A stretch of 64,000 nucleotides of DNA. Source: Candidatus Altimarinota bacterium. Lineage in GTDB: Bacteria; Patescibacteriota; Gracilibacteria; BD1-5; UBA2023. The position numbers were made by a program, and so were the translations under genes. Position 1 is the first letter of the stretch. Each line of letters opens with the position of its first letter. The stretch covers positions 62,001 through 126,000 of the forward strand of contig JACMPW010000003.1 in the NCBI GenBank assembly GCA_014377305.1, written 5' to 3'. Under the pieces are notes generated by a model. It was not told the DNA's origin and did not search any database. It saw only the letters and a program-made list of their open reading frames with translations. Shown here piece after piece: positions 1 to 64,000 of this stretch.

Positions 1-897
1 GTTGTCATATCTGGTGATGATCTTTATGAGAGTACAGATATCGTGAAACTGATACAACAAAAATGATACGCAACACTTTGTAAACAAGTGAAAAATCCTG
101 ATCTCTTCGGGATATTCACATGTGATAATCAATGAAAAGCTACTGGAATCATCGAAAAACCTACTGATGCGAGTATCGGGAATCTCGCTAATATTGGCAA
201 TCACAAGTTCGATAGTCAGATATTCGAGATACTCAGAGCCCTCCCTCTCTCGCCTCGCGGAGAACTCGAGATCACTGACCTCATCCATATCTATATCCAG
301 GAATGACTCTATAGTATTGTAGAGGCTACTGGTCGATGGATATCTATCGGGTATCCGTGGGATCTCCTCAGGGCCAACGATGCGATCATCGGATGATATA
401 GTGAAACAGTAGATAAATGAGCAATTATCGAACAAAATGTGTCCATAAAGTGAAATATCTATCTCGAAGAAGGAGTGATCCTGAAGTCTGGAACCTATAT
501 CGAAGGGAATGTCTATTTCTGAAAATGAACAGTTATATGACCGAATTCGTACATAAGAGGTAATACAAGTGTCGGAAACGGATCAAAGATTGGAGCATTT
601 GTCGAAATCAAAAACTCATATATCGGCGAGTCCTCTGCTATACCACATCTCTCCTATTTTTGAGACTCTGTGATCGGTAATCGTGTCAATATCGGAGGAG
701 GCTCCAAAGTGGCCAATCTCAGACACGACCACTCGGATATCCGAGTTATGGTGAAAGAAACACTCATAGATAGTGGACGACACAAGCTGGGTGCCATTAT
801 CGGAGACGGAGCTCATCTCGGTATCGGTACTCTCGTATATCCATGACGCATCATACCAACTGATGGGACGACGATACCAGGCGAAATAGTCAGATAA
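1..897 (+). CDS. GlmU-like sugar-1-phosphate nucleotidylyltransferase, 5'-truncated by window
   Basis: The frame is open from base 1 to a TAA at 895-897, with TGA read as Gly. The first ~110 visible residues are the end of a nucleotidyltransferase domain (EKPTDASIGNLANIG region). After that comes a left-handed beta-helix with hexapeptide repeats (GAFVEIKNSYIGESSAIPHL, then GNRVNIGGGSKVANLRHD and GAIIGDGAHLGIGTLVYPG). The NLRHD and SGRHKLGAIIGD signatures resemble the bifunctional GlmU-like enzymes that make UDP-GlcNAc or other NDP-sugars, a precursor step for wall and glycan synthesis. The start lies outside the window. Substrate cannot be fixed from this part. Standard-code reading would break it more than ten times. 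Confidence 0.85.
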
Positions 898-981
898 ACT
901 TGCAATCTGCAAAAAATCACTATACTATGCGAGTCCTTTTCTTCTGGAAAAGTGGGAGTCTCTTGGTACTTGTCGTTCGTT

Positions 982-995
982 TAGGCGGATCCAGT
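982..995 (+). repeat. Short direct repeat upstream of rplA
   Basis: TAGGCGGATCCAGT at 982-995 recurs with one change (TAGGCGGATTCAGT) at 1764-1777, just after rplA. The downstream copy begins inside a palindromic CCGCCTAGGCGG core. This may be an intergenic REP-like element; the function is unknown. Confidence 0.5.
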
Positions 996-1046
996 ACATT
1001 ACACAAGAAACGCTAGAACCAATTTATTCTTTCATCATTTTATATT

Positions 1047-1745
1047 ATGGCAAAAGTACACGGAAAAAAGTACAACCAAGCAGCGAGTCTGATCGAAATC
1101 GATCGTCTCTATACGCTCGACGAAGCAGTAGATCTCCTCGAGAGAACCAATACTGTGAAGTTCGATCCTACGATTGAGATCCACTTCAACCTCTCTATCG
1201 ATCCACGACAAGCAGATCAGCTCGTCCGCTCGACTCTCTCACTTCCTCACGGAACTGGTAAGACCAAGCGTATTGCAGCGTTCACCGATATCGGTAACGA
1301 GGCAGAGCTCAAGGCTATGGGTGTCGCAGTGGCTGGTGGTGATGATCTCATCGATAGTGTACTCCAGGGTCATGTCGACTTCGATATCGCGATCGCGAGT
1401 CCAGGTATGATGAAGAAAATGGGTAAGGTAGCAAAAGTCCTCGGACCAAAAGGTCTCATGCCAAATCCAAAAGCTGGAACGGTTGGAGAAAATCTCGAAG
1501 CTATCGTCAAAGAGCTCATGGCTGGACGATTCGAGTTCAAAAACGACAAACAAGGAAATATCCACTCTATCGTTGGTAAGCTCTCATTCGGTAATGCAAA
1601 ACTCAAGGACAATATCACATTCTTCGTCAAGACGATGAAGGCAGCTCGTCCATCAGGAGTGAAGGGATCTGTAGCATTCATGAATACGGTATTCGTGTGT
1701 AACGCTATGGGACCTGGTATCCGCCTCGATGCAAACAGTATCTAG
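1047..1745 (+). CDS. rplA: 50S ribosomal protein L1
   Basis: A 232-residue protein matching L1 over its full length: MAKVHGKKYNQA at the N-terminus, the domain II signature GPKGLMPNPKAGTV near residue 134, and C-terminal residues contacting 23S rRNA. L1 binds the L1 stalk of 23S rRNA and in many bacteria represses its own mRNA. The gene contains no TGA codon; all its glycines are GGN, unlike most neighbours. It stops with TAG. rplK is not next to it; a GlmU-like gene lies upstream instead. The last ~45 bases of the gene and the following terminator are duplicated at 2829-2956. Confidence 0.97.
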   Translation: MAKVHGKKYNQAASLIEIDRLYTLDEAVDLLERTNTVKFDPTIEIHFNLSIDPRQADQLVRSTLSLPHGTGKTKRIAAFTDIGNEAELKAMGVAVAGGDDLIDSVLQGHVDFDIAIASPGMMKKMGKVAKVLGPKGLMPNPKAGTVGENLEAIVKELMAGRFEFKNDKQGNIHSIVGKLSFGNAKLKDNITFFVKTMKAARPSGVKGSVAFMNTVFVCNAMGPGIRLDANSI

Positions 1746-1746
1746 T
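1698..1746 (+). repeat. rplA 3'-end repeat, copy 1
   Basis: 49 bp covering the last codons and stop of rplA. It is repeated at 2829-2877 with a single G-to-C change. The downstream hairpin is repeated too, in the same order, so the unit duplicated is gene 3' end plus terminator. Confidence 0.95.
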
Positions 1747-1763
1747 CATCTCTGTCATCCGCC

Positions 1764-1777
1764 TAGGCGGATTCAGT
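1764..1777 (+). repeat. Short direct repeat downstream of rplA
   Basis: Second copy of TAGGCGGATYCAGT (first at 982-995). Here it overlaps a palindrome, CCGCCTAGGCGG. The two copies flank rplA. Confidence 0.5.
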
Positions 1778-1799
1778 CACTATAAGTATCCAAAAAATT

Positions 1800-1827
1800 A
1801 TCCCCTTCTAGTAAAATTGAGGGGGAT
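1800..1827 (+). terminator. rplA terminator hairpin, copy 1
   Basis: ATCCCCTT pairs with AGGGGGAT (one T-G pair) around a 12-nt loop and is followed by a T-rich stretch. A near-identical hairpin is found at 2928-2956. Confidence 0.6.
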
Positions 1828-1920
1828 TACTTTGTCTACAGTATATCATTGAAAATAGAAATATATTTGGAGAGAAGACAATTTTCAATACAATTACACA
1901 TATATATTTACCCTAAGAAT

Positions 1921-2172
1921 ATGAAAACGATTGATACCCTTCTAGTCGAAAATACATCATTATTTTGGGATATTGCAAACCTACAAAAACTAGATACCCT
2001 AGCGATTGAGGAACGATTTTTGCAGTATTGAGACTGGGAAAATATCAAAAATATCGAATCTATATATGGAAAAGATGCCTTGAAGAAAGACTATATCCTT
2101 CTTCGGGATAAGAAACGATCCCATTTTTCTAAAAAAACGATCAATTTCTTTAATCTTTATTTTCATGTTTAA
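1921..2172 (+). CDS. DUF6922-like putative antitoxin
   Basis: An 83-residue protein with one TGA-Gly, beginning MKTIDTLLVENTSLFWDIAN and carrying the pattern LFWD...LD...EERFLQYGDWENI...IYG...KKDY...KKTINFFNLYF. This matches the small DUF6922 proteins that often precede AbiEii nucleotidyltransferases. The stop overlaps the toxin ATG by 8 nt, indicating translational coupling. By analogy with AbiE-type (type IV) systems it should act as an antitoxin; that role is inferred. An upstream in-frame start at 1849 is possible, but 1921 better fits the family. The region is AT-rich compared with rplA. Confidence 0.6.
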
Positions 2173-2779
2173 GGAAATTCTCTATCCAGAGCAACTCGCT
2201 ATTACCCAGATTTTATCTATTTTTTCTCGGGATTTTTATCTGGCTGGATGAACTGCTATTGCCCTACAGCTCTGACATCGCAAAAGTATTGATTTTGATC
2301 TTTTTTCTGGAAAAGAGATCAATAACTCAAAAATACTCAAAACTCTCAAAGAGAAATGACTCTCTATAGACAGGATTCTCGTGGATAATAAATGAGAAGA
2401 GCTCACGCTGATTATATCAGGAGTGAAAATTACATTTTTGTACTATCCATTTGATATTGTGTGTAGCGAACAATTTGAGGGGATCTCATTGCCAAATCTC
2501 TCTATTCTCGGGTCTATGAAATTCTATACACTCGGAAGAAGAGGCAAATGGAAAGACTATGTAGATATCTATTTTCTGTTTCATGCCTGATATACTCTCA
2601 CTACCCTCTCTCTGATAGCGAGATCTCTCTTCGCAGGAGGATACAATGAAAAACTCCTCCGAGAACAGCTCTGTTATTATGATGATATCGATATGAGTGA
2701 GCAAGTAGAGTATATGAGACATGGTCCAAGTGATACTCAGGTGAAAGAATTTCTCAGTAGTGTAGCTATTTCTCAGTAG
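2165..2779 (+). CDS. AbiEii/AbiGii-family nucleotidyltransferase toxin
   Basis: 204 residues. The nucleotidyltransferase motif AGGTAIALQLGHRKSIDFDLF starts near residue 28, giving the GG(T)-x-GHR-x-S-x-DFDLF pattern of the AbiEii/DUF1814 family, and the K-x-x-K-D-YVDIYFL segment around residue 130 is also typical. Family members transfer nucleotides to RNA (tRNA in characterised cases) and stop growth, often as phage defence. The second Gly of GGT and the Gly of GHR are both TGA, so the enzyme is full length only under code 25. It overlaps the antitoxin-like gene. The 3' end lies in a 19-bp tandem repeat. Confidence 0.8.
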
Positions 2780-2800
2780 TGTAGCTATTTCTCAGTAGTG
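2750..2800 (+). repeat. 19-bp tandem repeat at toxin 3' end
   Basis: About 2.6 copies of the unit TTTCTCAGTAGTGTAGCTA in direct tandem. The toxin stop (TAG at 2777-2779) is in the second copy, so the repeat number sets where the reading frame ends. Confidence 0.85.
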
Positions 2801-2828
2801 ATTAGCCTCATGAGACTTTGTATTTCTC

Positions 2829-2877
2829 TGTAACGCTATGGGACCTGGTATCCGCCTCCATGCAAACAGTATCTAGT
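2829..2877 (+). repeat. rplA 3'-end repeat, copy 2 (untranslated remnant)
   Basis: 49 bp identical to 1698-1746 except one base. It has no rplA reading frame in front of it. With the hairpin at 2928 it closes a ~1.13-kb unit holding the toxin-antitoxin-like pair. Confidence 0.95.
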
Positions 2878-2927
2878 TCTCTCTGCCTCGTCATTGCAAG
2901 GTACGAAGCAATCCAGAGTTTCTGTAA

Positions 2928-2956
2928 AAATCCCCTTCAAGTAAAATTGAGGGGGA
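2928..2956 (+). terminator. Duplicate of the rplA terminator
   Basis: ATCCCCTT/AGGGGGAT hairpin with a loop differing at one base from the copy at 1800. It now lies between the toxin and the convergent gene at 2993-3691. Confidence 0.6.
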
Positions 2957-2992
2957 TTATTTGAAACCAAAGAGTCAAAGGAAACCAAGAGA

Positions 2993-3691
2993 CTACACAG
3001 AGACTTTTTTATCCTTGACACCGAATGGAACTATACCAGTACCCGGTAGGAAACTCTCCTGGTAAACACGAGACATATGAGGAAGCAATCCGGCCGACAC
3101 TATACGGGTACCATACCTATCCACAGTACGAGATCGCAGATAGGCAAACCCTGCATTCGAAATATAGCCATCACTCGTCTCCCGCCAACCTGTAGCTACT
3201 GCACCCATATTTTTCATTATCTCTGCATAGTTACTTCCTGGAGCTGTGTCATGCAGTTTGGTAATAGTATTATATTCAGGAGTATTGAAACCGAGTTGCT
3301 GGAGAGTCCAGTCAGATCCGAGTTCATTGTATCTGTATATCCCACCATCGAGCCAACATTGCCTCTTGGTATTATCTATTTGATCTGGAGTAAGATCGAG
3401 TGACTGACCCTCCTCGAAGAATCCATCCAATGGTGGCTGTTTCGAGAGCCACTCCTGAGATAGGATCTCATATTCTCAGAGAATTATGAGGGCTTCCTTT
3501 GGTACTACAAGAGACTTTTTAACATTCAATTCATCCGCCTTCTTATAGCTTGGTTTATTTCTTGCAACTGCATCTACAACTCTTTGTTTCATAGTTGCTC
3601 GTGTATTTCGGATAGCATCGAGTCGAAGTGCTGATTTTATTGGATCAGGCATTCGGACTGAAGATGCAGGAACGGATGGAGAATTTGACAT
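2993..3691 (-). CDS. Hypothetical protein, 232 aa
   Basis: One frame with a single TGA-Gly (3476-3478) that joins two pieces; it ends with TAG. The first ~70 residues are basic and Ser/Pro/Lys-rich with no obvious signal peptide. The rest is soluble-looking, with a motif-like stretch YGTRIVSAGLLPHMSRVYQE near the C-terminus. I recognise no family. It points toward the toxin pair and sits alone between it and recR. The start ATG at 3691 follows an AT-rich leader. Confidence 0.7.
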
Positions 3692-3781
3692 ATACTTTGT
3701 ATAAACAAGTAAAAATACTTCTACATAATATACTATTTTTGTAGTTTCTCCAAATTTTAGTAAACCAACTTATTTTACTAT

Positions 3782-4372
3782 CTATCCCCTCCCCCGAAAC
3801 GCTGACAACAATGTGATCTCATCAGCATACTCGATAGAGCCTGCATGTGGGAGTCACTTCGAGAGTCGAGATATCTTCACTTCTCGTGGCATATGTCCGA
3901 TCGCGTAGAGGGCGGTTGCCTCTCACTCGATATTGGGATTCATCGCGAGGATGATCTCCGATACCTGCGGAGACTCGAGAATACGAGCAAAGAGTGAGTC
4001 ATAGTGGAGCTGATCTGGAGTCGTCCCCTGGATCGGTGAGATCACCCCTCCGAGGACATGATATCGTCCACGCCACACGCCCGTCCGATCGATCGAGAGC
4101 ATATCGAGATAGTCCTCGACGACACAGATCATCGTATCATCTCGCCTCGGATCACTACAGATAGAGCAAGTCGGATGCTCGACATCCGTCATCCCATGAC
4201 ACACCTCACACTCTCTCACCTTCTCGTGGAGATCTGCAAGTGCTCGGGCAAAATTGGACACATAGGTAGCATTCGCTTTGAGGAGGAAGAACGCGAGTTT
4301 TGCCGCTGTCTTCTCCCCTATTCCTGGGAGATAGTGGATCATATCGATTATACGCTTGAGGGCTTCTGGCAT
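3782..4372 (-). CDS. recR: Recombination mediator RecR
   Basis: 196 residues, the usual RecR length. It has the N-terminal helix-hairpin-helix LPGIGEKTAAKLAFFLL, the zinc-binding C-x2-C...C-x2-C cluster (CEVCHGMTDVEHPTCSIC) near residue 58, and a Toprim domain starting ICVVEDYLDML. RecR works with RecF/RecO to load RecA at gaps. I chose ATG 4372 because it fits the family N-terminus; an ATG 36 nt upstream would overlap the preceding gene. It is the last gene of rsmH-ftsL-recR, 7 nt after the ftsL-like stop. Two TGA codons encode Gly near the C-terminus. Confidence 0.95.
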
Positions 4373-4379
4373 TTTAGTG

Positions 4380-4754
4380 TTAGTTTTTGGGAGTAGATGG
4401 TGCATCACGCATCACGAGAAAAAACGGAGCATCGACAGTCTGCATGCTCTGCATGATCGGAGCCGCTATGATGGCGTCGATAGACTTGCCCTCAGCAATA
4501 CGGATATCGAGGAGATTCTCCTGGAATGTGAGCTCTCGATATTGCCCCTGGAGTTCACGGATCTGGTATCCTTTTGTTGCATTCTGATTGAGTATCCAGA
4601 TATAGTAGATCCCGAGACATGCGATGAGTACGATCGCGAGTATATACGCTTGGGTAAATGACAGACGAAAATTCTCACGAGCAACTTTGCGTTCTGAGAA
4701 AAAGGAAAGATGTCATTTTTTGGCTACCAGGACGTTTGCATTCACTAGAGACAT
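4380..4754 (-). CDS. FtsL-like cell-division membrane protein
   Basis: 124 residues. A short cytoplasmic N-terminus is followed by one membrane segment (AYILAIVLIACLGIYYIWIL, about residues 36-55) and then a predicted coiled-coil stretch (NATKGYQIRELQGQYRELTF). This single-span plus coiled-coil layout, and the place 2 nt downstream of rsmH, are those of FtsL/septum formation initiator proteins, which connect FtsQ/FtsB to the divisome. Sequence identity alone is too weak to assign it; the call rests on topology and context. There is one TGA-Gly near residue 14. Confidence 0.7.
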
Positions 4755-4756
4755 AG

Positions 4757-5698
<942 letters not shown>

Positions 5699-5788
5699 TA
5701 AAATATACCCGAGAGAAACTCGTGGAATCGTAGTCGTTTTTTGCTTTCTGTCAAGCGGAAATCGATGATAAAATACTCGTATTTTCTT

Positions 5789-5816
5789 TTGAAAAAAATA
5801 CAGATTTCCCTATAAT
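5789..5816 (+). promoter_or_regulatory. Sigma70-type promoter of the LCP gene
   Basis: TTGAAA (5789-5794), 16-bp spacer, TATAAT (5811-5816). The expected transcription start is at about 5823, the A of the LCP start codon, so the mRNA is probably leaderless. No Shine-Dalgarno is seen. Confidence 0.75.
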
Positions 5817-5822
5817 CAGAGC

Positions 5823-7484
5823 ATGTCACAATTCAAAACAAAAAAAATCCACCACACTCCTACAAAAAAAATCCAGGAGACGCCTGTAATATCTATCATT
5901 CCTACTGATTCAAAGAAAAAAGTACGCAAAATAATAGCCAGTTTTCTCATAGTGCTCGCCCTTATTTTTGGTATCAACTATGCCGTGCAAGGAATCGGCA
6001 ATATCCGTGTCGGTACAGCCTGAGATGGCACGAGTTGGGTGCCTCCAGTATTCGAAGCAAGTGGAGTCATTGCTCCAGTCAAAACATGAGTGACCAATAT
6101 ACTCATAGCGGGTATCGGTGGAGCAGATCATCAGGGTGGATCTCTCACTGATTCTATCATGCTCGCATCATTCGACGAAGATCGCAAATCAATAACAATG
6201 ATCTCAATCCCTCGTGACCTCTATGTCAGCTATGGAAAATGATCTGGTGCAGGCAAGATCAATACTCTCTATCCTATCGGACTCGGTCAAAAAGAATGAA
6301 TATCACTCCTAGCGAGCAAAGTCTCTGAGATAACAGGACAACCTATACAGCACTATATGGTCATCGACTTCACTGCATTTCGTTATGTAGTCAATGCACT
6401 CGATGGTGTTGAGATAGATGTCGAAAAAAATCTCTATGATAATGAGTATCCAGACTACAACTATGGCTATACTGTATTCTCAGTCAAAAAATGACTACAA
6501 ATATTTGATGGAGAAACAGCTCTCAGATACGCTCGTAGTCGTCACTCGACGAGCGATATAGATAGATCTCATCGTCAACAGCAGATTATCAATGCGATCA
6601 AATCCAAAGCACTCTCGGCTGGAGTGATAACGAGCCCGAGCAAAATCTCCAATATCATCGATGCCACTCGTAAAAATATAGATACAGATCTCACGGTCGC
6701 GGATATTGTCTCTCTCGGTACATCATTCGCGAGCATCGAGCAGTCACAGGTACACGTCTATAATCTAGGTATCGACTGTCTCAGCTATAGTGTCTGTAGT
6801 GTTGGCTCATATCTCTACAATCCATCGATGGCATACTTTGGTGGTGCATGGTCCGTGATCCCAGAGTGAGCCCATATCAACAATCTCAGTTACTATGATC
6901 GTATTCGTAGATTCGTGGACTTTGTATTCCGATTTCCTGGAATACATAGCACCCAACAACCAATAGTAGTCGTACATACTGCAGCATCTGCCAACTATGC
7001 TCGCAATCTGCTCATGGAGATGAAAAAAATAGGAATCAACTATGATGTAGCTCATGTACTCAAGGTATCTACTGGAAGTATCCTCAAATCTCATATCAAT
7101 ATATACTGGAATAAAGACTACAAGATAGGTATCGATCCAGATTCGGATATCGCAACAGCTCTGCGTACTCTCGACATCCGAATACCAGTCAATGTCATAT
7201 CAAACAATGAGTATGTGACGAATGATGGACCCAAGATAGAGATAGTCCTCGGAGCTGACTATAGAGACTATTTTGGCTTCGCGAGTCCTGTATCATACCT
7301 CCCAAAGGTCGATTCTCCAGCACAATCAGGTAATAGTCTCTCTGGGTCAACTCTCTCAGGAGAACAAAAAAATATACCAACAAAATTATCACCAAACCAA
7401 TGAAATAAAATCAAAACACCAATATCAAAGCCTCCAGCTCCAACCTCGATCCTCCCTGCTCCAGGCGAATGGGAAAATCTCTAA
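5823..7484 (+). CDS. LytR-CpsA-Psr (LCP) family glycopolymer ligase
   Basis: 553 residues: cytoplasmic basic N-terminus, one membrane anchor (about 39-58), the LCP domain (NILIAGIGGADHQGGSLTDS, then MISIPRDLYV and LRYARSRH with its conserved arginines), then a C-terminal LytR_C-like domain (QPIVVVHTAASANYARNLL) and a Pro/Ser-rich tail. LCP enzymes move undecaprenyl-phosphate-linked glycopolymers onto peptidoglycan at the outer face of the membrane. It starts a same-strand run with the PBP, ftsE and flippase genes, which suits attachment of a surface glycan to the wall. Several TGA codons encode Gly, e.g. in the VSYGKGSGAGK loop. Confidence 0.92.
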
Positions 7485-7502
7485 TTCTTCATCATAGTAT
7501 CC

Positions 7503-10500
7503 ATGCAAGAACCACGCATCAGACATATAACATCTCGCAACAACAAGTGAGGTCATATCAACAAAATGAAAGCACTTTTCGAAACTCAAAATGGCAAACA
7601 TATTGCATTTCGAGTTTTTGGTATTCTCGTACTCCTCTCAGCTCTCGGTATCCTCATACTGTGGGGATTTTTTCTCAGAGGAGCCCCAGCTATATCGACA
7701 CTCGAGAGTGGTGACTATTTCCGTGAGAGTACAACTATCTATGATAAGGATGGTGGAGTGATATATAGTCTTTTCAAAGATGGTAAACGTACCTATGTAG
7801 ACTCTTCTGAGATATCGCAATCACTCAAGGATGCCATCGTGAGTACTGAGGATCGGACATTTTTCGAAAATCCTGGTATTGATATGATGGGACTCATCCG
7901 AGCCTGAGGGAAATATGTACTCGGATCCAATGATACGGTGAAGTGAACCTCAACTATATCACAACAACTCATCAAAAATACCCTCCTCACTAATGAAAAG
8001 TCTATCAAACGAAAGATACAAGAAATGTATCTCTCTTATCAACTTAATAAGACCTACTCCAAAGATAAAATCCTCGAGATGTACTTCAATGCATTTTCCT
8101 TTGGCTACAATGCAAATGGCATAGAAGAAGCATCTCGTACCTATTTCGGTAAAAGTGCTAAAGAAGTATGACCACTCGGAGCAACGATCCTCGCCTCACT
8201 CCCCAAGTGACCAACATACTACTCGCCATATCTCCATAGAGATAGGCTCATGGGCAAACTCGAAGTCTACCCACAGTGAGACCCAACGAGTAGTCAAACT
8301 CTCATATCAAGAGTTGATCGAGATACCTATTGAACCATATACAAGTGATTCAGATCATATCTCTCGGGAATGACAATGGAACGAACACCCACAGGGCTCC
8401 ACGTATGTGGAGTGAAGCAAGATGCTGTCAAGAATCAGATATTTGTACCAAATAGTCAGGGTTGTCTCGATATGAATTTTGATCGAGTCATAGAATTCAT
8501 AGGAAATATAGCGATAACTGGACAATCAGGATCTGGAGATCTCATAGGACTCTACACCATCGAATACACTATCGGTCGCAAAGACTTCGTAGCTGCACAG
8601 ATGCTCGAAGATGGAAAAATCGATGGAAAAACATTTCTCAAGATACTCTACGACGGTATCGAATTCGAATTCAAAAAATATAGTGAGAATATCAAATATC
8701 CCTATTTTGTGATGTATATCAAGGAATATCTCGAAACAAAATATGGAAAAGATATCGATGTAACTAGCGGGCTCAAAGTCTATACAACCATAGATCCAAA
8801 ACTACAAGACTACGCAGAAGAAGCCGTAAAAAAACAAGTTGCCATCAACATAGCACAATTCGGTGCGAGTAGTGCAGCCCTCGTGAGTATGGATAATATG
8901 AGTGGCCGTCTCCTCTCGATGGTCGGTGGACCCAACTATTTCGATATAGAAAACGGTGGTAATAATAATATGGTTACAGCAATTCGTCAGCCAGGTTCAT
9001 CGTTCAAGCCGATTGTCTACTCACTTGCGATCGCAAAGAACCCGATAGGCCCAGCGAGTCCCGTGACTGATGGTCCGGTATCTTTTGGTAAATGGAAGCC
9101 AGATAACTACGATAAATCATTCAAGTGAGTGATGTCTCTCGAATCTGCTCTCGACTATTCTCGCAATATCCCAGCCATCAAGATGTACTACCTCGCAGGG
9201 CAAGAAGAGGCAATCATCAAATATGCAAAGTGACTCGGTATTTCGAGTCTCCGTGAGAATTATGGCTACGGAGCTCCTATCGCTATAGGAACCGCTGAAG
9301 CAAAGCCGATTGATATGATGCAGGCATATTCAGTATTTGCTAATAATGGACTCAAAAAACAACTCTACGCCATAGAAAAAATCGAAGATAATGATGGAAA
9401 TATCATCGAAGAACATAAAGATGCAACCGGGGAAGAAGTCATGAATCCAGCTGCAGCATACATCATATCTCGGATTCTCTCGAATAATGATGCCCGTCCT
9501 GAGTCGAGTTTTTGGCGAAATGCTCTCTCTATAACAGGTCGGACAGTGGCAGCCAAAACAGGTACATCAAACAAGGATGTGAGCAAATGAGGAGTCAAAA
9601 AAATCCTCCCACGAGATCTCTGGACTATAGGGTATACGCCACAGATCACGACAGTTGTATGGGCAGGCAATGTAGATGGACGAGAAACTAAATGAAGTTG
9701 TGATGGACTCAACTGTGCAGCAGCAATATGGAAGAACTATATGACCTTTGCCCTCCATGATCTCCCAAAAGAGGAATTCAAAAAACCACAAGATATCTAT
9801 ACCTATAACATATCAAAACTCTCTGGCCTCCTCGCAACCAAAGATACCCCTGAAAATATGATACGATCTACTCTGATGGCTGTGAAACTCGATACCTATG
9901 ATAGTTGACTGGAATCGTCTGAAATAGATACACTCTGCAATGGGCTAGCAACTCCAGCAACTCCTATAGACTCCAGAGTTACCATATATACCCCTACAGT
10001 AAAACCAATCGTGGATGGATATGATCCAGAGTGGTTCGCAGGATTCCTCTCTGCTTCTCGTAAATACAGTAGTGGTACCGGTACGGCTATCGAAATAAGC
10101 AAGGATCCTTGTGTCCGTCCCACAGATCTAGGTGTTGTGAATCTGAGTCTCAAGTCAGTATGAGCTGGCAAGGATACTCTTATTGAAGTGAAGTGGTCAG
10201 GAAACCGGATCATATCAAGTATCAGAGCCCTATCAGGTGATAGGATTATCAAAGAGATATCATATGGAAATAGTGGATCAACGGAAGGAACTACTCGTAT
10301 TAATCTCGCTCTGGCTAAAGATATTGCTATAGAGGCAATTGATATATATGGATATAAGTATAGAGATGTACTCACAGCACTCCCTGGCACAGATATCATC
10401 CCGATCGATCCAGGAGTATCGAGCCAAACTGGTACAAAAACTCCACCAACTATCACTATGATCAATCCGAGATGATCGAGTCTCAATCTCTATAGTGATA

Positions 10501-10727
10501 CTATATTCAACCTCAGATTCGAGACAAGTATATCAACCTGAATCCGGGAAATCACTGTCACCATCGATGATACTCTCGTACAGAGTGCTGATGCGGGTGA
10601 TGTGTTCGTATTTCCTGTCAGTGCTACTGGACTCTCAGTGGGCAAGCACACCGTCAAAGTCAAAGTCACTGATGCAAATATACAAACTGCATCACAGTCA
10701 TTCGTACTCAATATATTACCCCGCTAA
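7503..10727 (+). CDS. Class A penicillin-binding protein (transglycosylase-transpeptidase)
   Basis: 1074 residues. A membrane anchor lies near residues 40-60. The GT51 transglycosylase has the catalytic-Glu motif [15 protein letters not shown], then [15 protein letters not shown]. The transpeptidase has S-x-x-K as SSFKP (~residue 496), S-x-N as SRN (~550) and KTGT (~685). The enzyme polymerises and crosslinks peptidoglycan outside the membrane. It is longer than usual: ~300 residues after the transpeptidase look like Ig/fibronectin-like beta domains. In the transglycosylase motif the usual His after the phenylalanines is replaced by Asn-Pro. ATG 7503 is chosen; ATG 7566 is an alternative. Over ten TGA-Gly codons. 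Confidence 0.94.
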
Positions 10728-10730
10728 TCT

Positions 10731-11408
10731 ATGCAATACAACAATGTCACTCTCGCATATGGTGAACGTACCATCCTGAGAGATATATCACTCTCGATTG
10801 ATCCTGGGGAATTTGTATTCCTCATAGGAGCATCCGGCAGTGGCAAGACGAGTCTTATCAAGTCACTTCTCGGAGCAAAAAGACTCCAGAGTGGAACTAT
10901 TTTCGATGATAGCGGACGAGATATTGCACTTTTTTCACCGAAAGAACTCCTCCAGTATCGTCGTGGACTCGGGACGATATTCCAAGACTTCAAGCTCCTC
11001 GCTCGAAAAACTGTCAGAGAAAATGTAGCATTTGCAATGGAGGTATGTGGATATAGCAACTACGAGATCGAGAGACGAGTCCCTGAGGTCCTCGCGAAAG
11101 TAGGGCTACTCGCTAAAAAAGAAAAGCGTATCGAGACACTCTCAGGTGGTGAAGTACAGCGTACTTGTATCGCTCGAGCTCTCATCCATGATCCTCGGAT
11201 CATCATCGGAGATGAACCAACAGGAAATCTCGATAGAGCAAATGCTACTGAGATCATGCATCTCCTCGAGGATCTCCATCGGAGTGGCAAGACTATAATC
11301 ATGGCAACACATGATGAGACCATAGTGAATACAATGAAAAAACGAGTTATTGCATTCTCAGATGGAAAAATTGTGTCTGACACAAAGGAGGGTACTTACT
11401 GCTTATAA
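10731..11408 (+). CDS. ftsE: FtsE-like ABC transporter ATPase
   Basis: 225 residues, the FtsE length. Walker A GASGSGKTSL (~33), FQDFKLL Q-loop, signature LSGGEVQR, Walker B IIIGDEPTGNLD and the H-switch ATHD are all intact. FtsE partners the membrane protein FtsX to control peptidoglycan hydrolases at division; here no ftsX follows, the next gene being a flippase. It could be another MacB/LolD-type ATPase, but its place 3 nt after a PBP gene favours FtsE. The gene has no TGA codon. Confidence 0.82.
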   Translation: MQYNNVTLAYGERTILRDISLSIDPGEFVFLIGASGSGKTSLIKSLLGAKRLQSGTIFDDSGRDIALFSPKELLQYRRGLGTIFQDFKLLARKTVRENVAFAMEVCGYSNYEIERRVPEVLAKVGLLAKKEKRIETLSGGEVQRTCIARALIHDPRIIIGDEPTGNLDRANATEIMHLLEDLHRSGKTIIMATHDETIVNTMKKRVIAFSDGKIVSDTKEGTYCL

Positions 11409-11417
11409 AAAATAAAA

Positions 11418-12926
11418 ATGCTCAATTCAGAAGAAACTCTTGCACAAAAATTTGTCAAAAAAGGATTATGGTTATACTTGTTTACTATCCTGATCGGCCC
11501 TATCGGATACCTCATAAAAATACTGATATCTGAGGATCTCGGTCCAGGTGGTATAGGACTCATCTATGGCGTCATTAGTTTTGTTACACTCCTCGGAGCA
11601 TTCAATGATCTCGGTTGTACTGAGAGCTTGAATTATTTTTTGCCAAAATATATCATCAAAAATGAATATGGAAAAGCGAAATATCTCCTCAAGCTCACTC
11701 TCATACTCCAAATATGTTCGAGCTTATTGATTGCTATAGTATTATTTTTTATAGCACCATGGCTCGCAACTACCTATTTTCATGAACCACAGATTATCGA
11801 GATACTGCGTATAGCGGGACTCTATTTTATTGGAATCAATCTATTCCATATTACAACAGTACTCTTCTCGGTATCACAAGATACCAAGCTACAAAAGTGA
11901 TCGGAATTCCTCAAAATACTCTCTATCGCTGTAGGAACTCTCCTACTCTGGACTATAGACAGAGGTAGTGTAGAATATTATATGTGGGCATGGGTATGAG
12001 GTACTCTGATTGGATGTATTTTTTCACTCTACTTTTCCTACACGAGATACTATCTACTCTACTTTGCTGGAATAAAATCCGAAAAAAATCTCACAGATCG
12101 CAATCACTTTCTCAGATATGCATTCGCAACACTCATGACTGCCAATATCGGAGTGATACTCTCTCAAGTAGATATGCAGCTCATCATAGTATTACTGGAT
12201 CCTCTTGCTACTGGTTATTACTCGAACTATCTCTCGCTCCTCAATATTCCATTCATATTCATTAGTCCATTATTTAGTTTTCTCTTCCCTGTTATATCTG
12301 AGCTCCATGGGAGAGAAGATAGAGTCAAGATGGAGCATATACACCGAGAGTTTTCCCTCTATTTCTCTATCCTTGGAATCTGGTTATCTTTATTTCTTTA
12401 TCAGTTCGGAGAATCACTCGCCGTCTTATTTTTTGGTACTGATTTCAGGGAATCGGGTATTATTCTCGGGTATTCTGCATTTTTTCTCACTTTTCTCCTG
12501 TTGATCCAGATCAATTTTCAGTTCCTAGCAGGTACTGGCAAGATCGGAGCAAGAGCTCGTATACTCGCGATCGTCCTCCCGATCAATATCATCCTGAATT
12601 ATATATTCATCCGCCTCTATGGCGTAGCAGGATCAGCACTCGCGGTCGGACTCTCATGGATACCACTCTGGTATCTCTCATATAGGGCAACTCATATACA
12701 CAATAGCGGATTTGATTGGGTACCATTCATCCGCAATACGATCTTTGTAGCCATATCTGGATCTATTTCCTGGTATATTATACACTCTATCTGACTACAA
12801 AGTCAGAGTCGAGTTGAGTCTGCCACAATAATTGGAATTGCAATGATCGTGAATCTGACTATATTCATACTGGGCAATAGATCACTCCTCAAGAACGCCT
12901 GGTGAATCATCAGGAAAAATAGATAA
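11418..12926 (+). CDS. Wzx-type polysaccharide flippase
   Basis: 502 residues with 12-14 hydrophobic segments over the whole length, beginning LWLYLFTILIGPIGYLIKIL; the motif GPGGIGLIYGVISF and the paired halves are those of the MATE/PST (MVF) flippase superfamily. It should turn lipid-linked glycan repeat units across the membrane, feeding the LCP ligase encoded nearby. It could instead be a MurJ-like lipid II flippase, but the early part looks more like Wzx. Three or more TGA-Gly codons join the pieces. It starts 9 nt after ftsE. Confidence 0.85.
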
Positions 12927-12978
12927 ATCTAACCTTAGCCTTTACTCTTAGCCTTTACTCTTAGCCTTTGTCTCTCTT
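12927..12978 (+). repeat. Short tandem repeat between flippase and giant membrane gene
   Basis: CTTAGCCTTTACT repeats about three times (15-bp period) in the 52-bp spacer, ending just before the ATG at 12979. The function is unknown; repeat number could change spacing before the start codon. Confidence 0.8.
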
Positions 12979-15900
12979 ATGTTCCAACTCATACTCGCAT
13001 CCGTCGCATTTGTACCATGGGTCGTATACATCATCCTCACATACTATTCCCATGACTTCTCTCAGATCGATCATATCGAATCAGCAAGTGGATATGGTGG
13101 ATACCTCGCAGCAATAGGGATCATCTATCTCATCTACAAGGCGATATCGATGATGTCGAGTGAGCATCGAGTGAGGTTCTGATTTTGGCATCTCATAGGA
13201 TTTTCTTTTCTCCATCTTCTCGTAGTCACGATTGCCTATACTGCGATGCAAAAAACGACTGGGTCACCATTTTTTGGAATTGGGTGAGCATCGAGCATAG
13301 TACTATTTGGACATATTCTCTCGCTCCTGGTATATCCAGTATTTCTCGCATTACTCTGGCGAGCTGTTGGATATAGTATCCTCCACCTGATACCAGGCTG
13401 GAAAGATATCATACTTCGTATCCGTATCGGTGCAGAGATATCAGTAGGGATAGTCCTTTTTGTTACGGGTCTTCTCAGTTTTGCAGTGTTCCATCTCTTT
13501 ACTCTCACAAGCCTTCTCATAGTCTGCGGTATATTGTTGATACTCGGTATTCCTGGCTGGATAGCAACTTACCGAGATATCTCTACGAAATATATAGAGT
13601 TCGATCAGCATGATACTACGAGTGATTCTATTCTCGCTATAGTAAATCCGAGACTCCTCACGGCAGAGTTCGCATTTCTCATCATATCATTTCTCATCTC
13701 AGTATCACTCATCAATGCGATCCGTCCGATGCCAATAGGCTGGGACGATCTCGGTATCTATATGAACTTCCCTCGTATCATGGCTCTCACGGGCTCAGCC
13801 CTTGAGTGAGCCGGTACTTTCACTTGGCAGCTCATCACTGGAAGTGGATTTCTCTGGAATCAGATTGCCGCAACGGCATTTTATGTCAATCAACTCGGTG
13901 GGATACTATCTATGATAGTCCTAACTAGTATACTCTCTGTTGTACTAGAAACGCGAGATCGCAAATACCTCATCTCACTCCCCCTCATCCTCGCTGGCAT
14001 ATACTATATCATGCCGATGACAATATTTCAACAAGCCAAGGATATGAAGCTCGATCCGGCCTTGATGATGGTGAGTGTGAGTGCATTCGGTGTTCTATGG
14101 TATGCACTAAAAAACAAGATCCGAGAAAATCACTTCTATTTACTCATTGGAGTTGCAGGATTCATAATAGGCCTAGCCTTCTCTATCAAGCTCACCACCC
14201 TCATACTCATCATAGCGAGTCTTGCTCTCATGGCTTATACTATTCTTGGATTTTTTGGACTCACTGGATTCTTTTTTATATTTTTATCGATTTTTACTGG
14301 TGTAGGTCTCTGGGCAAAGATGAATGTATGGATGCCAGTTGAAAATATAGGGCTCATCCATAATATCACTCTCTGACTCGGTGTCATCGGTATAGTGAGT
14401 CTTGTATTCGCATACATGCAAAATGGGGTAGTGAAACTGCGAACATGGTTTCTGGCCAATCTAGTACTCACACTTGGTATCATTCTTGCTCTGACTCCAT
14501 GGTTTATCAAAAATGGATTCGAGGCTCGTACATTTACCCCAGAGCAACATGGATCCATACTCGATGGACTCATCGGTGGATATGCAAATATCTGATTCAA
14601 TAACTACTCTGCTATCTACTCCGTTGATGAATATACTACCAAGAAAAAGGCTCAGCAAGCATCGAGTATCACCAGTGATGGCAAATCACAGAATGAAGAC
14701 TTCTCCAGGTATTTCGGACAAGAAAGTGGACTCAATAACTATCTCAAGCTCCCCGTCAATCTCACATTCCAGAAAAATCAATCCGGCGAATTTACAGATA
14801 TTACCTATATATTCTTCGCATTCTTACCTGCAATATTCCTATTTGTACGAGGACGCCGTTATGGATGAGCAAACTGGACTCGCTCTATTTTCCCAGTTCT
14901 CATAGGACTCGCTCTACTGATCGCGATACTCTATTATTTTGTGGGATCTACTGGGACCTTGTTTTCGACGATGCTGAGTGGAATAGTGCTCCCTATGGGA
15001 TATGCCCTCATCCTCGGTGGCATACTTATAGCGATAGCTATATTCCACTTCTTCGTTGAGCGAGATGAGACTGGCTCATATATTCAGGATATATTCGTGA
15101 TGCTCCTCATATACGGATTTCTCTTTTTGATCAGTGCATTCGGGATCGTATGGTATGGTGTATTTATATATTTTCTCTGTCTCGCTCTCATCGGACTCGC
15201 ATCACTTGCATTCACGAGCTATACAGACAAAGATAGCGAAGATATAATAGGTATGAAGGTAACCCTCTCATTTCTCTTTTTCTTATTCATCCTCGTCTAT
15301 ATAATCAGGTCGGCATTCCCACATGGATGGAATAATCTCATATGAGCCGGTATGAATGAATATAAATATAACAAATTGAACCAAAATGAGAGTATATTCA
15401 CCTATCGTGGCGACTATATCACTCCGATCGCAACAATGAACACGATAGATCCACAGGCAATAGTTATCAGAGCTGGATCACTCGCGAAGAGTGTAATGAT
15501 GAGAAAAATCCTAACTCCTGAGAGACTCGCGAGTATGAAACCTGCAGATCTCCACCAGGTACTCCTCTACTTCATAACACAAATAGAGAGTGGTAAAAAT
15601 ACAATTCAAGATAAAAAAGAAGTACAACAAGATATAGAGAATATCGGAAATGAGCTCTATTCGAGTATTCTCTCACCGAAATGAAACGAAGTAAACAAGA
15701 AATGAATATATCGTATCGGTACATTTATGACCTACCTCATCAATGAAAATAACAAGAGGTATCTCGATGATAGTCTCGTATTCGAGTTTGAGTCATTTTT
15801 CTACGATCCAAAACCTGAGGTCACTATAGAACGAATGAAAAAAGTCGGACTCGGATATCTCCTCACGGATCTCAATGCCGCAACTATAGATCGTGATCCT

Positions 15901-16296
15901 CGTCATGTACTCACGACTCGGTTCGAGCATCTCCTCCTCACGATGCGTGCATCGAATCTGACACTCGTCGATACGGATAATCTCTGTCTCAAGATCGCCA
16001 TCAACGAGTACAAGGCAGGACGACTCCAGACTGATACAGAGTTCATTGATATAGCAGGAACCAACTATGAGAGTTATCGAGATACTGGAGCAGTAGCTCG
16101 TGGAGTCAAGCAGAATAAGTGTGCTAACTATGTAATCGGTATGCTCAATAGCATGTCTGGAAGTGGGACCACACTTCCTCAGTATCTCGTGCCACTCCAG
16201 ACTGGACTCACTGCCGCCAAAAATCAAACCGAACAGCAGAATGTACTCTCTCAGTACATCGGACAGAGCTATTTCGCACTCTTTGAAATAAAATAA
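12979..16296 (+). CDS. Giant polytopic membrane protein, possible GT-C glycosyltransferase
   Basis: 1105 residues. Some 18-20 hydrophobic segments occupy roughly residues 1-790; the remaining ~300 residues are soluble. An acidic motif PIGWDDLGIY near residue 252, after a transmembrane helix, resembles the catalytic acidic loop of GT-C (PMT/GT39-like) enzymes that use lipid-linked sugars. No close family is recognised. The position after LCP, PBP and a flippase suggests work on the same surface glycan. Around nine TGA-Gly codons break it in the standard code. The gene ends at the bidirectional terminator shared with murD. Confidence 0.75.
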
Positions 16297-16313
16297 TCTC
16301 TCAAAAAGATAAC

Positions 16314-16343
16314 AAAACTCCCAGAAGTTATTCTGGGAGTTTT
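16314..16343. terminator. Bidirectional terminator containing the murD stop codon
   Basis: 13-bp perfect stem (16314-16326 with 16331-16343), loop GTTA, T-runs on both strands. It serves the membrane protein gene (+) and murD (-); the murD TAA is complementary to loop bases 16328-16330. Confidence 0.9.
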
Positions 16344-17599
16344 TGTATACACGCTCGGAATTGATTCGCTCTATCGAGATAGTCATGGAAGAGTCCGAAC
16401 GATGCACAGCCAGGAGATAATATCAGTACATCTCTATCAATACGTCGACCATAGAGCCAAGTCACTCCATCTGCGAGTGTATCAGTTGCAAGATAGGGTA
16501 TACTCTCTTGTATTGCTATATCGACGAATGCCTGCTTGGTAGCACCGATACATACCATCGCTTTGACCCTCTGAGCAAACAATGGCGAGAGATGAGCAAA
16601 TACATCTCCCTTATCAGATCATCATACTATGAGGAGAAAATTGCGAGTAGTACCATATGCTCCGAGTGCAGCTGAGAGACTCTGAGAACTCGTAGACTTG
16701 GAGTCTTCGACGATCTGGATACCTCATTTTGTAGCGATCAGTTCGAGTCTATGAGGGAGTCCTGTGATATATTTTAGATGTTCTCTGATATTATTTGAAC
16801 AGATTCACATCTCATTCGCTACTACAGCACAGGAGAGGATATTCATCGCATTATGTACTCATGAGAAATTGGTACCCGAGAGTTTGTATTTTTTCTGTCC
16901 AGAGATTCGGATATTTTCTCAGTCGGTCGAGTTTTTGAGATATATATCACTAGAAAAAGATCGAATATTTTCTGGTATTTCTACATGCAATCCATTTTTC
17001 TGTACGAATTCGATTACCTGTACATTCACGATTGATTTTTTGGTGGTATGCTCCATGAGATTCATCTTCGCATCTATATATCACTGGAGACTCGTATGCC
17101 AATTGAGATGATCAGGTTTGAGATTGGTAAATATAGAATAATCTGAGCTGTATTTTCGTATAGCAAAAGCCATGAAACTCGATACCTCCACTACAATAAT
17201 ACCCTTCTGTTCTCACTTCTCGAGAATACCGAGAACTGTCGATGAAAATGGGATATCAAAATTTCCCGAAAGATAGACTGATTTCTTGACAGAAAACTCT
17301 TTTTCGAGTATATTATACATAATCCATGCAGTAGTCGACTTGCCATCTGTGCCCGTCACAGATACAATCTGAAATCCGCTAGGTAGGAACTGATATGCAA
17401 AATCGAGCTCACACATCACTCGCCCTGTCGCATAGATAGGATGAGTCTCAGGTATTCATGGGGATGGTATGATCACCTCATAGGCATCATAGCTACTCAG
17501 AGTATCACTATCATCGTAGATCTCATATGAGATCCCCTGTTTCTCACAGAGAGCTGCGACAGCTGAACCTACCTTTCACTTTCAATAAATCAGATACAT
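16328..17599 (-). CDS. murD: UDP-N-acetylmuramoyl-L-alanine--D-glutamate ligase
   Basis: 423 residues. N-terminal Rossmann-like domain starts MYLIYGKGKVGSAVAAL, with both motif glycines as TGA. The ATP-binding loop VTGTDGKSTTAW lies near residue 70, the middle part has NLKPDHLNWH and HNAMNILSCAV, and the late motif LLIVGGSDKG has its two Gly encoded by tandem TGA-TGA. MurD adds D-Glu to UDP-MurNAc-L-Ala in the cytoplasm; murI, which makes D-Glu, is 1.4 kb away. The ATG at 17599 lies 20 nt from the divergent gene start at 17620. Confidence 0.95.
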
Positions 17600-17619
17600 A
17601 TACCGTTAATATATCGAAA

Positions 17620-19050
17620 ATGTCATTAAATTCAAGTTCTACATTTATTACTCCAAAAGATAGTATTGCTATACCAAGTTGGATAGAAAAAATTCGTATC
17701 AGTAGATATGAGGATGCTACCACTATGTTTAGTAACGATGTCTGATCTTTTCCATTTAGCAATCTTGATTTATTTTCTCTTGATGGCTTTAGTCTGGAGG
17801 ATATACGTCAAAAAATTTTCAAGGAATTAGGACTCAAAGACTCAAAAAATAATGAAGAAAAAGCTGTGGTAAAATTGAATCGTATCTATAAAGAAAGCGT
17901 ATCATATCTAGAAAGAGTTCTCTATAGAAAAATCCCAAACGGACTCAACAATAAAAATTGGATAAGTACAAATGAGTTTTTAGAGCATCTTGAATCCCAT
18001 CTCAAGAGAGATACAAGTGGCCTGTATAGTTTGATGTTTTGTGGAATAATCAAAGTGATGCTCGTTGAAGTTGGTCTCGATGAGAATCCTGCCGTTAGTC
18101 AGCTTGATACAAATATGGTAGACCTGATGGCAAAATTTACTAGTATTCCATGAATGCAAGTAAATAAGAAATCAAGAAAAAATGACTATCAGTCATATAC
18201 CCTTGATGATACCTATGAAGGCAAGTTGGAAGATCGACCAAAGGGTTCTGACTCAATCCGTACAAAACTTATCTATAATAGACCATATAATACTCTCGAA
18301 AAGTTTAAAGATCTTGAGGCTATGAGACTTACATTAGATCCAAGCGGAGGGGAAACTGGCTATGTTCATACAATAAGAAAAATACGAGATAACCTATATT
18401 GAAAAAATATAAAAATAAATTTTGAGGTAAAATGAGGAATACTATCCCCTAAAGCAATTCAAGAGCTCGAAAAAGTATTTATAATGGTCACTATTAAAAA
18501 AACTAAATGATGAGCCAGTCTGAGTTATGAGGATGCAAAATTTGTATGAGGAAAAGTGAATATATCGAAGCCTGGAAAAGAGAAAAAATATATCTCACCG
18601 GAAATACAGTTTGTGCTTCCTAACAATAAAAATGAATCTTGATTTTCAAGCCATAAAGTCTATGATCTTAAAAAAATAATATCTGCAAATGCACGATTAT
18701 TTTGAGCTCTTACTATTGGTAATATACAGTATGTTCTCGAACACTATAAAACAGAATTTGATCCGAGAGAACTCCTTAATCACCTTCTATATCCACAATG
18801 ACATGGAGAAAAACCATTCTTACTGCTCATCAAAACAAAAAGTGAGAGAACTGGAAGAGAAAGGGTATATTTTACAACCAGTGATATATACAATGAAGGG
18901 AAAAATACCATGTCGGATATCTATAATTTCCCAAAACCCAAAAATCTAGAATGAAGTGCTTCCGAAGACATACAACATATAGTCCATAATGCTGTCGATG
19001 CTGTTATGAGAAAAAAAACTAATATCCTTTCTTCTCCATCCACCCTCTAA
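17620..19050 (+). CDS. Hypothetical protein, 476 aa, AT-rich
   Basis: One frame from ATG 17620 to TAA 19050 with about 11 TGA-Gly codons, including a tandem pair. No membrane segment. Lys/Asn/Ile-rich composition and A/T third positions set it apart from its neighbours. A middle part (around residues 180-265: YEGKLEDRPKGSDSIRTKLIY, then FKDLEAMRLTLD) distantly recalls RelA/SpoT synthetase-like folds, but catalytic residues cannot be lined up by eye, so this is only a hint. It is inserted between murD and murI on the opposite strand and its 3' end overlaps the end of murI by 32 nt. Confidence 0.75.
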
Positions 19051-19699
19051 ATTTCATTGCTGCTTCTTCTCCCGGATCTATTAGATCCGGGATTTTTTTG
19101 TCATATAACTCCATCCATATATGTTCTATAGAATCACTGATGAGAGGATAGTGAGTACATCCGAGGACGAGTGCCTCGATATCAGGAGAGAACTGTGCCA
19201 GATATTCCCTGAGCAATGTATCGATCTCAGGTCATGATATGATTCCTGCTTCGATCAGTGGTACGAGTCATGGGGCTGAGATCTCCTCTACAATAATAGA
19301 GTCATCGAGGATATTCACACGCTCACGATACATACGACTCCTAACCGTAGCATCAGTTGCAAGGACTCATATCCGGTGGTATCCCCCATCGACCACTGCC
19401 TCAGCTCATGGCACCGTGACGCCGAGAATATGATATCCAACGAATACCTCTGTCTGGAGGTGACGCAAGGCATATACAGATGCCGTATTACAAGCGAGGA
19501 TAACTACGTCAGCTCAGCGAGCATGGAGTCTCTCTACTCATGCAATAGTGAGCATACGTATCTCATCTCCACTCCGATGTCCATACGGAGCATTCGCACT
19601 ATCCATCTCGAGGATCATCTCGATCTCTGGGAATTCTTTTTGGAACTCAGCCATCACGACCTGTCCACCGAGTCCTGAGTCAAAAAATCAGATACGCAT
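19019..19699 (-). CDS. murI: Glutamate racemase
   Basis: 226 residues. FFDSGLGGQVV at the N-terminus gives the first catalytic region; ILACNTASVYALR holds the first catalytic Cys (~71) and LVLGCTHYPLI the second (~178). It makes D-Glu for peptidoglycan, used by MurD. ATG 19699 starts 3 nt after the stop of the 119-aa gene. About six Gly are TGA. The end overlaps the convergent gene, and a strong hairpin serving the other strand lies inside its coding sequence (19071-19091). Slightly shorter than typical (~260). Confidence 0.94.
19071..19099 (+). terminator. Terminator of the 476-aa gene, embedded in murI
   Basis: Perfect 9-bp stem CCCGGATCT/AGATCCGGG with a 3-nt loop, followed by seven T. 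It lies 20 nt after the TAA at 19050 and inside antisense murI codons (the IPDLIDPGE segment). Confidence 0.9.
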
Positions 19700-19702
19700 G
19701 AA

Positions 19703-20062
19703 TTAGAAAGTTATATTTGGGTGGTCTATATGACTCCAATCGGTTGGTATCAGTGTGGCATCAAGAGTTCACTCGAGGAGTTGTATGACTCATTTATTAT
19801 TTTGTATGAGTACTCACATATGTATTGCTCGATTGAGTATTTTCCAGTGAGGGAGCGTTGGTTTTCAGATTTTCAGATCCTTATATGGGAACTCTTCTCA
19901 TCGAATTCATGTGAGTATATCTAGAGCTCATTTTGACGATACTGCCAAGACAAAAGGAGTCAAATTGAGTTCTTCAACAAATAATCAATATCTCGCTAAT
20001 CCTGTCAAATTGAGTTTATTTTTCCACTCTTCGGGAATCTCATCAACTCAGAGTATTTTCAT
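19703..20062 (-). CDS. Hypothetical protein, 119 aa, hidden by recoding
   Basis: Visible only with TGA as Gly: nine of its ten glycines are TGA, so the standard code breaks it into tiny fragments. It begins MKILGVDEIPEEWKNKLNL and ends in TAA at 19703-19705. It looks soluble with mixed alpha/beta composition; a Trp-rich C-terminal part (PHWKILNRAI, PTDWSHIDHP) is notable. No family recognised. The start codon follows the secD terminator by 4 nt and the stop is 3 nt before the murI ATG, so it is probably cotranscribed with murI from a promoter that must overlap that terminator, or by read-through. Confidence 0.8.
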
Positions 20063-20066
20063 AAAA

Positions 20067-20098
20067 ATAAAATCAAGAAATTACTTTCTTGATTTTAT
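20067..20098 (-). terminator. secD terminator
   Basis: Perfect 14-bp stem (20067-20080 with 20085-20098), loop of four, followed on the minus strand by a T-run that runs into the ATG at 20062. Confidence 0.85.
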
Positions 20099-20120
20099 AT
20101 GTTCTCGGGTTTTTATCAAC

Positions 20121-21824
20121 TTATTTCTTGAATCCGATGAATGTAGATGGATTTTTCCCGAGCTTGCGACCTACCGCGATGATGAGGATACGAGATACCC
20201 ACATAGCAGTGAAGAGTGAGAGGATGATACCCATACCGAGCATGAATCCGAATCCCTTGATGAGTGAAATACCAAATATATACAGGATCACTGCAGAAGT
20301 AAGTGATGTGATATGTGAATCCCAGATAGCCGTCCACGACTTCTCGAATCCGAGAGCGATCGCCTGATCCATCGTCTTACCATCAGTGAGAGCCTCTCGC
20401 ATTCTCTCAAAAATCAAGATATTGGCATCGATCGCAAGACCGATAGAGAGTATCACTCCTGCTATAGAGGCGAGAGTGAGTACTACGCCCGTCACTTTCA
20501 CGAGAGCAATGAGAATGAGTGTATAGGTGATGAGTGCGAGACCTGCGAGGAGTCCACTCACACGATAGATCGCGACGAGAAATATGATGATAGCGAGGAG
20601 TCCGATAGTACCAGACATCAGGATCTGTTTGAGAGACTCCGATCCGATTTTTGCATCGATAGTACGCTCACTCGTGAGATAGATCGGTGCTGGCACAATA
20701 CCCGTATTGATATCATTAGCGAGAGTCTGAGCTCATTTTATAGTATAGTCTCCTGTGATAACTGCCTTACCATCAGTGATAACTGCCTGTACTGTAGGAG
20801 CAGTCAAGATTTGCCCACCGACAAATATAGCGATCTGCTTACCGATGAGACGCTTTGTGAGTTCTCCGAAGATTTTTTTACCATCTTCATTAAATAGGAG
20901 TTCCACTTGAGGTTGCCCCACCTGAGTAAATCAGACTCCAGCATTAACAAGATATTTGTCATTGAGAATCTTACCATCAGCAGTCTTGGCCGGTTGCCAG
21001 AGACTCGGTCGCTGATCGACGAATATATACGAATAGCTATATATAGTTCCTGTTCCAGTACCACTTTTACTAAGAATTTCGACAATCGCATATCCAGGAT
21101 TCGATGTCGCGACGATCTGCCCGCTTGCATCCTTGACATAGCTCTCTTCGCCTCGAGCAACAAATACTGGAGTAGTATAGGGAAATGTAGTTATAGAGTC
21201 AATACCTGAGAATGATACCTCCTTCGGGAGTGCTCCTGTAGCCATAGGTGCGAATCCAACATTCTCATAACTATCTCTATACTTCTGTCATACTGTCGCA
21301 AATGGTGTAGTTTTTGTATCTATGAGTGCTTTATCTGCTATTGCCTTACGCTCTGCACGATCTGTATCTGTGACTGACTTTTTCTCTTCACGGAACTCAA
21401 GTTGTACAACTTTTCCGATTGTTTCTTTTGCTTTTTTGATATCTTCGGCGTTCTTTATCTTACGAGCCGCCTCACCGAGATCCGCATGTGCCTGAGTCGG
21501 GATCTGTACGATGATATGATTATCTGATCCATACTTGGCAGTTTGTATAGTTGGCTCTGCGAGTCCGAGAGAGTTCACTCGCTTATCGATGACAGACTTG
21601 ATCCCTTCGACGATACTCTGTTCGGTAGTACTCCCTGATTGTGATCTGACAGCGTCGAGATCTACCTTGTAGTCGAGTTCGACACCTCCTTGGAGATCGA
21701 GACCGAGAGTATACGGCTTGTTGAGCCAAGCGTTGTCCACACCATATTGGTTCCATGGGACGATATAGAGTCCTGAAGCGATGACGAGTCAGACGATGAC
21801 GAGGACACGGTTGCGGATATTCAT
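20121..21824 (-). CDS. secD: Protein-export membrane protein SecD
   Basis: 567 residues. One N-terminal membrane segment, then the GLDLQGGVELDYKVD signature (~residue 41), a large periplasmic domain, and a C-terminal five-helix part with VVLTLASIAGVILSIGLAID and NILIFERMREAL. SecD and SecF pull preproteins through SecYEG with the proton gradient. No secF follows; it may be elsewhere or absent. Few TGA codons for its size. ATG 21824 is preceded by a leader of ~160 nt shared with the divergent HD gene. Confidence 0.95.
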
Positions 21825-21984
21825 GTTTGTGAGAGATATTGAGATAGAGATGGGCAGATTATAGAAAAAATATTGCCTTTTGCAAGAGAGATTTTGCAAT
21901 ATATCGCAAAATATGATATCATCGCATTACTTAGCAAAATACTCATAAATATTTTCTGTATTTTTATATCTTATCTTATACCGT

Positions 21985-22620
21985 ATGTCTATATCTCTGA
22001 TTGAATCAGCTCGTATCTATACCCAGGATCTCCTACAGGTATGTGCTGCATATCCCTATCATAATCCAGCCCATAGTACCGGAGTACTCGACCGAGCCAC
22101 ATATATCGCCCTGGCTGAGGATATTGGTAATGAGGATCTCGAGGATCTCCAACTCGCCTGTCTCTTTCATGATACTGGCTTCTCAGAGCAATATGAGAAA
22201 AATGAACATATCGGAGCTCGTATAGCTCGCAAGTGGCTCGAGGAAGCAGGTCATCACAAGGATCGCATCGCCAAAATCGAGAAGATTATCATGGCAACCG
22301 TCCTCTTCTCTACTCCTCGGACTCACCTCGAAAATATCATCCAAGATGCTGATCTGGATAATATCGGGACCAAGTCAGAGTTCATCTACTCGCAACGCTA
22401 TCTCGCGGAGATCCGTACTGTGGGTGGTAAGGATATATCAGAGTGTGCCTATTGGCAGTTCGTCTACAAGCTCCTGACGAAGTACAAGTTCCATACGGAA
22501 ACAGCCAAATCAGAACGACATGAGCAACAGATCCGTGATGTCGAACATATGGAGAAGTACCTCATGATGATCGGCTGCGAGATCCCACATGTTGAGTCCG
22601 ATACGATGCACGAAGTATAA
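21985..22620 (+). CDS. HD-domain phosphohydrolase
   Basis: 211 residues. YHNPAHSTGV supplies the first metal His (~26), CLFHDTGF the HD pair (~61), and ENIIQDADLDNIG the last Asp (~124), so the H...HD...D set of the HD superfamily is complete. Such enzymes hydrolyse nucleotides or cyclic nucleotides; the substrate cannot be inferred. The gene stands alone, divergent from secD, and uses no TGA codon. It ends at a strong hairpin shared with the convergent gene. Confidence 0.88.
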   Translation: MSISLIESARIYTQDLLQVCAAYPYHNPAHSTGVLDRATYIALAEDIGNEDLEDLQLACLFHDTGFSEQYEKNEHIGARIARKWLEEAGHHKDRIAKIEKIIMATVLFSTPRTHLENIIQDADLDNIGTKSEFIYSQRYLAEIRTVGGKDISECAYWQFVYKLLTKYKFHTETAKSERHEQQIRDVEHMEKYLMMIGCEIPHVESDTMHEV

Positions 22621-22652
22621 AAAACTCCTCCTGAATACTCAGGAGGAGTTTT
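22621..22652. terminator. Bidirectional terminator
   Basis: Perfect 14-bp stem with loop ATAC directly after the HD gene stop. T-runs on both strands; the convergent gene ends at 22672. Confidence 0.9.
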
Positions 22653-22671
22653 TTGAGTTTTTAGTTTTATA

Positions 22672-23073
22672 CTACGCAGCAATCTTGAAGGATTTTTCAT
22701 TGCTCGCAATAGGAGTGATATGCGTTCTTTCTTTAGAAAATTGTATCTCTTGGACTATTTTCTTTACGAATTCTCTCACTATTTTTATTTCTTCTCCATA
22801 GAGAGACCACTTTCATGCCTCTTTCACTATATAGGCTCACTGGAGGATATCCCGCATAGAAAAATCTGGTTTTTTTCATCATAGAGCGACTGAGGTGACT
22901 GATGCCTTTTGTAGTATTGTATCTATATTTGCTCTGATGACAGCTATTTTGGATATCGCAATAGCCTGTGACTGTCTATCCTGTCATTCTCAGGCTATGA
23001 GTGAAACCATAGGTCATATCAAGAGTTGCTTTTCTGCTACTGTATCTCACCAAACGAGGTCTGATTGCTTCAT
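22672..23073 (-). CDS. Hypothetical protein, 133 aa
   Basis: Open only with TGA as Gly (about eight such codons, including a tandem pair). It starts MKQSDLVWGDTVAEKQLLIG and ends KSFKIAA. The central and C-terminal parts look alpha-helical and charged (QAIAISKIAVIRANID; EIKIVREFVKKIVQEI), which suggests a small helical-bundle protein. No family recognised. It is divergent from groES and convergent with the HD gene. Confidence 0.75.
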
Positions 23074-23182
23074 AGTAGAAAAAGGATAGAAAGTATCGAA
23101 CAAACTTATTGTACAGGATTATCCTAGAATACAACACTTTTTCGAAAAATTCACAAGATCTCAAAATCTGAAAATCCTTGTT

Positions 23183-23210
23183 TTGACTTTTACAGAGGTT
23201 TTCGTACACT
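23183..23210 (+). promoter_or_regulatory. Probable groES promoter
   Basis: TTGACT (23183-23188), 16-bp spacer, TACACT (23205-23210), about 45 nt before the groES ATG. No CIRCE inverted repeat is visible, although hrcA is present at 37 kb. Confidence 0.55.
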
Positions 23211-23254
23211 GATGGTGGATTTTTGGTATATTTTTATTTCTAACCCTCATCTCT

Positions 23255-23566
23255 ATGATCACTCACGACATGATCGATCGGATCACTCCCCTCTCCGATC
23301 GAGTCCTCCTCAGACCGATCGATGCAGACAAAGTCACCGCATCAGGTATTATCATACCTGACTCGGCGAACAAGGAGCGACCTTCACTCTATGAGGTCAT
23401 CAGCGTATGACCAGGCAAACTCGATAAAAACTGAGTACTTCAAAAAATCGACCTCCAAAAAGGAGATCGAGTAATATCAGGACAATATTCTTGAGATGAT
23501 GTGAAGGTCGGAGATACTACATACAAGCTCGTCTGAGCTGAGTATATACTAGCAAAGATTAACTAA
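23255..23566 (+). CDS. groES: Co-chaperonin GroES
   Basis: 103 residues. [15 protein letters not shown] at the N-terminus, the mobile loop [14 protein letters not shown], and the Y-E-V-I-S-V-G-P-G-K segment are GroES hallmarks. It caps the GroEL ring. Four Gly are TGA, including the one in VGPGK, so the frame is interrupted in the standard code. ATG 23255 is used; an internal ATG at 23270 would also give a good N-terminus. It is followed by a small membrane protein gene and groEL. Confidence 0.95.
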
Positions 23567-23585
23567 TATTAATAAAACATAAAAT

Positions 23586-23786
23586 ATGGAATCAATCCTC
23601 TTGCTATTTATAGCACTCATCCTTGCAATAATAGCATTCTTAATTAAGAAAGTTAATGAAAACTTAAGTAAATTTCATAATGAAATTTGACAGAGTCATT
23701 ATAACATAAACGAGCAAATTAAATGATTATGGCGAGTAATAAAATACTACGATCTAAAGGCCAAAGAGGAAAAAAAAGAAATTTAG
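23586..23786 (+). CDS. Small single-span membrane protein between groES and groEL
   Basis: 66 residues, with two TGA-Gly and a TAG stop. The N-terminus MESILLLFIALILAIIAFLI is a clear membrane segment; the rest is a Lys/Glu-rich, helical tail. It sits 19 nt after groES and 43 nt before groEL, which is unusual because those genes are normally adjacent. No family recognised. The length and overall clean reading frame under code 25 support a real gene. Confidence 0.7.
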
Positions 23787-23829
23787 ATTTTTAAAAATCC
23801 CAAATATTTATATAACAATTTAAAGTAAC

Positions 23830-25458
23830 ATGTCAAAACAAATTCACTTCGGAGACGAGGCTCGCCTCCAGATGTTCATAGGTATGGAGAAGGTTGCTAA
23901 GGTAGTATCGGCTACTATAGGACCCAAATGACGAAATGTCATCTTCTCCAAATGATATGGTGCGCCACAGGTGACCAACGACGGTGTCACGATCGCTCGT
24001 GAGATCGAGCTCGCCGATCCGATCGAGAACATGGGAGCCGAGCTCATCAAAGAGGCTGCGAGTAGAACGAACGATGCAGCGGGTGACGGGACCTCGACGG
24101 CGACACTCCTCACCTATGCGATGGTGAAGGAAGGACTGCGTGAGATCCGCTCTGGTATCAATGCTATAGAGCTGAAGAACGGTATGAAAAAAGCAGGATC
24201 TCTCGTCATAGCTGAACTCGCAAAGATGTCTACTCCTCTCAATACCCAAGAAGAGATCGAGCAAGTCGCGACAATATCTGCACAAGATGTCGAAGTGGGC
24301 AAGATAATTGCAGACGCAATGGAAAAAGTGGGTAAGGACGGAGTGATCACTGTGGAAGAGGGCAGGACTTTTGGCCTAGAAGTCGAAGTGACTGAGGGTA
24401 TGCAGTTCGATAATGGGTATATCTCGCCATACATGATCACCGACGGTGAGAAGATGGAAGCTCGCATCACTGACGCTCATATCCTCATAACGGATAAGAA
24501 GATATCGAGTCTGAAGGATATCCTCGGAGTCCTCGAGTCACTCGCGAGTAGTGGATCTCGCGAACTCGTCATCATCGCGGACGATATCGATGGTGAGGCT
24601 CTCACGGGTATTATATTGAACAAGCTGAAGGGCGTTCTGACTGTCCTCGGGATCAAGGCTCCAGGATTCGGTGATAAGAAGAGAGAGATGCTCCGAGATC
24701 TCGCGATCCTCACGGGTGCAACACTCATCACGGATCAGACTGGGTACAAGCTGGAGAATGCGCATGTCGAGCATCTTGGTCGATCAGGGGCAGTCATAGC
24801 AACCAAGGACTCGACGACGATCATCTCAGGAAGTGGAGACTCACACCTCATCGAGGCGAGAGTACGAGAGCTCGGAGCTGAGCTCGATGCATCGAAGTCT
24901 AACTACGATAGAGAAAAACTCGCCGAACGCATCGCGAAGCTCGCAGGTGGGATAGCCGTGATCAAGGTGGGAGCTGCATCAGAGGTCGAGATGCGAGAGA
25001 AAAAACTCAGAATCGAGGATGCTCTTAATGCCACCAAGGCGGCTGTAGACGAAGGAATCGTTGCTGGTGGTTGAGTGGCTCTCCTCAAAGCTGGACGAGT
25101 CCTCGAGACGGCAGAATTCACGAGAGAAGAGAAAGTCGGAGCCGATATCGTGATGCGAGCACTCTCCTACCCCGTCCGTCAGATCGCTGACAATGCTGGC
25201 AAGGAATGAGCAGTTATCGCATCAGAAGTGATCAGAAATCCAGACCCACACTATGGATATGATGCGGCTCGTGACGAGTACAAGGATCTCGTACGAGCTG
25301 GTATCATAGATCCAACCAAGGTGGCCCGCTCTGCTCTCGAAAACGCGATCTCTATCGCGGGTATGTTCCTCACGACTGAGGCGCTCATCGTCGATACTCC
25401 AGGGGAGAAAAAAGAACCAGTGATACCTCCAGGTGGAGGAATGGGTGGAATGTACTAG
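23830..25458 (+). CDS. groEL: Chaperonin GroEL
   Basis: 542 residues, full length. ATP-binding TIGPKGRNVIF and [11 protein letters not shown], equatorial VEEGIVAGG-like [14 protein letters not shown], and the C-terminal GGGMGGMY tail are present. GroEL folds proteins with GroES. Four conserved Gly are TGA: in GPKG, SKGYG, AGGG and KEGA. This gene is the clearest evidence that TGA means Gly here because GroEL conservation fixes each site. It is followed by a terminator. Confidence 0.98.
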
Positions 25459-25474
25459 GGCTAATAAAAAAATA

Positions 25475-25499
25475 CATCCGACGAGTCGGATGCATTTTT
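25475..25499. terminator. groEL terminator (bidirectional)
   Basis: CATCCGAC/GTCGGATG stem with a very small loop and T-runs on each side, between groEL and the convergent gene at 25509. Confidence 0.85.
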
Positions 25500-25508
25500 T
25501 TATTTATG

Positions 25509-25907
25509 TTACTTTTTCCCATTCTCGATGATGCGTCTACGGATCTCTTCTTTCATCTCTTCACTATGAGCGGATTGTTGCAGGAGTGTGAGGAAATCAT
25601 CCTTGAGAAACACCTGGAGTTCAGCATCCTCAATGATCTCGACCGTCGCATTGCGGAGATCATCAGTGATGAGAGCAATCTCTCCGAAGAATCCACCTGC
25701 CTCCAGTGTAGCGAGTTCTTTTTTTCATTGGAATACGCGTACTTTGCCTGAATTAATATAGTAGGCACATCCATTTGATGCCTCGCCTTGTTTGATGATC
25801 GTCTCTCAGGCCTTGTGATACTGCGTCTGACTCATCAGGAGGAAGAATGCAATCACCTCCTTGGAGAATCCGTCGAATATGTAGAGATTTTCGATAGTAT
25901 TGGACAT
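25509..25907 (-). CDS. Cyclic-nucleotide-binding-domain protein
   Basis: 132 residues, essentially one cNMP-binding fold: GETIIKQGEASNGCAYYINS and the phosphate-binding cassette FFGEIALITDDLRNATV, then a C-terminal helix. There is no helix-turn-helix or enzymatic domain, so it is a stand-alone sensor or a regulatory subunit. The Arg of the cassette that binds the cyclic phosphate is present. Two Gly are TGA. It starts 58 nt downstream of the clpC end on the same strand and could be in one transcript with it. Confidence 0.88.
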
Positions 25908-25965
25908 AGTTTCTATTTAGATATAGAGTCAGTGTAGCATATATCAGGTAAAAATACAAATATAT

Positions 25966-28557
25966 CTATTTCCAGGTAAATGTGAGCTCATCTCAGGCAG
26001 CAGACAGTACCAGATTTTGTTTCTTTTTACCTGTAGCAATCATCATATCTGCGATAGCATCCTCGACCTTATCTTGGATATATCGTCTGACGGGACGAGC
26101 TCCATACTCTGGATTGTAGGTTGATTTGAGGATGAGATTCACCGCTTTGGTATCATAGCTCGCTACAATAGATAGAGTTGCGAGACGCTCTAAGAGATCA
26201 TCGAGCTGGAGTGTGACGATATTTTTGAGTACTTTTTTGTCGAGCGGATTGAACACGATTGTCTTGTCGATACGGTTGAGGAACTCAGGAGAAAAATAAT
26301 CAGGAAGCTGTTTGAGGACTTTATCTCGGATGACTGAGTAGTCAGCAATAATTTTTTCTTCCTCTTTTTCTCCTGTTGAAAATCCGATCTGTGATGCCTT
26401 CTCATTGAATTCATCTGATCCGATATTGGAGGTCATGATGATAATCGTATTCTTGAAGTTGACAGTTCGACCCTTGCCATCTGTGACAACACCATCTTCG
26501 AGGATCTGGAGGAGGAGATTATAGACATCGCTATTTCCCTTCTCTATCTCATCGAGGAGTACGATCGAGTACGGCTTGCGACGCACCTTCTCAGTGAGCA
26601 TACCACCCTCCTCATAGCCAACATATCCAGCAGTCGTACCGATGAGCTTGGATGCAGATGACTTGTCCTGGAACTCACTCATATCGATCTTGACGAGAGC
26701 CTTGGGATCAGCGAAGAACTCCTCAGCAAGGACTCGTACGAGTTCAGTTTTCCCAACTCCAGTCGGCCCGAGGAAGAGAAATGATCCAATAGGACGATTC
26801 GGATTGGATATACCTACTCCTGAACGCTTGAGTGAACTCGTGATAGCAGAGATAGCGTCAGACTGGCCGAGAATTCTCTTTTTGAGGAGGAGATCGAGTC
26901 ATCTGAGACGAGACATATCTTCTTTTTCGAGATTTTTGAGTGGAACACCGCTGATCTGATGGATAACTCTCTGGATATCTGATCCAGTGATATGGAGGCG
27001 ATCCTTGCGTGGGATGGTTCGTTTTTTCTTTTTTTCCTCGACTTGCAGTGTGATAGATTCGATCATTTTTCTCTTGGCAAGAGCCTTTTGGTATTGTTGT
27101 GAGATGAGGAGATCTTCCATTTCTTTTTGTACTATCTGCATTTTTCCCTTGAGCTCGGTGACCTCTGAGGTGTCGAAGTTGTAGGTCATACTCTTGGTAC
27201 TACATGCCTCATCGATGAGATCGATTGCCTTGTCTGGGAGGAATCGGTCGGTAATATAGCGAGTTGAGAGTTCGACTGCATCTAATATAGCATCATCATC
27301 GATGATGAGATTGTGGAACTCTTCGAAACTCGAACGAAGCCCTGTGATGATGAGATTTGCTACTTCTTTGGTGGGTTCTGCAACATCAATCTTCTGGAAA
27401 CGACGCTCAAGAGCAGAGTCCTTTTCGATATATTTCTGATACTCCGTGAGTGTTGTAGCACCGATGAGTGATATCTTGCCACGAGCCATAGCAGGCTTGA
27501 GGATATTGGCTGCATCGAGCGATCCCTCTCCAGAGCCAGCTCCGATGATTGTATGGATCTCATCGATGAATATGATGACCTCATTTTCGAGCTTGGATGC
27601 CTCGTCGATAACGAGCTTGATCCGCTGTTCGAACTCACCTCGATACTTGGTTCCTGCGACCATCTGAGACAAATTGAGTGAGATGATCCGCTTGTTCTGC
27701 ATAGCAAATGGCACTGTCCCCTCGACGATACGACGAGCGAGTCACTCTACCACTGCAGTCTTACCGACTCCTGGATCTCCGACAAGACAGGGATTATTTT
27801 TGGTCTTGCGATTGAGGATCGAGATCAGACGATCGATCTCAGCATCACGACCGAATATGGGATCGATCTTCTTGTTGCGGGCCTCGAGTGTGAGATCAAC
27901 ACCAAAAAAATCAAGTGCCGGCGTCGTAGAGTCTTTTTTATCTTGAGGAATATTCTGGTCGAATGGGGCTCATTTTTTCGGTTCTTCTTTTCATTTTCAT
28001 TTTTCTTTTCATTTCTTGTCATCATTGGCACCACCGAATGTATCCTCTATGAGATGTACGAGATCATCAATCGTCTCAAACATACCTCCAGTACTCGCTC
28101 CACCCGCTCACGCTATGAGTGTATTGATCTCGACGAGTTCGATATCGAACGCCTTGGGATCGATCCCGATGAAGTCGAGAATCTGGATGAACCAATTATC
28201 CGTCTCAGAGTGGAGGAGTGCTAGGAGATAATCCTCGAGACCAGCTTGGCCCTTGCCGAACTTGGCTGCTGTTCGCATAGAGTCGATGATGACCGCCTTG
28301 AGTCGAGGAGATATACCAGCATAGTCACCACCACGATTACCACCCTCGAGTTGGAACGGAGGACGAGAGAATAGGTCGATGAGTATAGCATCATTGATCC
28401 CAAAGCTACCGAAGAGATCATAGATATTGCCATCCGTGACCTTGGCCATCTGGATGAGGATATCCTCTGGGAGGATTTCTCGATAGCCAAATTGCTTGGC
28501 TCGTCATTCGGCGGCGAGCATGATATCGCGATATTGTGTAGTGAATTGGTTGAGCAT
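25966..28557 (-). CDS. clpC: ClpC-type AAA+ unfoldase
   Basis: 863 residues. N-terminal double Clp repeat (about 1-150), a Lys/Glu-rich linker with several TGA-Gly, first AAA+ module with Walker [14 protein letters not shown] (~260) and [13 protein letters not shown], a middle coiled-coil segment (~450-540), second module with Walker [12 protein letters not shown] (~597) and [12 protein letters not shown], and a C-terminal D2-small domain. ClpC feeds substrates to ClpP. ClpP is not in the window. The C-terminus ends in TWK after a TGA-Gly. ATG 28557. Confidence 0.94.
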
Positions 28558-28850
28558 GAGGTATTGATGGTAAACTTTGTGTGAAGATTATAGAGAAAAC
28601 AGAGAAAAATCAACTCTATCTATTCCCGTATTGTAGCAGGAGTTGAATGAAATGGAAACAATTTTTCCTTGCGAAATATATGAAATAATGAGAGAGTATA
28701 ATTTACTTTTGAGATGAGATGATTACACTGATATATGAAAATCATAATTCTTCCTTTTATTTTAAAATCTTAAGTACTCGAGATCTACCCAACAACATAA
28801 GTAGATCCTATATACTTCAGGATGATAAGACAAAATAACTATTCATTTGT
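28558..28850. other. Intergenic region between divergent clpC and response regulator
   Basis: About 290 bp, AT-rich, no ORF I can support. It should hold the clpC promoter (minus strand) and that of the regulator; a TATACT at 28811-28816 is a possible -10 for the latter. No clear operator seen. Confidence 0.5.
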
Positions 28851-29525
28851 ATGCAAAAAATACTCCTCATAGAAGATGATACTGGTATCATAACTCCTCT
28901 AAGAATATACATCGAACAGTCTGGATACTCTATCATAGTATGTCAAGATGGTAATCTCGCACTCGATATATTCACGACCGAGAAACCAACTCTCATAATA
29001 CTCGATATCAATCTCCCTGGCAAAAATGGAATCGAAATCTGTGAAGCGATCAGAGCTATATCAGAAACACCGATAATCATACTTTCCGCTCGCGAGAGTG
29101 AAGATGACAAAGTGATGCTCCTCGGACTCGGTGCAGATGACTATGTATCGAAACCATTTTCCCCCCGAGAACTCATGGCTCGTATCGCAACCATCATCAA
29201 GCGGATCGAAAGTCGCAAAAAACTAAAAACCAACAAAACACTCACTCTCGGAAATATCTCTATCGACGCCAAAAACTTTGTCGTGACAGTCGGAGGCGAT
29301 GAAATCAAACTCACCAAAACAGAATTTGCTATACTCGAATACTTCGCAAAAAATACAGATAGTGTCATCAAGCGAGAGTCTCTTATGAAGGATATCATCG
29401 GATATGAGAACTATCTCTATGACAGGACGATCGATACTCATGTGAAAAATCTCAGGAAAAAAATCGGAGAAAGTATAGAAATCGAGACGATCCGTGGTAT
29501 CGGATATAGGACTCATATTGTATAA
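28851..29525 (+). CDS. OmpR/PhoB-family response regulator
   Basis: 224 residues. Receiver domain: acidic pair EDD near 8-10, phospho-acceptor Asp in LIILDINLPG (~52), Ser/Thr and Lys in IILSARES and VSKPFSP. C-terminal winged helix with KLTKTEFAILEYF and DRTIDTHVKNLRKKIG. No sensor kinase gene is next to it, so it is an orphan in this window. The gene has no TGA. Targets cannot be inferred. Confidence 0.93.
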   Translation: MQKILLIEDDTGIITPLRIYIEQSGYSIIVCQDGNLALDIFTTEKPTLIILDINLPGKNGIEICEAIRAISETPIIILSARESEDDKVMLLGLGADDYVSKPFSPRELMARIATIIKRIESRKKLKTNKTLTLGNISIDAKNFVVTVGGDEIKLTKTEFAILEYFAKNTDSVIKRESLMKDIIGYENYLYDRTIDTHVKNLRKKIGESIEIETIRGIGYRTHIV

Positions 29526-29646
29526 TAAATCAATTATGGTTACATAATTGTACTATTTTATAGGATTTGTGACTTCGAGTTGCGAATCCTCTTTGTTTCT
29601 ATAGAATACAAATACTTTTTTGGTATCTTTATTTTGAATTCGTACT

Positions 29647-30903
29647 ATGCTATCTCTCCACTGACCTCAATACCTCTCTGGTAGCGTAGATATCTCAGGC
29701 TCCAAAAACGCCGCCCTCCCACTCATCGCCTGTGGCCTCTTTTTTGAAGAATTTACTCTCCATAATGTCCCTCGTATTGGTGATGTTTTGACATTTCTCG
29801 AAATTATCAAGTCTCTAGGCGTAGTAGTCACATTTGTATGAAGTACTCTCACACTCGATACAAGAGCCATGAGCATGGAGCATCTCAATACTGATCTCGT
29901 AAAAAAAATAAGAGTCGGTATATTTCTATTTCCAGCCCTACTCAAGCGATTCCGTACCCTAGAGATACCCTATCCTGGAGGATGTAATATCGGCAAGCGA
30001 CCGATCGATGAACATATTCGTGGATTCGAGGCATTCGGCTATGTGAATGAATGAACTGGTGAGATGTTGCATTTTTCGGGCAATTATAGTACTACTAATG
30101 TATGTATATCAGCAGGATTCGCTGTGACTGCTACTGAAAATATTCTCATGATAGGAGCGTTCCGCTCGGGTCGTACCACTATAGAACTCGCAGCAATGGA
30201 ACCACATGTGATGAATATGATAGAGTTCCTCAGATCTCTCGGTATCACTATATCCGTATCACACGATCATACGATCACAGTAGACGGTATCAAGCATGCA
30301 CCAGAACAAGCAGAGGCAACAGTGATACATGACTATATCGAGAGTGGTACATTCATCATACTCGCAGCACTGACGGCTCGAGATCATATCGTGATCCATC
30401 ATGCGAGGATCCGTGATCTCAGATTCTTCATAGCGAAGTGCCGAGAGGCATGAGTCAAGCTCGATCTCGATGAATCCAATGATACTATCACAGTATATAA
30501 TTCTCGAGATTCACTCAAGTCTCTACACTTCCAAACCAATATCTATCCAGGATTCCCGACAGATCTCCAGTCCCCTTTTTCACTCCTCCTCACCCAAGCA
30601 GAGTGAGTATCACGGGTACATGAGGTACTATTTGAGTGACGACTCAACTGGTTGGTCGAGATCGAGAAAATGAAGGGGCATATTGCTATCATGAATCCGC
30701 ATGAGGCTCTCATATTCGGACATACTCCCCTCAAGTGAGCTATGGTGTCATCATGGGATCTGAGGGCCTGAGTAACGATGATCCTCGCTGGGATGATCGC
30801 AAGCTGAGAGACCATGATAACTAATGTAGAATATATCGAACGAGGATATGAGGATATCATCGGGAAAATCGCGAAGCTCGGTGGAAAAATAGAAACTGTA
30901 TAA
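29647..30903 (+). CDS. murA: UDP-N-acetylglucosamine 1-carboxyvinyltransferase
   Basis: 418 residues. ISGSKNAALPLIACG near the N-terminus, the catalytic loop PGGCNIGKRPIDEH with its Cys (the residue fosfomycin attacks), and YPGFPTDLQSP in the second half are MurA signatures. First committed step of peptidoglycan synthesis. ATG 29647 gives a family-like N-terminus (YLSGSVDISGSKN). About ten Gly are TGA, many in the last third. Followed 9 nt later by a tiny gene on the same strand. Confidence 0.95.
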
Positions 30904-30912
30904 AAACTATTT

Positions 30913-31104
30913 ATGTGATATTGAGACCACCTACCGTCTGGTGGGCAACATAACAAAAAACCACTCACGAGGTGACAGATCAAAAAACTCCAACAAGCAT
31001 ATGCGACTGCTGGAGAAATATCCGAATCCGTGAAGAATATCGAAGAGAAAGAACAAGAAACTACACAGAGAGAAGTGCAGGATGTATTGAATATGATATT
31101 CTAA
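30913..31104 (+). CDS. Small hypothetical protein, 63 aa
   Basis: Starts M-G-Y-G with two TGA codons at once, has a third near residue 21, and ends TAA. The second half is strongly charged and helical (SESVKNIEEKEQETTQREVQ). No family recognised. It follows murA by 9 nt and stops 1 nt before the convergent acyltransferase end, which supports a packed real gene, but the evidence is modest. Confidence 0.5.
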
Positions 31105-31105
31105 T

Positions 31106-32203
31106 TTATTTCCTGATATTCTCTATCCATCTCACACTAGCCCATGCCACTAGGAGTGATAAGGCTATAGTAGCCATACTGAATATACTCCAGTCAGTGA
31201 ATGAAGTATATACTTGATGAAATATGGTCATGAGGAGTATACTAATAATGAGTCCATGCCAGAGGTAGAGGCTATAGGAGATACCCGCAATCCAAGTGAA
31301 GAATCGATTATCTATCCAGATGCCACAAAATCTCGAATAAATGAGAGCGTATATAGCGATCGCCCAGAGTCCTGGAATGATTGGAAATCTATATGGACTC
31401 ATCGGATAAGAATACGCGAGATCTGGAGCTCATCTGATGATCCAGAGGTATGAGAATATAGATACTATTGAGGTAACAAAAATAACATCCCAAATAATAT
31501 GTTTCGTCATATTACGATATCCGGTGATGAGTCCACCGATGACAATCCCCATGATCGAGTAAAGTGCGAATATGAACGGACTATAGTGAGGAAACCAGAC
31601 ACTGAGTATCCCATCTCATGGTATCCATGGGAGCGATACCCATATTCAGTGAAGTGAGAGAAATATACAAATATAAGCAATTATTGAACTATATATGTAT
31701 TTTTTTTGTATATGAGCTAATCCGATCATCATAGCAACCGTGAATACATATCCCATCATATCATATCCGATAAACCAGAGTGGTCAGTTGACAGATGTCG
31801 GGAAAAATATAGTCGGTGATACCCAATTGAGAAAAGTGAAGCCAGATAAAAGTTGAGGTAGACTACTCAAACTAAAACCTGATATGTATATGCCCCAGAC
31901 GAATGAAGCAGTCAGTACTACATAATATGCAGGAGCAATACGCCACCACCTATCTATGATGACTTTGCGAATATCAGGTTTCTTTTCGTCATGGAGGATA
32001 TATCCCCAATATCCTAGGGAACGCAAGAGTCCTGTGAGGATAAAAAAAACTGCAACTACCACTGGCAACATATTAAAAAACTCATAGAGAGCCCAATCCC
32101 AGTCTGCGAGACCCTGTATTGGTCTGATCTGTTGGAGATGATACAATACGATGATGAGTGCGATGATACCACGCAGTCCTGAGATACCATTGAGTTTTTG
32201 CAT
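31106..32203 (-). CDS. Acyltransferase-3 family membrane protein
   Basis: 365 residues, about ten membrane segments. The start MQKLNGISGLRGIIALIIVL followed by LYHL matches the RG...H motif of OafA/NodX-type acyltransferases, and ISYSLYLWHG with W-H near the end is a family hallmark. These enzymes O-acetylate or succinylate surface polysaccharides. It stands alone, divergent from the helicase gene. Three or more TGA-Gly. Confidence 0.9.
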
Positions 32204-32295
32204 ATCTGGATTGTATAGAGCGACTCATTTTTTGCAACTCTAGCTCGACTTATTCAGGGTTTTCTATAGAATTCAGGAGAATATAATATTCTACT

Positions 32296-35200
32296 ATGAC
32301 TCCATTTGCTGATATCCTCGCGTCGCTCAATACTCAGCAACGAGAAGCTGTAGAAACTATATATGGACCAGTCCTCGTGATCGCCTGACCAGGGAGTGGA
32401 AAAACTCAGATCCTCGGAGCTCGTATCGCGAATATACTCAAGGAAACCGACTATCTCCCATCCAATATCCTCTGTCTCACCTTCACAGACAACGCTGCTC
32501 GCAATATGCGTGATCGTCTCGCTCGTATGATCGGGCCTGATGCCTACCGTGTAGCAATCCATACATTCCACAGCTTCGGCAATGAGATACTCGCCCGGTA
32601 TAGATATCTATTTCGTGAATATAGCGACTCAGGAACGATAGATATAGTGACGGCATCTCGTATCCTCGATGAGATACTCGCTCCTCTCGCCTGGAACGAT
32701 CCATACAAGCCAGGTATGAGAGCCTGAGAAACCATCCAGGACATCCTCGGGCGTATCTGAGATCTCAAAAAATGAGGCATCACACCAACTCTCTATCGTA
32801 TGATCCTCGAGATGAATCGTCGAACCATCGATGGGCTCGCACCTATTCTCCAGAGTCATTTTGAGCAAATAGACGCCCTAGGTCAGAAGAAAGATGAGAA
32901 ACTGCAAAAGATCGCCATATTCAAAAATATTACTAATATAGTTCAACAATTGTCCGAAAATGAGAGTATAGGCGGATATGACTCACTCCTCCATACTATA
33001 CAACTCTGACTCGATGAAGCCTGGTTAGAATATGATGATGAGCCGAGTACCAAGTTCCTCACCGCCTGGAAAAATAGCTGGACAGACAAGAACTACCAAT
33101 GAGATCGTATCTGGAAAGAGTCGGAGAAGCTCAAAAAACAACTCTCGCTTGCAAATATCTATGAGATATACCAATCCCGTCTCGAATCAGAGTGACTCGT
33201 AGACTTCTCTGATATGATATTGAGAGCTATCGAGCTCGTCGAGCGAGATCCGATGATCCAGGCGAACCTAGCAGAACAATACCAGTTTATCCTCATCGAT
33301 GAGTTCCAGGATACCAACGAAGCACAGATGCGACTCGTGAACTCGATACTCTCAGTAGACAGTGAGAATCCCAATATATTCGCCGTTGGAGATGATGATC
33401 AATCCATCTACAAGTTCCAATGAGCCAATGTCAAAAATATCCGAGACTTCCATGATAGATATACAGATACTCGACTCATCATCTTGGGTACGAACTATCG
33501 ATCTACCAGTGAGATCATCGAGTCTAGTCGAGCAGTTATAGTATCTCAACAGTCCGATATATCAACTATATTCCCATGAACTAGCAAGGATTTCCAGTCA
33601 AATAGCGGCCAATGAGAATGAGTACACCAATATAGATACAATACTGAGCTCCATGAGCTCTCTGCTATCATCTCAGATATAGAGATAAAGATAGCATCTG
33701 GAATACAACCTCAGGATATCGCAGTCATCGTGAAAAAGAATAAATCCCTCGAAACTCTCGCCAAGTGACTCCTCGGAATATGAATACCAGTCAGTATGAG
33801 CAAATCTGAGTCTATCTGGGAAGATGAGATCATCATGCTCATCACGAATATACTGAAATATCTCAACTCACTCTGTACCAATCAGGAACTCAAAGAAGTC
33901 CTCGTCGATATCCTCACTCACCCGTGTTGGAATATCTCTCGTCTAACTCTCTGGCAAGTCTCTCGTGATATCTATCATAGTCGCAAGGCTGAAAACAAGA
34001 GCTGGATAGAACAACTCTCGAGTCACGAGACACCTGAGATCCGAGATCTCGGATACTTCCTGAAGGAACTCTCCAATATGAGTGAATATAGTCGTCTCGA
34101 GGATCTCATAGATGCTATCACCGGTGCATCATCACTTATACTCCCAGATGAACATGATGAGGACAGTAGATCGAATCCACTACAGATATCGATGCTCTGA
34201 GGCGAGAAGAGGGACTTCGTTTCACCTATTTATACTCACTTTTTCGGACAATTATCGAACTCTAATAGTACAATATCGGAACAATATCAACTGAAAGCGA
34301 GATCTCTCGCCAATATAGCAAAACTGACCAATGAGATCCGCAACTACAAGAAACAAAAACCACTCCTGATGCTGAGAGACGCAATCGAGCTCATTTCCAT
34401 GATCGAGAAATACGATATCCGTATCGAGACATCGCATCTCATCGGAAATGAGCAGGCTGCTGTCAATCTCATCACCGTCCACAAGGCGAAGTGACTCGAG
34501 TGGGATAATGTGTATGTACCATTTCTCACAAAACGTGAATACAAGCTCGGCAAAATATCTGGGGCTACATTGCCAAAAAATCTTCCCCTCGAAGCCGACA
34601 AAGACGACGATGCTGATATCGAACGGCTCGTCTATACGGGATATACTCGAGCTCGGCACACTCTGAATGTGAGCTACTCAGTGATGAGTATGGATGAACG
34701 GGTAAATGAACCACTCCCATGTATTGGATCAGAGATGAATGAATGGGTAGAGCAAGCTGATATCACACCGATGAGTCTAGCGGACAATCTCGAGAACGCT
34801 AGCCAATCCCTCTGGAGTCTCCCCTACGATACTCAGGAAGAGGCATTTCTCCAAGATAGGGTCGACAAGCAGTTTATCATGAGTGCGACCGCATTGCAGA
34901 ACTTCCTCGATATCAGCTCAGGTGGTCCGACTCACTTCGTAGCGAACAATATTCTCAGATTCCCCGGGGCAAAGAATATAGCAGGATGCTACGGGTCTGC
35001 GATGCATACCGCTCTCGAGATATTTTTCACGGATTACAAAACAAATAACTCATACAAAAAAGAAATCCTCTACACTGAGTTCGAGAAAAGTCTCCGAAAA
35101 GAAGGATTCGAGAAACCAATCGAGGATACCTGGCTCGCCAAGTGACGAGAAAACCTCGAAGCACTCTATAGTGAACTCGTCGGCAAACCCTATGGTGAAC

Positions 35201-35682
35201 TCACTCTGGAGAAGGACTTCCGTACTGAGTGAGGTGGAGTCTGGCTAGGTGATATACAACTCACGGGCAAGATCGATCGCATCGAGCGACTCGCCGATGA
35301 TACTCTCATCATCACAGATTACAAGACAGGTGGATGATTCGATAGCTTTGACGGCAAGTGAGCCGACTATGCTCGGGTGAAACAGTGGAAATATCGACTC
35401 CAACTCGCCTTCTATGCGATCCTGTTCGAGCTCTCACCTCGCTATAGAGCGTTCCCTCGTCGCCAGTTCGAGCTCTTTTTCATAGAAAAAAACCATGACG
35501 AAGACCGGTTCCACCGAGTGACTGAATATATCCACGAGGGAGAGATCGAGCGGACCAAGTCCCTCATCCGAGCCGTCACCGAGTGCATCCGTACACTGCG
35601 GTTTCCTGATGTGAGCAAGTATCCTGCGACTATTGAGGGGATCAGACAGTTTGAGGAGGATCTTTTGAATTGACAAATATAG
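32296..35682 (+). CDS. UvrD-like helicase fused to PD-(D/E)XK nuclease
   Basis: 1128 residues. SF1 helicase: Walker A AGPGSGKTQIL (first Gly is TGA), ILCLTFTDNAA, motif II ILIDEFQDTN (~332), GDDDQSIYKFQGA (~374), then YTGYTRARHTLNVSYS. C-terminal RecB-like nuclease: GKIDRIERLADD and IITDYKTGG (~990-1012). This is the domain order of AddA/RecB-like helicase-nucleases that process double-strand breaks, here in one chain, without a visible partner. About 19 TGA-Gly. TATAAT at 32282-32287 lies 8 nt before the ATG, so the message may be leaderless. Last codons are LNGQI with TGA. Confidence 0.9.
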
Positions 35683-35719
35683 ATAATTCGTATTATTTAT
35701 AATACTTAAAAATCTATTT

Positions 35720-36307
35720 ATGCTTCTCACTACTGACGACTGTTATAGCCGAATAGTTACTCTATCTCTCTGAGATCTCTATCATGGTGCCTCAAAACTC
35801 GAAAGAACGGGTTGGATAAAAAGAAACATCCCAAATCCTGAGACTCTCGATCAACATCAGATATGAGCAGCCTTGATGATCACTCAACAATTCAAGAGAG
35901 AAGTAGAAAAATTGCAAATCAACATCCTCGCAACACAAGATACTCTCCTGATCCATGATCTCGCTGAACCTGATCATCGGGTATGAGATATCACTCCTCA
36001 TTGTGGCATATCACATGAGGCAAAGCGAGAAATAGAAGAAAAAGTAATACGCGAAATACTCTCGGACAAACCATATCTATTGAAACTCTGGCTCGACTAT
36101 GAAGACGGCAGGACTCCTGAATGAAGATTCGCAATGGAAATAGACAAGCTACAAGCAATAGAAAAAGCGAGATATTATGAAGATCTCCACGGTATACCAT
36201 GACTTACTGAAGAATTTTTTACCTATTCAGTCATAAAAAAGAATCAAATATATACAGATTTTTTAGTTCGATATGCTATAGATTTGCAAGAAAATAAACC
36301 AAGATAA
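35720..36307 (+). CDS. HDDC2/YfbR-like HD-domain nucleotidase
   Basis: 195 residues. KLERTGWIKRNIPNPETLDQH at the start gives the R-x-G-W...E-x-x-x-x-H element, LLIHDLAEPDHRVGDIT the HD-x-x-E metal site, and YEDGRTPEGRF, then IDKLQAIEKARYYED, follow the family pattern. HDDC2/YfbR enzymes are 5'-deoxyribonucleotidases. Five TGA-Gly split the gene in the standard code, so it is missed by ordinary gene callers. It follows the helicase on the same strand. Confidence 0.82.
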
Positions 36308-36318
36308 TTTTCTAATAT

Positions 36319-36870
36319 CTACTTCCTCCAGTTCCTCGCAATTCCCCACCACACCAGTCACCATATAGCTCCTGAGAGATGTCCGACGAGTGAGATACCT
36401 GGGACGAGTCCGATACCGATATTGATGGCGAGCATCGCGAGGATCTGAGGTGCCATCGGATGACGAGTTGTATAGAGGTCGATCCAGAGATAGGATAGTA
36501 TAGCCATACAGAACCCTGATATCCCGATCGTCAGACTCTGTGGTACAGATATGATGAGAGCTCATGCTACGACGATCGTAGTAGAGATGAAGAACCAGGT
36601 ATAGCGATCCCGTGACATACGAGCCTCGAGCTCTGGTCATGCTGTATATAGAAAGTAGCTATTGGCGAGGAGATGGATGATACCTCAGTGGAGGAACTGA
36701 AATAGACAGATCTGTACTATGAGTGACACATAGTTCCCTGTCATGTAGTAGTAACCATTCATCCCGTAGAGACTCACGAACTGTGGAAAAGCGAATCCAA
36801 TCATCGAGATGACTACAGAGATGAGGATGAGGAGATGCGAGAGTGATCTCTGAGGGAAAAAAGGAAACAT
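36319..36870 (-). CDS. Rhomboid-family intramembrane serine protease
   Basis: 183 residues, six membrane segments. LHGGIIHLLANSYFL carries the H-x-x-x-N feature, TIGISGFCMAILSY the catalytic Ser in G-x-S-G, and SLVGHLSGAIWWLVW the catalytic His. Rhomboids cut membrane proteins within the bilayer. The Gly after LH in the first motif and three others are TGA. The ATG at 36870 comes directly after the T-run of the rpsO terminator. Confidence 0.88.
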
Positions 36871-36873
36871 AAA

Positions 36874-36904
36874 AAAATCTCAAGAATATAATACTTGAGA
36901 TTTT
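36874..36904 (-). terminator. rpsO terminator abutting the rhomboid start codon
   Basis: 11-bp stem AAAATCTCAAG/CTTGAGATTTT with a 9-nt loop. On the minus strand the T-run continues straight into the ATG of the next gene. Confidence 0.85.
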
Positions 36905-36927
36905 ATGAGTTTTTTTCGAGATTGCAA

Positions 36928-37191
36928 TTATTTACGGAGATCGAGCTTGCCGATGAGATCAGCATATCGAGCTTCGTCTTTTCGCTTGAGATAGTCGAGG
37001 AGCTTGCGTCGTTTTGCTACCATCATGACGATACCACGGCGAGAGTGATTATCTTGTTTGTGGATTTCGAGGTGATTCTTGAGTGATTCGATACGAGATG
37101 TAAGGATCGCAACTTGGACTTCTGGAGATCCAGTGTCACCTTTTTTTGTTGCATACTGCTCCATGAGAGCTTTTTTGACTGCGTGTTCCAT
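36928..37191 (-). CDS. rpsO: 30S ribosomal protein S15
   Basis: 87 residues, full length. [16 protein letters not shown] and the long helix region [20 protein letters not shown] followed by [11 protein letters not shown] are S15 hallmarks. S15 is a primary binder of the central 16S domain. ATG 37191 is chosen; the upstream open frame does not match S15. No TGA codon. A 5' leader of ~100 nt separates it from hrcA. Confidence 0.97.
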
Positions 37192-37294
37192 AGTATGTGG
37201 AGAAAAGTATCTGAGAGTAAATAGTGTCAGACCCGCAGATACACGAGTAGAGACAGATGGAGTATAGGTGAAAAGGGATGAAAAGCAAATTTTT

Positions 37295-37993
37295 CTACAA
37301 TGTCTGACGTAATGCCGTAATATTGAAGGCATAATCCATCATGGTCGAACCGAGGATACCGAGGTATCCCGTGTATCCATTGATTTCGATTTTTTTCACG
37401 ATCATCGTCGATGACTCCAGTTCTGGGATGACACTCTCTTCGCCGATAAATGCTGATACCCGAGGGCCGATATCGAGTGACTGAAGATAGTCGATGAATT
37501 GATGTTTATTCTCAAGACACTTGATGACCTGATACATCTCCTCGCCGAGAGCTCCATGATGACGCTCGAGATAGTTCGAGAGTCCAAGATAGTAAGAGGT
37601 TCCGAGTGACGGGATACAGGCGAATGTGATCTCTCCTGTCGTCTTCGTCAGACGAGCAACGAGCCCATAGAGAACATCATCTATACGATTTTGTTCCAGC
37701 TTGGCACTCAGAGTCTGTTCTGCCTCGATGAAAACACCTGGCATCGTCTCCATCAAGTAGTCAACAAAAACTCGTAGTCCCCTATTGGTCGGGAGTCTAC
37801 CCGCTGAATTATACGGTTGGAATATGAGTCCCATATCCTCGAGTGATGCCATATCGTTGCGGATGGTCGCACTCGATACTTGCATATCATACTTTGAGAG
37901 GAGGTTTTTGGATCCCATGATCTCGCCTGTTTTGAGGTATTCTTCGACGATATGCTTGAGTACTTGTACCTTTCGGTCTTGGATTTTTGGCAT
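37295..37993 (-). CDS. hrcA: Heat-inducible transcription repressor HrcA, short form
   Basis: 232 residues against ~340 in model HrcA. The N-terminal winged helix ([20 protein letters not shown]; then [18 protein letters not shown] and [19 protein letters not shown]) is complete, as is a shortened GAF-like part ending [12 protein letters not shown]. HrcA represses chaperone genes through CIRCE sites; none is visible before groES or clpC here, so operator sequence or targets may differ. The ATG follows the NfeD-like stop by 1 nt (TAATATG). No TGA. Confidence 0.92.
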
Positions 37994-37994
37994 A

Positions 37995-38411
37995 TTAGCT
38001 GATTATCTGACCATGAAAAAGTGATCCCTTTCGACTCGTGAGCTCAACTCGATCACCTGATTTTACTCCATCGATATCGACGAGATAGTCCACTCCATCG
38101 AGAACTACTTTGTAGTCTTCTCCGACTTTTTTGACCTTGCGTTTTTCACCGAGATAGGTATCGAGTCACTGGAGATGTTCGCTCACCTGTCATATGAGAA
38201 TACGAGGCAGATAATATGAAGCAACGAGGGTAACAAGAGCAAACACGATCCCCTGACTGATAGTCACTCAGGTCAATCCCATATACCAGACATAGAGGGC
38301 AGTAAGAAAACCAGCAAATGATATCGCAAGACCGTAGAATGTGACGGTAAGCATCTCGATAATGAGAAATACGATACCAACTCCGATCCAAAAAAGTGTA
38401 AGTGAAGACAT
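37995..38411 (-). CDS. NfeD-like membrane protein
   Basis: 138 residues: three or so membrane segments (FWIGVGIVFLIIEML; LAISFAGFLTALYVW; GIVFALVTLVASYYL) followed by an OB-fold NfeD domain (LGEKRKVKKVGEDYKVVLDG, ending near GDRVELTS). NfeD proteins pair with SPFH/stomatin proteins in membrane microdomains; the SPFH gene is 18 nt upstream, which supports the call. Three TGA-Gly. Followed by hrcA in the same transcript. Confidence 0.88.
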
Positions 38412-38429
38412 ACGAGAAAAGATTAAGAA

Positions 38430-39299
38430 TTATTTCCCACCACCAAATATCTTTGATACTCAAGCTAAAATGTCACTATCAAGAATGAACTTGGTATTAT
38501 TACCGAGTGCTGATTGTATAGTCGCGAGCTGCTCTTTGACAACTGCATTCCCAGTGAAGAACTGTTGGGCAGCGACTGCATTGAGCTCAAGTGCTTTTGC
38601 ATTGGCCTCAGCGATAGCGACTTTTGCATTGGCCTCTCATTGAGCTTGGAGTATTTGAGATTCTTTTTGTCACTCAGCCTGGAGGATCTTCGATTGCTTG
38701 TCTGCCTCAGCCTGTGTGATCATCGCTACCTTATATCCCTCTGCTGCTGTGATTTTGGCACTTTTTTCACTCTGTGCATTTTTGATCATATTCATCATCT
38801 CTTGGACACTTGCTGGTGGTTCGAGTTTTTTGATTTCGACACGCATTACTTTTACTCCCCATTTCCCGGTCTCACGATCGAGTGACTCGAGGAGTCTCGC
38901 ATTGATGGTATCACGATTCGAGAGGGTATCATTGAGTTCCATAGTTCCGAGGACACTACGCAGGTTGGTTTGTGCAAGTGATACGACCGCAACAAATACA
39001 TTGTTGATATCGTATGTAGCCTTATATGGGTCAGTAACCTGAGCATAGACGATCCCATCGACTGTCACAGCTACATTGTCCTTGGTGATGATCTGTTGTT
39101 CAGGAACATTGATAACTTGTTCTCGGATATCCACCTTGCGGACAGATTGTACACCAGGTATGAGAAAAAATATACCAGGGCCCACGGTATCAGTATAGCG
39201 ACCGAGGAACTCTCGGAGCCCAACCTCTCCCTGGGTGATCTTGCGGACAAAAAATGGTATCAATACGGCAGCAATAACAAGGAGATAAAAGATTTCCAT
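38430..39299 (-). CDS. SPFH/stomatin-like protein
   Basis: 289 residues. N-terminal hydrophobic anchor, then the SPFH domain (FLIPGVQSVRKVDIREQVIN, ITKDNVAVTVDGIVYAQV, TLRSVLG-like NLRSVLGTMELNDTLSNRD, GVKVMRVEIKKLEPP) and a long Ala/Glu/Gln-rich coiled coil. It should scaffold membrane domains with the NfeD-like partner encoded downstream. Four TGA-Gly are all in the coiled-coil to C-terminal part, which ends FGGGK. Confidence 0.92.
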
Positions 39300-39414
39300 A
39301 AAATGAATGAAGTGAAAAAAATAAAATGTTGTACCTCATAAGGGTACTTCTAAACTTCGCAAAGGGCATTTACGAATGCAATGCAATCCTAAGGGACCAA
39401 AGGAATCATATCGA
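39300..39414 (-). other. Leader region with two small hairpins upstream of the SPFH gene
   Basis: Two short inverted repeats lie here: GTACC/GGTAC (7-nt loop) and GCATT/AATGC with loop TACG. On the minus strand they would be in the 5' leader of SPFH-nfeD-hrcA. They do not match a riboswitch class I know. Confidence 0.3.
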
Positions 39415-39442
39415 TTTGCTAAAAAAATAAAAACACTATAAT
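39415..39442 (+). promoter_or_regulatory. Probable yvcK promoter
   Basis: TTTGCT (39415-39420), 16-bp spacer, TATAAT (39437-39442), 36 nt before the ATG at 39478. Confidence 0.55.
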
Positions 39443-39477
39443 CCTACCGTTTTCATCTCAAAAATCAAAAGATAATT

Positions 39478-40473
39478 ATGACCAAAATAGTAGCAATCGG
39501 TGGTGGAGCTGGAACATACAATGTACTCTACGGACTCAAGCGAAATATGGACTACGATATCACTGCTGTCATATCTGTTGCAGATAATGGTGGAACAACA
39601 GGTCTTATCAGAGATAAATATGGTATCCTTCCTCCTGGAGATATGCGGAGAGCTATTGCAGCACTCGCCTGAAATACTGAGATTGTGAGACGATTATTTG
39701 AATATAGTTTCAAGTGAGAGGAGTGAGTGATAGGATCAAATAAAGTTGGAAATATACTCCTCACGGCTCTCGTAGATATCTGTGGAGGAGATTTTGAGCG
39801 AGCTATTGCTACTATGGAGACGATGTTCGATGTCAGGGGACATGTCATACCTGTGACACTCGAGGATGTACATCTCGCTGTCAGATTCGAGGATGGTACT
39901 GAGATAGTCGGTGAAAAAAATATCGATATCTCGGATAAGAATCCAGGTGAACGCACTCATAATATCGATCAAGACATTGTAGATGCTTGGCTCATCGGAG
40001 AGGGTAATATCAACCCCAGAGCAAAACAAGCGATCATAGATGCTGACTATATCATCATCGGGCCTGGTGATCTCTATACGAGTATCGTACCAAACTTGCT
40101 CTCAAAATGAATGAGAGAAGCACTCGGTGCGAGCTGTGCTCATATCATCTATGTATGCAATGCGATGACCAAACGAGGTGAAACAACCAATATGGAGGTC
40201 ATAGATTTTATCGATACGATAGAAAGGTATATAGATCCAGGCAAGCTCAACTGTGTCATCGTGAATAACGGTATCATCTCAGACGAAGTCATAGTAAAAT
40301 ACAAGATAGAAGAAAACAAAAAACCACTCAAAATCAAAGATCCAACGATATTCGAGTGAAAATGTTATCAGATCATCGAGTGAGATATCGTAAATGATGA
40401 TGACTACGTCAGACATGATCCAATCAAGCTCTGAAAAATATTAGAAACTATAGTAGAGAATACCACAAGATAA
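39478..40473 (+). CDS. yvcK: YvcK/CofD-like nucleotide-binding protein
   Basis: 331 residues. VAIGGGAGTYNVLYGLK at the start, SVADNGGTTGLIRDKYGILP followed by PGDMRRAI, SNKVGNILLTAL, and YIIIGPGDLYTSIVPNLL are the YvcK/CofD-like pattern. YvcK proteins bind UDP-GlcNAc and link carbon metabolism with wall synthesis, which fits the many wall genes in the window. Seven or eight TGA-Gly, several near the C-terminus. TAA is followed by the promoter of the next gene. Confidence 0.9.
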
Positions 40474-40475
40474 TA

Positions 40476-40504
40476 TTGACTATAGTATATAAATATATAC
40501 TATA
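40476..40504 (+). promoter_or_regulatory. Promoter overlapped by a perfect inverted repeat
   Basis: TTGACT (40476-40481), 16-bp spacer, TACTAT (40498-40503). The inverted repeat TATAGTATAT-AAAT-ATATACTATA (40481-40504) covers spacer and -10, as an operator would. The predicted start is the A of the ATG at 40510, so the transcript is probably leaderless. Confidence 0.6.
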
Positions 40505-40509
40505 AAAAT

Positions 40510-41044
40510 ATGTCAGCAGAAAACAAAGAACATGATCACTTCTTGGGAGTATGATCCAATATGGGATTATGGCATTCATTTTGATGATATATCATACCTG
40601 CTAATACGCCAAAAAAAGTGAGAGATATACTCTATAGTATGCCTGATCGAACTCCAAAATCATACATGTCAACGAGAGTCTGCGATGCTGTATCGGGAAA
40701 TTTGATAGAGCTCATACTTTGAGCCCCTTATGCGTGACGATTATCCACAATAGAGGAAGATATCTCTCGACAGACAGACTATGTGATTCATTGACCAAGT
40801 TGAGTATTTCAAATAGATTTCACACAAGGAAATACAGGATATAGTCAGAAAATATTACAAAAAAATAGAGATAAAAATCGTATCATAGTACAGGTATCGG
40901 GACCTATGCTGCATGGCTATATCAGGCAAATATCTGCAGAACTCAAAAGAGATGCTACTCACACCAGTCGTGACATTGTAGCGAGGCTATACGAAAAGCA
41001 CAGTAAAACTATACATGCAAATTTTATCCAAAATATGTCAGATA

Positions 41045-41067
<23 letters not shown>
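40510..41067 (+). CDS. Hypothetical protein, 185 aa
   Basis: Open only with TGA as Gly (about eight codons). It begins MSAENKEHDHFLGVGSNMGL and has a central segment (TIEEDISRQTDYVIHGPSGV) and a charged helical C-terminus. No membrane span or known motif. It has its own palindromic promoter and its last 23 nt overlap the end of leuS on the other strand. No function can be given. Confidence 0.75.
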
Positions 41068-43984
<2,917 letters not shown>

Positions 43985-44053
43985 ATGTATAGGTAAATAT
44001 TAGGTGGAACTTTGCCTCTCTCCAATATAGGGAAAAGAGAAGAAAAAACAAGA

Positions 44054-44085
44054 AAAATCCCTCTCAAATACTTGAGAGGGATTTT
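44054..44085 (-). terminator. Terminator of the pilin-like gene
   Basis: Perfect 14-bp stem AAAATCCCTCTCAA/TTGAGAGGGATTTT with loop ATAC, 12 nt after the pilin-like stop; T-runs on both strands. Confidence 0.9.
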
Positions 44086-44096
44086 GAATAACATGA

Positions 44097-44444
44097 CTAC
44101 GCACCATTCACGAGTGAGATAACCCATTTGACGACTGATCCAGCAAGCCAGATCACGATGATACCGATAACCACTTGGATAAGGATAGTACGACCTTTTT
44201 TGACTTTCTCCTCATCACCACCAGCGGTGACGATCTGGAATCCTCCCCAGATACCGTAGCAGACTGCCACGAGAGCGAGGAACATCATAGCACGATCGAT
44301 GAGTACCTGAACTACATTCTCAGCTGAGGTTGTAGCTGTTCCTTTGATAGTGACTTTATCTTCACCAAATGGGCTCGCGAGAACAGCAGATGCTGTTGAA
44401 GCAAAACCGACGAGTGAGTAGAGTCCTTTTTGGATAGTTGTCAT
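44097..44444 (-). CDS. VirB2/TrbC-like T4SS pilin-type membrane protein
   Basis: 115 residues. A hydrophobic N-terminal segment with an Ala-x-Ala-like site (STASAVLASPF) could be a signal peptide. Two membrane helices follow (MMFLALVAVCYGIWGGFQIV and ILIQVVIGIIVIWLAGSVVK) with a charged turn GGDEEKVKKG between them. This is the topology of VirB2/TrbC-type pilins; similar small proteins are common in Patescibacteria. ATG 44444 is preferred over 44516. No TGA codon, suggesting strong expression. No other T4SS gene is in the window. Confidence 0.7.
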   Translation of the reverse strand: MTTIQKGLYSLVGFASTASAVLASPFGEDKVTIKGTATTSAENVVQVLIDRAMMFLALVAVCYGIWGGFQIVTAGGDEEKVKKGRTILIQVVIGIIVIWLAGSVVKWVISLVNGA

Positions 44445-44606
44445 AGAAAATAAGTAAGAAAATATAAGTGACACGAGTATCATAGCAAAAGTTTTATCTT
44501 TTGTCAAAAAAATCACTCTTTTTTTAAGAAGAATGATTTTTCATTTTAAAGCTATAACCGAAAGAGTGTAATTCACATGGACCAAATGTGACTCGATTGT
44601 TAGGAA

Positions 44607-44891
44607 CTATACAGCTGTAGCTACCTCATCGATCTCTACAGTCCGAGGAGCTGTAGTAGGAGCAGATGATACACGTACCTCGAGTACGTATGGCAGGAGT
44701 GCCATATATCGAGCTCGTTTGACTGCGACTGCGAGTTTCTTTTGATTGCGGAGACTCGTACCTGAGTAGTACCGTGGGATGATACGGTTGAACTTTGTCA
44801 GGTATTTTTTGAGGAATACCGTATCTTTGTAGTCGATGTGAGTCACACCAGCTTCATCGATAGGGCACACCTTCTTTTTAGCGACTGCCAT
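44607..44891 (-). CDS. rpsR: 30S ribosomal protein S18
   Basis: 94 residues. CPIDEAGVTHIDYKDTVFLK followed by KYLT, and IIPRYYSGTSLRNQKKLAVA and VKRARYMALLPY, are S18. It has an extended acidic C-terminal tail (TVEIDEVATAV). Third gene of rpsF-ssb-rpsR, the usual order. No TGA codon. Confidence 0.97.
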   Translation of the reverse strand: MAVAKKKVCPIDEAGVTHIDYKDTVFLKKYLTKFNRIIPRYYSGTSLRNQKKLAVAVKRARYMALLPYVLEVRVSSAPTTAPRTVEIDEVATAV

Positions 44892-44909
44892 AGTAGGATG
44901 GGTTAGAGA

Positions 44910-45323
44910 TTAGATTTTTGTAGTATCGAGATCAGAGAAGTCATCAAAATGAGCAACTTCTGCAACCTCGCTACCAGAGTCAACTCCATCTTCTCTCTTG
45001 GAGAGGAATATGAGCTGATCTACGACAACTTCAGTCTTATAGAGCTTCGTACCATCATCTCGATCGATGATACGAGTTTTCAGATGACCCTCTACATATA
45101 CGAGTTTGCCCTTGGTGAGGAATTGCTCAGATCGTTCTGCGAGAGGACCCCATGCAACACAATTGGTATACTCAGCATCTGAGAGGGATTCTCCAGTTGG
45201 GCTTTTGTAGTATCTATTGGTAGCTACGGTAAAGGTGGCAATTTTTTTGTCGGCGGTAGTAGTTTTGATGAATGGATCCTTGGTAATATTACCAATGAGG
45301 ATAACCTTGTTGATTGTACGCAT
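44910..45323 (-). CDS. ssb: Single-stranded DNA-binding protein
   Basis: 137 residues. OB-fold pattern INKVILIGNITKDPFIK, ATFTVATNRYY, YVEGHLKTRIIDRDDG; the acidic C-terminal tail (HFDDFSDLDTTKI) is present, though not the classical DDDIPF. Protects ssDNA in replication and repair. Between rpsF and rpsR. No TGA codon. Confidence 0.96.
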   Translation of the reverse strand: MRTINKVILIGNITKDPFIKTTTADKKIATFTVATNRYYKSPTGESLSDAEYTNCVAWGPLAERSEQFLTKGKLVYVEGHLKTRIIDRDDGTKLYKTEVVVDQLIFLSKREDGVDSGSEVAEVAHFDDFSDLDTTKI

Positions 45324-45341
45324 GAGCGAAAATATTAGAGA

Positions 45342-45629
45342 TTACTCATCTATTCGAGAGAACATAAATCTCCAAATGCTAGTTTTGATGTTGAACGTAT
45401 TCGTGATATGAATCCAGTCTCCACCTTCACGATCGAGTGTATAGAGGAGATAGTATCCTACCTGTGAACCGTGTATGCGGTATGCGAGTTGTCGCTCGCC
45501 TGGATGATCTGCTGCGGCGATAGTAGCACCAGTAGCCTTGATCTCGGTCTCGATCTCTGATATGAGTGTATCACGATCAGTATCTGAAAGCCCGGAATCA
45601 AGTATCATCATGAGTTCGTATTGTCTCAT
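45342..45629 (-). CDS. rpsF: 30S ribosomal protein S6
   Basis: 95 residues. MRQYELMMILDSGLSDTD, ERQLAYRIHGSQVGYYLLYT and the C-terminal IKTSIWRFMFSR match S6, which pairs with S18 on the 30S platform. Head of rpsF-ssb-rpsR. No TGA codon. Confidence 0.96.
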   Translation of the reverse strand: MRQYELMMILDSGLSDTDRDTLISEIETEIKATGATIAAADHPGERQLAYRIHGSQVGYYLLYTLDREGGDWIHITNTFNIKTSIWRFMFSRIDE

Positions 45630-45810
45630 AGTTCCTGTGGGTTAGTATCTTTTTATGACCAGTAAAAAGAAGGAAAATAAAATGCATATAAAAAATGCAA
45701 TGGCAGTATAGACGGAAGTTATCAAAAAGCAACACTTTTTTCGAGTAAAAATAATGCCTTGGCAAGGAAAAGAATTTGCCAAAAAAAATGAACTCTGTTA
45801 GGATATCTCT

Positions 45811-46101
45811 ATGACCAAGAAAACAGCTCCAACATCTGCAAAAAAATCGCAAAAACTCACATCACTCTTCGGTACTGCAAGCGAGGTAGAGGTGAGTAAA
45901 AAGCTGGTGAGTAAACTCCTACAATACAATATGAAGTATGAAGAAATAACAAAAGTAATCCTCTCTCATTCGGAGAGAGCATTTCTCGATGCTCGTCTCA
46001 TCACGCTCCAGGAGTACTATGGTGATCTCCAATGAGCCAAAAAGAGTGAAGTCGAAGATTTTCTCTCATCGATTCCAGCATTTGAGCTGCATATCAACTA
46101 A
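45811..46101 (+). CDS. Hypothetical protein, 96 aa
   Basis: Lys/Ser-rich start (MTKKTAPTSAKKSQKLTSLF) then a mainly helical body (VSKKLVSKLLQYNMKYEEIT), one TGA-Gly, TAA stop. It looks a little like a small RecX-type helical protein but lacks enough pattern to say so. Divergent from rpsF; ends before a 16-bp perfect terminator hairpin shared with rpmG. Confidence 0.65.
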
Positions 46102-46112
46102 ACATAGATTAT

Positions 46113-46148
46113 AAAAAATCTATCTCAAATACTTGAGATAGATTTTTT
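46113..46148. terminator. Bidirectional terminator
   Basis: Perfect 16-bp stem with loop ATAC and T-runs on both strands, between the 96-aa gene (+) and rpmG (-). Confidence 0.92.
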
Positions 46149-46169
46149 ATATTTTGTGAATACGAAAAA

Positions 46170-46343
46170 TTATTTTACGTCCTTGAATGTATAGAGTACA
46201 TGTTTGCGGAGTTGTTTGTCATACTTCTTGAGCTTGAGCTTCTCACCTGCTGGGAGATTCTTTTTGTTCACAGCGTATACATAGTCTGTGCGTCCACCTT
46301 CTGCTGATTTACCAACTTGATATGTACATTTACCTTTTGCCAT
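46170..46343 (-). CDS. rpmG: 50S ribosomal protein L33
   Basis: 57 residues: MAKGKCTYQVGKSAEGGRTD, then YVYAVNKKNLPAGEKLKLKK and YDKQLRKHVLYTFKDVK. The K-L-K-L-K-K-Y-D...R-K-H-V-L-Y end is L33. It has one Cys, so it is not the four-Cys zinc form. No TGA codon. TAA stop. Confidence 0.88.
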   Translation of the reverse strand: MAKGKCTYQVGKSAEGGRTDYVYAVNKKNLPAGEKLKLKKYDKQLRKHVLYTFKDVK

Positions 46344-46407
46344 AATAGAGAACTTAGAATAATTAGAATTTGGGATCTGAGAGCAATCTAGAATCCGAAT
46401 GTGTGGA

Positions 46408-46689
46408 TTATATAGAAAATTCTATATTTGCAAGTTTTTTTGTCATGAGAAAGAAAAAAGAGTCTGCAAGAGGCCCTCTTCAAATGAGATAGAGAATGCT
46501 AGCTTTTCACTGTTCCGTAGAACGAGAAAAAGTGAGAAGTCTCATATTTTGTCCAGCAAAACCTGGAGGATTTAATTTTATCCAAGCAGTTTTCGGAGGA
46601 ATATCATCTTTGGATCGCCAGATTGGACTGTTTGCGGATTCTATTTTTTTAGTATCTACTGCTACTGGTTTTTCTGTTTTGATCACCAC
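46408..46689 (-). CDS. Small hypothetical protein, 93 aa, GTG start
   Basis: The sequence AGGAGACAATC directly precedes a GTG at 46689, a good Shine-Dalgarno and one of few in the window. Two TGA-Gly. The middle reads PIWRSKDDIPPKTAWIKLNP and the end IGRGPLADSFFLMTKKLA. No family recognised. A possible -35 (TTGACT) lies about 105 nt upstream on the same strand. It is divergent from obgE. Confidence 0.5.
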
Positions 46690-46819
46690 GATTGTCTCCT
46701 AATATATGAGGTATCCCTATCTCGACCGCCACTATAGCAATCAAGTGAATGATACCTAAATGAACGGGGTGACGAAGATATAGAAAACACAAACAAAGTC
46801 AAGAAAATATTTCTCTTTT

Positions 46820-46847
46820 TTGCTTTTTTCTCTTTTTTTTGTATAGT
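46820..46847 (+). promoter_or_regulatory. Possible obgE promoter
   Basis: TTGCTT (46820-46825), 16-bp spacer, TATAGT (46842-46847). The leader then contains a direct repeat TTCTAAAATAT just before the ATG at 46913. Confidence 0.45.
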
Positions 46848-46912
46848 CTCGACACTATGATGCAATTAAGATATTTCCTGGTTCTCAGATTCTAAAATAT
46901 AAGTTCTAAAAT

Positions 46913-48325
46913 ATGTTCATCGATGAAGTAAAAATGACGCTCAAAGCAGGTAAGTGAGGTGATGGTATTATCTCTTGGCGTCGTGAGAAATATATCCCAA
47001 AGGGAGGACCATTCGGTGGTGATGGTGGTAACGGTGGACATATCGTCCTCGTTGCTACGACACACGAGACTACTCTGGGCAAATTCCGCCATCAGAAAAT
47101 CATCACTGCAGAAGATGGTGAAAAAGGAGGAACCCAAGAATGTCACGGAGCCACAGCGCCAGTACTCATACTCGAGGTGCCCGTTGGAACGATGGTGACC
47201 GATGCGGAGACGGGAGCCATGATCTGTGATCTCACAACTCCGGGACAGAGATTCCAGATCTGTGAAGGTGGCAAGGGATGATTTGGCAACGCTCACTTCC
47301 CTTCGAGTACTCGCCAGGCTCCAAATTTTGCTGAGCTATGAGATGCTGGAGATATCCGCGAGGTGAAAATGGAACTGAAGCTCGTCGCTGATGTCGGACT
47401 CGTAGGTCTCCCAAATGCTGGGAAATCAACCGTCATACAATCGATCACCAATGTAAAACCAAAAATAGCCGCCTACGCGTTCACGACCCTCATCCCGAAT
47501 CTCGGTGTGATGGAGTGGAGAGATCGCTCTCTCGTGATCGAGGATGTCCCAGGACTCATCGAGGGTGCGAGTGAAGGAAAGGGTCTCGGATTCCAATTTC
47601 TCAAACATATCGACCGATGTCGTATCATCATCCATCTCCTCGACGCCACTCAGGGAGAGGAGGCGATGATAGAGAACTACTGAGTCATCCGAAAGGAACT
47701 CGAGAACTGGAACCCAGAGATGGCGCACAAGGACGAGCTCATCATATTCTCAAAGGCAGAGCTCGTAGATAGTGAGCAACTCGAAGAGATGGTACGCATA
47801 TTCGAGAAATCAACTGGTAAAAAAGTCGATCTCACGATATCCGCTGGTGCCTATATCCGTATCGATGAACTCAAGGATCTCCTCATCCAACGAATACCTG
47901 ATACACGAGAAGAAGAACTCATCCTCGTCGAGGACGAAGATGGTATCATACAAGATCCTGTTGCGGTTGCAATGACTCTGAGTAGTCCAGATATCCCTCG
48001 GTTCTATGATCTCAAGCGACAGAACGATCCAAAACGATGTGTCATCCGAAAACGAGAAGATGGCGACTACGAGATCACGGGTATCCGTATCGAGGAGATC
48101 GCTCGTATGACTGATACTCGCTATACTGATGGGGTCAACCGAGTCTATGATGTGATGGAGCGTATGGGTGTTATGCGAAAGTTGAAGCTCCTCATCGCTG
48201 ACGGACTCACTCGCGAAACTCGATGATTTTTCGAGGGAGAAGAAGACTTCAAGGTACCAGCTGTCTGGGTCGGAGGCAAAAAGTTCTCTCTCGAAGGGCT
48301 CATATTCATGAAAGACGAGAGATAG
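46913..48325 (+). CDS. obgE: GTPase ObgE/CgtA
   Basis: 470 residues. Obg Gly-rich fold ([32 protein letters not shown]), G domain with G1 [12 protein letters not shown] (~162), G3 [16 protein letters not shown], a G4 that reads FSKAEL where N-K-x-D is usual, G5 ISAGAY, and a C-terminal OCT-like domain with [12 protein letters not shown]. Obg acts in 50S assembly and stress control. The first conserved Gly in KAGKGG and four others are TGA. The weak G4 motif is worth noting. Confidence 0.94.
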
Positions 48326-48364
48326 TATAAATAATCCCTGCCGATTTGGCAGGGATTATTTATA
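48326..48364. terminator. obgE terminator (bidirectional)
   Basis: Perfect 17-bp stem (48326-48342 with 48348-48364), 5-nt loop; begins 1 nt after the obgE stop and ends 1 nt before the end of the convergent gene. Confidence 0.92.
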
Positions 48365-48365
48365 G

Positions 48366-48811
48366 CTAGGCTGTCACGTTATTTTGTTCTTTTTTCATCA
48401 TATTGATATGACGAATCAGTTCAATTCATTTTTTAGATTTTAGTATTTCCCACTGACTCATATCATCTATATTCACCATTTTGAGAGAACGAAATATTGT
48501 TCAACGATCACTATCATGTGTAGCTGACTCTATCCGCATTACTAGTGCTGCACTTTCTTTATTTGAAAACAAAGAAATATTATAGTCGATTTGTGTATCG
48601 AGTTCATTATGTCACACTCTATTGACAGCTTCTAGTAGGTCGTGATCACGCAAAAATATTTTACTTTTTCTAAAGTCTCAGTATCAAAATGTCTCATAGC
48701 AAAAGATATACGATCTCTCATGGCACCTAATACTCCAGAAGATGCTTTATTAAGACGTGTTACTATTCTCGGTTCTGGTGAAATAGTGGATTCAGGTATT
48801 TTTATAGTCAT
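48366..48811 (-). pseudogene. Hypothetical gene with apparent frameshift
   Basis: ATG 48811 opens a frame (MTIKIPESTISPEPRIVTRL...) that runs to a TAG about 60 codons later. A second frame, open from the region of 48690 to TAG 48366-48368, has no start codon and three TGA-Gly (GYGDFRKSKIFLRDHDLLEA...). One extra base in the A4 run at 48686-48689 would join them into a ~148-residue protein. It may be a broken gene, a slippage-expressed gene, or an assembly error. No family recognised; AT-rich. Confidence 0.6.
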
Positions 48812-48848
48812 ATACTAGTGTTATAAACATATAATGTCATACATTTAT

Positions 48849-49655
48849 TTATCTGTCAATATTTTTGACAATCATCGGGAACTCGATCACGGCAGTGTAT
48901 ATCCGTCGCCATCTCCTGCGTGGTTCCATGATGAGACGATAGAACCACTCGAGTCCAAGTGACTGAAAAACTCGAGGAGCCCGTCGCTGGAGTCAGAGAA
49001 GAAAGTCGATCGATGCGCCCACTCAGAGTCATACAACTCGCTGTGCTTTTGGAAGATGAGCAAATATCTCGATGAGTCGCTTTTCTTGTATCTTCATCCC
49101 GATACACGAAAATAGGTATGAAATATTATTTGCTATGATGAGCTCCGCGATCTGCTCTGGAGTTTTTTCTCAGTCAAAAACAAGCGTAACATCCAGACTT
49201 GGGAATCTCATCTTGAATAGGTTGGGGAGATCTGATTGTATCCGCATCTTCTCTACCTCGAATGGATTGGTCGGCGTCGTGATCCGATAGTTATCGATCA
49301 TCAGTACTCGCTGTCCCGACTCCTCTGCATATGCAAAGAGATCGCGAGTGAGATCACTCCCCTTGATGAGGTCACCATATTGTACTCTGAGTTTCTTTTT
49401 GGCAAAAAGGAGAATAAAACAAGCACGCAAAAATCCAATCTCCTCTTGTATCATGGATCCTACATAGAGTCAGTTGGCATCTGGAGTATTATAGTCTGCC
49501 TTTTTGAGGATATCCAAGAACTCCACATCAGAATTCGCACGAACTAGCATCTCAGGATTGGGAGTGAATACGAGTATTTTTTTGATTGGATTTTTGATGG
49601 ATTCCATGAACTCACTATATCGTCCATTGTAGATGTCGAGTCAGAGGAATTGCAT
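48849..49655 (-). CDS. WecG/TagA/CpsF-family glycosyltransferase
   Basis: 268 residues (GT26). VFTPNPEMLVRANSDVEFLD and ADYNTPDANGLYVG are the T-P-N-x-E/A and D-G-x-G region; RVLMIDNY...LDVTLVFDG, CIGMKIQEKRL and VWLGVGASIDFL correspond to family motifs (G-x-P-x-Q-E, GVGxxxD). Transfers ManNAc(A)-type sugars to a lipid-linked acceptor in surface glycan synthesis. The usual G-x-P-K-Q-E is here G-M-K-I-Q-E. Three TGA-Gly. It stops with TAA and starts 7 nt after the nucleotidyltransferase-cupin gene. Confidence 0.88.
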
Positions 49656-49661
49656 AGTATA

Positions 49662-50531
49662 TTATTTGCGACCAAAATCATCATCATATCTCCGGATATC
49701 ATCCTCGCCTGTATATGTCCCACACTGTACCTCGACAATCACGAGTGGCCCAGATCCAGTATTGGCGAGACGATGTAGATGCCCCTGAGGGATATGACAT
49801 CACTCGTTCGGGTGGAACATCCTGAGTTGCTCCGTATGCATGAAGTCTGGATGCCTGAGATCGACCGTCGCCACTCCAGATACTACGACCCAGTGCTCAC
49901 TACGATGCTCGTGTGACTGGAGCGAGAGCCGATGTCCAGGATTGACGACGAGTTTCTTCACCTTGTAGAGAGGACTATCCTCCATCACATAGTAGACACC
50001 CCATGGTCTATTTCCTACTTCGAGGTATCTCCCATCGGTGATATCCTTGGGGAGTGCTGCGAGTTTTTTATCGAGATCAGCCTCATCTGCTTTGCTCTGG
50101 ACACGCTTGATCATATCAGACGAGTTGTGCGTTTTGGCTCCGAGTCCATCGACGATGCGGACTCACTCAGAGCGAAGCAATACTGCCTCAGGGATCTCAG
50201 ACGCAAACCGATCTCCTCATTTCGTGAAGATGATCTCACTATATTTACCACTTGCCTTGGCCTCGGCAATGAGATGAGCGAGACTCGCACACACACTCCC
50301 ATCCTGATCGATAGAGAGGAACGCTCGATCCACTGGCTTGAGTGCCTCTACAACAGCAACTCGGAACTGTTCATCTTGGAACGACTTCACTCACCGCTTC
50401 ATCTCCGCTTGACGGTCATTGTTGACGATGACCCAGAGCTCATCAGCATGTTCGAGTGAGAGCGAGAGGCACTCGATATGTCCAGGGTGGATCGGATTGG
50501 CATACATAGAGGTGATAGCGAGTCGAGTCAT
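49662..50531 (-). CDS. Cytidylyltransferase-like domain fused to phosphomannose isomerase type II cupin
   Basis: 289 residues. N-terminal HIGH-type nucleotidyltransferase: ITSMYANPIHPGHIECL (H-x-G-H, ~12-18), later LRSEGVRIVDGLG, as in glycerol-3-phosphate or FAD-type cytidylyltransferases. From ~residue 160 a cupin as in type II mannose-6-P isomerase/GDP-mannose pyrophosphorylase: NRPWGVYYVMEDSPLYKVKK, HEHRSEHWVVVSG, GEDDIRRYDDDFGR. The usual partner of this cupin is a GTP-type nucleotidyltransferase, so this pairing is unusual. Four TGA-Gly. It could activate a sugar or polyol for the glycan. Confidence 0.85.
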
Positions 50532-50542
50532 ATATTTTTGGA

Positions 50543-51709
50543 TTAGAGTTGTAGAGATGATTTTAGTGATTTTTGGAATGCGTCAAGTGAAAAGTCACGA
50601 GAGCGAACAATACAGGCATCTGACATCGATTGCCATTCTTCTGTTTTGGTATTTTGGATTACTTCTTTCAGACTCTGGATCCCTGACTCTGAGTCTAGTA
50701 TCTGTATGAGTTTCCCTGTCTCATTTTCCACTATTGTCTCACGCAGTCCACCCTCATCGACCCCGATCACAGGAGTCCCACAGGCCATACTCTCCACGGG
50801 TGACATCCCGAAGTCCTCATCCACGGGAATATAGATCGTCGCAGTAGCTCATTGTATCAGTGATATGAGATCATTATCATTTGGAGACTCTACTGCTCGT
50901 ATGTTTTTATTATTGCATATTTTCGCATTTATATCATCTTTCATAGGATCATTTTTGCCATATGTGAATATGAGGTGCTGATCTGGCATCCCGAGAAAAG
51001 CATCGATAATCAGATCGACACGCTTGGGAGGAGAAAGACGAGCGAAGGAGAGGAAGTATGGAATTTCACAGATTTTTGCTTGTTCCTGTTCTATCATCCT
51101 GTTATCCTGTCATCCTGTTATCCTCTTCGGAGCAAAGCAACTCGTATCCGTGGGAGGATAGAGGATCTCACTCTCAAATCCACAAAAAGATAAGAGTCGA
51201 TCATGAACATTCTGAGAATTGGTAAAAATATGATCCATATTGGCGAGTTGTCGAGTATAGTTCGTCGCTTCTCGATCGAGTATCATATCTGCAAGACTAT
51301 GGAGCCACTTGGGGAATTTCGACATATATCGATGGCGAAAATCAAAAATATACCTCGGAGGGGTATGACAATAATAGATCTTGCGAGTATCTATACCTAT
51401 ATTCGTAACTGCATCGAGACAATTTCCCGAAAATATTACTATATCATATTCGGATAGGAATTTGGTTTTATAGAGAAATCGAGACTTGAGGACTGCATGT
51501 CTGAGTCCTTTCATAAATATGGGATTCCCGAGTGAGATCATCTTGCCCGTGAATCCCAGCTCTCGTGGACCAAAACTCCCACTCGAGAAAAATCCAGATA
51601 TCAGATCTGCACCGATTGCCTCGGCCATGAGTGTCACGAGTCGCTCTCCTCCACCACGATAGAGGAAAGCATCATGGAGGATGGCGATCTTGGGTTTTTT
51701 ATCAGTCAT
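50543..51709 (-). CDS. GT4-family glycosyltransferase
   Basis: 388 residues. N-terminal AILHDAFLYRGGGERLV, YCHTPPRYIFDFR, then the donor-site half: FLSFARLSPPKRVDLIIDAF, IPVDEDFGMSPVESMACGTP and VIGVDEGGLRETIV (E-x7-E region). Retaining GT-B enzyme acting in the cytoplasm on lipid-linked glycan. The linker ITGGQDNRM is written by a tandem repeat of CAGGATAA. ATG 51709 follows the family; an ATG at 51769 is also open and overlaps the divergent start region. Two TGA-Gly. Confidence 0.92.
51088..51122 (-). repeat. In-frame tandem repeat in GT4 linker
   Basis: The unit ATCCTGT occurs four times with small changes (TTATCCTG, TCATCCTG) inside the coding sequence, at the junction of the N- and C-terminal Rossmann domains. 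Copy change would alter the linker or frame. Confidence 0.75.
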
Positions 51710-51759
51710 GAGAAAAGAATATTGAAAAAAGATAAGAAAACAATAGAATTTGGAGAAAA

Positions 51760-52872
51760 ATGAAAACACCTCACATCGCCATCATCTGTGACTGGCTCAT
51801 CGACTTCTGATGAGCTGAGCTCGTGATCTCGCACCTTCTGGAGACTTTTCCTGATGCCGATATCTATACGAGCGTCTGCTATATGGATCATCCGATGCTA
51901 GAGTGAAGAAATATATATACGAGCTGGCTCCAGCGAGTTCCATTTTTTAACCGCAGACACAAGCTCGCAGGGGTATTGCGTCCATGGGCTTTTCGCTCTT
52001 TTGATTTGTCGGGATATGATATCATCATCTCATCGAGTAGTGCAGAGGCCAAAAATGCTGGATATAGCAAACGAGGAAAAGATACAAAACACTTCTGCTA
52101 TTGTCACACTCCGACTCGCTACTATTGGAGTCACTACGAGGAGTATCGTAACATGATGGAGTTTGGATTTTTCAACGCATTAGCTCGGTTAGTCCTCGAT
52201 AGACTGATCGGATGGTTGAGAAAATTGGATTATGAAGCGGCTCAACGGGTGGATTTTTTCATCGCGAATTCGAAAAATACGCAAGAGAGAATAGTAAAAT
52301 ACTATAATAGAGAGAGTGAGGTGATATATCCGGGAGTAAATATCCCAGTGATACCAACAGCATGAGAAAAATGAGATTACTACATCGGAATTGGTCGATG
52401 TATCCCGTATAAGCGATTTGATCTCCTTGTCGATGCATTCAATACAAATGGTCGCAGACTCGTCCTCTGCACGGCCACCGATACTCACCTATTTAGGGAG
52501 TTGCGATCTAAGTCTAATTCCAATATAGAATGGAAATATCGAGTATCCAATGATGAAAAAGATGAACTGATGAAATGAGCAAAAGCATTTCTTTTTCCTC
52601 CACTTGAAGACTTCGGTCTCGTACCGATCGAGGCGATGGCGATAGGGACTCCGGTGATCGCATATGGTAAAGGTGGTGCACTCGAGACGGTGGTGGACGG
52701 TGTGACAGGTGTATTTTTCTCACCGCAGACTCCAGAGGCACTGAATCAGACAATAAAACAGTTCGAAAAAATGGAATGGAACTCAGAGAAAATCCGAGAA
52801 CATGCAGAAAAATTCTCGAAGAAAATATTTCAGGAAGGTATCCAAGAATTCATAAAAAATCATGCAAAATAA
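51760..52872 (+). CDS. GT4-family glycosyltransferase
   Basis: 370 residues. AIICDWLIDFGGAELVI, YDIIISSSSAEAKNAGY, CYCHTPTRYYWSHYEEYRN, FFIANSKNTQERI, YIGIGRCIPYKRFDLLVDAF and FPPLEDFGLVPIEAMAIGTP give the GT-B pattern of mannosyltransferase-like enzymes. Similar in plan to the divergent GT4 gene at 50543-51709. GGAG four nt before ATG 51760 is a clear ribosome site. Five or six TGA-Gly. Overlaps the next gene by 11 nt. Confidence 0.92.
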
Positions 52873-53701
52873 ACCACTCATATCTATACTCATCGTCGCG
52901 TACAATCCAGGAGAATATCTCAGGAAGACGCTCGAGAGTTGCATTGAACAAACCTATGAGAATACAGAGATTCTCATACTGGATAATGCCTCGAGTGAGG
53001 ATATATCGCAATACTTTCCCGAGAGTGAGAAAATCAGACTCATCAAAAGTACTACCAATCTCGGGCCATACAATGGCCTCAATATCCTACTAGAACAAGC
53101 TAAGTGAAACTATATCGCAATCCAGGATCACGACGATATCTGGCACACAGAAAAACTCGAGAGACAAATGGAATTTCTCGAGTCGCATCCAAAATATATC
53201 GGCTGTGGAACGAATACGATCATGTACTACGAGGCCGACCAGAAATACTTCGAATATTTCCTAGATACTCCAAACTACTATACGATCCATCCATCTCTCG
53301 TATTCAGGAACGATGGCAAGTTCCGATATGATACGAGTGGAACTGAATATATGTGTGATGCCTGGAGTCTGAAAAATAATCTCTGTCACAGAGAAAAAAA
53401 GATCTATAATCTCAGTGATCCACTCACGCTCCATCTCATCAAAAAAACGAGTGGGAACTATAGCTATCGCTGGCATCGTCTCACTTGGAATAGTATCAGT
53501 AGGGTCTATCAGCTACACCCATTTCTCTATGCGACTCTGACAATTAGTTGGGAAATAAAACGAAAGATAACTTATCCAATATTGTGTCTACTATGACTCG
53601 GAGACTGGATCAATCCGATCGAGCGCTTCCCCTTTCGAATAATGGGAAAACAAATAAAAACCACCCAAGGAGATGAGTGGTGGAAGGGTTTTGTTGGGTA
53701 A
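52862..53701 (+). CDS. GT2-family glycosyltransferase
   Basis: 279 residues. ISILIVAYNPGEYLRKTLES, EILILDNASSED and IAIQDHDDIWHTEKL supply the GT-A fold with the D-x-D metal site (DHDD). Membrane helices are absent. Substrate unknown. Two TGA-Gly. The start overlaps the end of the GT4 gene by 11 nt, so the pair is translationally coupled. It ends 3 nt before the convergent methyltransferase end. Confidence 0.9.
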
Positions 53702-53704
53702 GTT

Positions 53705-54481
53705 TTATTTGTGACAACGGATAATAAGGGCAAAGTCGAGATCTGCTGGATTATTCACAAGGAGTGGCTTGTGATCGATAATCTCAAAATTGACTGCAAT
53801 ATTGCGATTGCACCAGTTAACGATATCGATAACATCTTGTTCTAGGAATACATGGTAATGGAAAGACTCGATTGTTTTCTGTAGGTATCTTGCCTCTTTT
53901 TCAAATGCAACAGGATCAGCTGGACTCATATAAATATGTTCTCTAAAGTGTTCTAGGTCTCGTTCAGATGAGGGATCTCTATAGTCATCTACCATATGTG
54001 AGAGTGGTGTTCGTGTTCGAAACTGATCTCCTGTTCTTGTTTTCTCAGGAACTGTGAGATAGATGATTGCTTGATCTCGACATACGCGATAAAACTCCTC
54101 AAGTCCTCCGATAGGATTTGGAAGATGCTCGAATACATGACTCGCGATGAGAAAATCCTGACTATCCGTAGGAATCGAGTGGAGATCATCTGCAGGACAT
54201 ACATACTCCACATCCACAAGTTTGAAACTCGCAAGTGCTGGATACGCTTCAATGAGATCCTTAGTCGACTTGTAGTCACTATAGCGAACTTCTGCAACTT
54301 TTTTATTAAAAGGAAATGGATTCATCAGAGCTCAGATCTCTACTCATTTTCACTTGAGATATTTGTATGAGAGATTTTTCTTATAGTGGACTACTATGAG
54401 ATAGTACCAACCATTGATCGCTATACGGAATATACCATTGCGTTGTATGTAATAGAGTGCTTTTGCGAGAGTATTTTTCAT
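53705..54481 (-). CDS. Class I SAM-dependent methyltransferase
   Basis: 258 residues. YLKGKGVEIGALMNPFPFNK (motif I, with three Gly as TGA), YVCPADDLHSIPTDSQDFLI and ASHVFEHLPNPIGGLEEFYR (the HVFEHL motif), RCHK end. The visible uninterrupted part begins only at MNPFPF, but motif I lies upstream through TGA codons, so ATG 54481 (MKNTLAKALYYIQRNG) is right. Probably methylates a sugar of the surface glycan; the substrate is not known. Confidence 0.87.
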
Positions 54482-54500
54482 AGGAATTTTGAGAAAATAA

Positions 54501-55466
54501 TTATTTACTAATGGACTGAATAATCTGCTTGATTCTGAAAAATATCCGAGGAAATCTATCAGCAATGAACCGAGTTGGACTCACAAGTGCGATGCAGTAT
54601 ATCAATACTCGAGCAAATTGCAATTCATGAGAGAGAGCAGTCCGAAATAGTTGTAATGATCGACAATATTGTCGTTGGATGATGAGATTGAGTGAGGCAA
54701 AGAAATATATATTTGCATATTGTTTCTCTCTATATTCTATAGGAATATATCTATCTACTACCTGAATGAGGAGTCCTATCATACGATTTTGATCTTTGGA
54801 GATATTGTTCGCATGCATCCTATAGGCAAACACAGGATCGAGAATATAGGAGAATTGTTCACGAGAGGTAAGATACTGGAATATCCGAATATTGAGTACC
54901 CAGTCATTGGACTGACAGAGAGGATCGAATCAGCCAAGGCGATCGAAGAAATCCCGCCGCATAACACTACAAGATACGGATAGCATTGGAATAGTGGTAT
55001 AGAGTTTCTTTTGAATGTTATCTATCGATCACTCGAGCAATTTTACCATATGTGATTGGATAGAGAGTCCATTTTTTCACCTTTCATAAAATACCCCATT
55101 TCCATAGACGACCTGGAGTTCTGTATTATTTTCGAGTAGCTTTATCTTGCTCTCGAGTCCAGATGCGATGAGGAAATCATCAGAATCGAGAAAAGTGATA
55201 TATCTCCCATGAGAATGTTCTACTGCCCTGTTATAGCTCCCAGCGGGTCAGAGATTCTCTATATTTTGGATCAGTTGTATATTTTCCTGCGGATACTTTG
55301 TGATCAGGTCTCGCATGACATGGACTGTACTATCACTCGAGCAATCATCAACTACGATAATCTCTCTATCGAGAGTTGATTCAAACTGAAAAATACTCAA
55401 GAGACACTCTGAAATATAGGATTCCACATTGTAGGCAGCAATACAAATGGAGAGAGTTGGAGTCAT
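54501..55466 (-). CDS. GT2-family glycosyltransferase
   Basis: 321 residues. LSICIAAYNVESYISECLLS, REIIVVDDCSSDSTVHVMRD, GGPAGSYNRAVEHS-like LGPAGSYNRAVEHSHGRYI and FLDSDDFLI (D-x-D) define a GT-A enzyme; VFAYRMHANNISK lies after it. The C-terminal ~100 residues are basic and amphipathic. Three TGA-Gly. The ATG overlaps the stop of the preceding gene by one base (TAATG). Inverting, acceptor unknown. Confidence 0.92.
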
Positions 55467-57310
55467 TATCTTTTTATGATTTTAAGGATGTAGAGTGAAA
55501 GTTTTTTTGGAAGAAAAACATAAGGTATTTTTAATAACATTATAGTTATGAAATGAGGATATTTGTCTTTAAATTTCCAGGTTAATTCAAGTGACATTCT
55601 TTTTTGTTTTCATTCATTTTTTTTACTCACACCATTTGGATTAATTCGATAAGAAAGAAATTCATCAGGAAGATTTGAGAATTTATATTTTGTACCTATT
55701 CGCATCCAGAGCTCATAATCTTCTACAAAATTCCACTCTGGATCATAAACTCATACATTATTTAAGGCATCACTTCGGATAAGCACTGAGGCATGTGCAA
55801 ATTGCGAATCTTTGAGAATATTATTTCGTATTTCTTCATCAGAGATTCGTACATGAATAGATTCAAGGATATTTCCATCCTCATCTATTGTCCGTAAACC
55901 TGTGCCTAAAAGTCCATACATGGGATTTGCCTCCATAAATTGAACTTGTTTCTCAAGTTTCAGTGGACTACACCATATATCATCATCATCAATACGAGCA
56001 ATATATTTTCAAACTGCACTCTTAATTCAATAATTGAGAGTATGAGTAAGTTTCATATTTTTTTCATTTCGGATCAATACAATTCTCGGATCTGATTTCA
56101 ATAATTCGGCAATTTCACTCAATGTTGAATTCGTAGAACAATCATCTAATATAATAAGTTCAAAATTTTGATAAGATTGAGAAAGCACTGACTCTATTGA
56201 TTGAATAATCCAATCTTTTTTAGGATTATATGTTGGTAACACTATCGAAATAAGTGGAGTAGTCATAATTTTATTAGAAAATATTTTATAATTCCATGCT
56301 GTTTGGATACTTTCAGTAATTGGAATACTTGATTGCCACGAAAGCAACTTATATGCAAGTTGCGTATCTGCAAAAAACTCAGGTAAATCACCATCTCTTC
56401 TTGGAAATATCTTTTTTGGTATTGAACGCTGGGTTACTTGCTCTGCAATTTTTATAATCTCAAAAACACTTCTTCACATTCCAGCCCCAATATTGATTGG
56501 CTGAAATCAAAATCAAGAATCTCACAAATATTGATACGCAAGTAAGTGGGCTCGTACAAGATCATTAATATCGATGTAGTCTCGTATACATGTTCAGTCT
56601 CTCGTATTATAATCATTTCAGAAAATTCAGAGAACTTCCCTTTTTCCCATAGCAACATCTAAAATATATGGAAGAAGATTATTTGGTACTCATTGAGGAT
56701 TTTCACCAATATATCATGACGAATGTGCTCATATAGGATTAAAATATCGTAATGATATAACATTCCAATTTTGATATTTTACTAAATTTTCTAGAGAATA
56801 TTCAATAGAGATTTTGATATTCCCATACGGATGTATCGCATGAAGTTTACCATCCTCTTTCCATGGTAATGGATTACTAGAATCATATATACTAGCAGAA
56901 CTGGAAAATATCAATTTCTTAATATTGAATTCTTCCATCACCTCAAATAATGCTAGTGATCCTGAAAAGTTATTCCTGTAGTACAAAAATGGATTCTGAC
57001 AACTTTCTCATATTGCTTTATATGAAGCAAAATGAACTACTGCATCAATAGTATTATTGGTAAATATTTCCCTAAGTAACTCGATATCAGCAATATCGCC
57101 CGAATGAAATACCGGGGTATATCAGAGTATTTTTCGTATTCCAGAAAGTACATCTTTACTACTATTTGATAAGTTATCAATAATAATAGTAGAATATCCA
57201 GCCTGTTCGAACAGGACTACAGCATGTGAACCAATATAGCCAGCTCAACCTGTGATGAGTATAGTTTTTTTGTAAGTACCCTCATTCGATGTCCCATTAA
57301 GTGAGTCCAT
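55466..57310 (-). CDS. GalE-type epimerase fused in frame to a GT2 glycosyltransferase
   Basis: 614 residues with no TAA or TAG from 57310 to 55466. Residues ~16-345: NAD-binding LITGGAGYIGSHAV, VVHFASYKAIGES, FSSSASIYDSSNPLPW, HPYGNIKISIEYSLE, where the usual catalytic Y-x-x-x-K reads Y-G-N-I-K, and ISLRYFNPIGAHSS; a UDP-hexose 4-epimerase. From ~349: ISIVLPTYNPKKDWIIQSIE, ELIILDDCSTNST, YIARIDDDDIW; a complete GT2 domain. The GT2 part keeps a start-like Met (56266) at the joint, so two genes may have fused by losing a stop. Many TGA-Gly; strongly AT-rich. Confidence 0.85.
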
Positions 57311-57333
57311 AATTCAAAATATTAATAGAATAG

Positions 57334-58398
57334 TTATTTTATGAATCAACTACTTATGATCCTTTGTCACAATTTTATACCATTTACCTCTATGAGAAAG
57401 TAGGATAGAGTACTCAGAAGAAATACAAATCAATATACTATACATAGGATAAACACTACACTATAGCTATGGAAAAACATCTCTGACCAGTTATTGATGA
57501 CGAGAGTAAGTACTATAAAATGAATCAGATAGAGTGAAAATGAAATTTTTCCTATAAATTGAAGATATCTATTATTAAATAATACTATTGGCGTATTTTT
57601 GATCACCAGAAAAAAACAAGAAAAGGCTAGAGTCATTATGATATTTAAGAATGGCACACTCCATTTTGCTAAAATCATGACTAATGCAAGTAAAGATACT
57701 AAAATAGTATACTTATATTTCTGAAAGAAAGTATTAATCCAAAGATGATCCTCATATATATACATATAACATCATACTAAAAACGGGAAAAATTGGATAA
57801 GAGGAGATTTATAAATCACAACATATGATGGTCATGCTATAGAAAATAATTTGATAGCAACAAAAGTCGCTATCATGATCATCAGTAAAGCTATGGAAAT
57901 AATATGGATATGCTTTCTATAAAAATAAATCAGTGGGAGCAGAATGTAAAACCAGACTTCGACAAAGATTGTCCACTCTACTCATACGATACTATCGTAT
58001 GTATCGCTGAAAAATCCATTGAGGAAAAATATGTGCAATAATACATTTCATATAGTAATTCACGATATATTCTGACTTCAAGGATCAAAAACTCCAGAGG
58101 TCGTAAAATATAAAATCAATATTATACTATAGTAGAGTGGTGCTATTCTAAAAAATCTCCTTATAAAAAAGTACTTTATATTGTGTTCTTTTCTGATATC
58201 TAGGCTCCTAAACAGAGTATATGCACTCACTAGAAAAAATAATATCACTCAAAATTGTCAGAAACCCATGAGGATTCTCGTATATTCTGATATGGAAGTC
58301 CCTGATGCCTGAAATAGAAGTCATGCATGCACAATTAGTACCAAAGTAATAGCTATTCATCTGAGGGAGTCTATATAGTTTAGGGTATTTATTTTCAT
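57334..58398 (-). CDS. Acyltransferase-3 family membrane protein
   Basis: 354 residues, about ten membrane segments. NTLNYIDSLRGIAITLVLIV then H is the R-G...H start of OafA-type O-acyltransferases, and ISFSLYLIHFIVL matches the later motif. About 11 TGA-Gly, densest in the N-terminal half. Very AT-rich. The ATG lies 10 nt inside the end of the GT10 gene. It should acylate the surface glycan. Confidence 0.87.
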
Positions 58399-59369
58399 AG
58401 ATTTTCCAAAAAGTCAGTTGCCCAATAATGATCGAACCATTTTTTTGCTTCTTGTGTTTGCATAAAAGATTCAATATTTTGAATATATGTATTGTATTCT
58501 CTCTCGGTGAGATTCGAGAGAAATTTTTCAAGTATTTGAAAATCTCAGAAATCTCTATAATCTATAAAACAATTCTTGGGAACATAATCAGTGATATTGC
58601 TCGCACCCCAGTATATTGGAACAGACTTTGCCTTGAAACTATCCCATATTTTCTCCGTGATATATCCAGGAGTATCGGACATATTTTCGAAGCATATATT
58701 ATACTTATACTTCGCAAGAGTTCCGATTTTATCATTCACTGATCACCTATAGGATGGATATGGTACAAATCCATATATTTTCTGTTTTGTATTTGGCCTA
58801 TCCCACCATCTTCCATAGAGATCAAATTCCGAACCTGTTTTTTCTGCGAATCGGATAAATTTTTCTCTCTGCGAATAGAGCTCTGTTTTTCAAAAAGCTA
58901 CTCTATTTCCATTTATCAAAGTAAGAAACTTTTTCTGAGAAAAGGATATATTTGGAAGTATTCCAGTATCAATAAGTGTATTGTGATGTATAAATTTGAA
59001 ATATTTTTTATTATCCACAAGATCATCTTTCCAGGTATATACCTTGTCAAAAAAAACATGGAGAATTTTACTATAATTAAATAACGCTACTACTTTCGGT
59101 TCATACAAAATAAAATATTTTTTATTTTTTCTATACTGCCAAAGCATCTTGCAGTATCGAATCATATTGAACGGGGAGAGGGTCAGAAAAGAGATAATGA
59201 GAAATTCATTCCTATCTTCCCTTAATTCTAAGAGATCTGAAGAAATAGTATTTTCGAATCCATTGATTTTTGCTAATTCTAAAAACGGATTCATAACTTT
59301 ACCAATTTCCAGATTACGAAAATTGTTATTCTCGAATCTTTCATCCCAAAAAATTGCTATCTTTTGCAT
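58389..59369 (-). CDS. GT10-family alpha-1,3/4-fucosyltransferase
   Basis: 326 residues. The C-terminal donor site NICFENMSDTPGYITEKIWD followed by SFKAKSVPIYWGASNI is the GT10 signature, with YGRWWDRP before it and FIDYRDFGDF after it. It transfers fucose from GDP-Fuc. The GDP-fucose synthase gene is 2.3 kb upstream. About five TGA-Gly. Very AT-rich. No hydrophobic anchor. Confidence 0.92.
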
Positions 59370-59382
59370 ATTATAAAGTTCA

Positions 59383-60258
59383 TTAAATTTTTATCCAACT
59401 ATCTGGTACCACATCAGAATAATCTATACTATCATCCTGAAGCCATCGTTGTGGTGCAAGAACTATTTTTGATGGATTCTTATTTAGCCATGCTCCCCAC
59501 CATGAGAAGCTACTATTTGCTATGATATTATGCTTACATAGACTCATCAGTCTCATATCCTCATAACTCTGATCACCAGTATTCCAGTCTACATAGTAAC
59601 TCTGATTATTAGTTTTTATGTTTTCTTTCACCCAATCGATATCATCAGAAAAGAAGAAAAAAATAGGATTCTCAATATGATGCTGAATATGCTCGATAGC
59701 TCTCTGATAATACTCAGTAGTACACGTGCCAAGCAGATTATTTGCTCCAATATTTGTGATATAATCTCATCGTCTCACATGGATACTCACAGAATTACTC
59801 GATTCAATCATAGTAATATACTCTTTATTTTGAGAAGAGGGATCACCCAGGAATATGAAATTTTCTCGAATTTCTGATTCAAAATCATGAAAATATTTTT
59901 CTGATTGAAAAAATCATTCGACATATGTGACATCCCCTATTAAATATTTCTTATCAAAGTGAAACTGTTCCTCTAACATATGATGTTTATTGAGTTTTTT
60001 GAAAAATGTCCGTATTCTCAAAACCAAGAAAAAAATATATTTATTTTTAGAGGAGAGCCTCTCGTACCATGGTATATCAGGAGTGCTCGCATATTTTTTA
60101 TCGATATTGAATATATCCAATCAATACTTCCGAAAATAGGTCTGGTATTCGATGGTATCCAATTGAAAATCTATATCATTTCTGAGTGAAAATGCTTTGA
60201 TAAAAGCGTATTGAAACATCTGGTTCCCAAGTCATCATTGGATTTTGATTGTTATCAT
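59383..60258 (-). CDS. GT11-family alpha-1,2-fucosyltransferase
   Basis: 291 residues. ITIKIQGGLGNQMFQYAFIK at the N-terminus (its first two Gly are tandem TGA), SVSIHVRRGDYI in the middle (Gly as TGA) and LMSLCKHNIIANSSFSWWGA followed by WLN are the three GT11 motifs. Uses GDP-fucose. ATG 60258 sits 12 nt after the FkbM gene. With the GT10 gene it gives the locus two different fucosyltransferases. Confidence 0.94.
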
Positions 60259-60270
60259 AATATATAACTT

Positions 60271-60951
60271 TTATTTCTTAAAAAGCTCCCATACGAACGG
60301 AAAAGAATATCATTTTGAATATCAAGAATCTAAAAGTCTCTTTACAATTTCCTCTCTTTTTACTTCAGCATTTTCAACAAAATCATGGAATTGGACCTGG
60401 ATATTTCGAAATAAATTTGGAGTGGTATTCAATAATTTTTCTAAAAGCTGATATTCTCATCATTCAATATTTATTGCGATCAGATCAACTATTTGTGTAT
60501 CTAATTTTTCTGAAATTAAAAACTCATAGATATCTTTCAATACAATTGATTCTTTATTTGAAGATTCTTTAAATACACTAGTTCCATCATTAGACTTTGA
60601 TATTTCAAAAACTCCATCTTTATCGGAAAGTCAAAAATGAAAAACCTTGACTTTAGAATTATTCTTATATTTAGCAACTAATATGTCATAGTATTCCTCA
60701 ATGGGTTCAAATATATATATATATGGATTAAATAAATGAATTATTTTATCTGAAAATACTCCAGTATATCAACCTACCTCAAATACAATACTATCTTTAG
60801 ATAATTTATGTGTTAGAAGAAAATTCTTATCACCATCCATAAAAAACCATTTATTTATATTTAAGATAAATAAATTTTTTGGGAAAATTAATAGAAAACT
60901 ATATCGTAGTCCGCAAAGGATTCTATGTGCTAATATTTTGATATTGTTCAT
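60271..60951 (-). CDS. FkbM-family methyltransferase
   Basis: 226 residues. SIVFEVGGYTGVFSDKIIHL is motif I (second Gly as TGA), then IYIFEPIEEYYDIL, KVKVFHFGLSDKDG, and VDLIAINIEGGEYQLLEKLL, the I-D-x-E-G-x-E pattern of FkbM proteins, here with Asn for Asp. O-methylation of a glycan sugar is likely. Five to six TGA-Gly. Extremely AT-rich. Confidence 0.9.
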
Positions 60952-61004
60952 ATAATTAGTTAAAAAGAGTTAATTTATTAAAATATAGATATCAACAGTA
61001 TTCA

Positions 61005-61032
61005 TTACCTTACGATTTAAATCGTAAGGTAA
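61005..61032. repeat. 28-bp perfect palindrome over a stop codon
   Basis: TTACCTTACGATTT followed by its exact complement, no spacer. It includes the last codons and TAA of the acetyltransferase gene. It may act as a terminator stem or a protein site. Confidence 0.9.
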
Positions 61033-61687
61033 ATTCTTTCATATTATGAAAACTTTTATAGTTCTCTTGCATCCAAGTAACATCCTTGTCCCACCATCGA
61101 AATTGTAATAAGAATGCAATTTCATCAGGTTCAAATCTATATCGAATAACTCTTGCAGGAACTCCCACAGCAATAGCATATGGTTCAACATCTTTAGTAA
61201 CAATACTACCAGCTCATATTATTGCTCCATCTCATATCGTGACACCGTCGAGTATAGTCACATTTGTCCCTATCCAGACATCATTACCGATTATTACTTT
61301 TTCTCTCTCTTGATAATAGCTCTTATCCGCGAATGTAACCTGACACTGTTTTCCTGGTGAAAAAAACATAGGATGTGTCGAAACAAAATTCGTAGGATGC
61401 TCTCAGAGTCATGCCTTAAAATTTTGTCCTATTGAGCAAAATTTTCAGATCTCTGTAAAACTAATATTGCATACATGTGAGATATAGGTGTAATCTCCTA
61501 CACTACTATTGAGTAGCATAACTTCATTTTTGATAGTTGCATATTTTCATAAGGTTGTCCCTTGAACCAAGGACATATACCCTATTTTACTATGATTGGC
61601 ATTCTTTTTTTCTAGAAAATAATTTTTGATAGATCTCTCTAATCCTATTTTCATAGGATTTTGTAAAATTTTTTGAAATAATGACAT
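61010..61687 (-). CDS. Hexapeptide-repeat O-acetyltransferase
   Basis: 225 residues. An N-terminal helical part is followed by left-handed beta-helix repeats (VMLLNSSVGDYTYISHVCNI; VIIGNDVWIGTNVTILDGVT; IGDGAIIGAGSIVTKDVEPY) and the end AVGVPARVIRYRF. This is the Maa/WbbJ/CatB type that acetylates sugars or antibiotics with acetyl-CoA; in this island a glycan sugar is likely. Five or six TGA-Gly. Starts 11 nt after the fcl stop. Confidence 0.9.
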
Positions 61688-61698
61688 TGTTTGATATT

Positions 61699-62649
61699 TT
61701 AAAGATTATTGAGATACCAATCATAGCTGATCTGAATACCATCTTCTAGATCGATACTATGTTTCCATCCGAGTTCTTGCATCTTGGTGACATCCAAGAG
61801 TTTTTTCGGGGTACCATTTGGACGAGCAGTATCCCAGATAATTTCTCATGTATATCCGACTGTTTTCTTCACGAGTTCGCCGAGATTTTTTATTGATATA
61901 TCTTCTCCTGTCCCTATATTGAAATATATATCACATTTCTCATTTTGTTCTTTTGTTGGAGAGAAATTCTGCATCAAATGAATACATGCCTGAGCCATAT
62001 CATCAGAATAGAGAAACTCACGAAATGGTGAGCCGTCTCCCCAGAGAGTGACATTTGGGAGGTTATTGATTTTTGCCTCATGAAACTTGCGTATCATAGC
62101 AGGTAAGACGTGAGAACTCTCGAGATCAAAATTATCATATGGACCATAGAGATTGGTTGGCATACAGGCAATGAACTCTGTGCCATATTGTCTATTGTAG
62201 CTCTGACAGAGCTTTAGTCCTGCTATTTTTGCGATGGCATACGGCTCGTTGGTGGCCTCTAGTAGTCCTGTGAGTAGATATTCTTCTTTTATAGGCTGAG
62301 GAGAAAATTTGGGATAAATACAACTCGAGAGGAGAAATAGCATCTTCTTGGTACCAGTCTTGTATACCCACTCTATAACATTCATCTGGATACGGAGATT
62401 GTCCTGCAAAAAATCAACAGGACAGGTATTGTTTGCGACAATACCTCATACTTTTGCAGCAGCGAGAAATACGTACTCTGGTTTTTCTGTCTCAAAAAAT
62501 GCCTGAACGGCCGCAGAGTCGAGGAGATCTAATTCTGCATGAGTACGGACAATAATATTGGTAAATCACTCTTTCTCAAGATTGCGAATCAATGCTGATC
62601 ATACGAGCCCACTATGTCCTGCAACATAAATTTTAGAATTTTTTTCCAT
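61699..62649 (-). CDS. fcl: GDP-L-fucose synthase
   Basis: 316 residues. KIYVAGHSGLVGSALIRNLE is the NADP site (second-repeat Gly as TGA), FLAAAKVGGIVANN the GER/Fcl signature, LLSSCIYPKFSPQPIKEEYL followed by LTG, and EPYAIAKIAGLKLCQSYNRQ the catalytic Y-x-x-x-K. It turns GDP-4-keto-6-deoxymannose into GDP-L-fucose, feeding the GT10 and GT11 enzymes downstream. GMD, the preceding enzyme, is not in the window. About six TGA-Gly. Confidence 0.95.
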
Positions 62650-62714
62650 ATATGTGTGTTCTAGTCGATTAAGTGAGAGGATTGTATTGATAACTTGTTT
62701 TTTGTCACGCAAAA

Positions 62715-62738
62715 AACTCCCAAACTATTTTGGGAGTT
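62715..62738 (-). terminator. Terminator with the stop codon in its loop
   Basis: Stem AACTCCCAAA/TTTGGGAGTT, loop CTAT. On the minus strand the loop holds the TAG stop of the cupin gene; a run of six T follows. Same design as at murD. Confidence 0.9.
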
Positions 62739-63288
62739 CTAATTTAAAAGAATTCATATCCATATCATCTCGATCAAATGGATAGGGACGGAATCATCGG
62801 AATCTTGTACCTGGTTCGAGAAAGAGTGTATGTGCCTGAAATGGTAGAATAGCTATTATATCTCGAGCCCGAATTTTGATTTCTTCAATTCTCTCAATTA
62901 CTGCTCACTCTGGATCAATATCCTGCAAAAAAAGTGATCCTCATCCTTCATCAAATACGAATAATTCGGAAAGTTTTCATAAACCTGTTTCATGAGACTC
63001 TAAAAATCAGATTGATTTTTTATGAAAATGATTTCCGAGCGGGACATCTCCTGAATGAACTTCAAATTTTTGAATTGAAAAATCAGATCAGTTATACTCA
63101 TAAATTGACCTACGAGAATCTGTATGCACATGTTCTAGTCATTTTCCGATCTGAAGAAACAAAGCATCTACTTTTTCACGCACCCGTGATACATAAGGAT
63201 GATCAATAAATCACTGACTCATATGGTTATAGGCAAGAGCAGTCCAGATAATATCTGCTTGAGTATGTTCGAGGTTAGAGGGCTTCAT
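62725..63288 (-). CDS. Cupin-like protein, possibly sugar-modifying
   Basis: 187 residues. An N-terminal helical part (ADIIWTALAYNHMSQGFIDH) precedes a beta-rich domain with VPLGNHFHKKSIGF, the G-N-H-x-H metal-site pattern of WxcM/FdtA-like cupins, and LPFQAHTLFLEPGTRFRGFR with a later His. Family assignment is tentative; it could be a nucleotide-sugar isomerase or a metal-binding protein. About ten TGA-Gly hide the gene in the standard code. Between fcl and the HD gene on the same strand. Confidence 0.65.
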
Positions 63289-63305
63289 ATAAAAAATTAA
63301 TTAGT

Positions 63306-64000
63306 TTAGAAAATTTTACCTGCTTGTTTTGAGACTCAATTCTGAATATTTGGAATATTGCTATTCACAAGTCATACAACGAAATCAAGGGAGTCGACAT
63401 GACTCATTGGGTCAACCAGTTTTTGTATATACGAACAAATAAGATGGAAAGCGAGTTTTGCTCAATCATAGTAATTGAGAGTTATTTCACTTTCAGATAC
63501 TCAATCATGACTCGCTATATCTCTAATATCACGGATCTGTCCATCATTGGGTATAGCGAGTCATTCTTGCCAAAGAAATGAGTATCGTTCCTGGAATTTT
63601 CAGAGTCTTGCTCGTTCTTCGAAATTTGTAACAATAGTTGCGTTATCAATATCTGGATTCGGCGAATGGGTCATATCATCAGCAATATGCACTATCATCT
63701 CGGCAAGTGTCCTTTCTGGATTCAGTACGACCTCACCATCTTGCATGGTAATAAATTTTTTGACACTATTATGCGCCGTCATACCTCCCATATTTTTGAT
63801 AGCAGTAAGAATCGATGGATCTACTCACTCATTAGAGAATACGGTAGCGATAGTAGCATACCCTGCTTCGCCGTAGACATCGATAGGATTTCCTGCTGCA
63901 TCAAGCACTCCCGCATTTTTAGCCTTTTTCCTCATCACTTCAAGACGCTTATCTCCATCATGGAGGATTGCTGCGGTAATAATACCATTCACTTGAATCT
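63306..64000 (-). CDS. HD-domain protein, 5'-truncated by window
   Basis: At least 231 residues; the start is beyond 64000. IITAAILHDGDKRLEVM carries an HD motif, IVHIADDMTHSPNPDIDNAT a second Asp-rich metal-site segment. The pattern resembles HD-type phosphohydrolases. Six TGA-Gly lie in the C-terminal half. It ends in TAA and is followed 17 nt later by the cupin-like gene on the same strand. Confidence 0.75.

Follow-up and report, generated by a model that had tools for sequence, protein, structure and literature searches.

In the genome of Candidatus Altimarinota bacterium, a member of the Gracilibacteria, a small set of genes have their stop codon in the loop, or at the loop edge, of a terminator-like hairpin, with coding sequence, stop and hairpin merged in one stretch of DNA, as an earlier note on this DNA had claimed. 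The arrangement is found above chance, is kept with compensating pair changes in part of the genus, and is accompanied by stems that abut or overlap the stop more often than in a sample of E. coli. We put at roughly two in three the probability that these are compact, sometimes bidirectional intrinsic terminators that have merged with gene ends and are tolerated as RNA polymerase outruns the ribosomes. The hairpins would then actually terminate transcription, on one or both strands, and transcription would be uncoupled from translation, both of which we infer from sequence.

Two gene ends inside terminator-like hairpins

The window (the whole stretch of 64,000 nucleotides that was analysed) comes from a genome of 917,877 bases in 16 contigs that is 93% complete (G000), and is code-25 Gracilibacteria DNA in which TGA encodes glycine and is not to be read as a stop. 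Open reading frames in the window are short under table 11 and reach 1128 amino acids under table 25, an example being the 1128-residue frame at 32296-35682 with 20 codons differing from table 11. Table 11 gene models, in which TGA breaks the reading frames, were dropped, and genes were called under code 25 by means of a codon model, with calls of our own for the control genomes as well.

The first of the two ends is that of murD (16328-17599, minus strand, 423 amino acids under code 25, Pfam Mur_ligase_M), the identity of which is confirmed by model TIGR01087 at 265.8 bits against a cut-off of 211.95. Its TAA (16328-16330, minus strand) lies, as had been noted, entirely inside the loop of a 13-bp stem: the terminator-like hairpin at 16314-16343 comprises 13 pairs and a loop of 4 nt (16327-16330, reading TAAC on the minus strand), has counterparts in G004, G001, G002 and G012, and takes as its 5′ arm the last codons of the gene, AAA CTC CCA GAA (K-L-P-E). 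Fold z-scores are −4.3 on the plus strand and −4.8 on the minus strand. The GGGAG core is followed by five T's on the plus strand and four on the minus strand, and four T's per strand are also paired in the 13-bp stem, so that the tail overlaps the stem base. On the plus strand, a convergent gene (12979-16296, 1105 amino acids under code 25, zero Pfam matches) ends 17 nt ahead of the hairpin, at a stop-to-stop distance of 31 nt from murD. The further claim that this hairpin ends genes on both strands stands as regards the T runs, which are present on either side; that it serves both strands is probable from its sequence, and a terminator scan of the window reports it on the minus strand only.

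The second end belongs to a gene of 187 amino acids (62725-63288, minus strand) to which no family is assigned: it had been called a cupin, an identification not supported by our searches, which gave no Pfam or NCBIfam match and no convincing PDB relative (best E 0.042). Its TAG (62725-62727, minus strand) does lie in a hairpin loop, entirely within the 4 nt at 62725-62728, and the hairpin (62715-62738, minus strand, with a counterpart in the G003 orthologue) again has the last codons, GAA CTC CCA AAA, as its 5′ arm. It was described as a 10-bp stem followed by T6; the T6 tail is correct for a stem of 8 pairs, whereas with all 10 pairs two of the T's are already in the stem. Fold z-scores are −4.3 (plus strand) and −2.6 (minus strand), and the hairpin is missed by a simple terminator scan and detected by our custom stop-proximal scanner. 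Both sites display two sequence features of an intrinsic terminator, a stable GC-containing hairpin and a U-tract directly after the 3′ arm.

Frequency and conservation of stops in hairpin loops

A genome-wide scan for terminators with comparison to shuffled sequence, the check that the note had proposed, reveals an excess of stops in loops. Around each complete stop the scan takes in 70 nt upstream and 110 nt downstream; it requires at least 5 T in 8, and covers 770,127 bases (84% of the genome) and 705 stops, 35 of the 740 called genes having been dropped as incomplete or as having less than 70 nt before or less than 110 nt after the stop within the stretch. Our first scanner missed hairpins with a stem running beyond the U-tract and was corrected once, and both results are given. 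With the first scanner, the 705 stops yield 133 terminators (7 loop, 3 loop-edge, 1 arm5, 1 'after' and 121 'upstream'), and 20 shuffles of the downstream flank yield on average 0.25 loop and 0.15 edge cases. With the corrected scanner, 160 terminators are found, of which 149 are 'upstream', 1 is 'after', 7 are loop cases, 3 are loop-edge cases and none is an arm case, and 10 such shuffles yield a mean of 0.4 loop and 0 edge cases, that is, 10 observed, a small count, against 0.4. A dispersed repeat of the uptake-sequence or REP type was considered and rejected, the pattern ACTCCCA-N4-16-TGGGAGT having 3 occurrences genome-wide; searches with Rfam families returned 0 matches in the window.

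The note had also held that a frequency no higher than expected from short intergenic distances would speak against the arrangement, and here the outcome is divided, in that crowding favours overlap and leaves unexplained why all 10 overlaps fall in the loop or at its edge. The share of loop or edge stops drops with the gap to the next gene, from 5/35 terminators at 40 nt or less to 4/67 at 41-100 nt and 1/55 beyond (three terminators without a next gene in the stretch are omitted). At murD, the same convergent partner is present in 5/5 genomes with the hairpin, at a stop-to-stop distance of 15-31 nt; G009 retains the partner at 72 nt, and there the whole terminator lies downstream of the murD stop. 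The partner was not found in the locus for the other 11 of 17 murD loci, one of which is cut inside murD. As an observation on gene order, the 1105-residue partner adjoins murD in five genomes besides that of the window (G004, G001, G002, G012 and, farther off, G009). One of the two stops may lie in the loop because the hairpin between the converging genes has less room than it needs.

These gap effects are what would be seen if the arrangement were purely a by-product of crowding, short gaps putting hairpins on stops with the loop position unconstrained, and the same scan in other genomes lends this reading further support. With the corrected scanner, and counting loop plus edge cases, arm cases and terminators in that order, we obtained 2, 6 and 128 for G001 (same genus as the window genome), 0, 1 and 17 for G012, 0, 5 and 20 for G021, 0, 0 and 20 for G014, 3, 2 and 55 for G043, 1, 2 and 13 for G032, 0, 3 and 26 for Fervidibacillus, 1, 6 and 51 for B. 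paralicheniformis, and 0, 0 and 29 for E. coli MG1655, a small control of 29 terminators in 150 kb. Terminator-stop overlap is thus found in most samples and absent in E. coli and G014, and stops elsewhere fall mostly in arms (6 loop or edge to 16 arm in the six other code-25 genomes pooled, 1 to 9 in the samples of Fervidibacillus and Bacillus). The window genome shows the clearest preference for the loop, with a loop or edge rate of 10/160 against 6/253 in the pooled code-25 genomes (p = 0.065). We nevertheless consider crowding as the whole account unlikely. When the first TAA or TAG is located, in three frames, in the 149 non-overlapping hairpins of the window genome, it falls in the loop or edge in 21 and in an arm in 38, against 10 and 0 among the actual overlaps (Fisher p = 1.3e-4). 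Crowding accounts for overlap, not for loop position.

A second argument against crowding as the sole cause comes from the orthologues, in which stems are kept with pair exchanges. Orthologue 3′ ends were compared for 6 of the 10 loop or edge genes with looser scoring (stem of at least 5, loop of 3-10, −4 kcal/mol), for which the background is 12/705 stops in G000 and 3/451 in G001. The loop or edge stop is kept in 8/16 same-genus ends versus 2/32 outside the genus, the latter being murD in G012 and gatB in G007. Within the genus, murD retains it in 3/3 (G001, at the edge, G002 and G004), the 187-residue gene in 1/1 (G003), the TlyA-like gene in 1/3 (G003), gatB in 1/3 (G003, at the edge, with the TAA of G002 at the tip of the 5′ arm), a 281-residue gene in 2/4 (G001 and G003) and a 739-residue gene in 0/2; the remaining 8 of the 16 ends are without a loop or edge stop, counting the one with its stop at the 5′ arm tip. 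The GatB models score over their cut-off and TlyA just under (243.5 versus 250 bits), and profile searches found no family for the 281-, 739- and 187-residue genes. The comparison includes 17 of 26 murD loci (L110-L126), the nine most distant (L127-L135) being left out, and 6 of 7 TlyA loci; the murD locus of G003, which is without a stop, and L259, which gave no match, were also left out. As a side observation, four genomes within the genus (L246, L248, L249 and L251) share ATTTGCAAAAAAA about 45 nt or less after the stop of the 281-residue gene; it may act as a promoter element for the gene that follows.

At murD, MAFFT put the hairpin arms out of register, and the register was anchored on CTCCC/GGGAG instead. 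The pair just outside this core reads A-T, A-T, A-T, T-A and C-G in the five genomes and the first inner pair A-T in two, T-A in two and none in G002, these exchanges being read from five sequences in that register. The stop itself varies between TAA and TAG among the genomes with the hairpin, and the proteins are 63-75% identical where stems are kept with pair exchanges. In the orthologue of the 187-residue gene, an inner A-T has become G-C and the TAG a TAA. Common descent explains part of this conservation, yet the letters have changed.

Rho, stop-to-stem distance and the order of polymerase and ribosome

On the favoured reading, that of compact terminators tolerated under uncoupled transcription, the last codons would be transcribed into the 5′ arm, followed by the stop as part of the loop and then by 3′ arm and U-tract; the mRNA would retain its stop and end an estimated 15-20 nt past it, and between closely spaced convergent genes a single hairpin would do for both strands. 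Genome compaction would drive hairpins into genes, and TAA or TAG would be tolerated in the loop without weakening the stem, selection on the stem then holding the stop there. Because the 5′ arm would be covered by a ribosome standing at the stop, formation of the hairpin would need RNA polymerase ahead of the ribosome at the gene end; by this steric argument terminators of this kind would not work under coupling, which points to uncoupling.

Stop-to-stem distances of no more than about 12 nt, if much commoner than in E. coli, serve as a signature of runaway transcription. In the window genome the full stem starts within 12 nt of the stop in 90/160 cases versus 10/29 in E. coli (p = 0.042), with a weaker contrast for trimmed stems (63/160 versus 8/29); the corresponding full-stem counts are 44/51 in B. 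paralicheniformis, 16/26 in Fervidibacillus and 86/128 in G001. Stems that abut or overlap the stop number 36/160 here and 0/29 in E. coli (p = 0.0017). A short stop-to-stem distance has been used as a sign of RNA polymerase outrunning the ribosome, as stated in the available parts of PMC7858274 and of the TERMITe paper (PMC12207403).

Rho, searched for with model TIGR00767, scores over the cut-off in 0/59 genomes (that of the window and 58 others of the same genus, family and order; completeness is 90% or more and contamination 5% or less in 45 of them), while the positive controls, two genomes of Bacillus and one of Fervidibacillus, reach 669-687 bits. Weak matches to the Rho model in the window genome (43.7 and 18.2 bits, in frames of 459 and 509 amino acids) resemble side matches in the control genomes at 41.7-43.1 bits in frames of 483-499 amino acids, where others reach 71-72 bits; they are probably F1 ATPase subunits. 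Termination in the lineage may be entirely intrinsic. NusG is present in the window genome, and tmRNA is present over its cut-off. The accessible text of PMC13323073 describes a purine bias in runaway species that is lost where Rho is lost. The third-position purine fraction in our genomes is mixed, at 0.46-0.47 in G000, G001, G012 and G021 and 0.53-0.55 in G014, G043 and G032, a split among code-25 genomes although none has Rho above the cut-off.

The note had gone further for the 187-residue gene and seen a possible coupling device, translation opposing termination as the terminating ribosome covers the hairpin. In such a device, a closely following ribosome at the stop would melt the hairpin and cause read-through into the next gene. 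The steric logic has a precedent in E. coli, where a stop 5 bp before a terminator lowers termination from about 90% to less than 10% and removal of translation abolished this repression (PMC4824070, as far as the sections available show), and 6 of the 10 loop or edge genes have a co-directional next gene. Among these is fcl (61699-62649, minus strand), a GDP-L-fucose synthase-like gene (NF047922 at 460.3 bits, under the cut-off of 500) that follows the gene at 62725 on the same strand, in an order kept in the G003 orthologue (L178). The murD partner, however, is convergent in all five hairpin genomes, as is the next gene in 4 of the 10 cases overall, and read-through at murD would produce antisense RNA. 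The co-directional genes lie 12 to 613 nt off with no shared pattern apparent, the minimum of 12 nt reflecting the mechanical ORF start of fcl (TTG 62712), for which the N-terminus favours ATG 62649 as the likely start, 75 nt off. Moreover, a promoter-like sequence lies between the terminator and fcl, directly after the U-tract: a sigma-70-like match, GTGACA-16-TACAAT (62681-62708, minus strand), agrees with the consensus at 10/12 positions, a consensus match and not a proof given 6 such sites versus 5.0 in shuffles, and the GTGACA recurs in the G003 orthologue. Most simply, the terminator would insulate fcl, and we regard a coupling device as quite improbable.

A stronger variant, in which stop-in-loop terminators form a selected class in Rho-less Gracilibacteria that senses the gap between polymerase and ribosome and terminates only when the ribosome lags, we judge very improbable; if it held, each such gene end would report and act on local uncoupling, mRNAs would be left with next to no 3′ UTR, and each ribosome that terminates would have to melt and release a 3′ hairpin. 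That the hairpins are mRNA 3′-end stabilisers or translation-termination elements and not terminators is scarcely credible: any 3′ hairpin can block exonucleases, and tmRNA could handle ends trimmed past the stop, but each of the 10 carries the T-rich tail after its 3′ arm (a requirement of the scan) in the same build as 150 other terminator-like hairpins near stops, and at murD, where two genes converge on the hairpin, each strand carries a T run.

Known systems and biological meaning

The closest known arrangements share some features with the one described here and differ in others. In Bacillus-type runaway transcription, terminators sit near stops (Johnson et al. 2020, as cited in review PMC7858274), and, as here, the stem lies a few nt from the stop, with 7/51 overlaps in our B. 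paralicheniformis sample. These overlaps nonetheless comprise 5 arm5, 1 arm3 and 1 loop, unlike the 10 loop or loop-edge cases here, and B. paralicheniformis has Rho above the cut-off. In arfA of E. coli and brfA of B. subtilis, the coding end likewise forms part of a terminator or stem-loop, with the difference that the transcript ends before the stop or is cut, giving a regulatory non-stop mRNA (PMC8012679, partial text). A non-stop terminator of this type is ruled out for our cases, the stop in the loop lying 5′ of the 3′ arm and U-tract and so remaining in the mRNA. Mycoplasma genomes, in which Rho was not found, offer a further parallel: the predicted terminators of Mycoplasma hyopneumoniae start from −11 nt, where a minus sign indicates that stop codon and terminator overlap, and the available sections of that account do not treat placement in the loop, conservation or exchanged pairs (PMC4411717). 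Among titles and openings of abstracts, in which subscription journals are thinly covered, we found no paper on Gracilibacteria termination or on stop codons in terminator loops.

In this compact genome one piece of DNA acts as codons, stop and terminator at once, and such ends will be overlooked by predictors of gene ends or terminators that allow no overlap. Since Gracilibacteria are difficult to culture, the coupling of RNA polymerase and ribosome is hard to measure in them directly. A conserved arrangement that is expected to fail under coupling of the E. coli style would in this situation amount to genomic evidence against such coupling in a lineage whose searched genomes show no Rho above the family cut-off.
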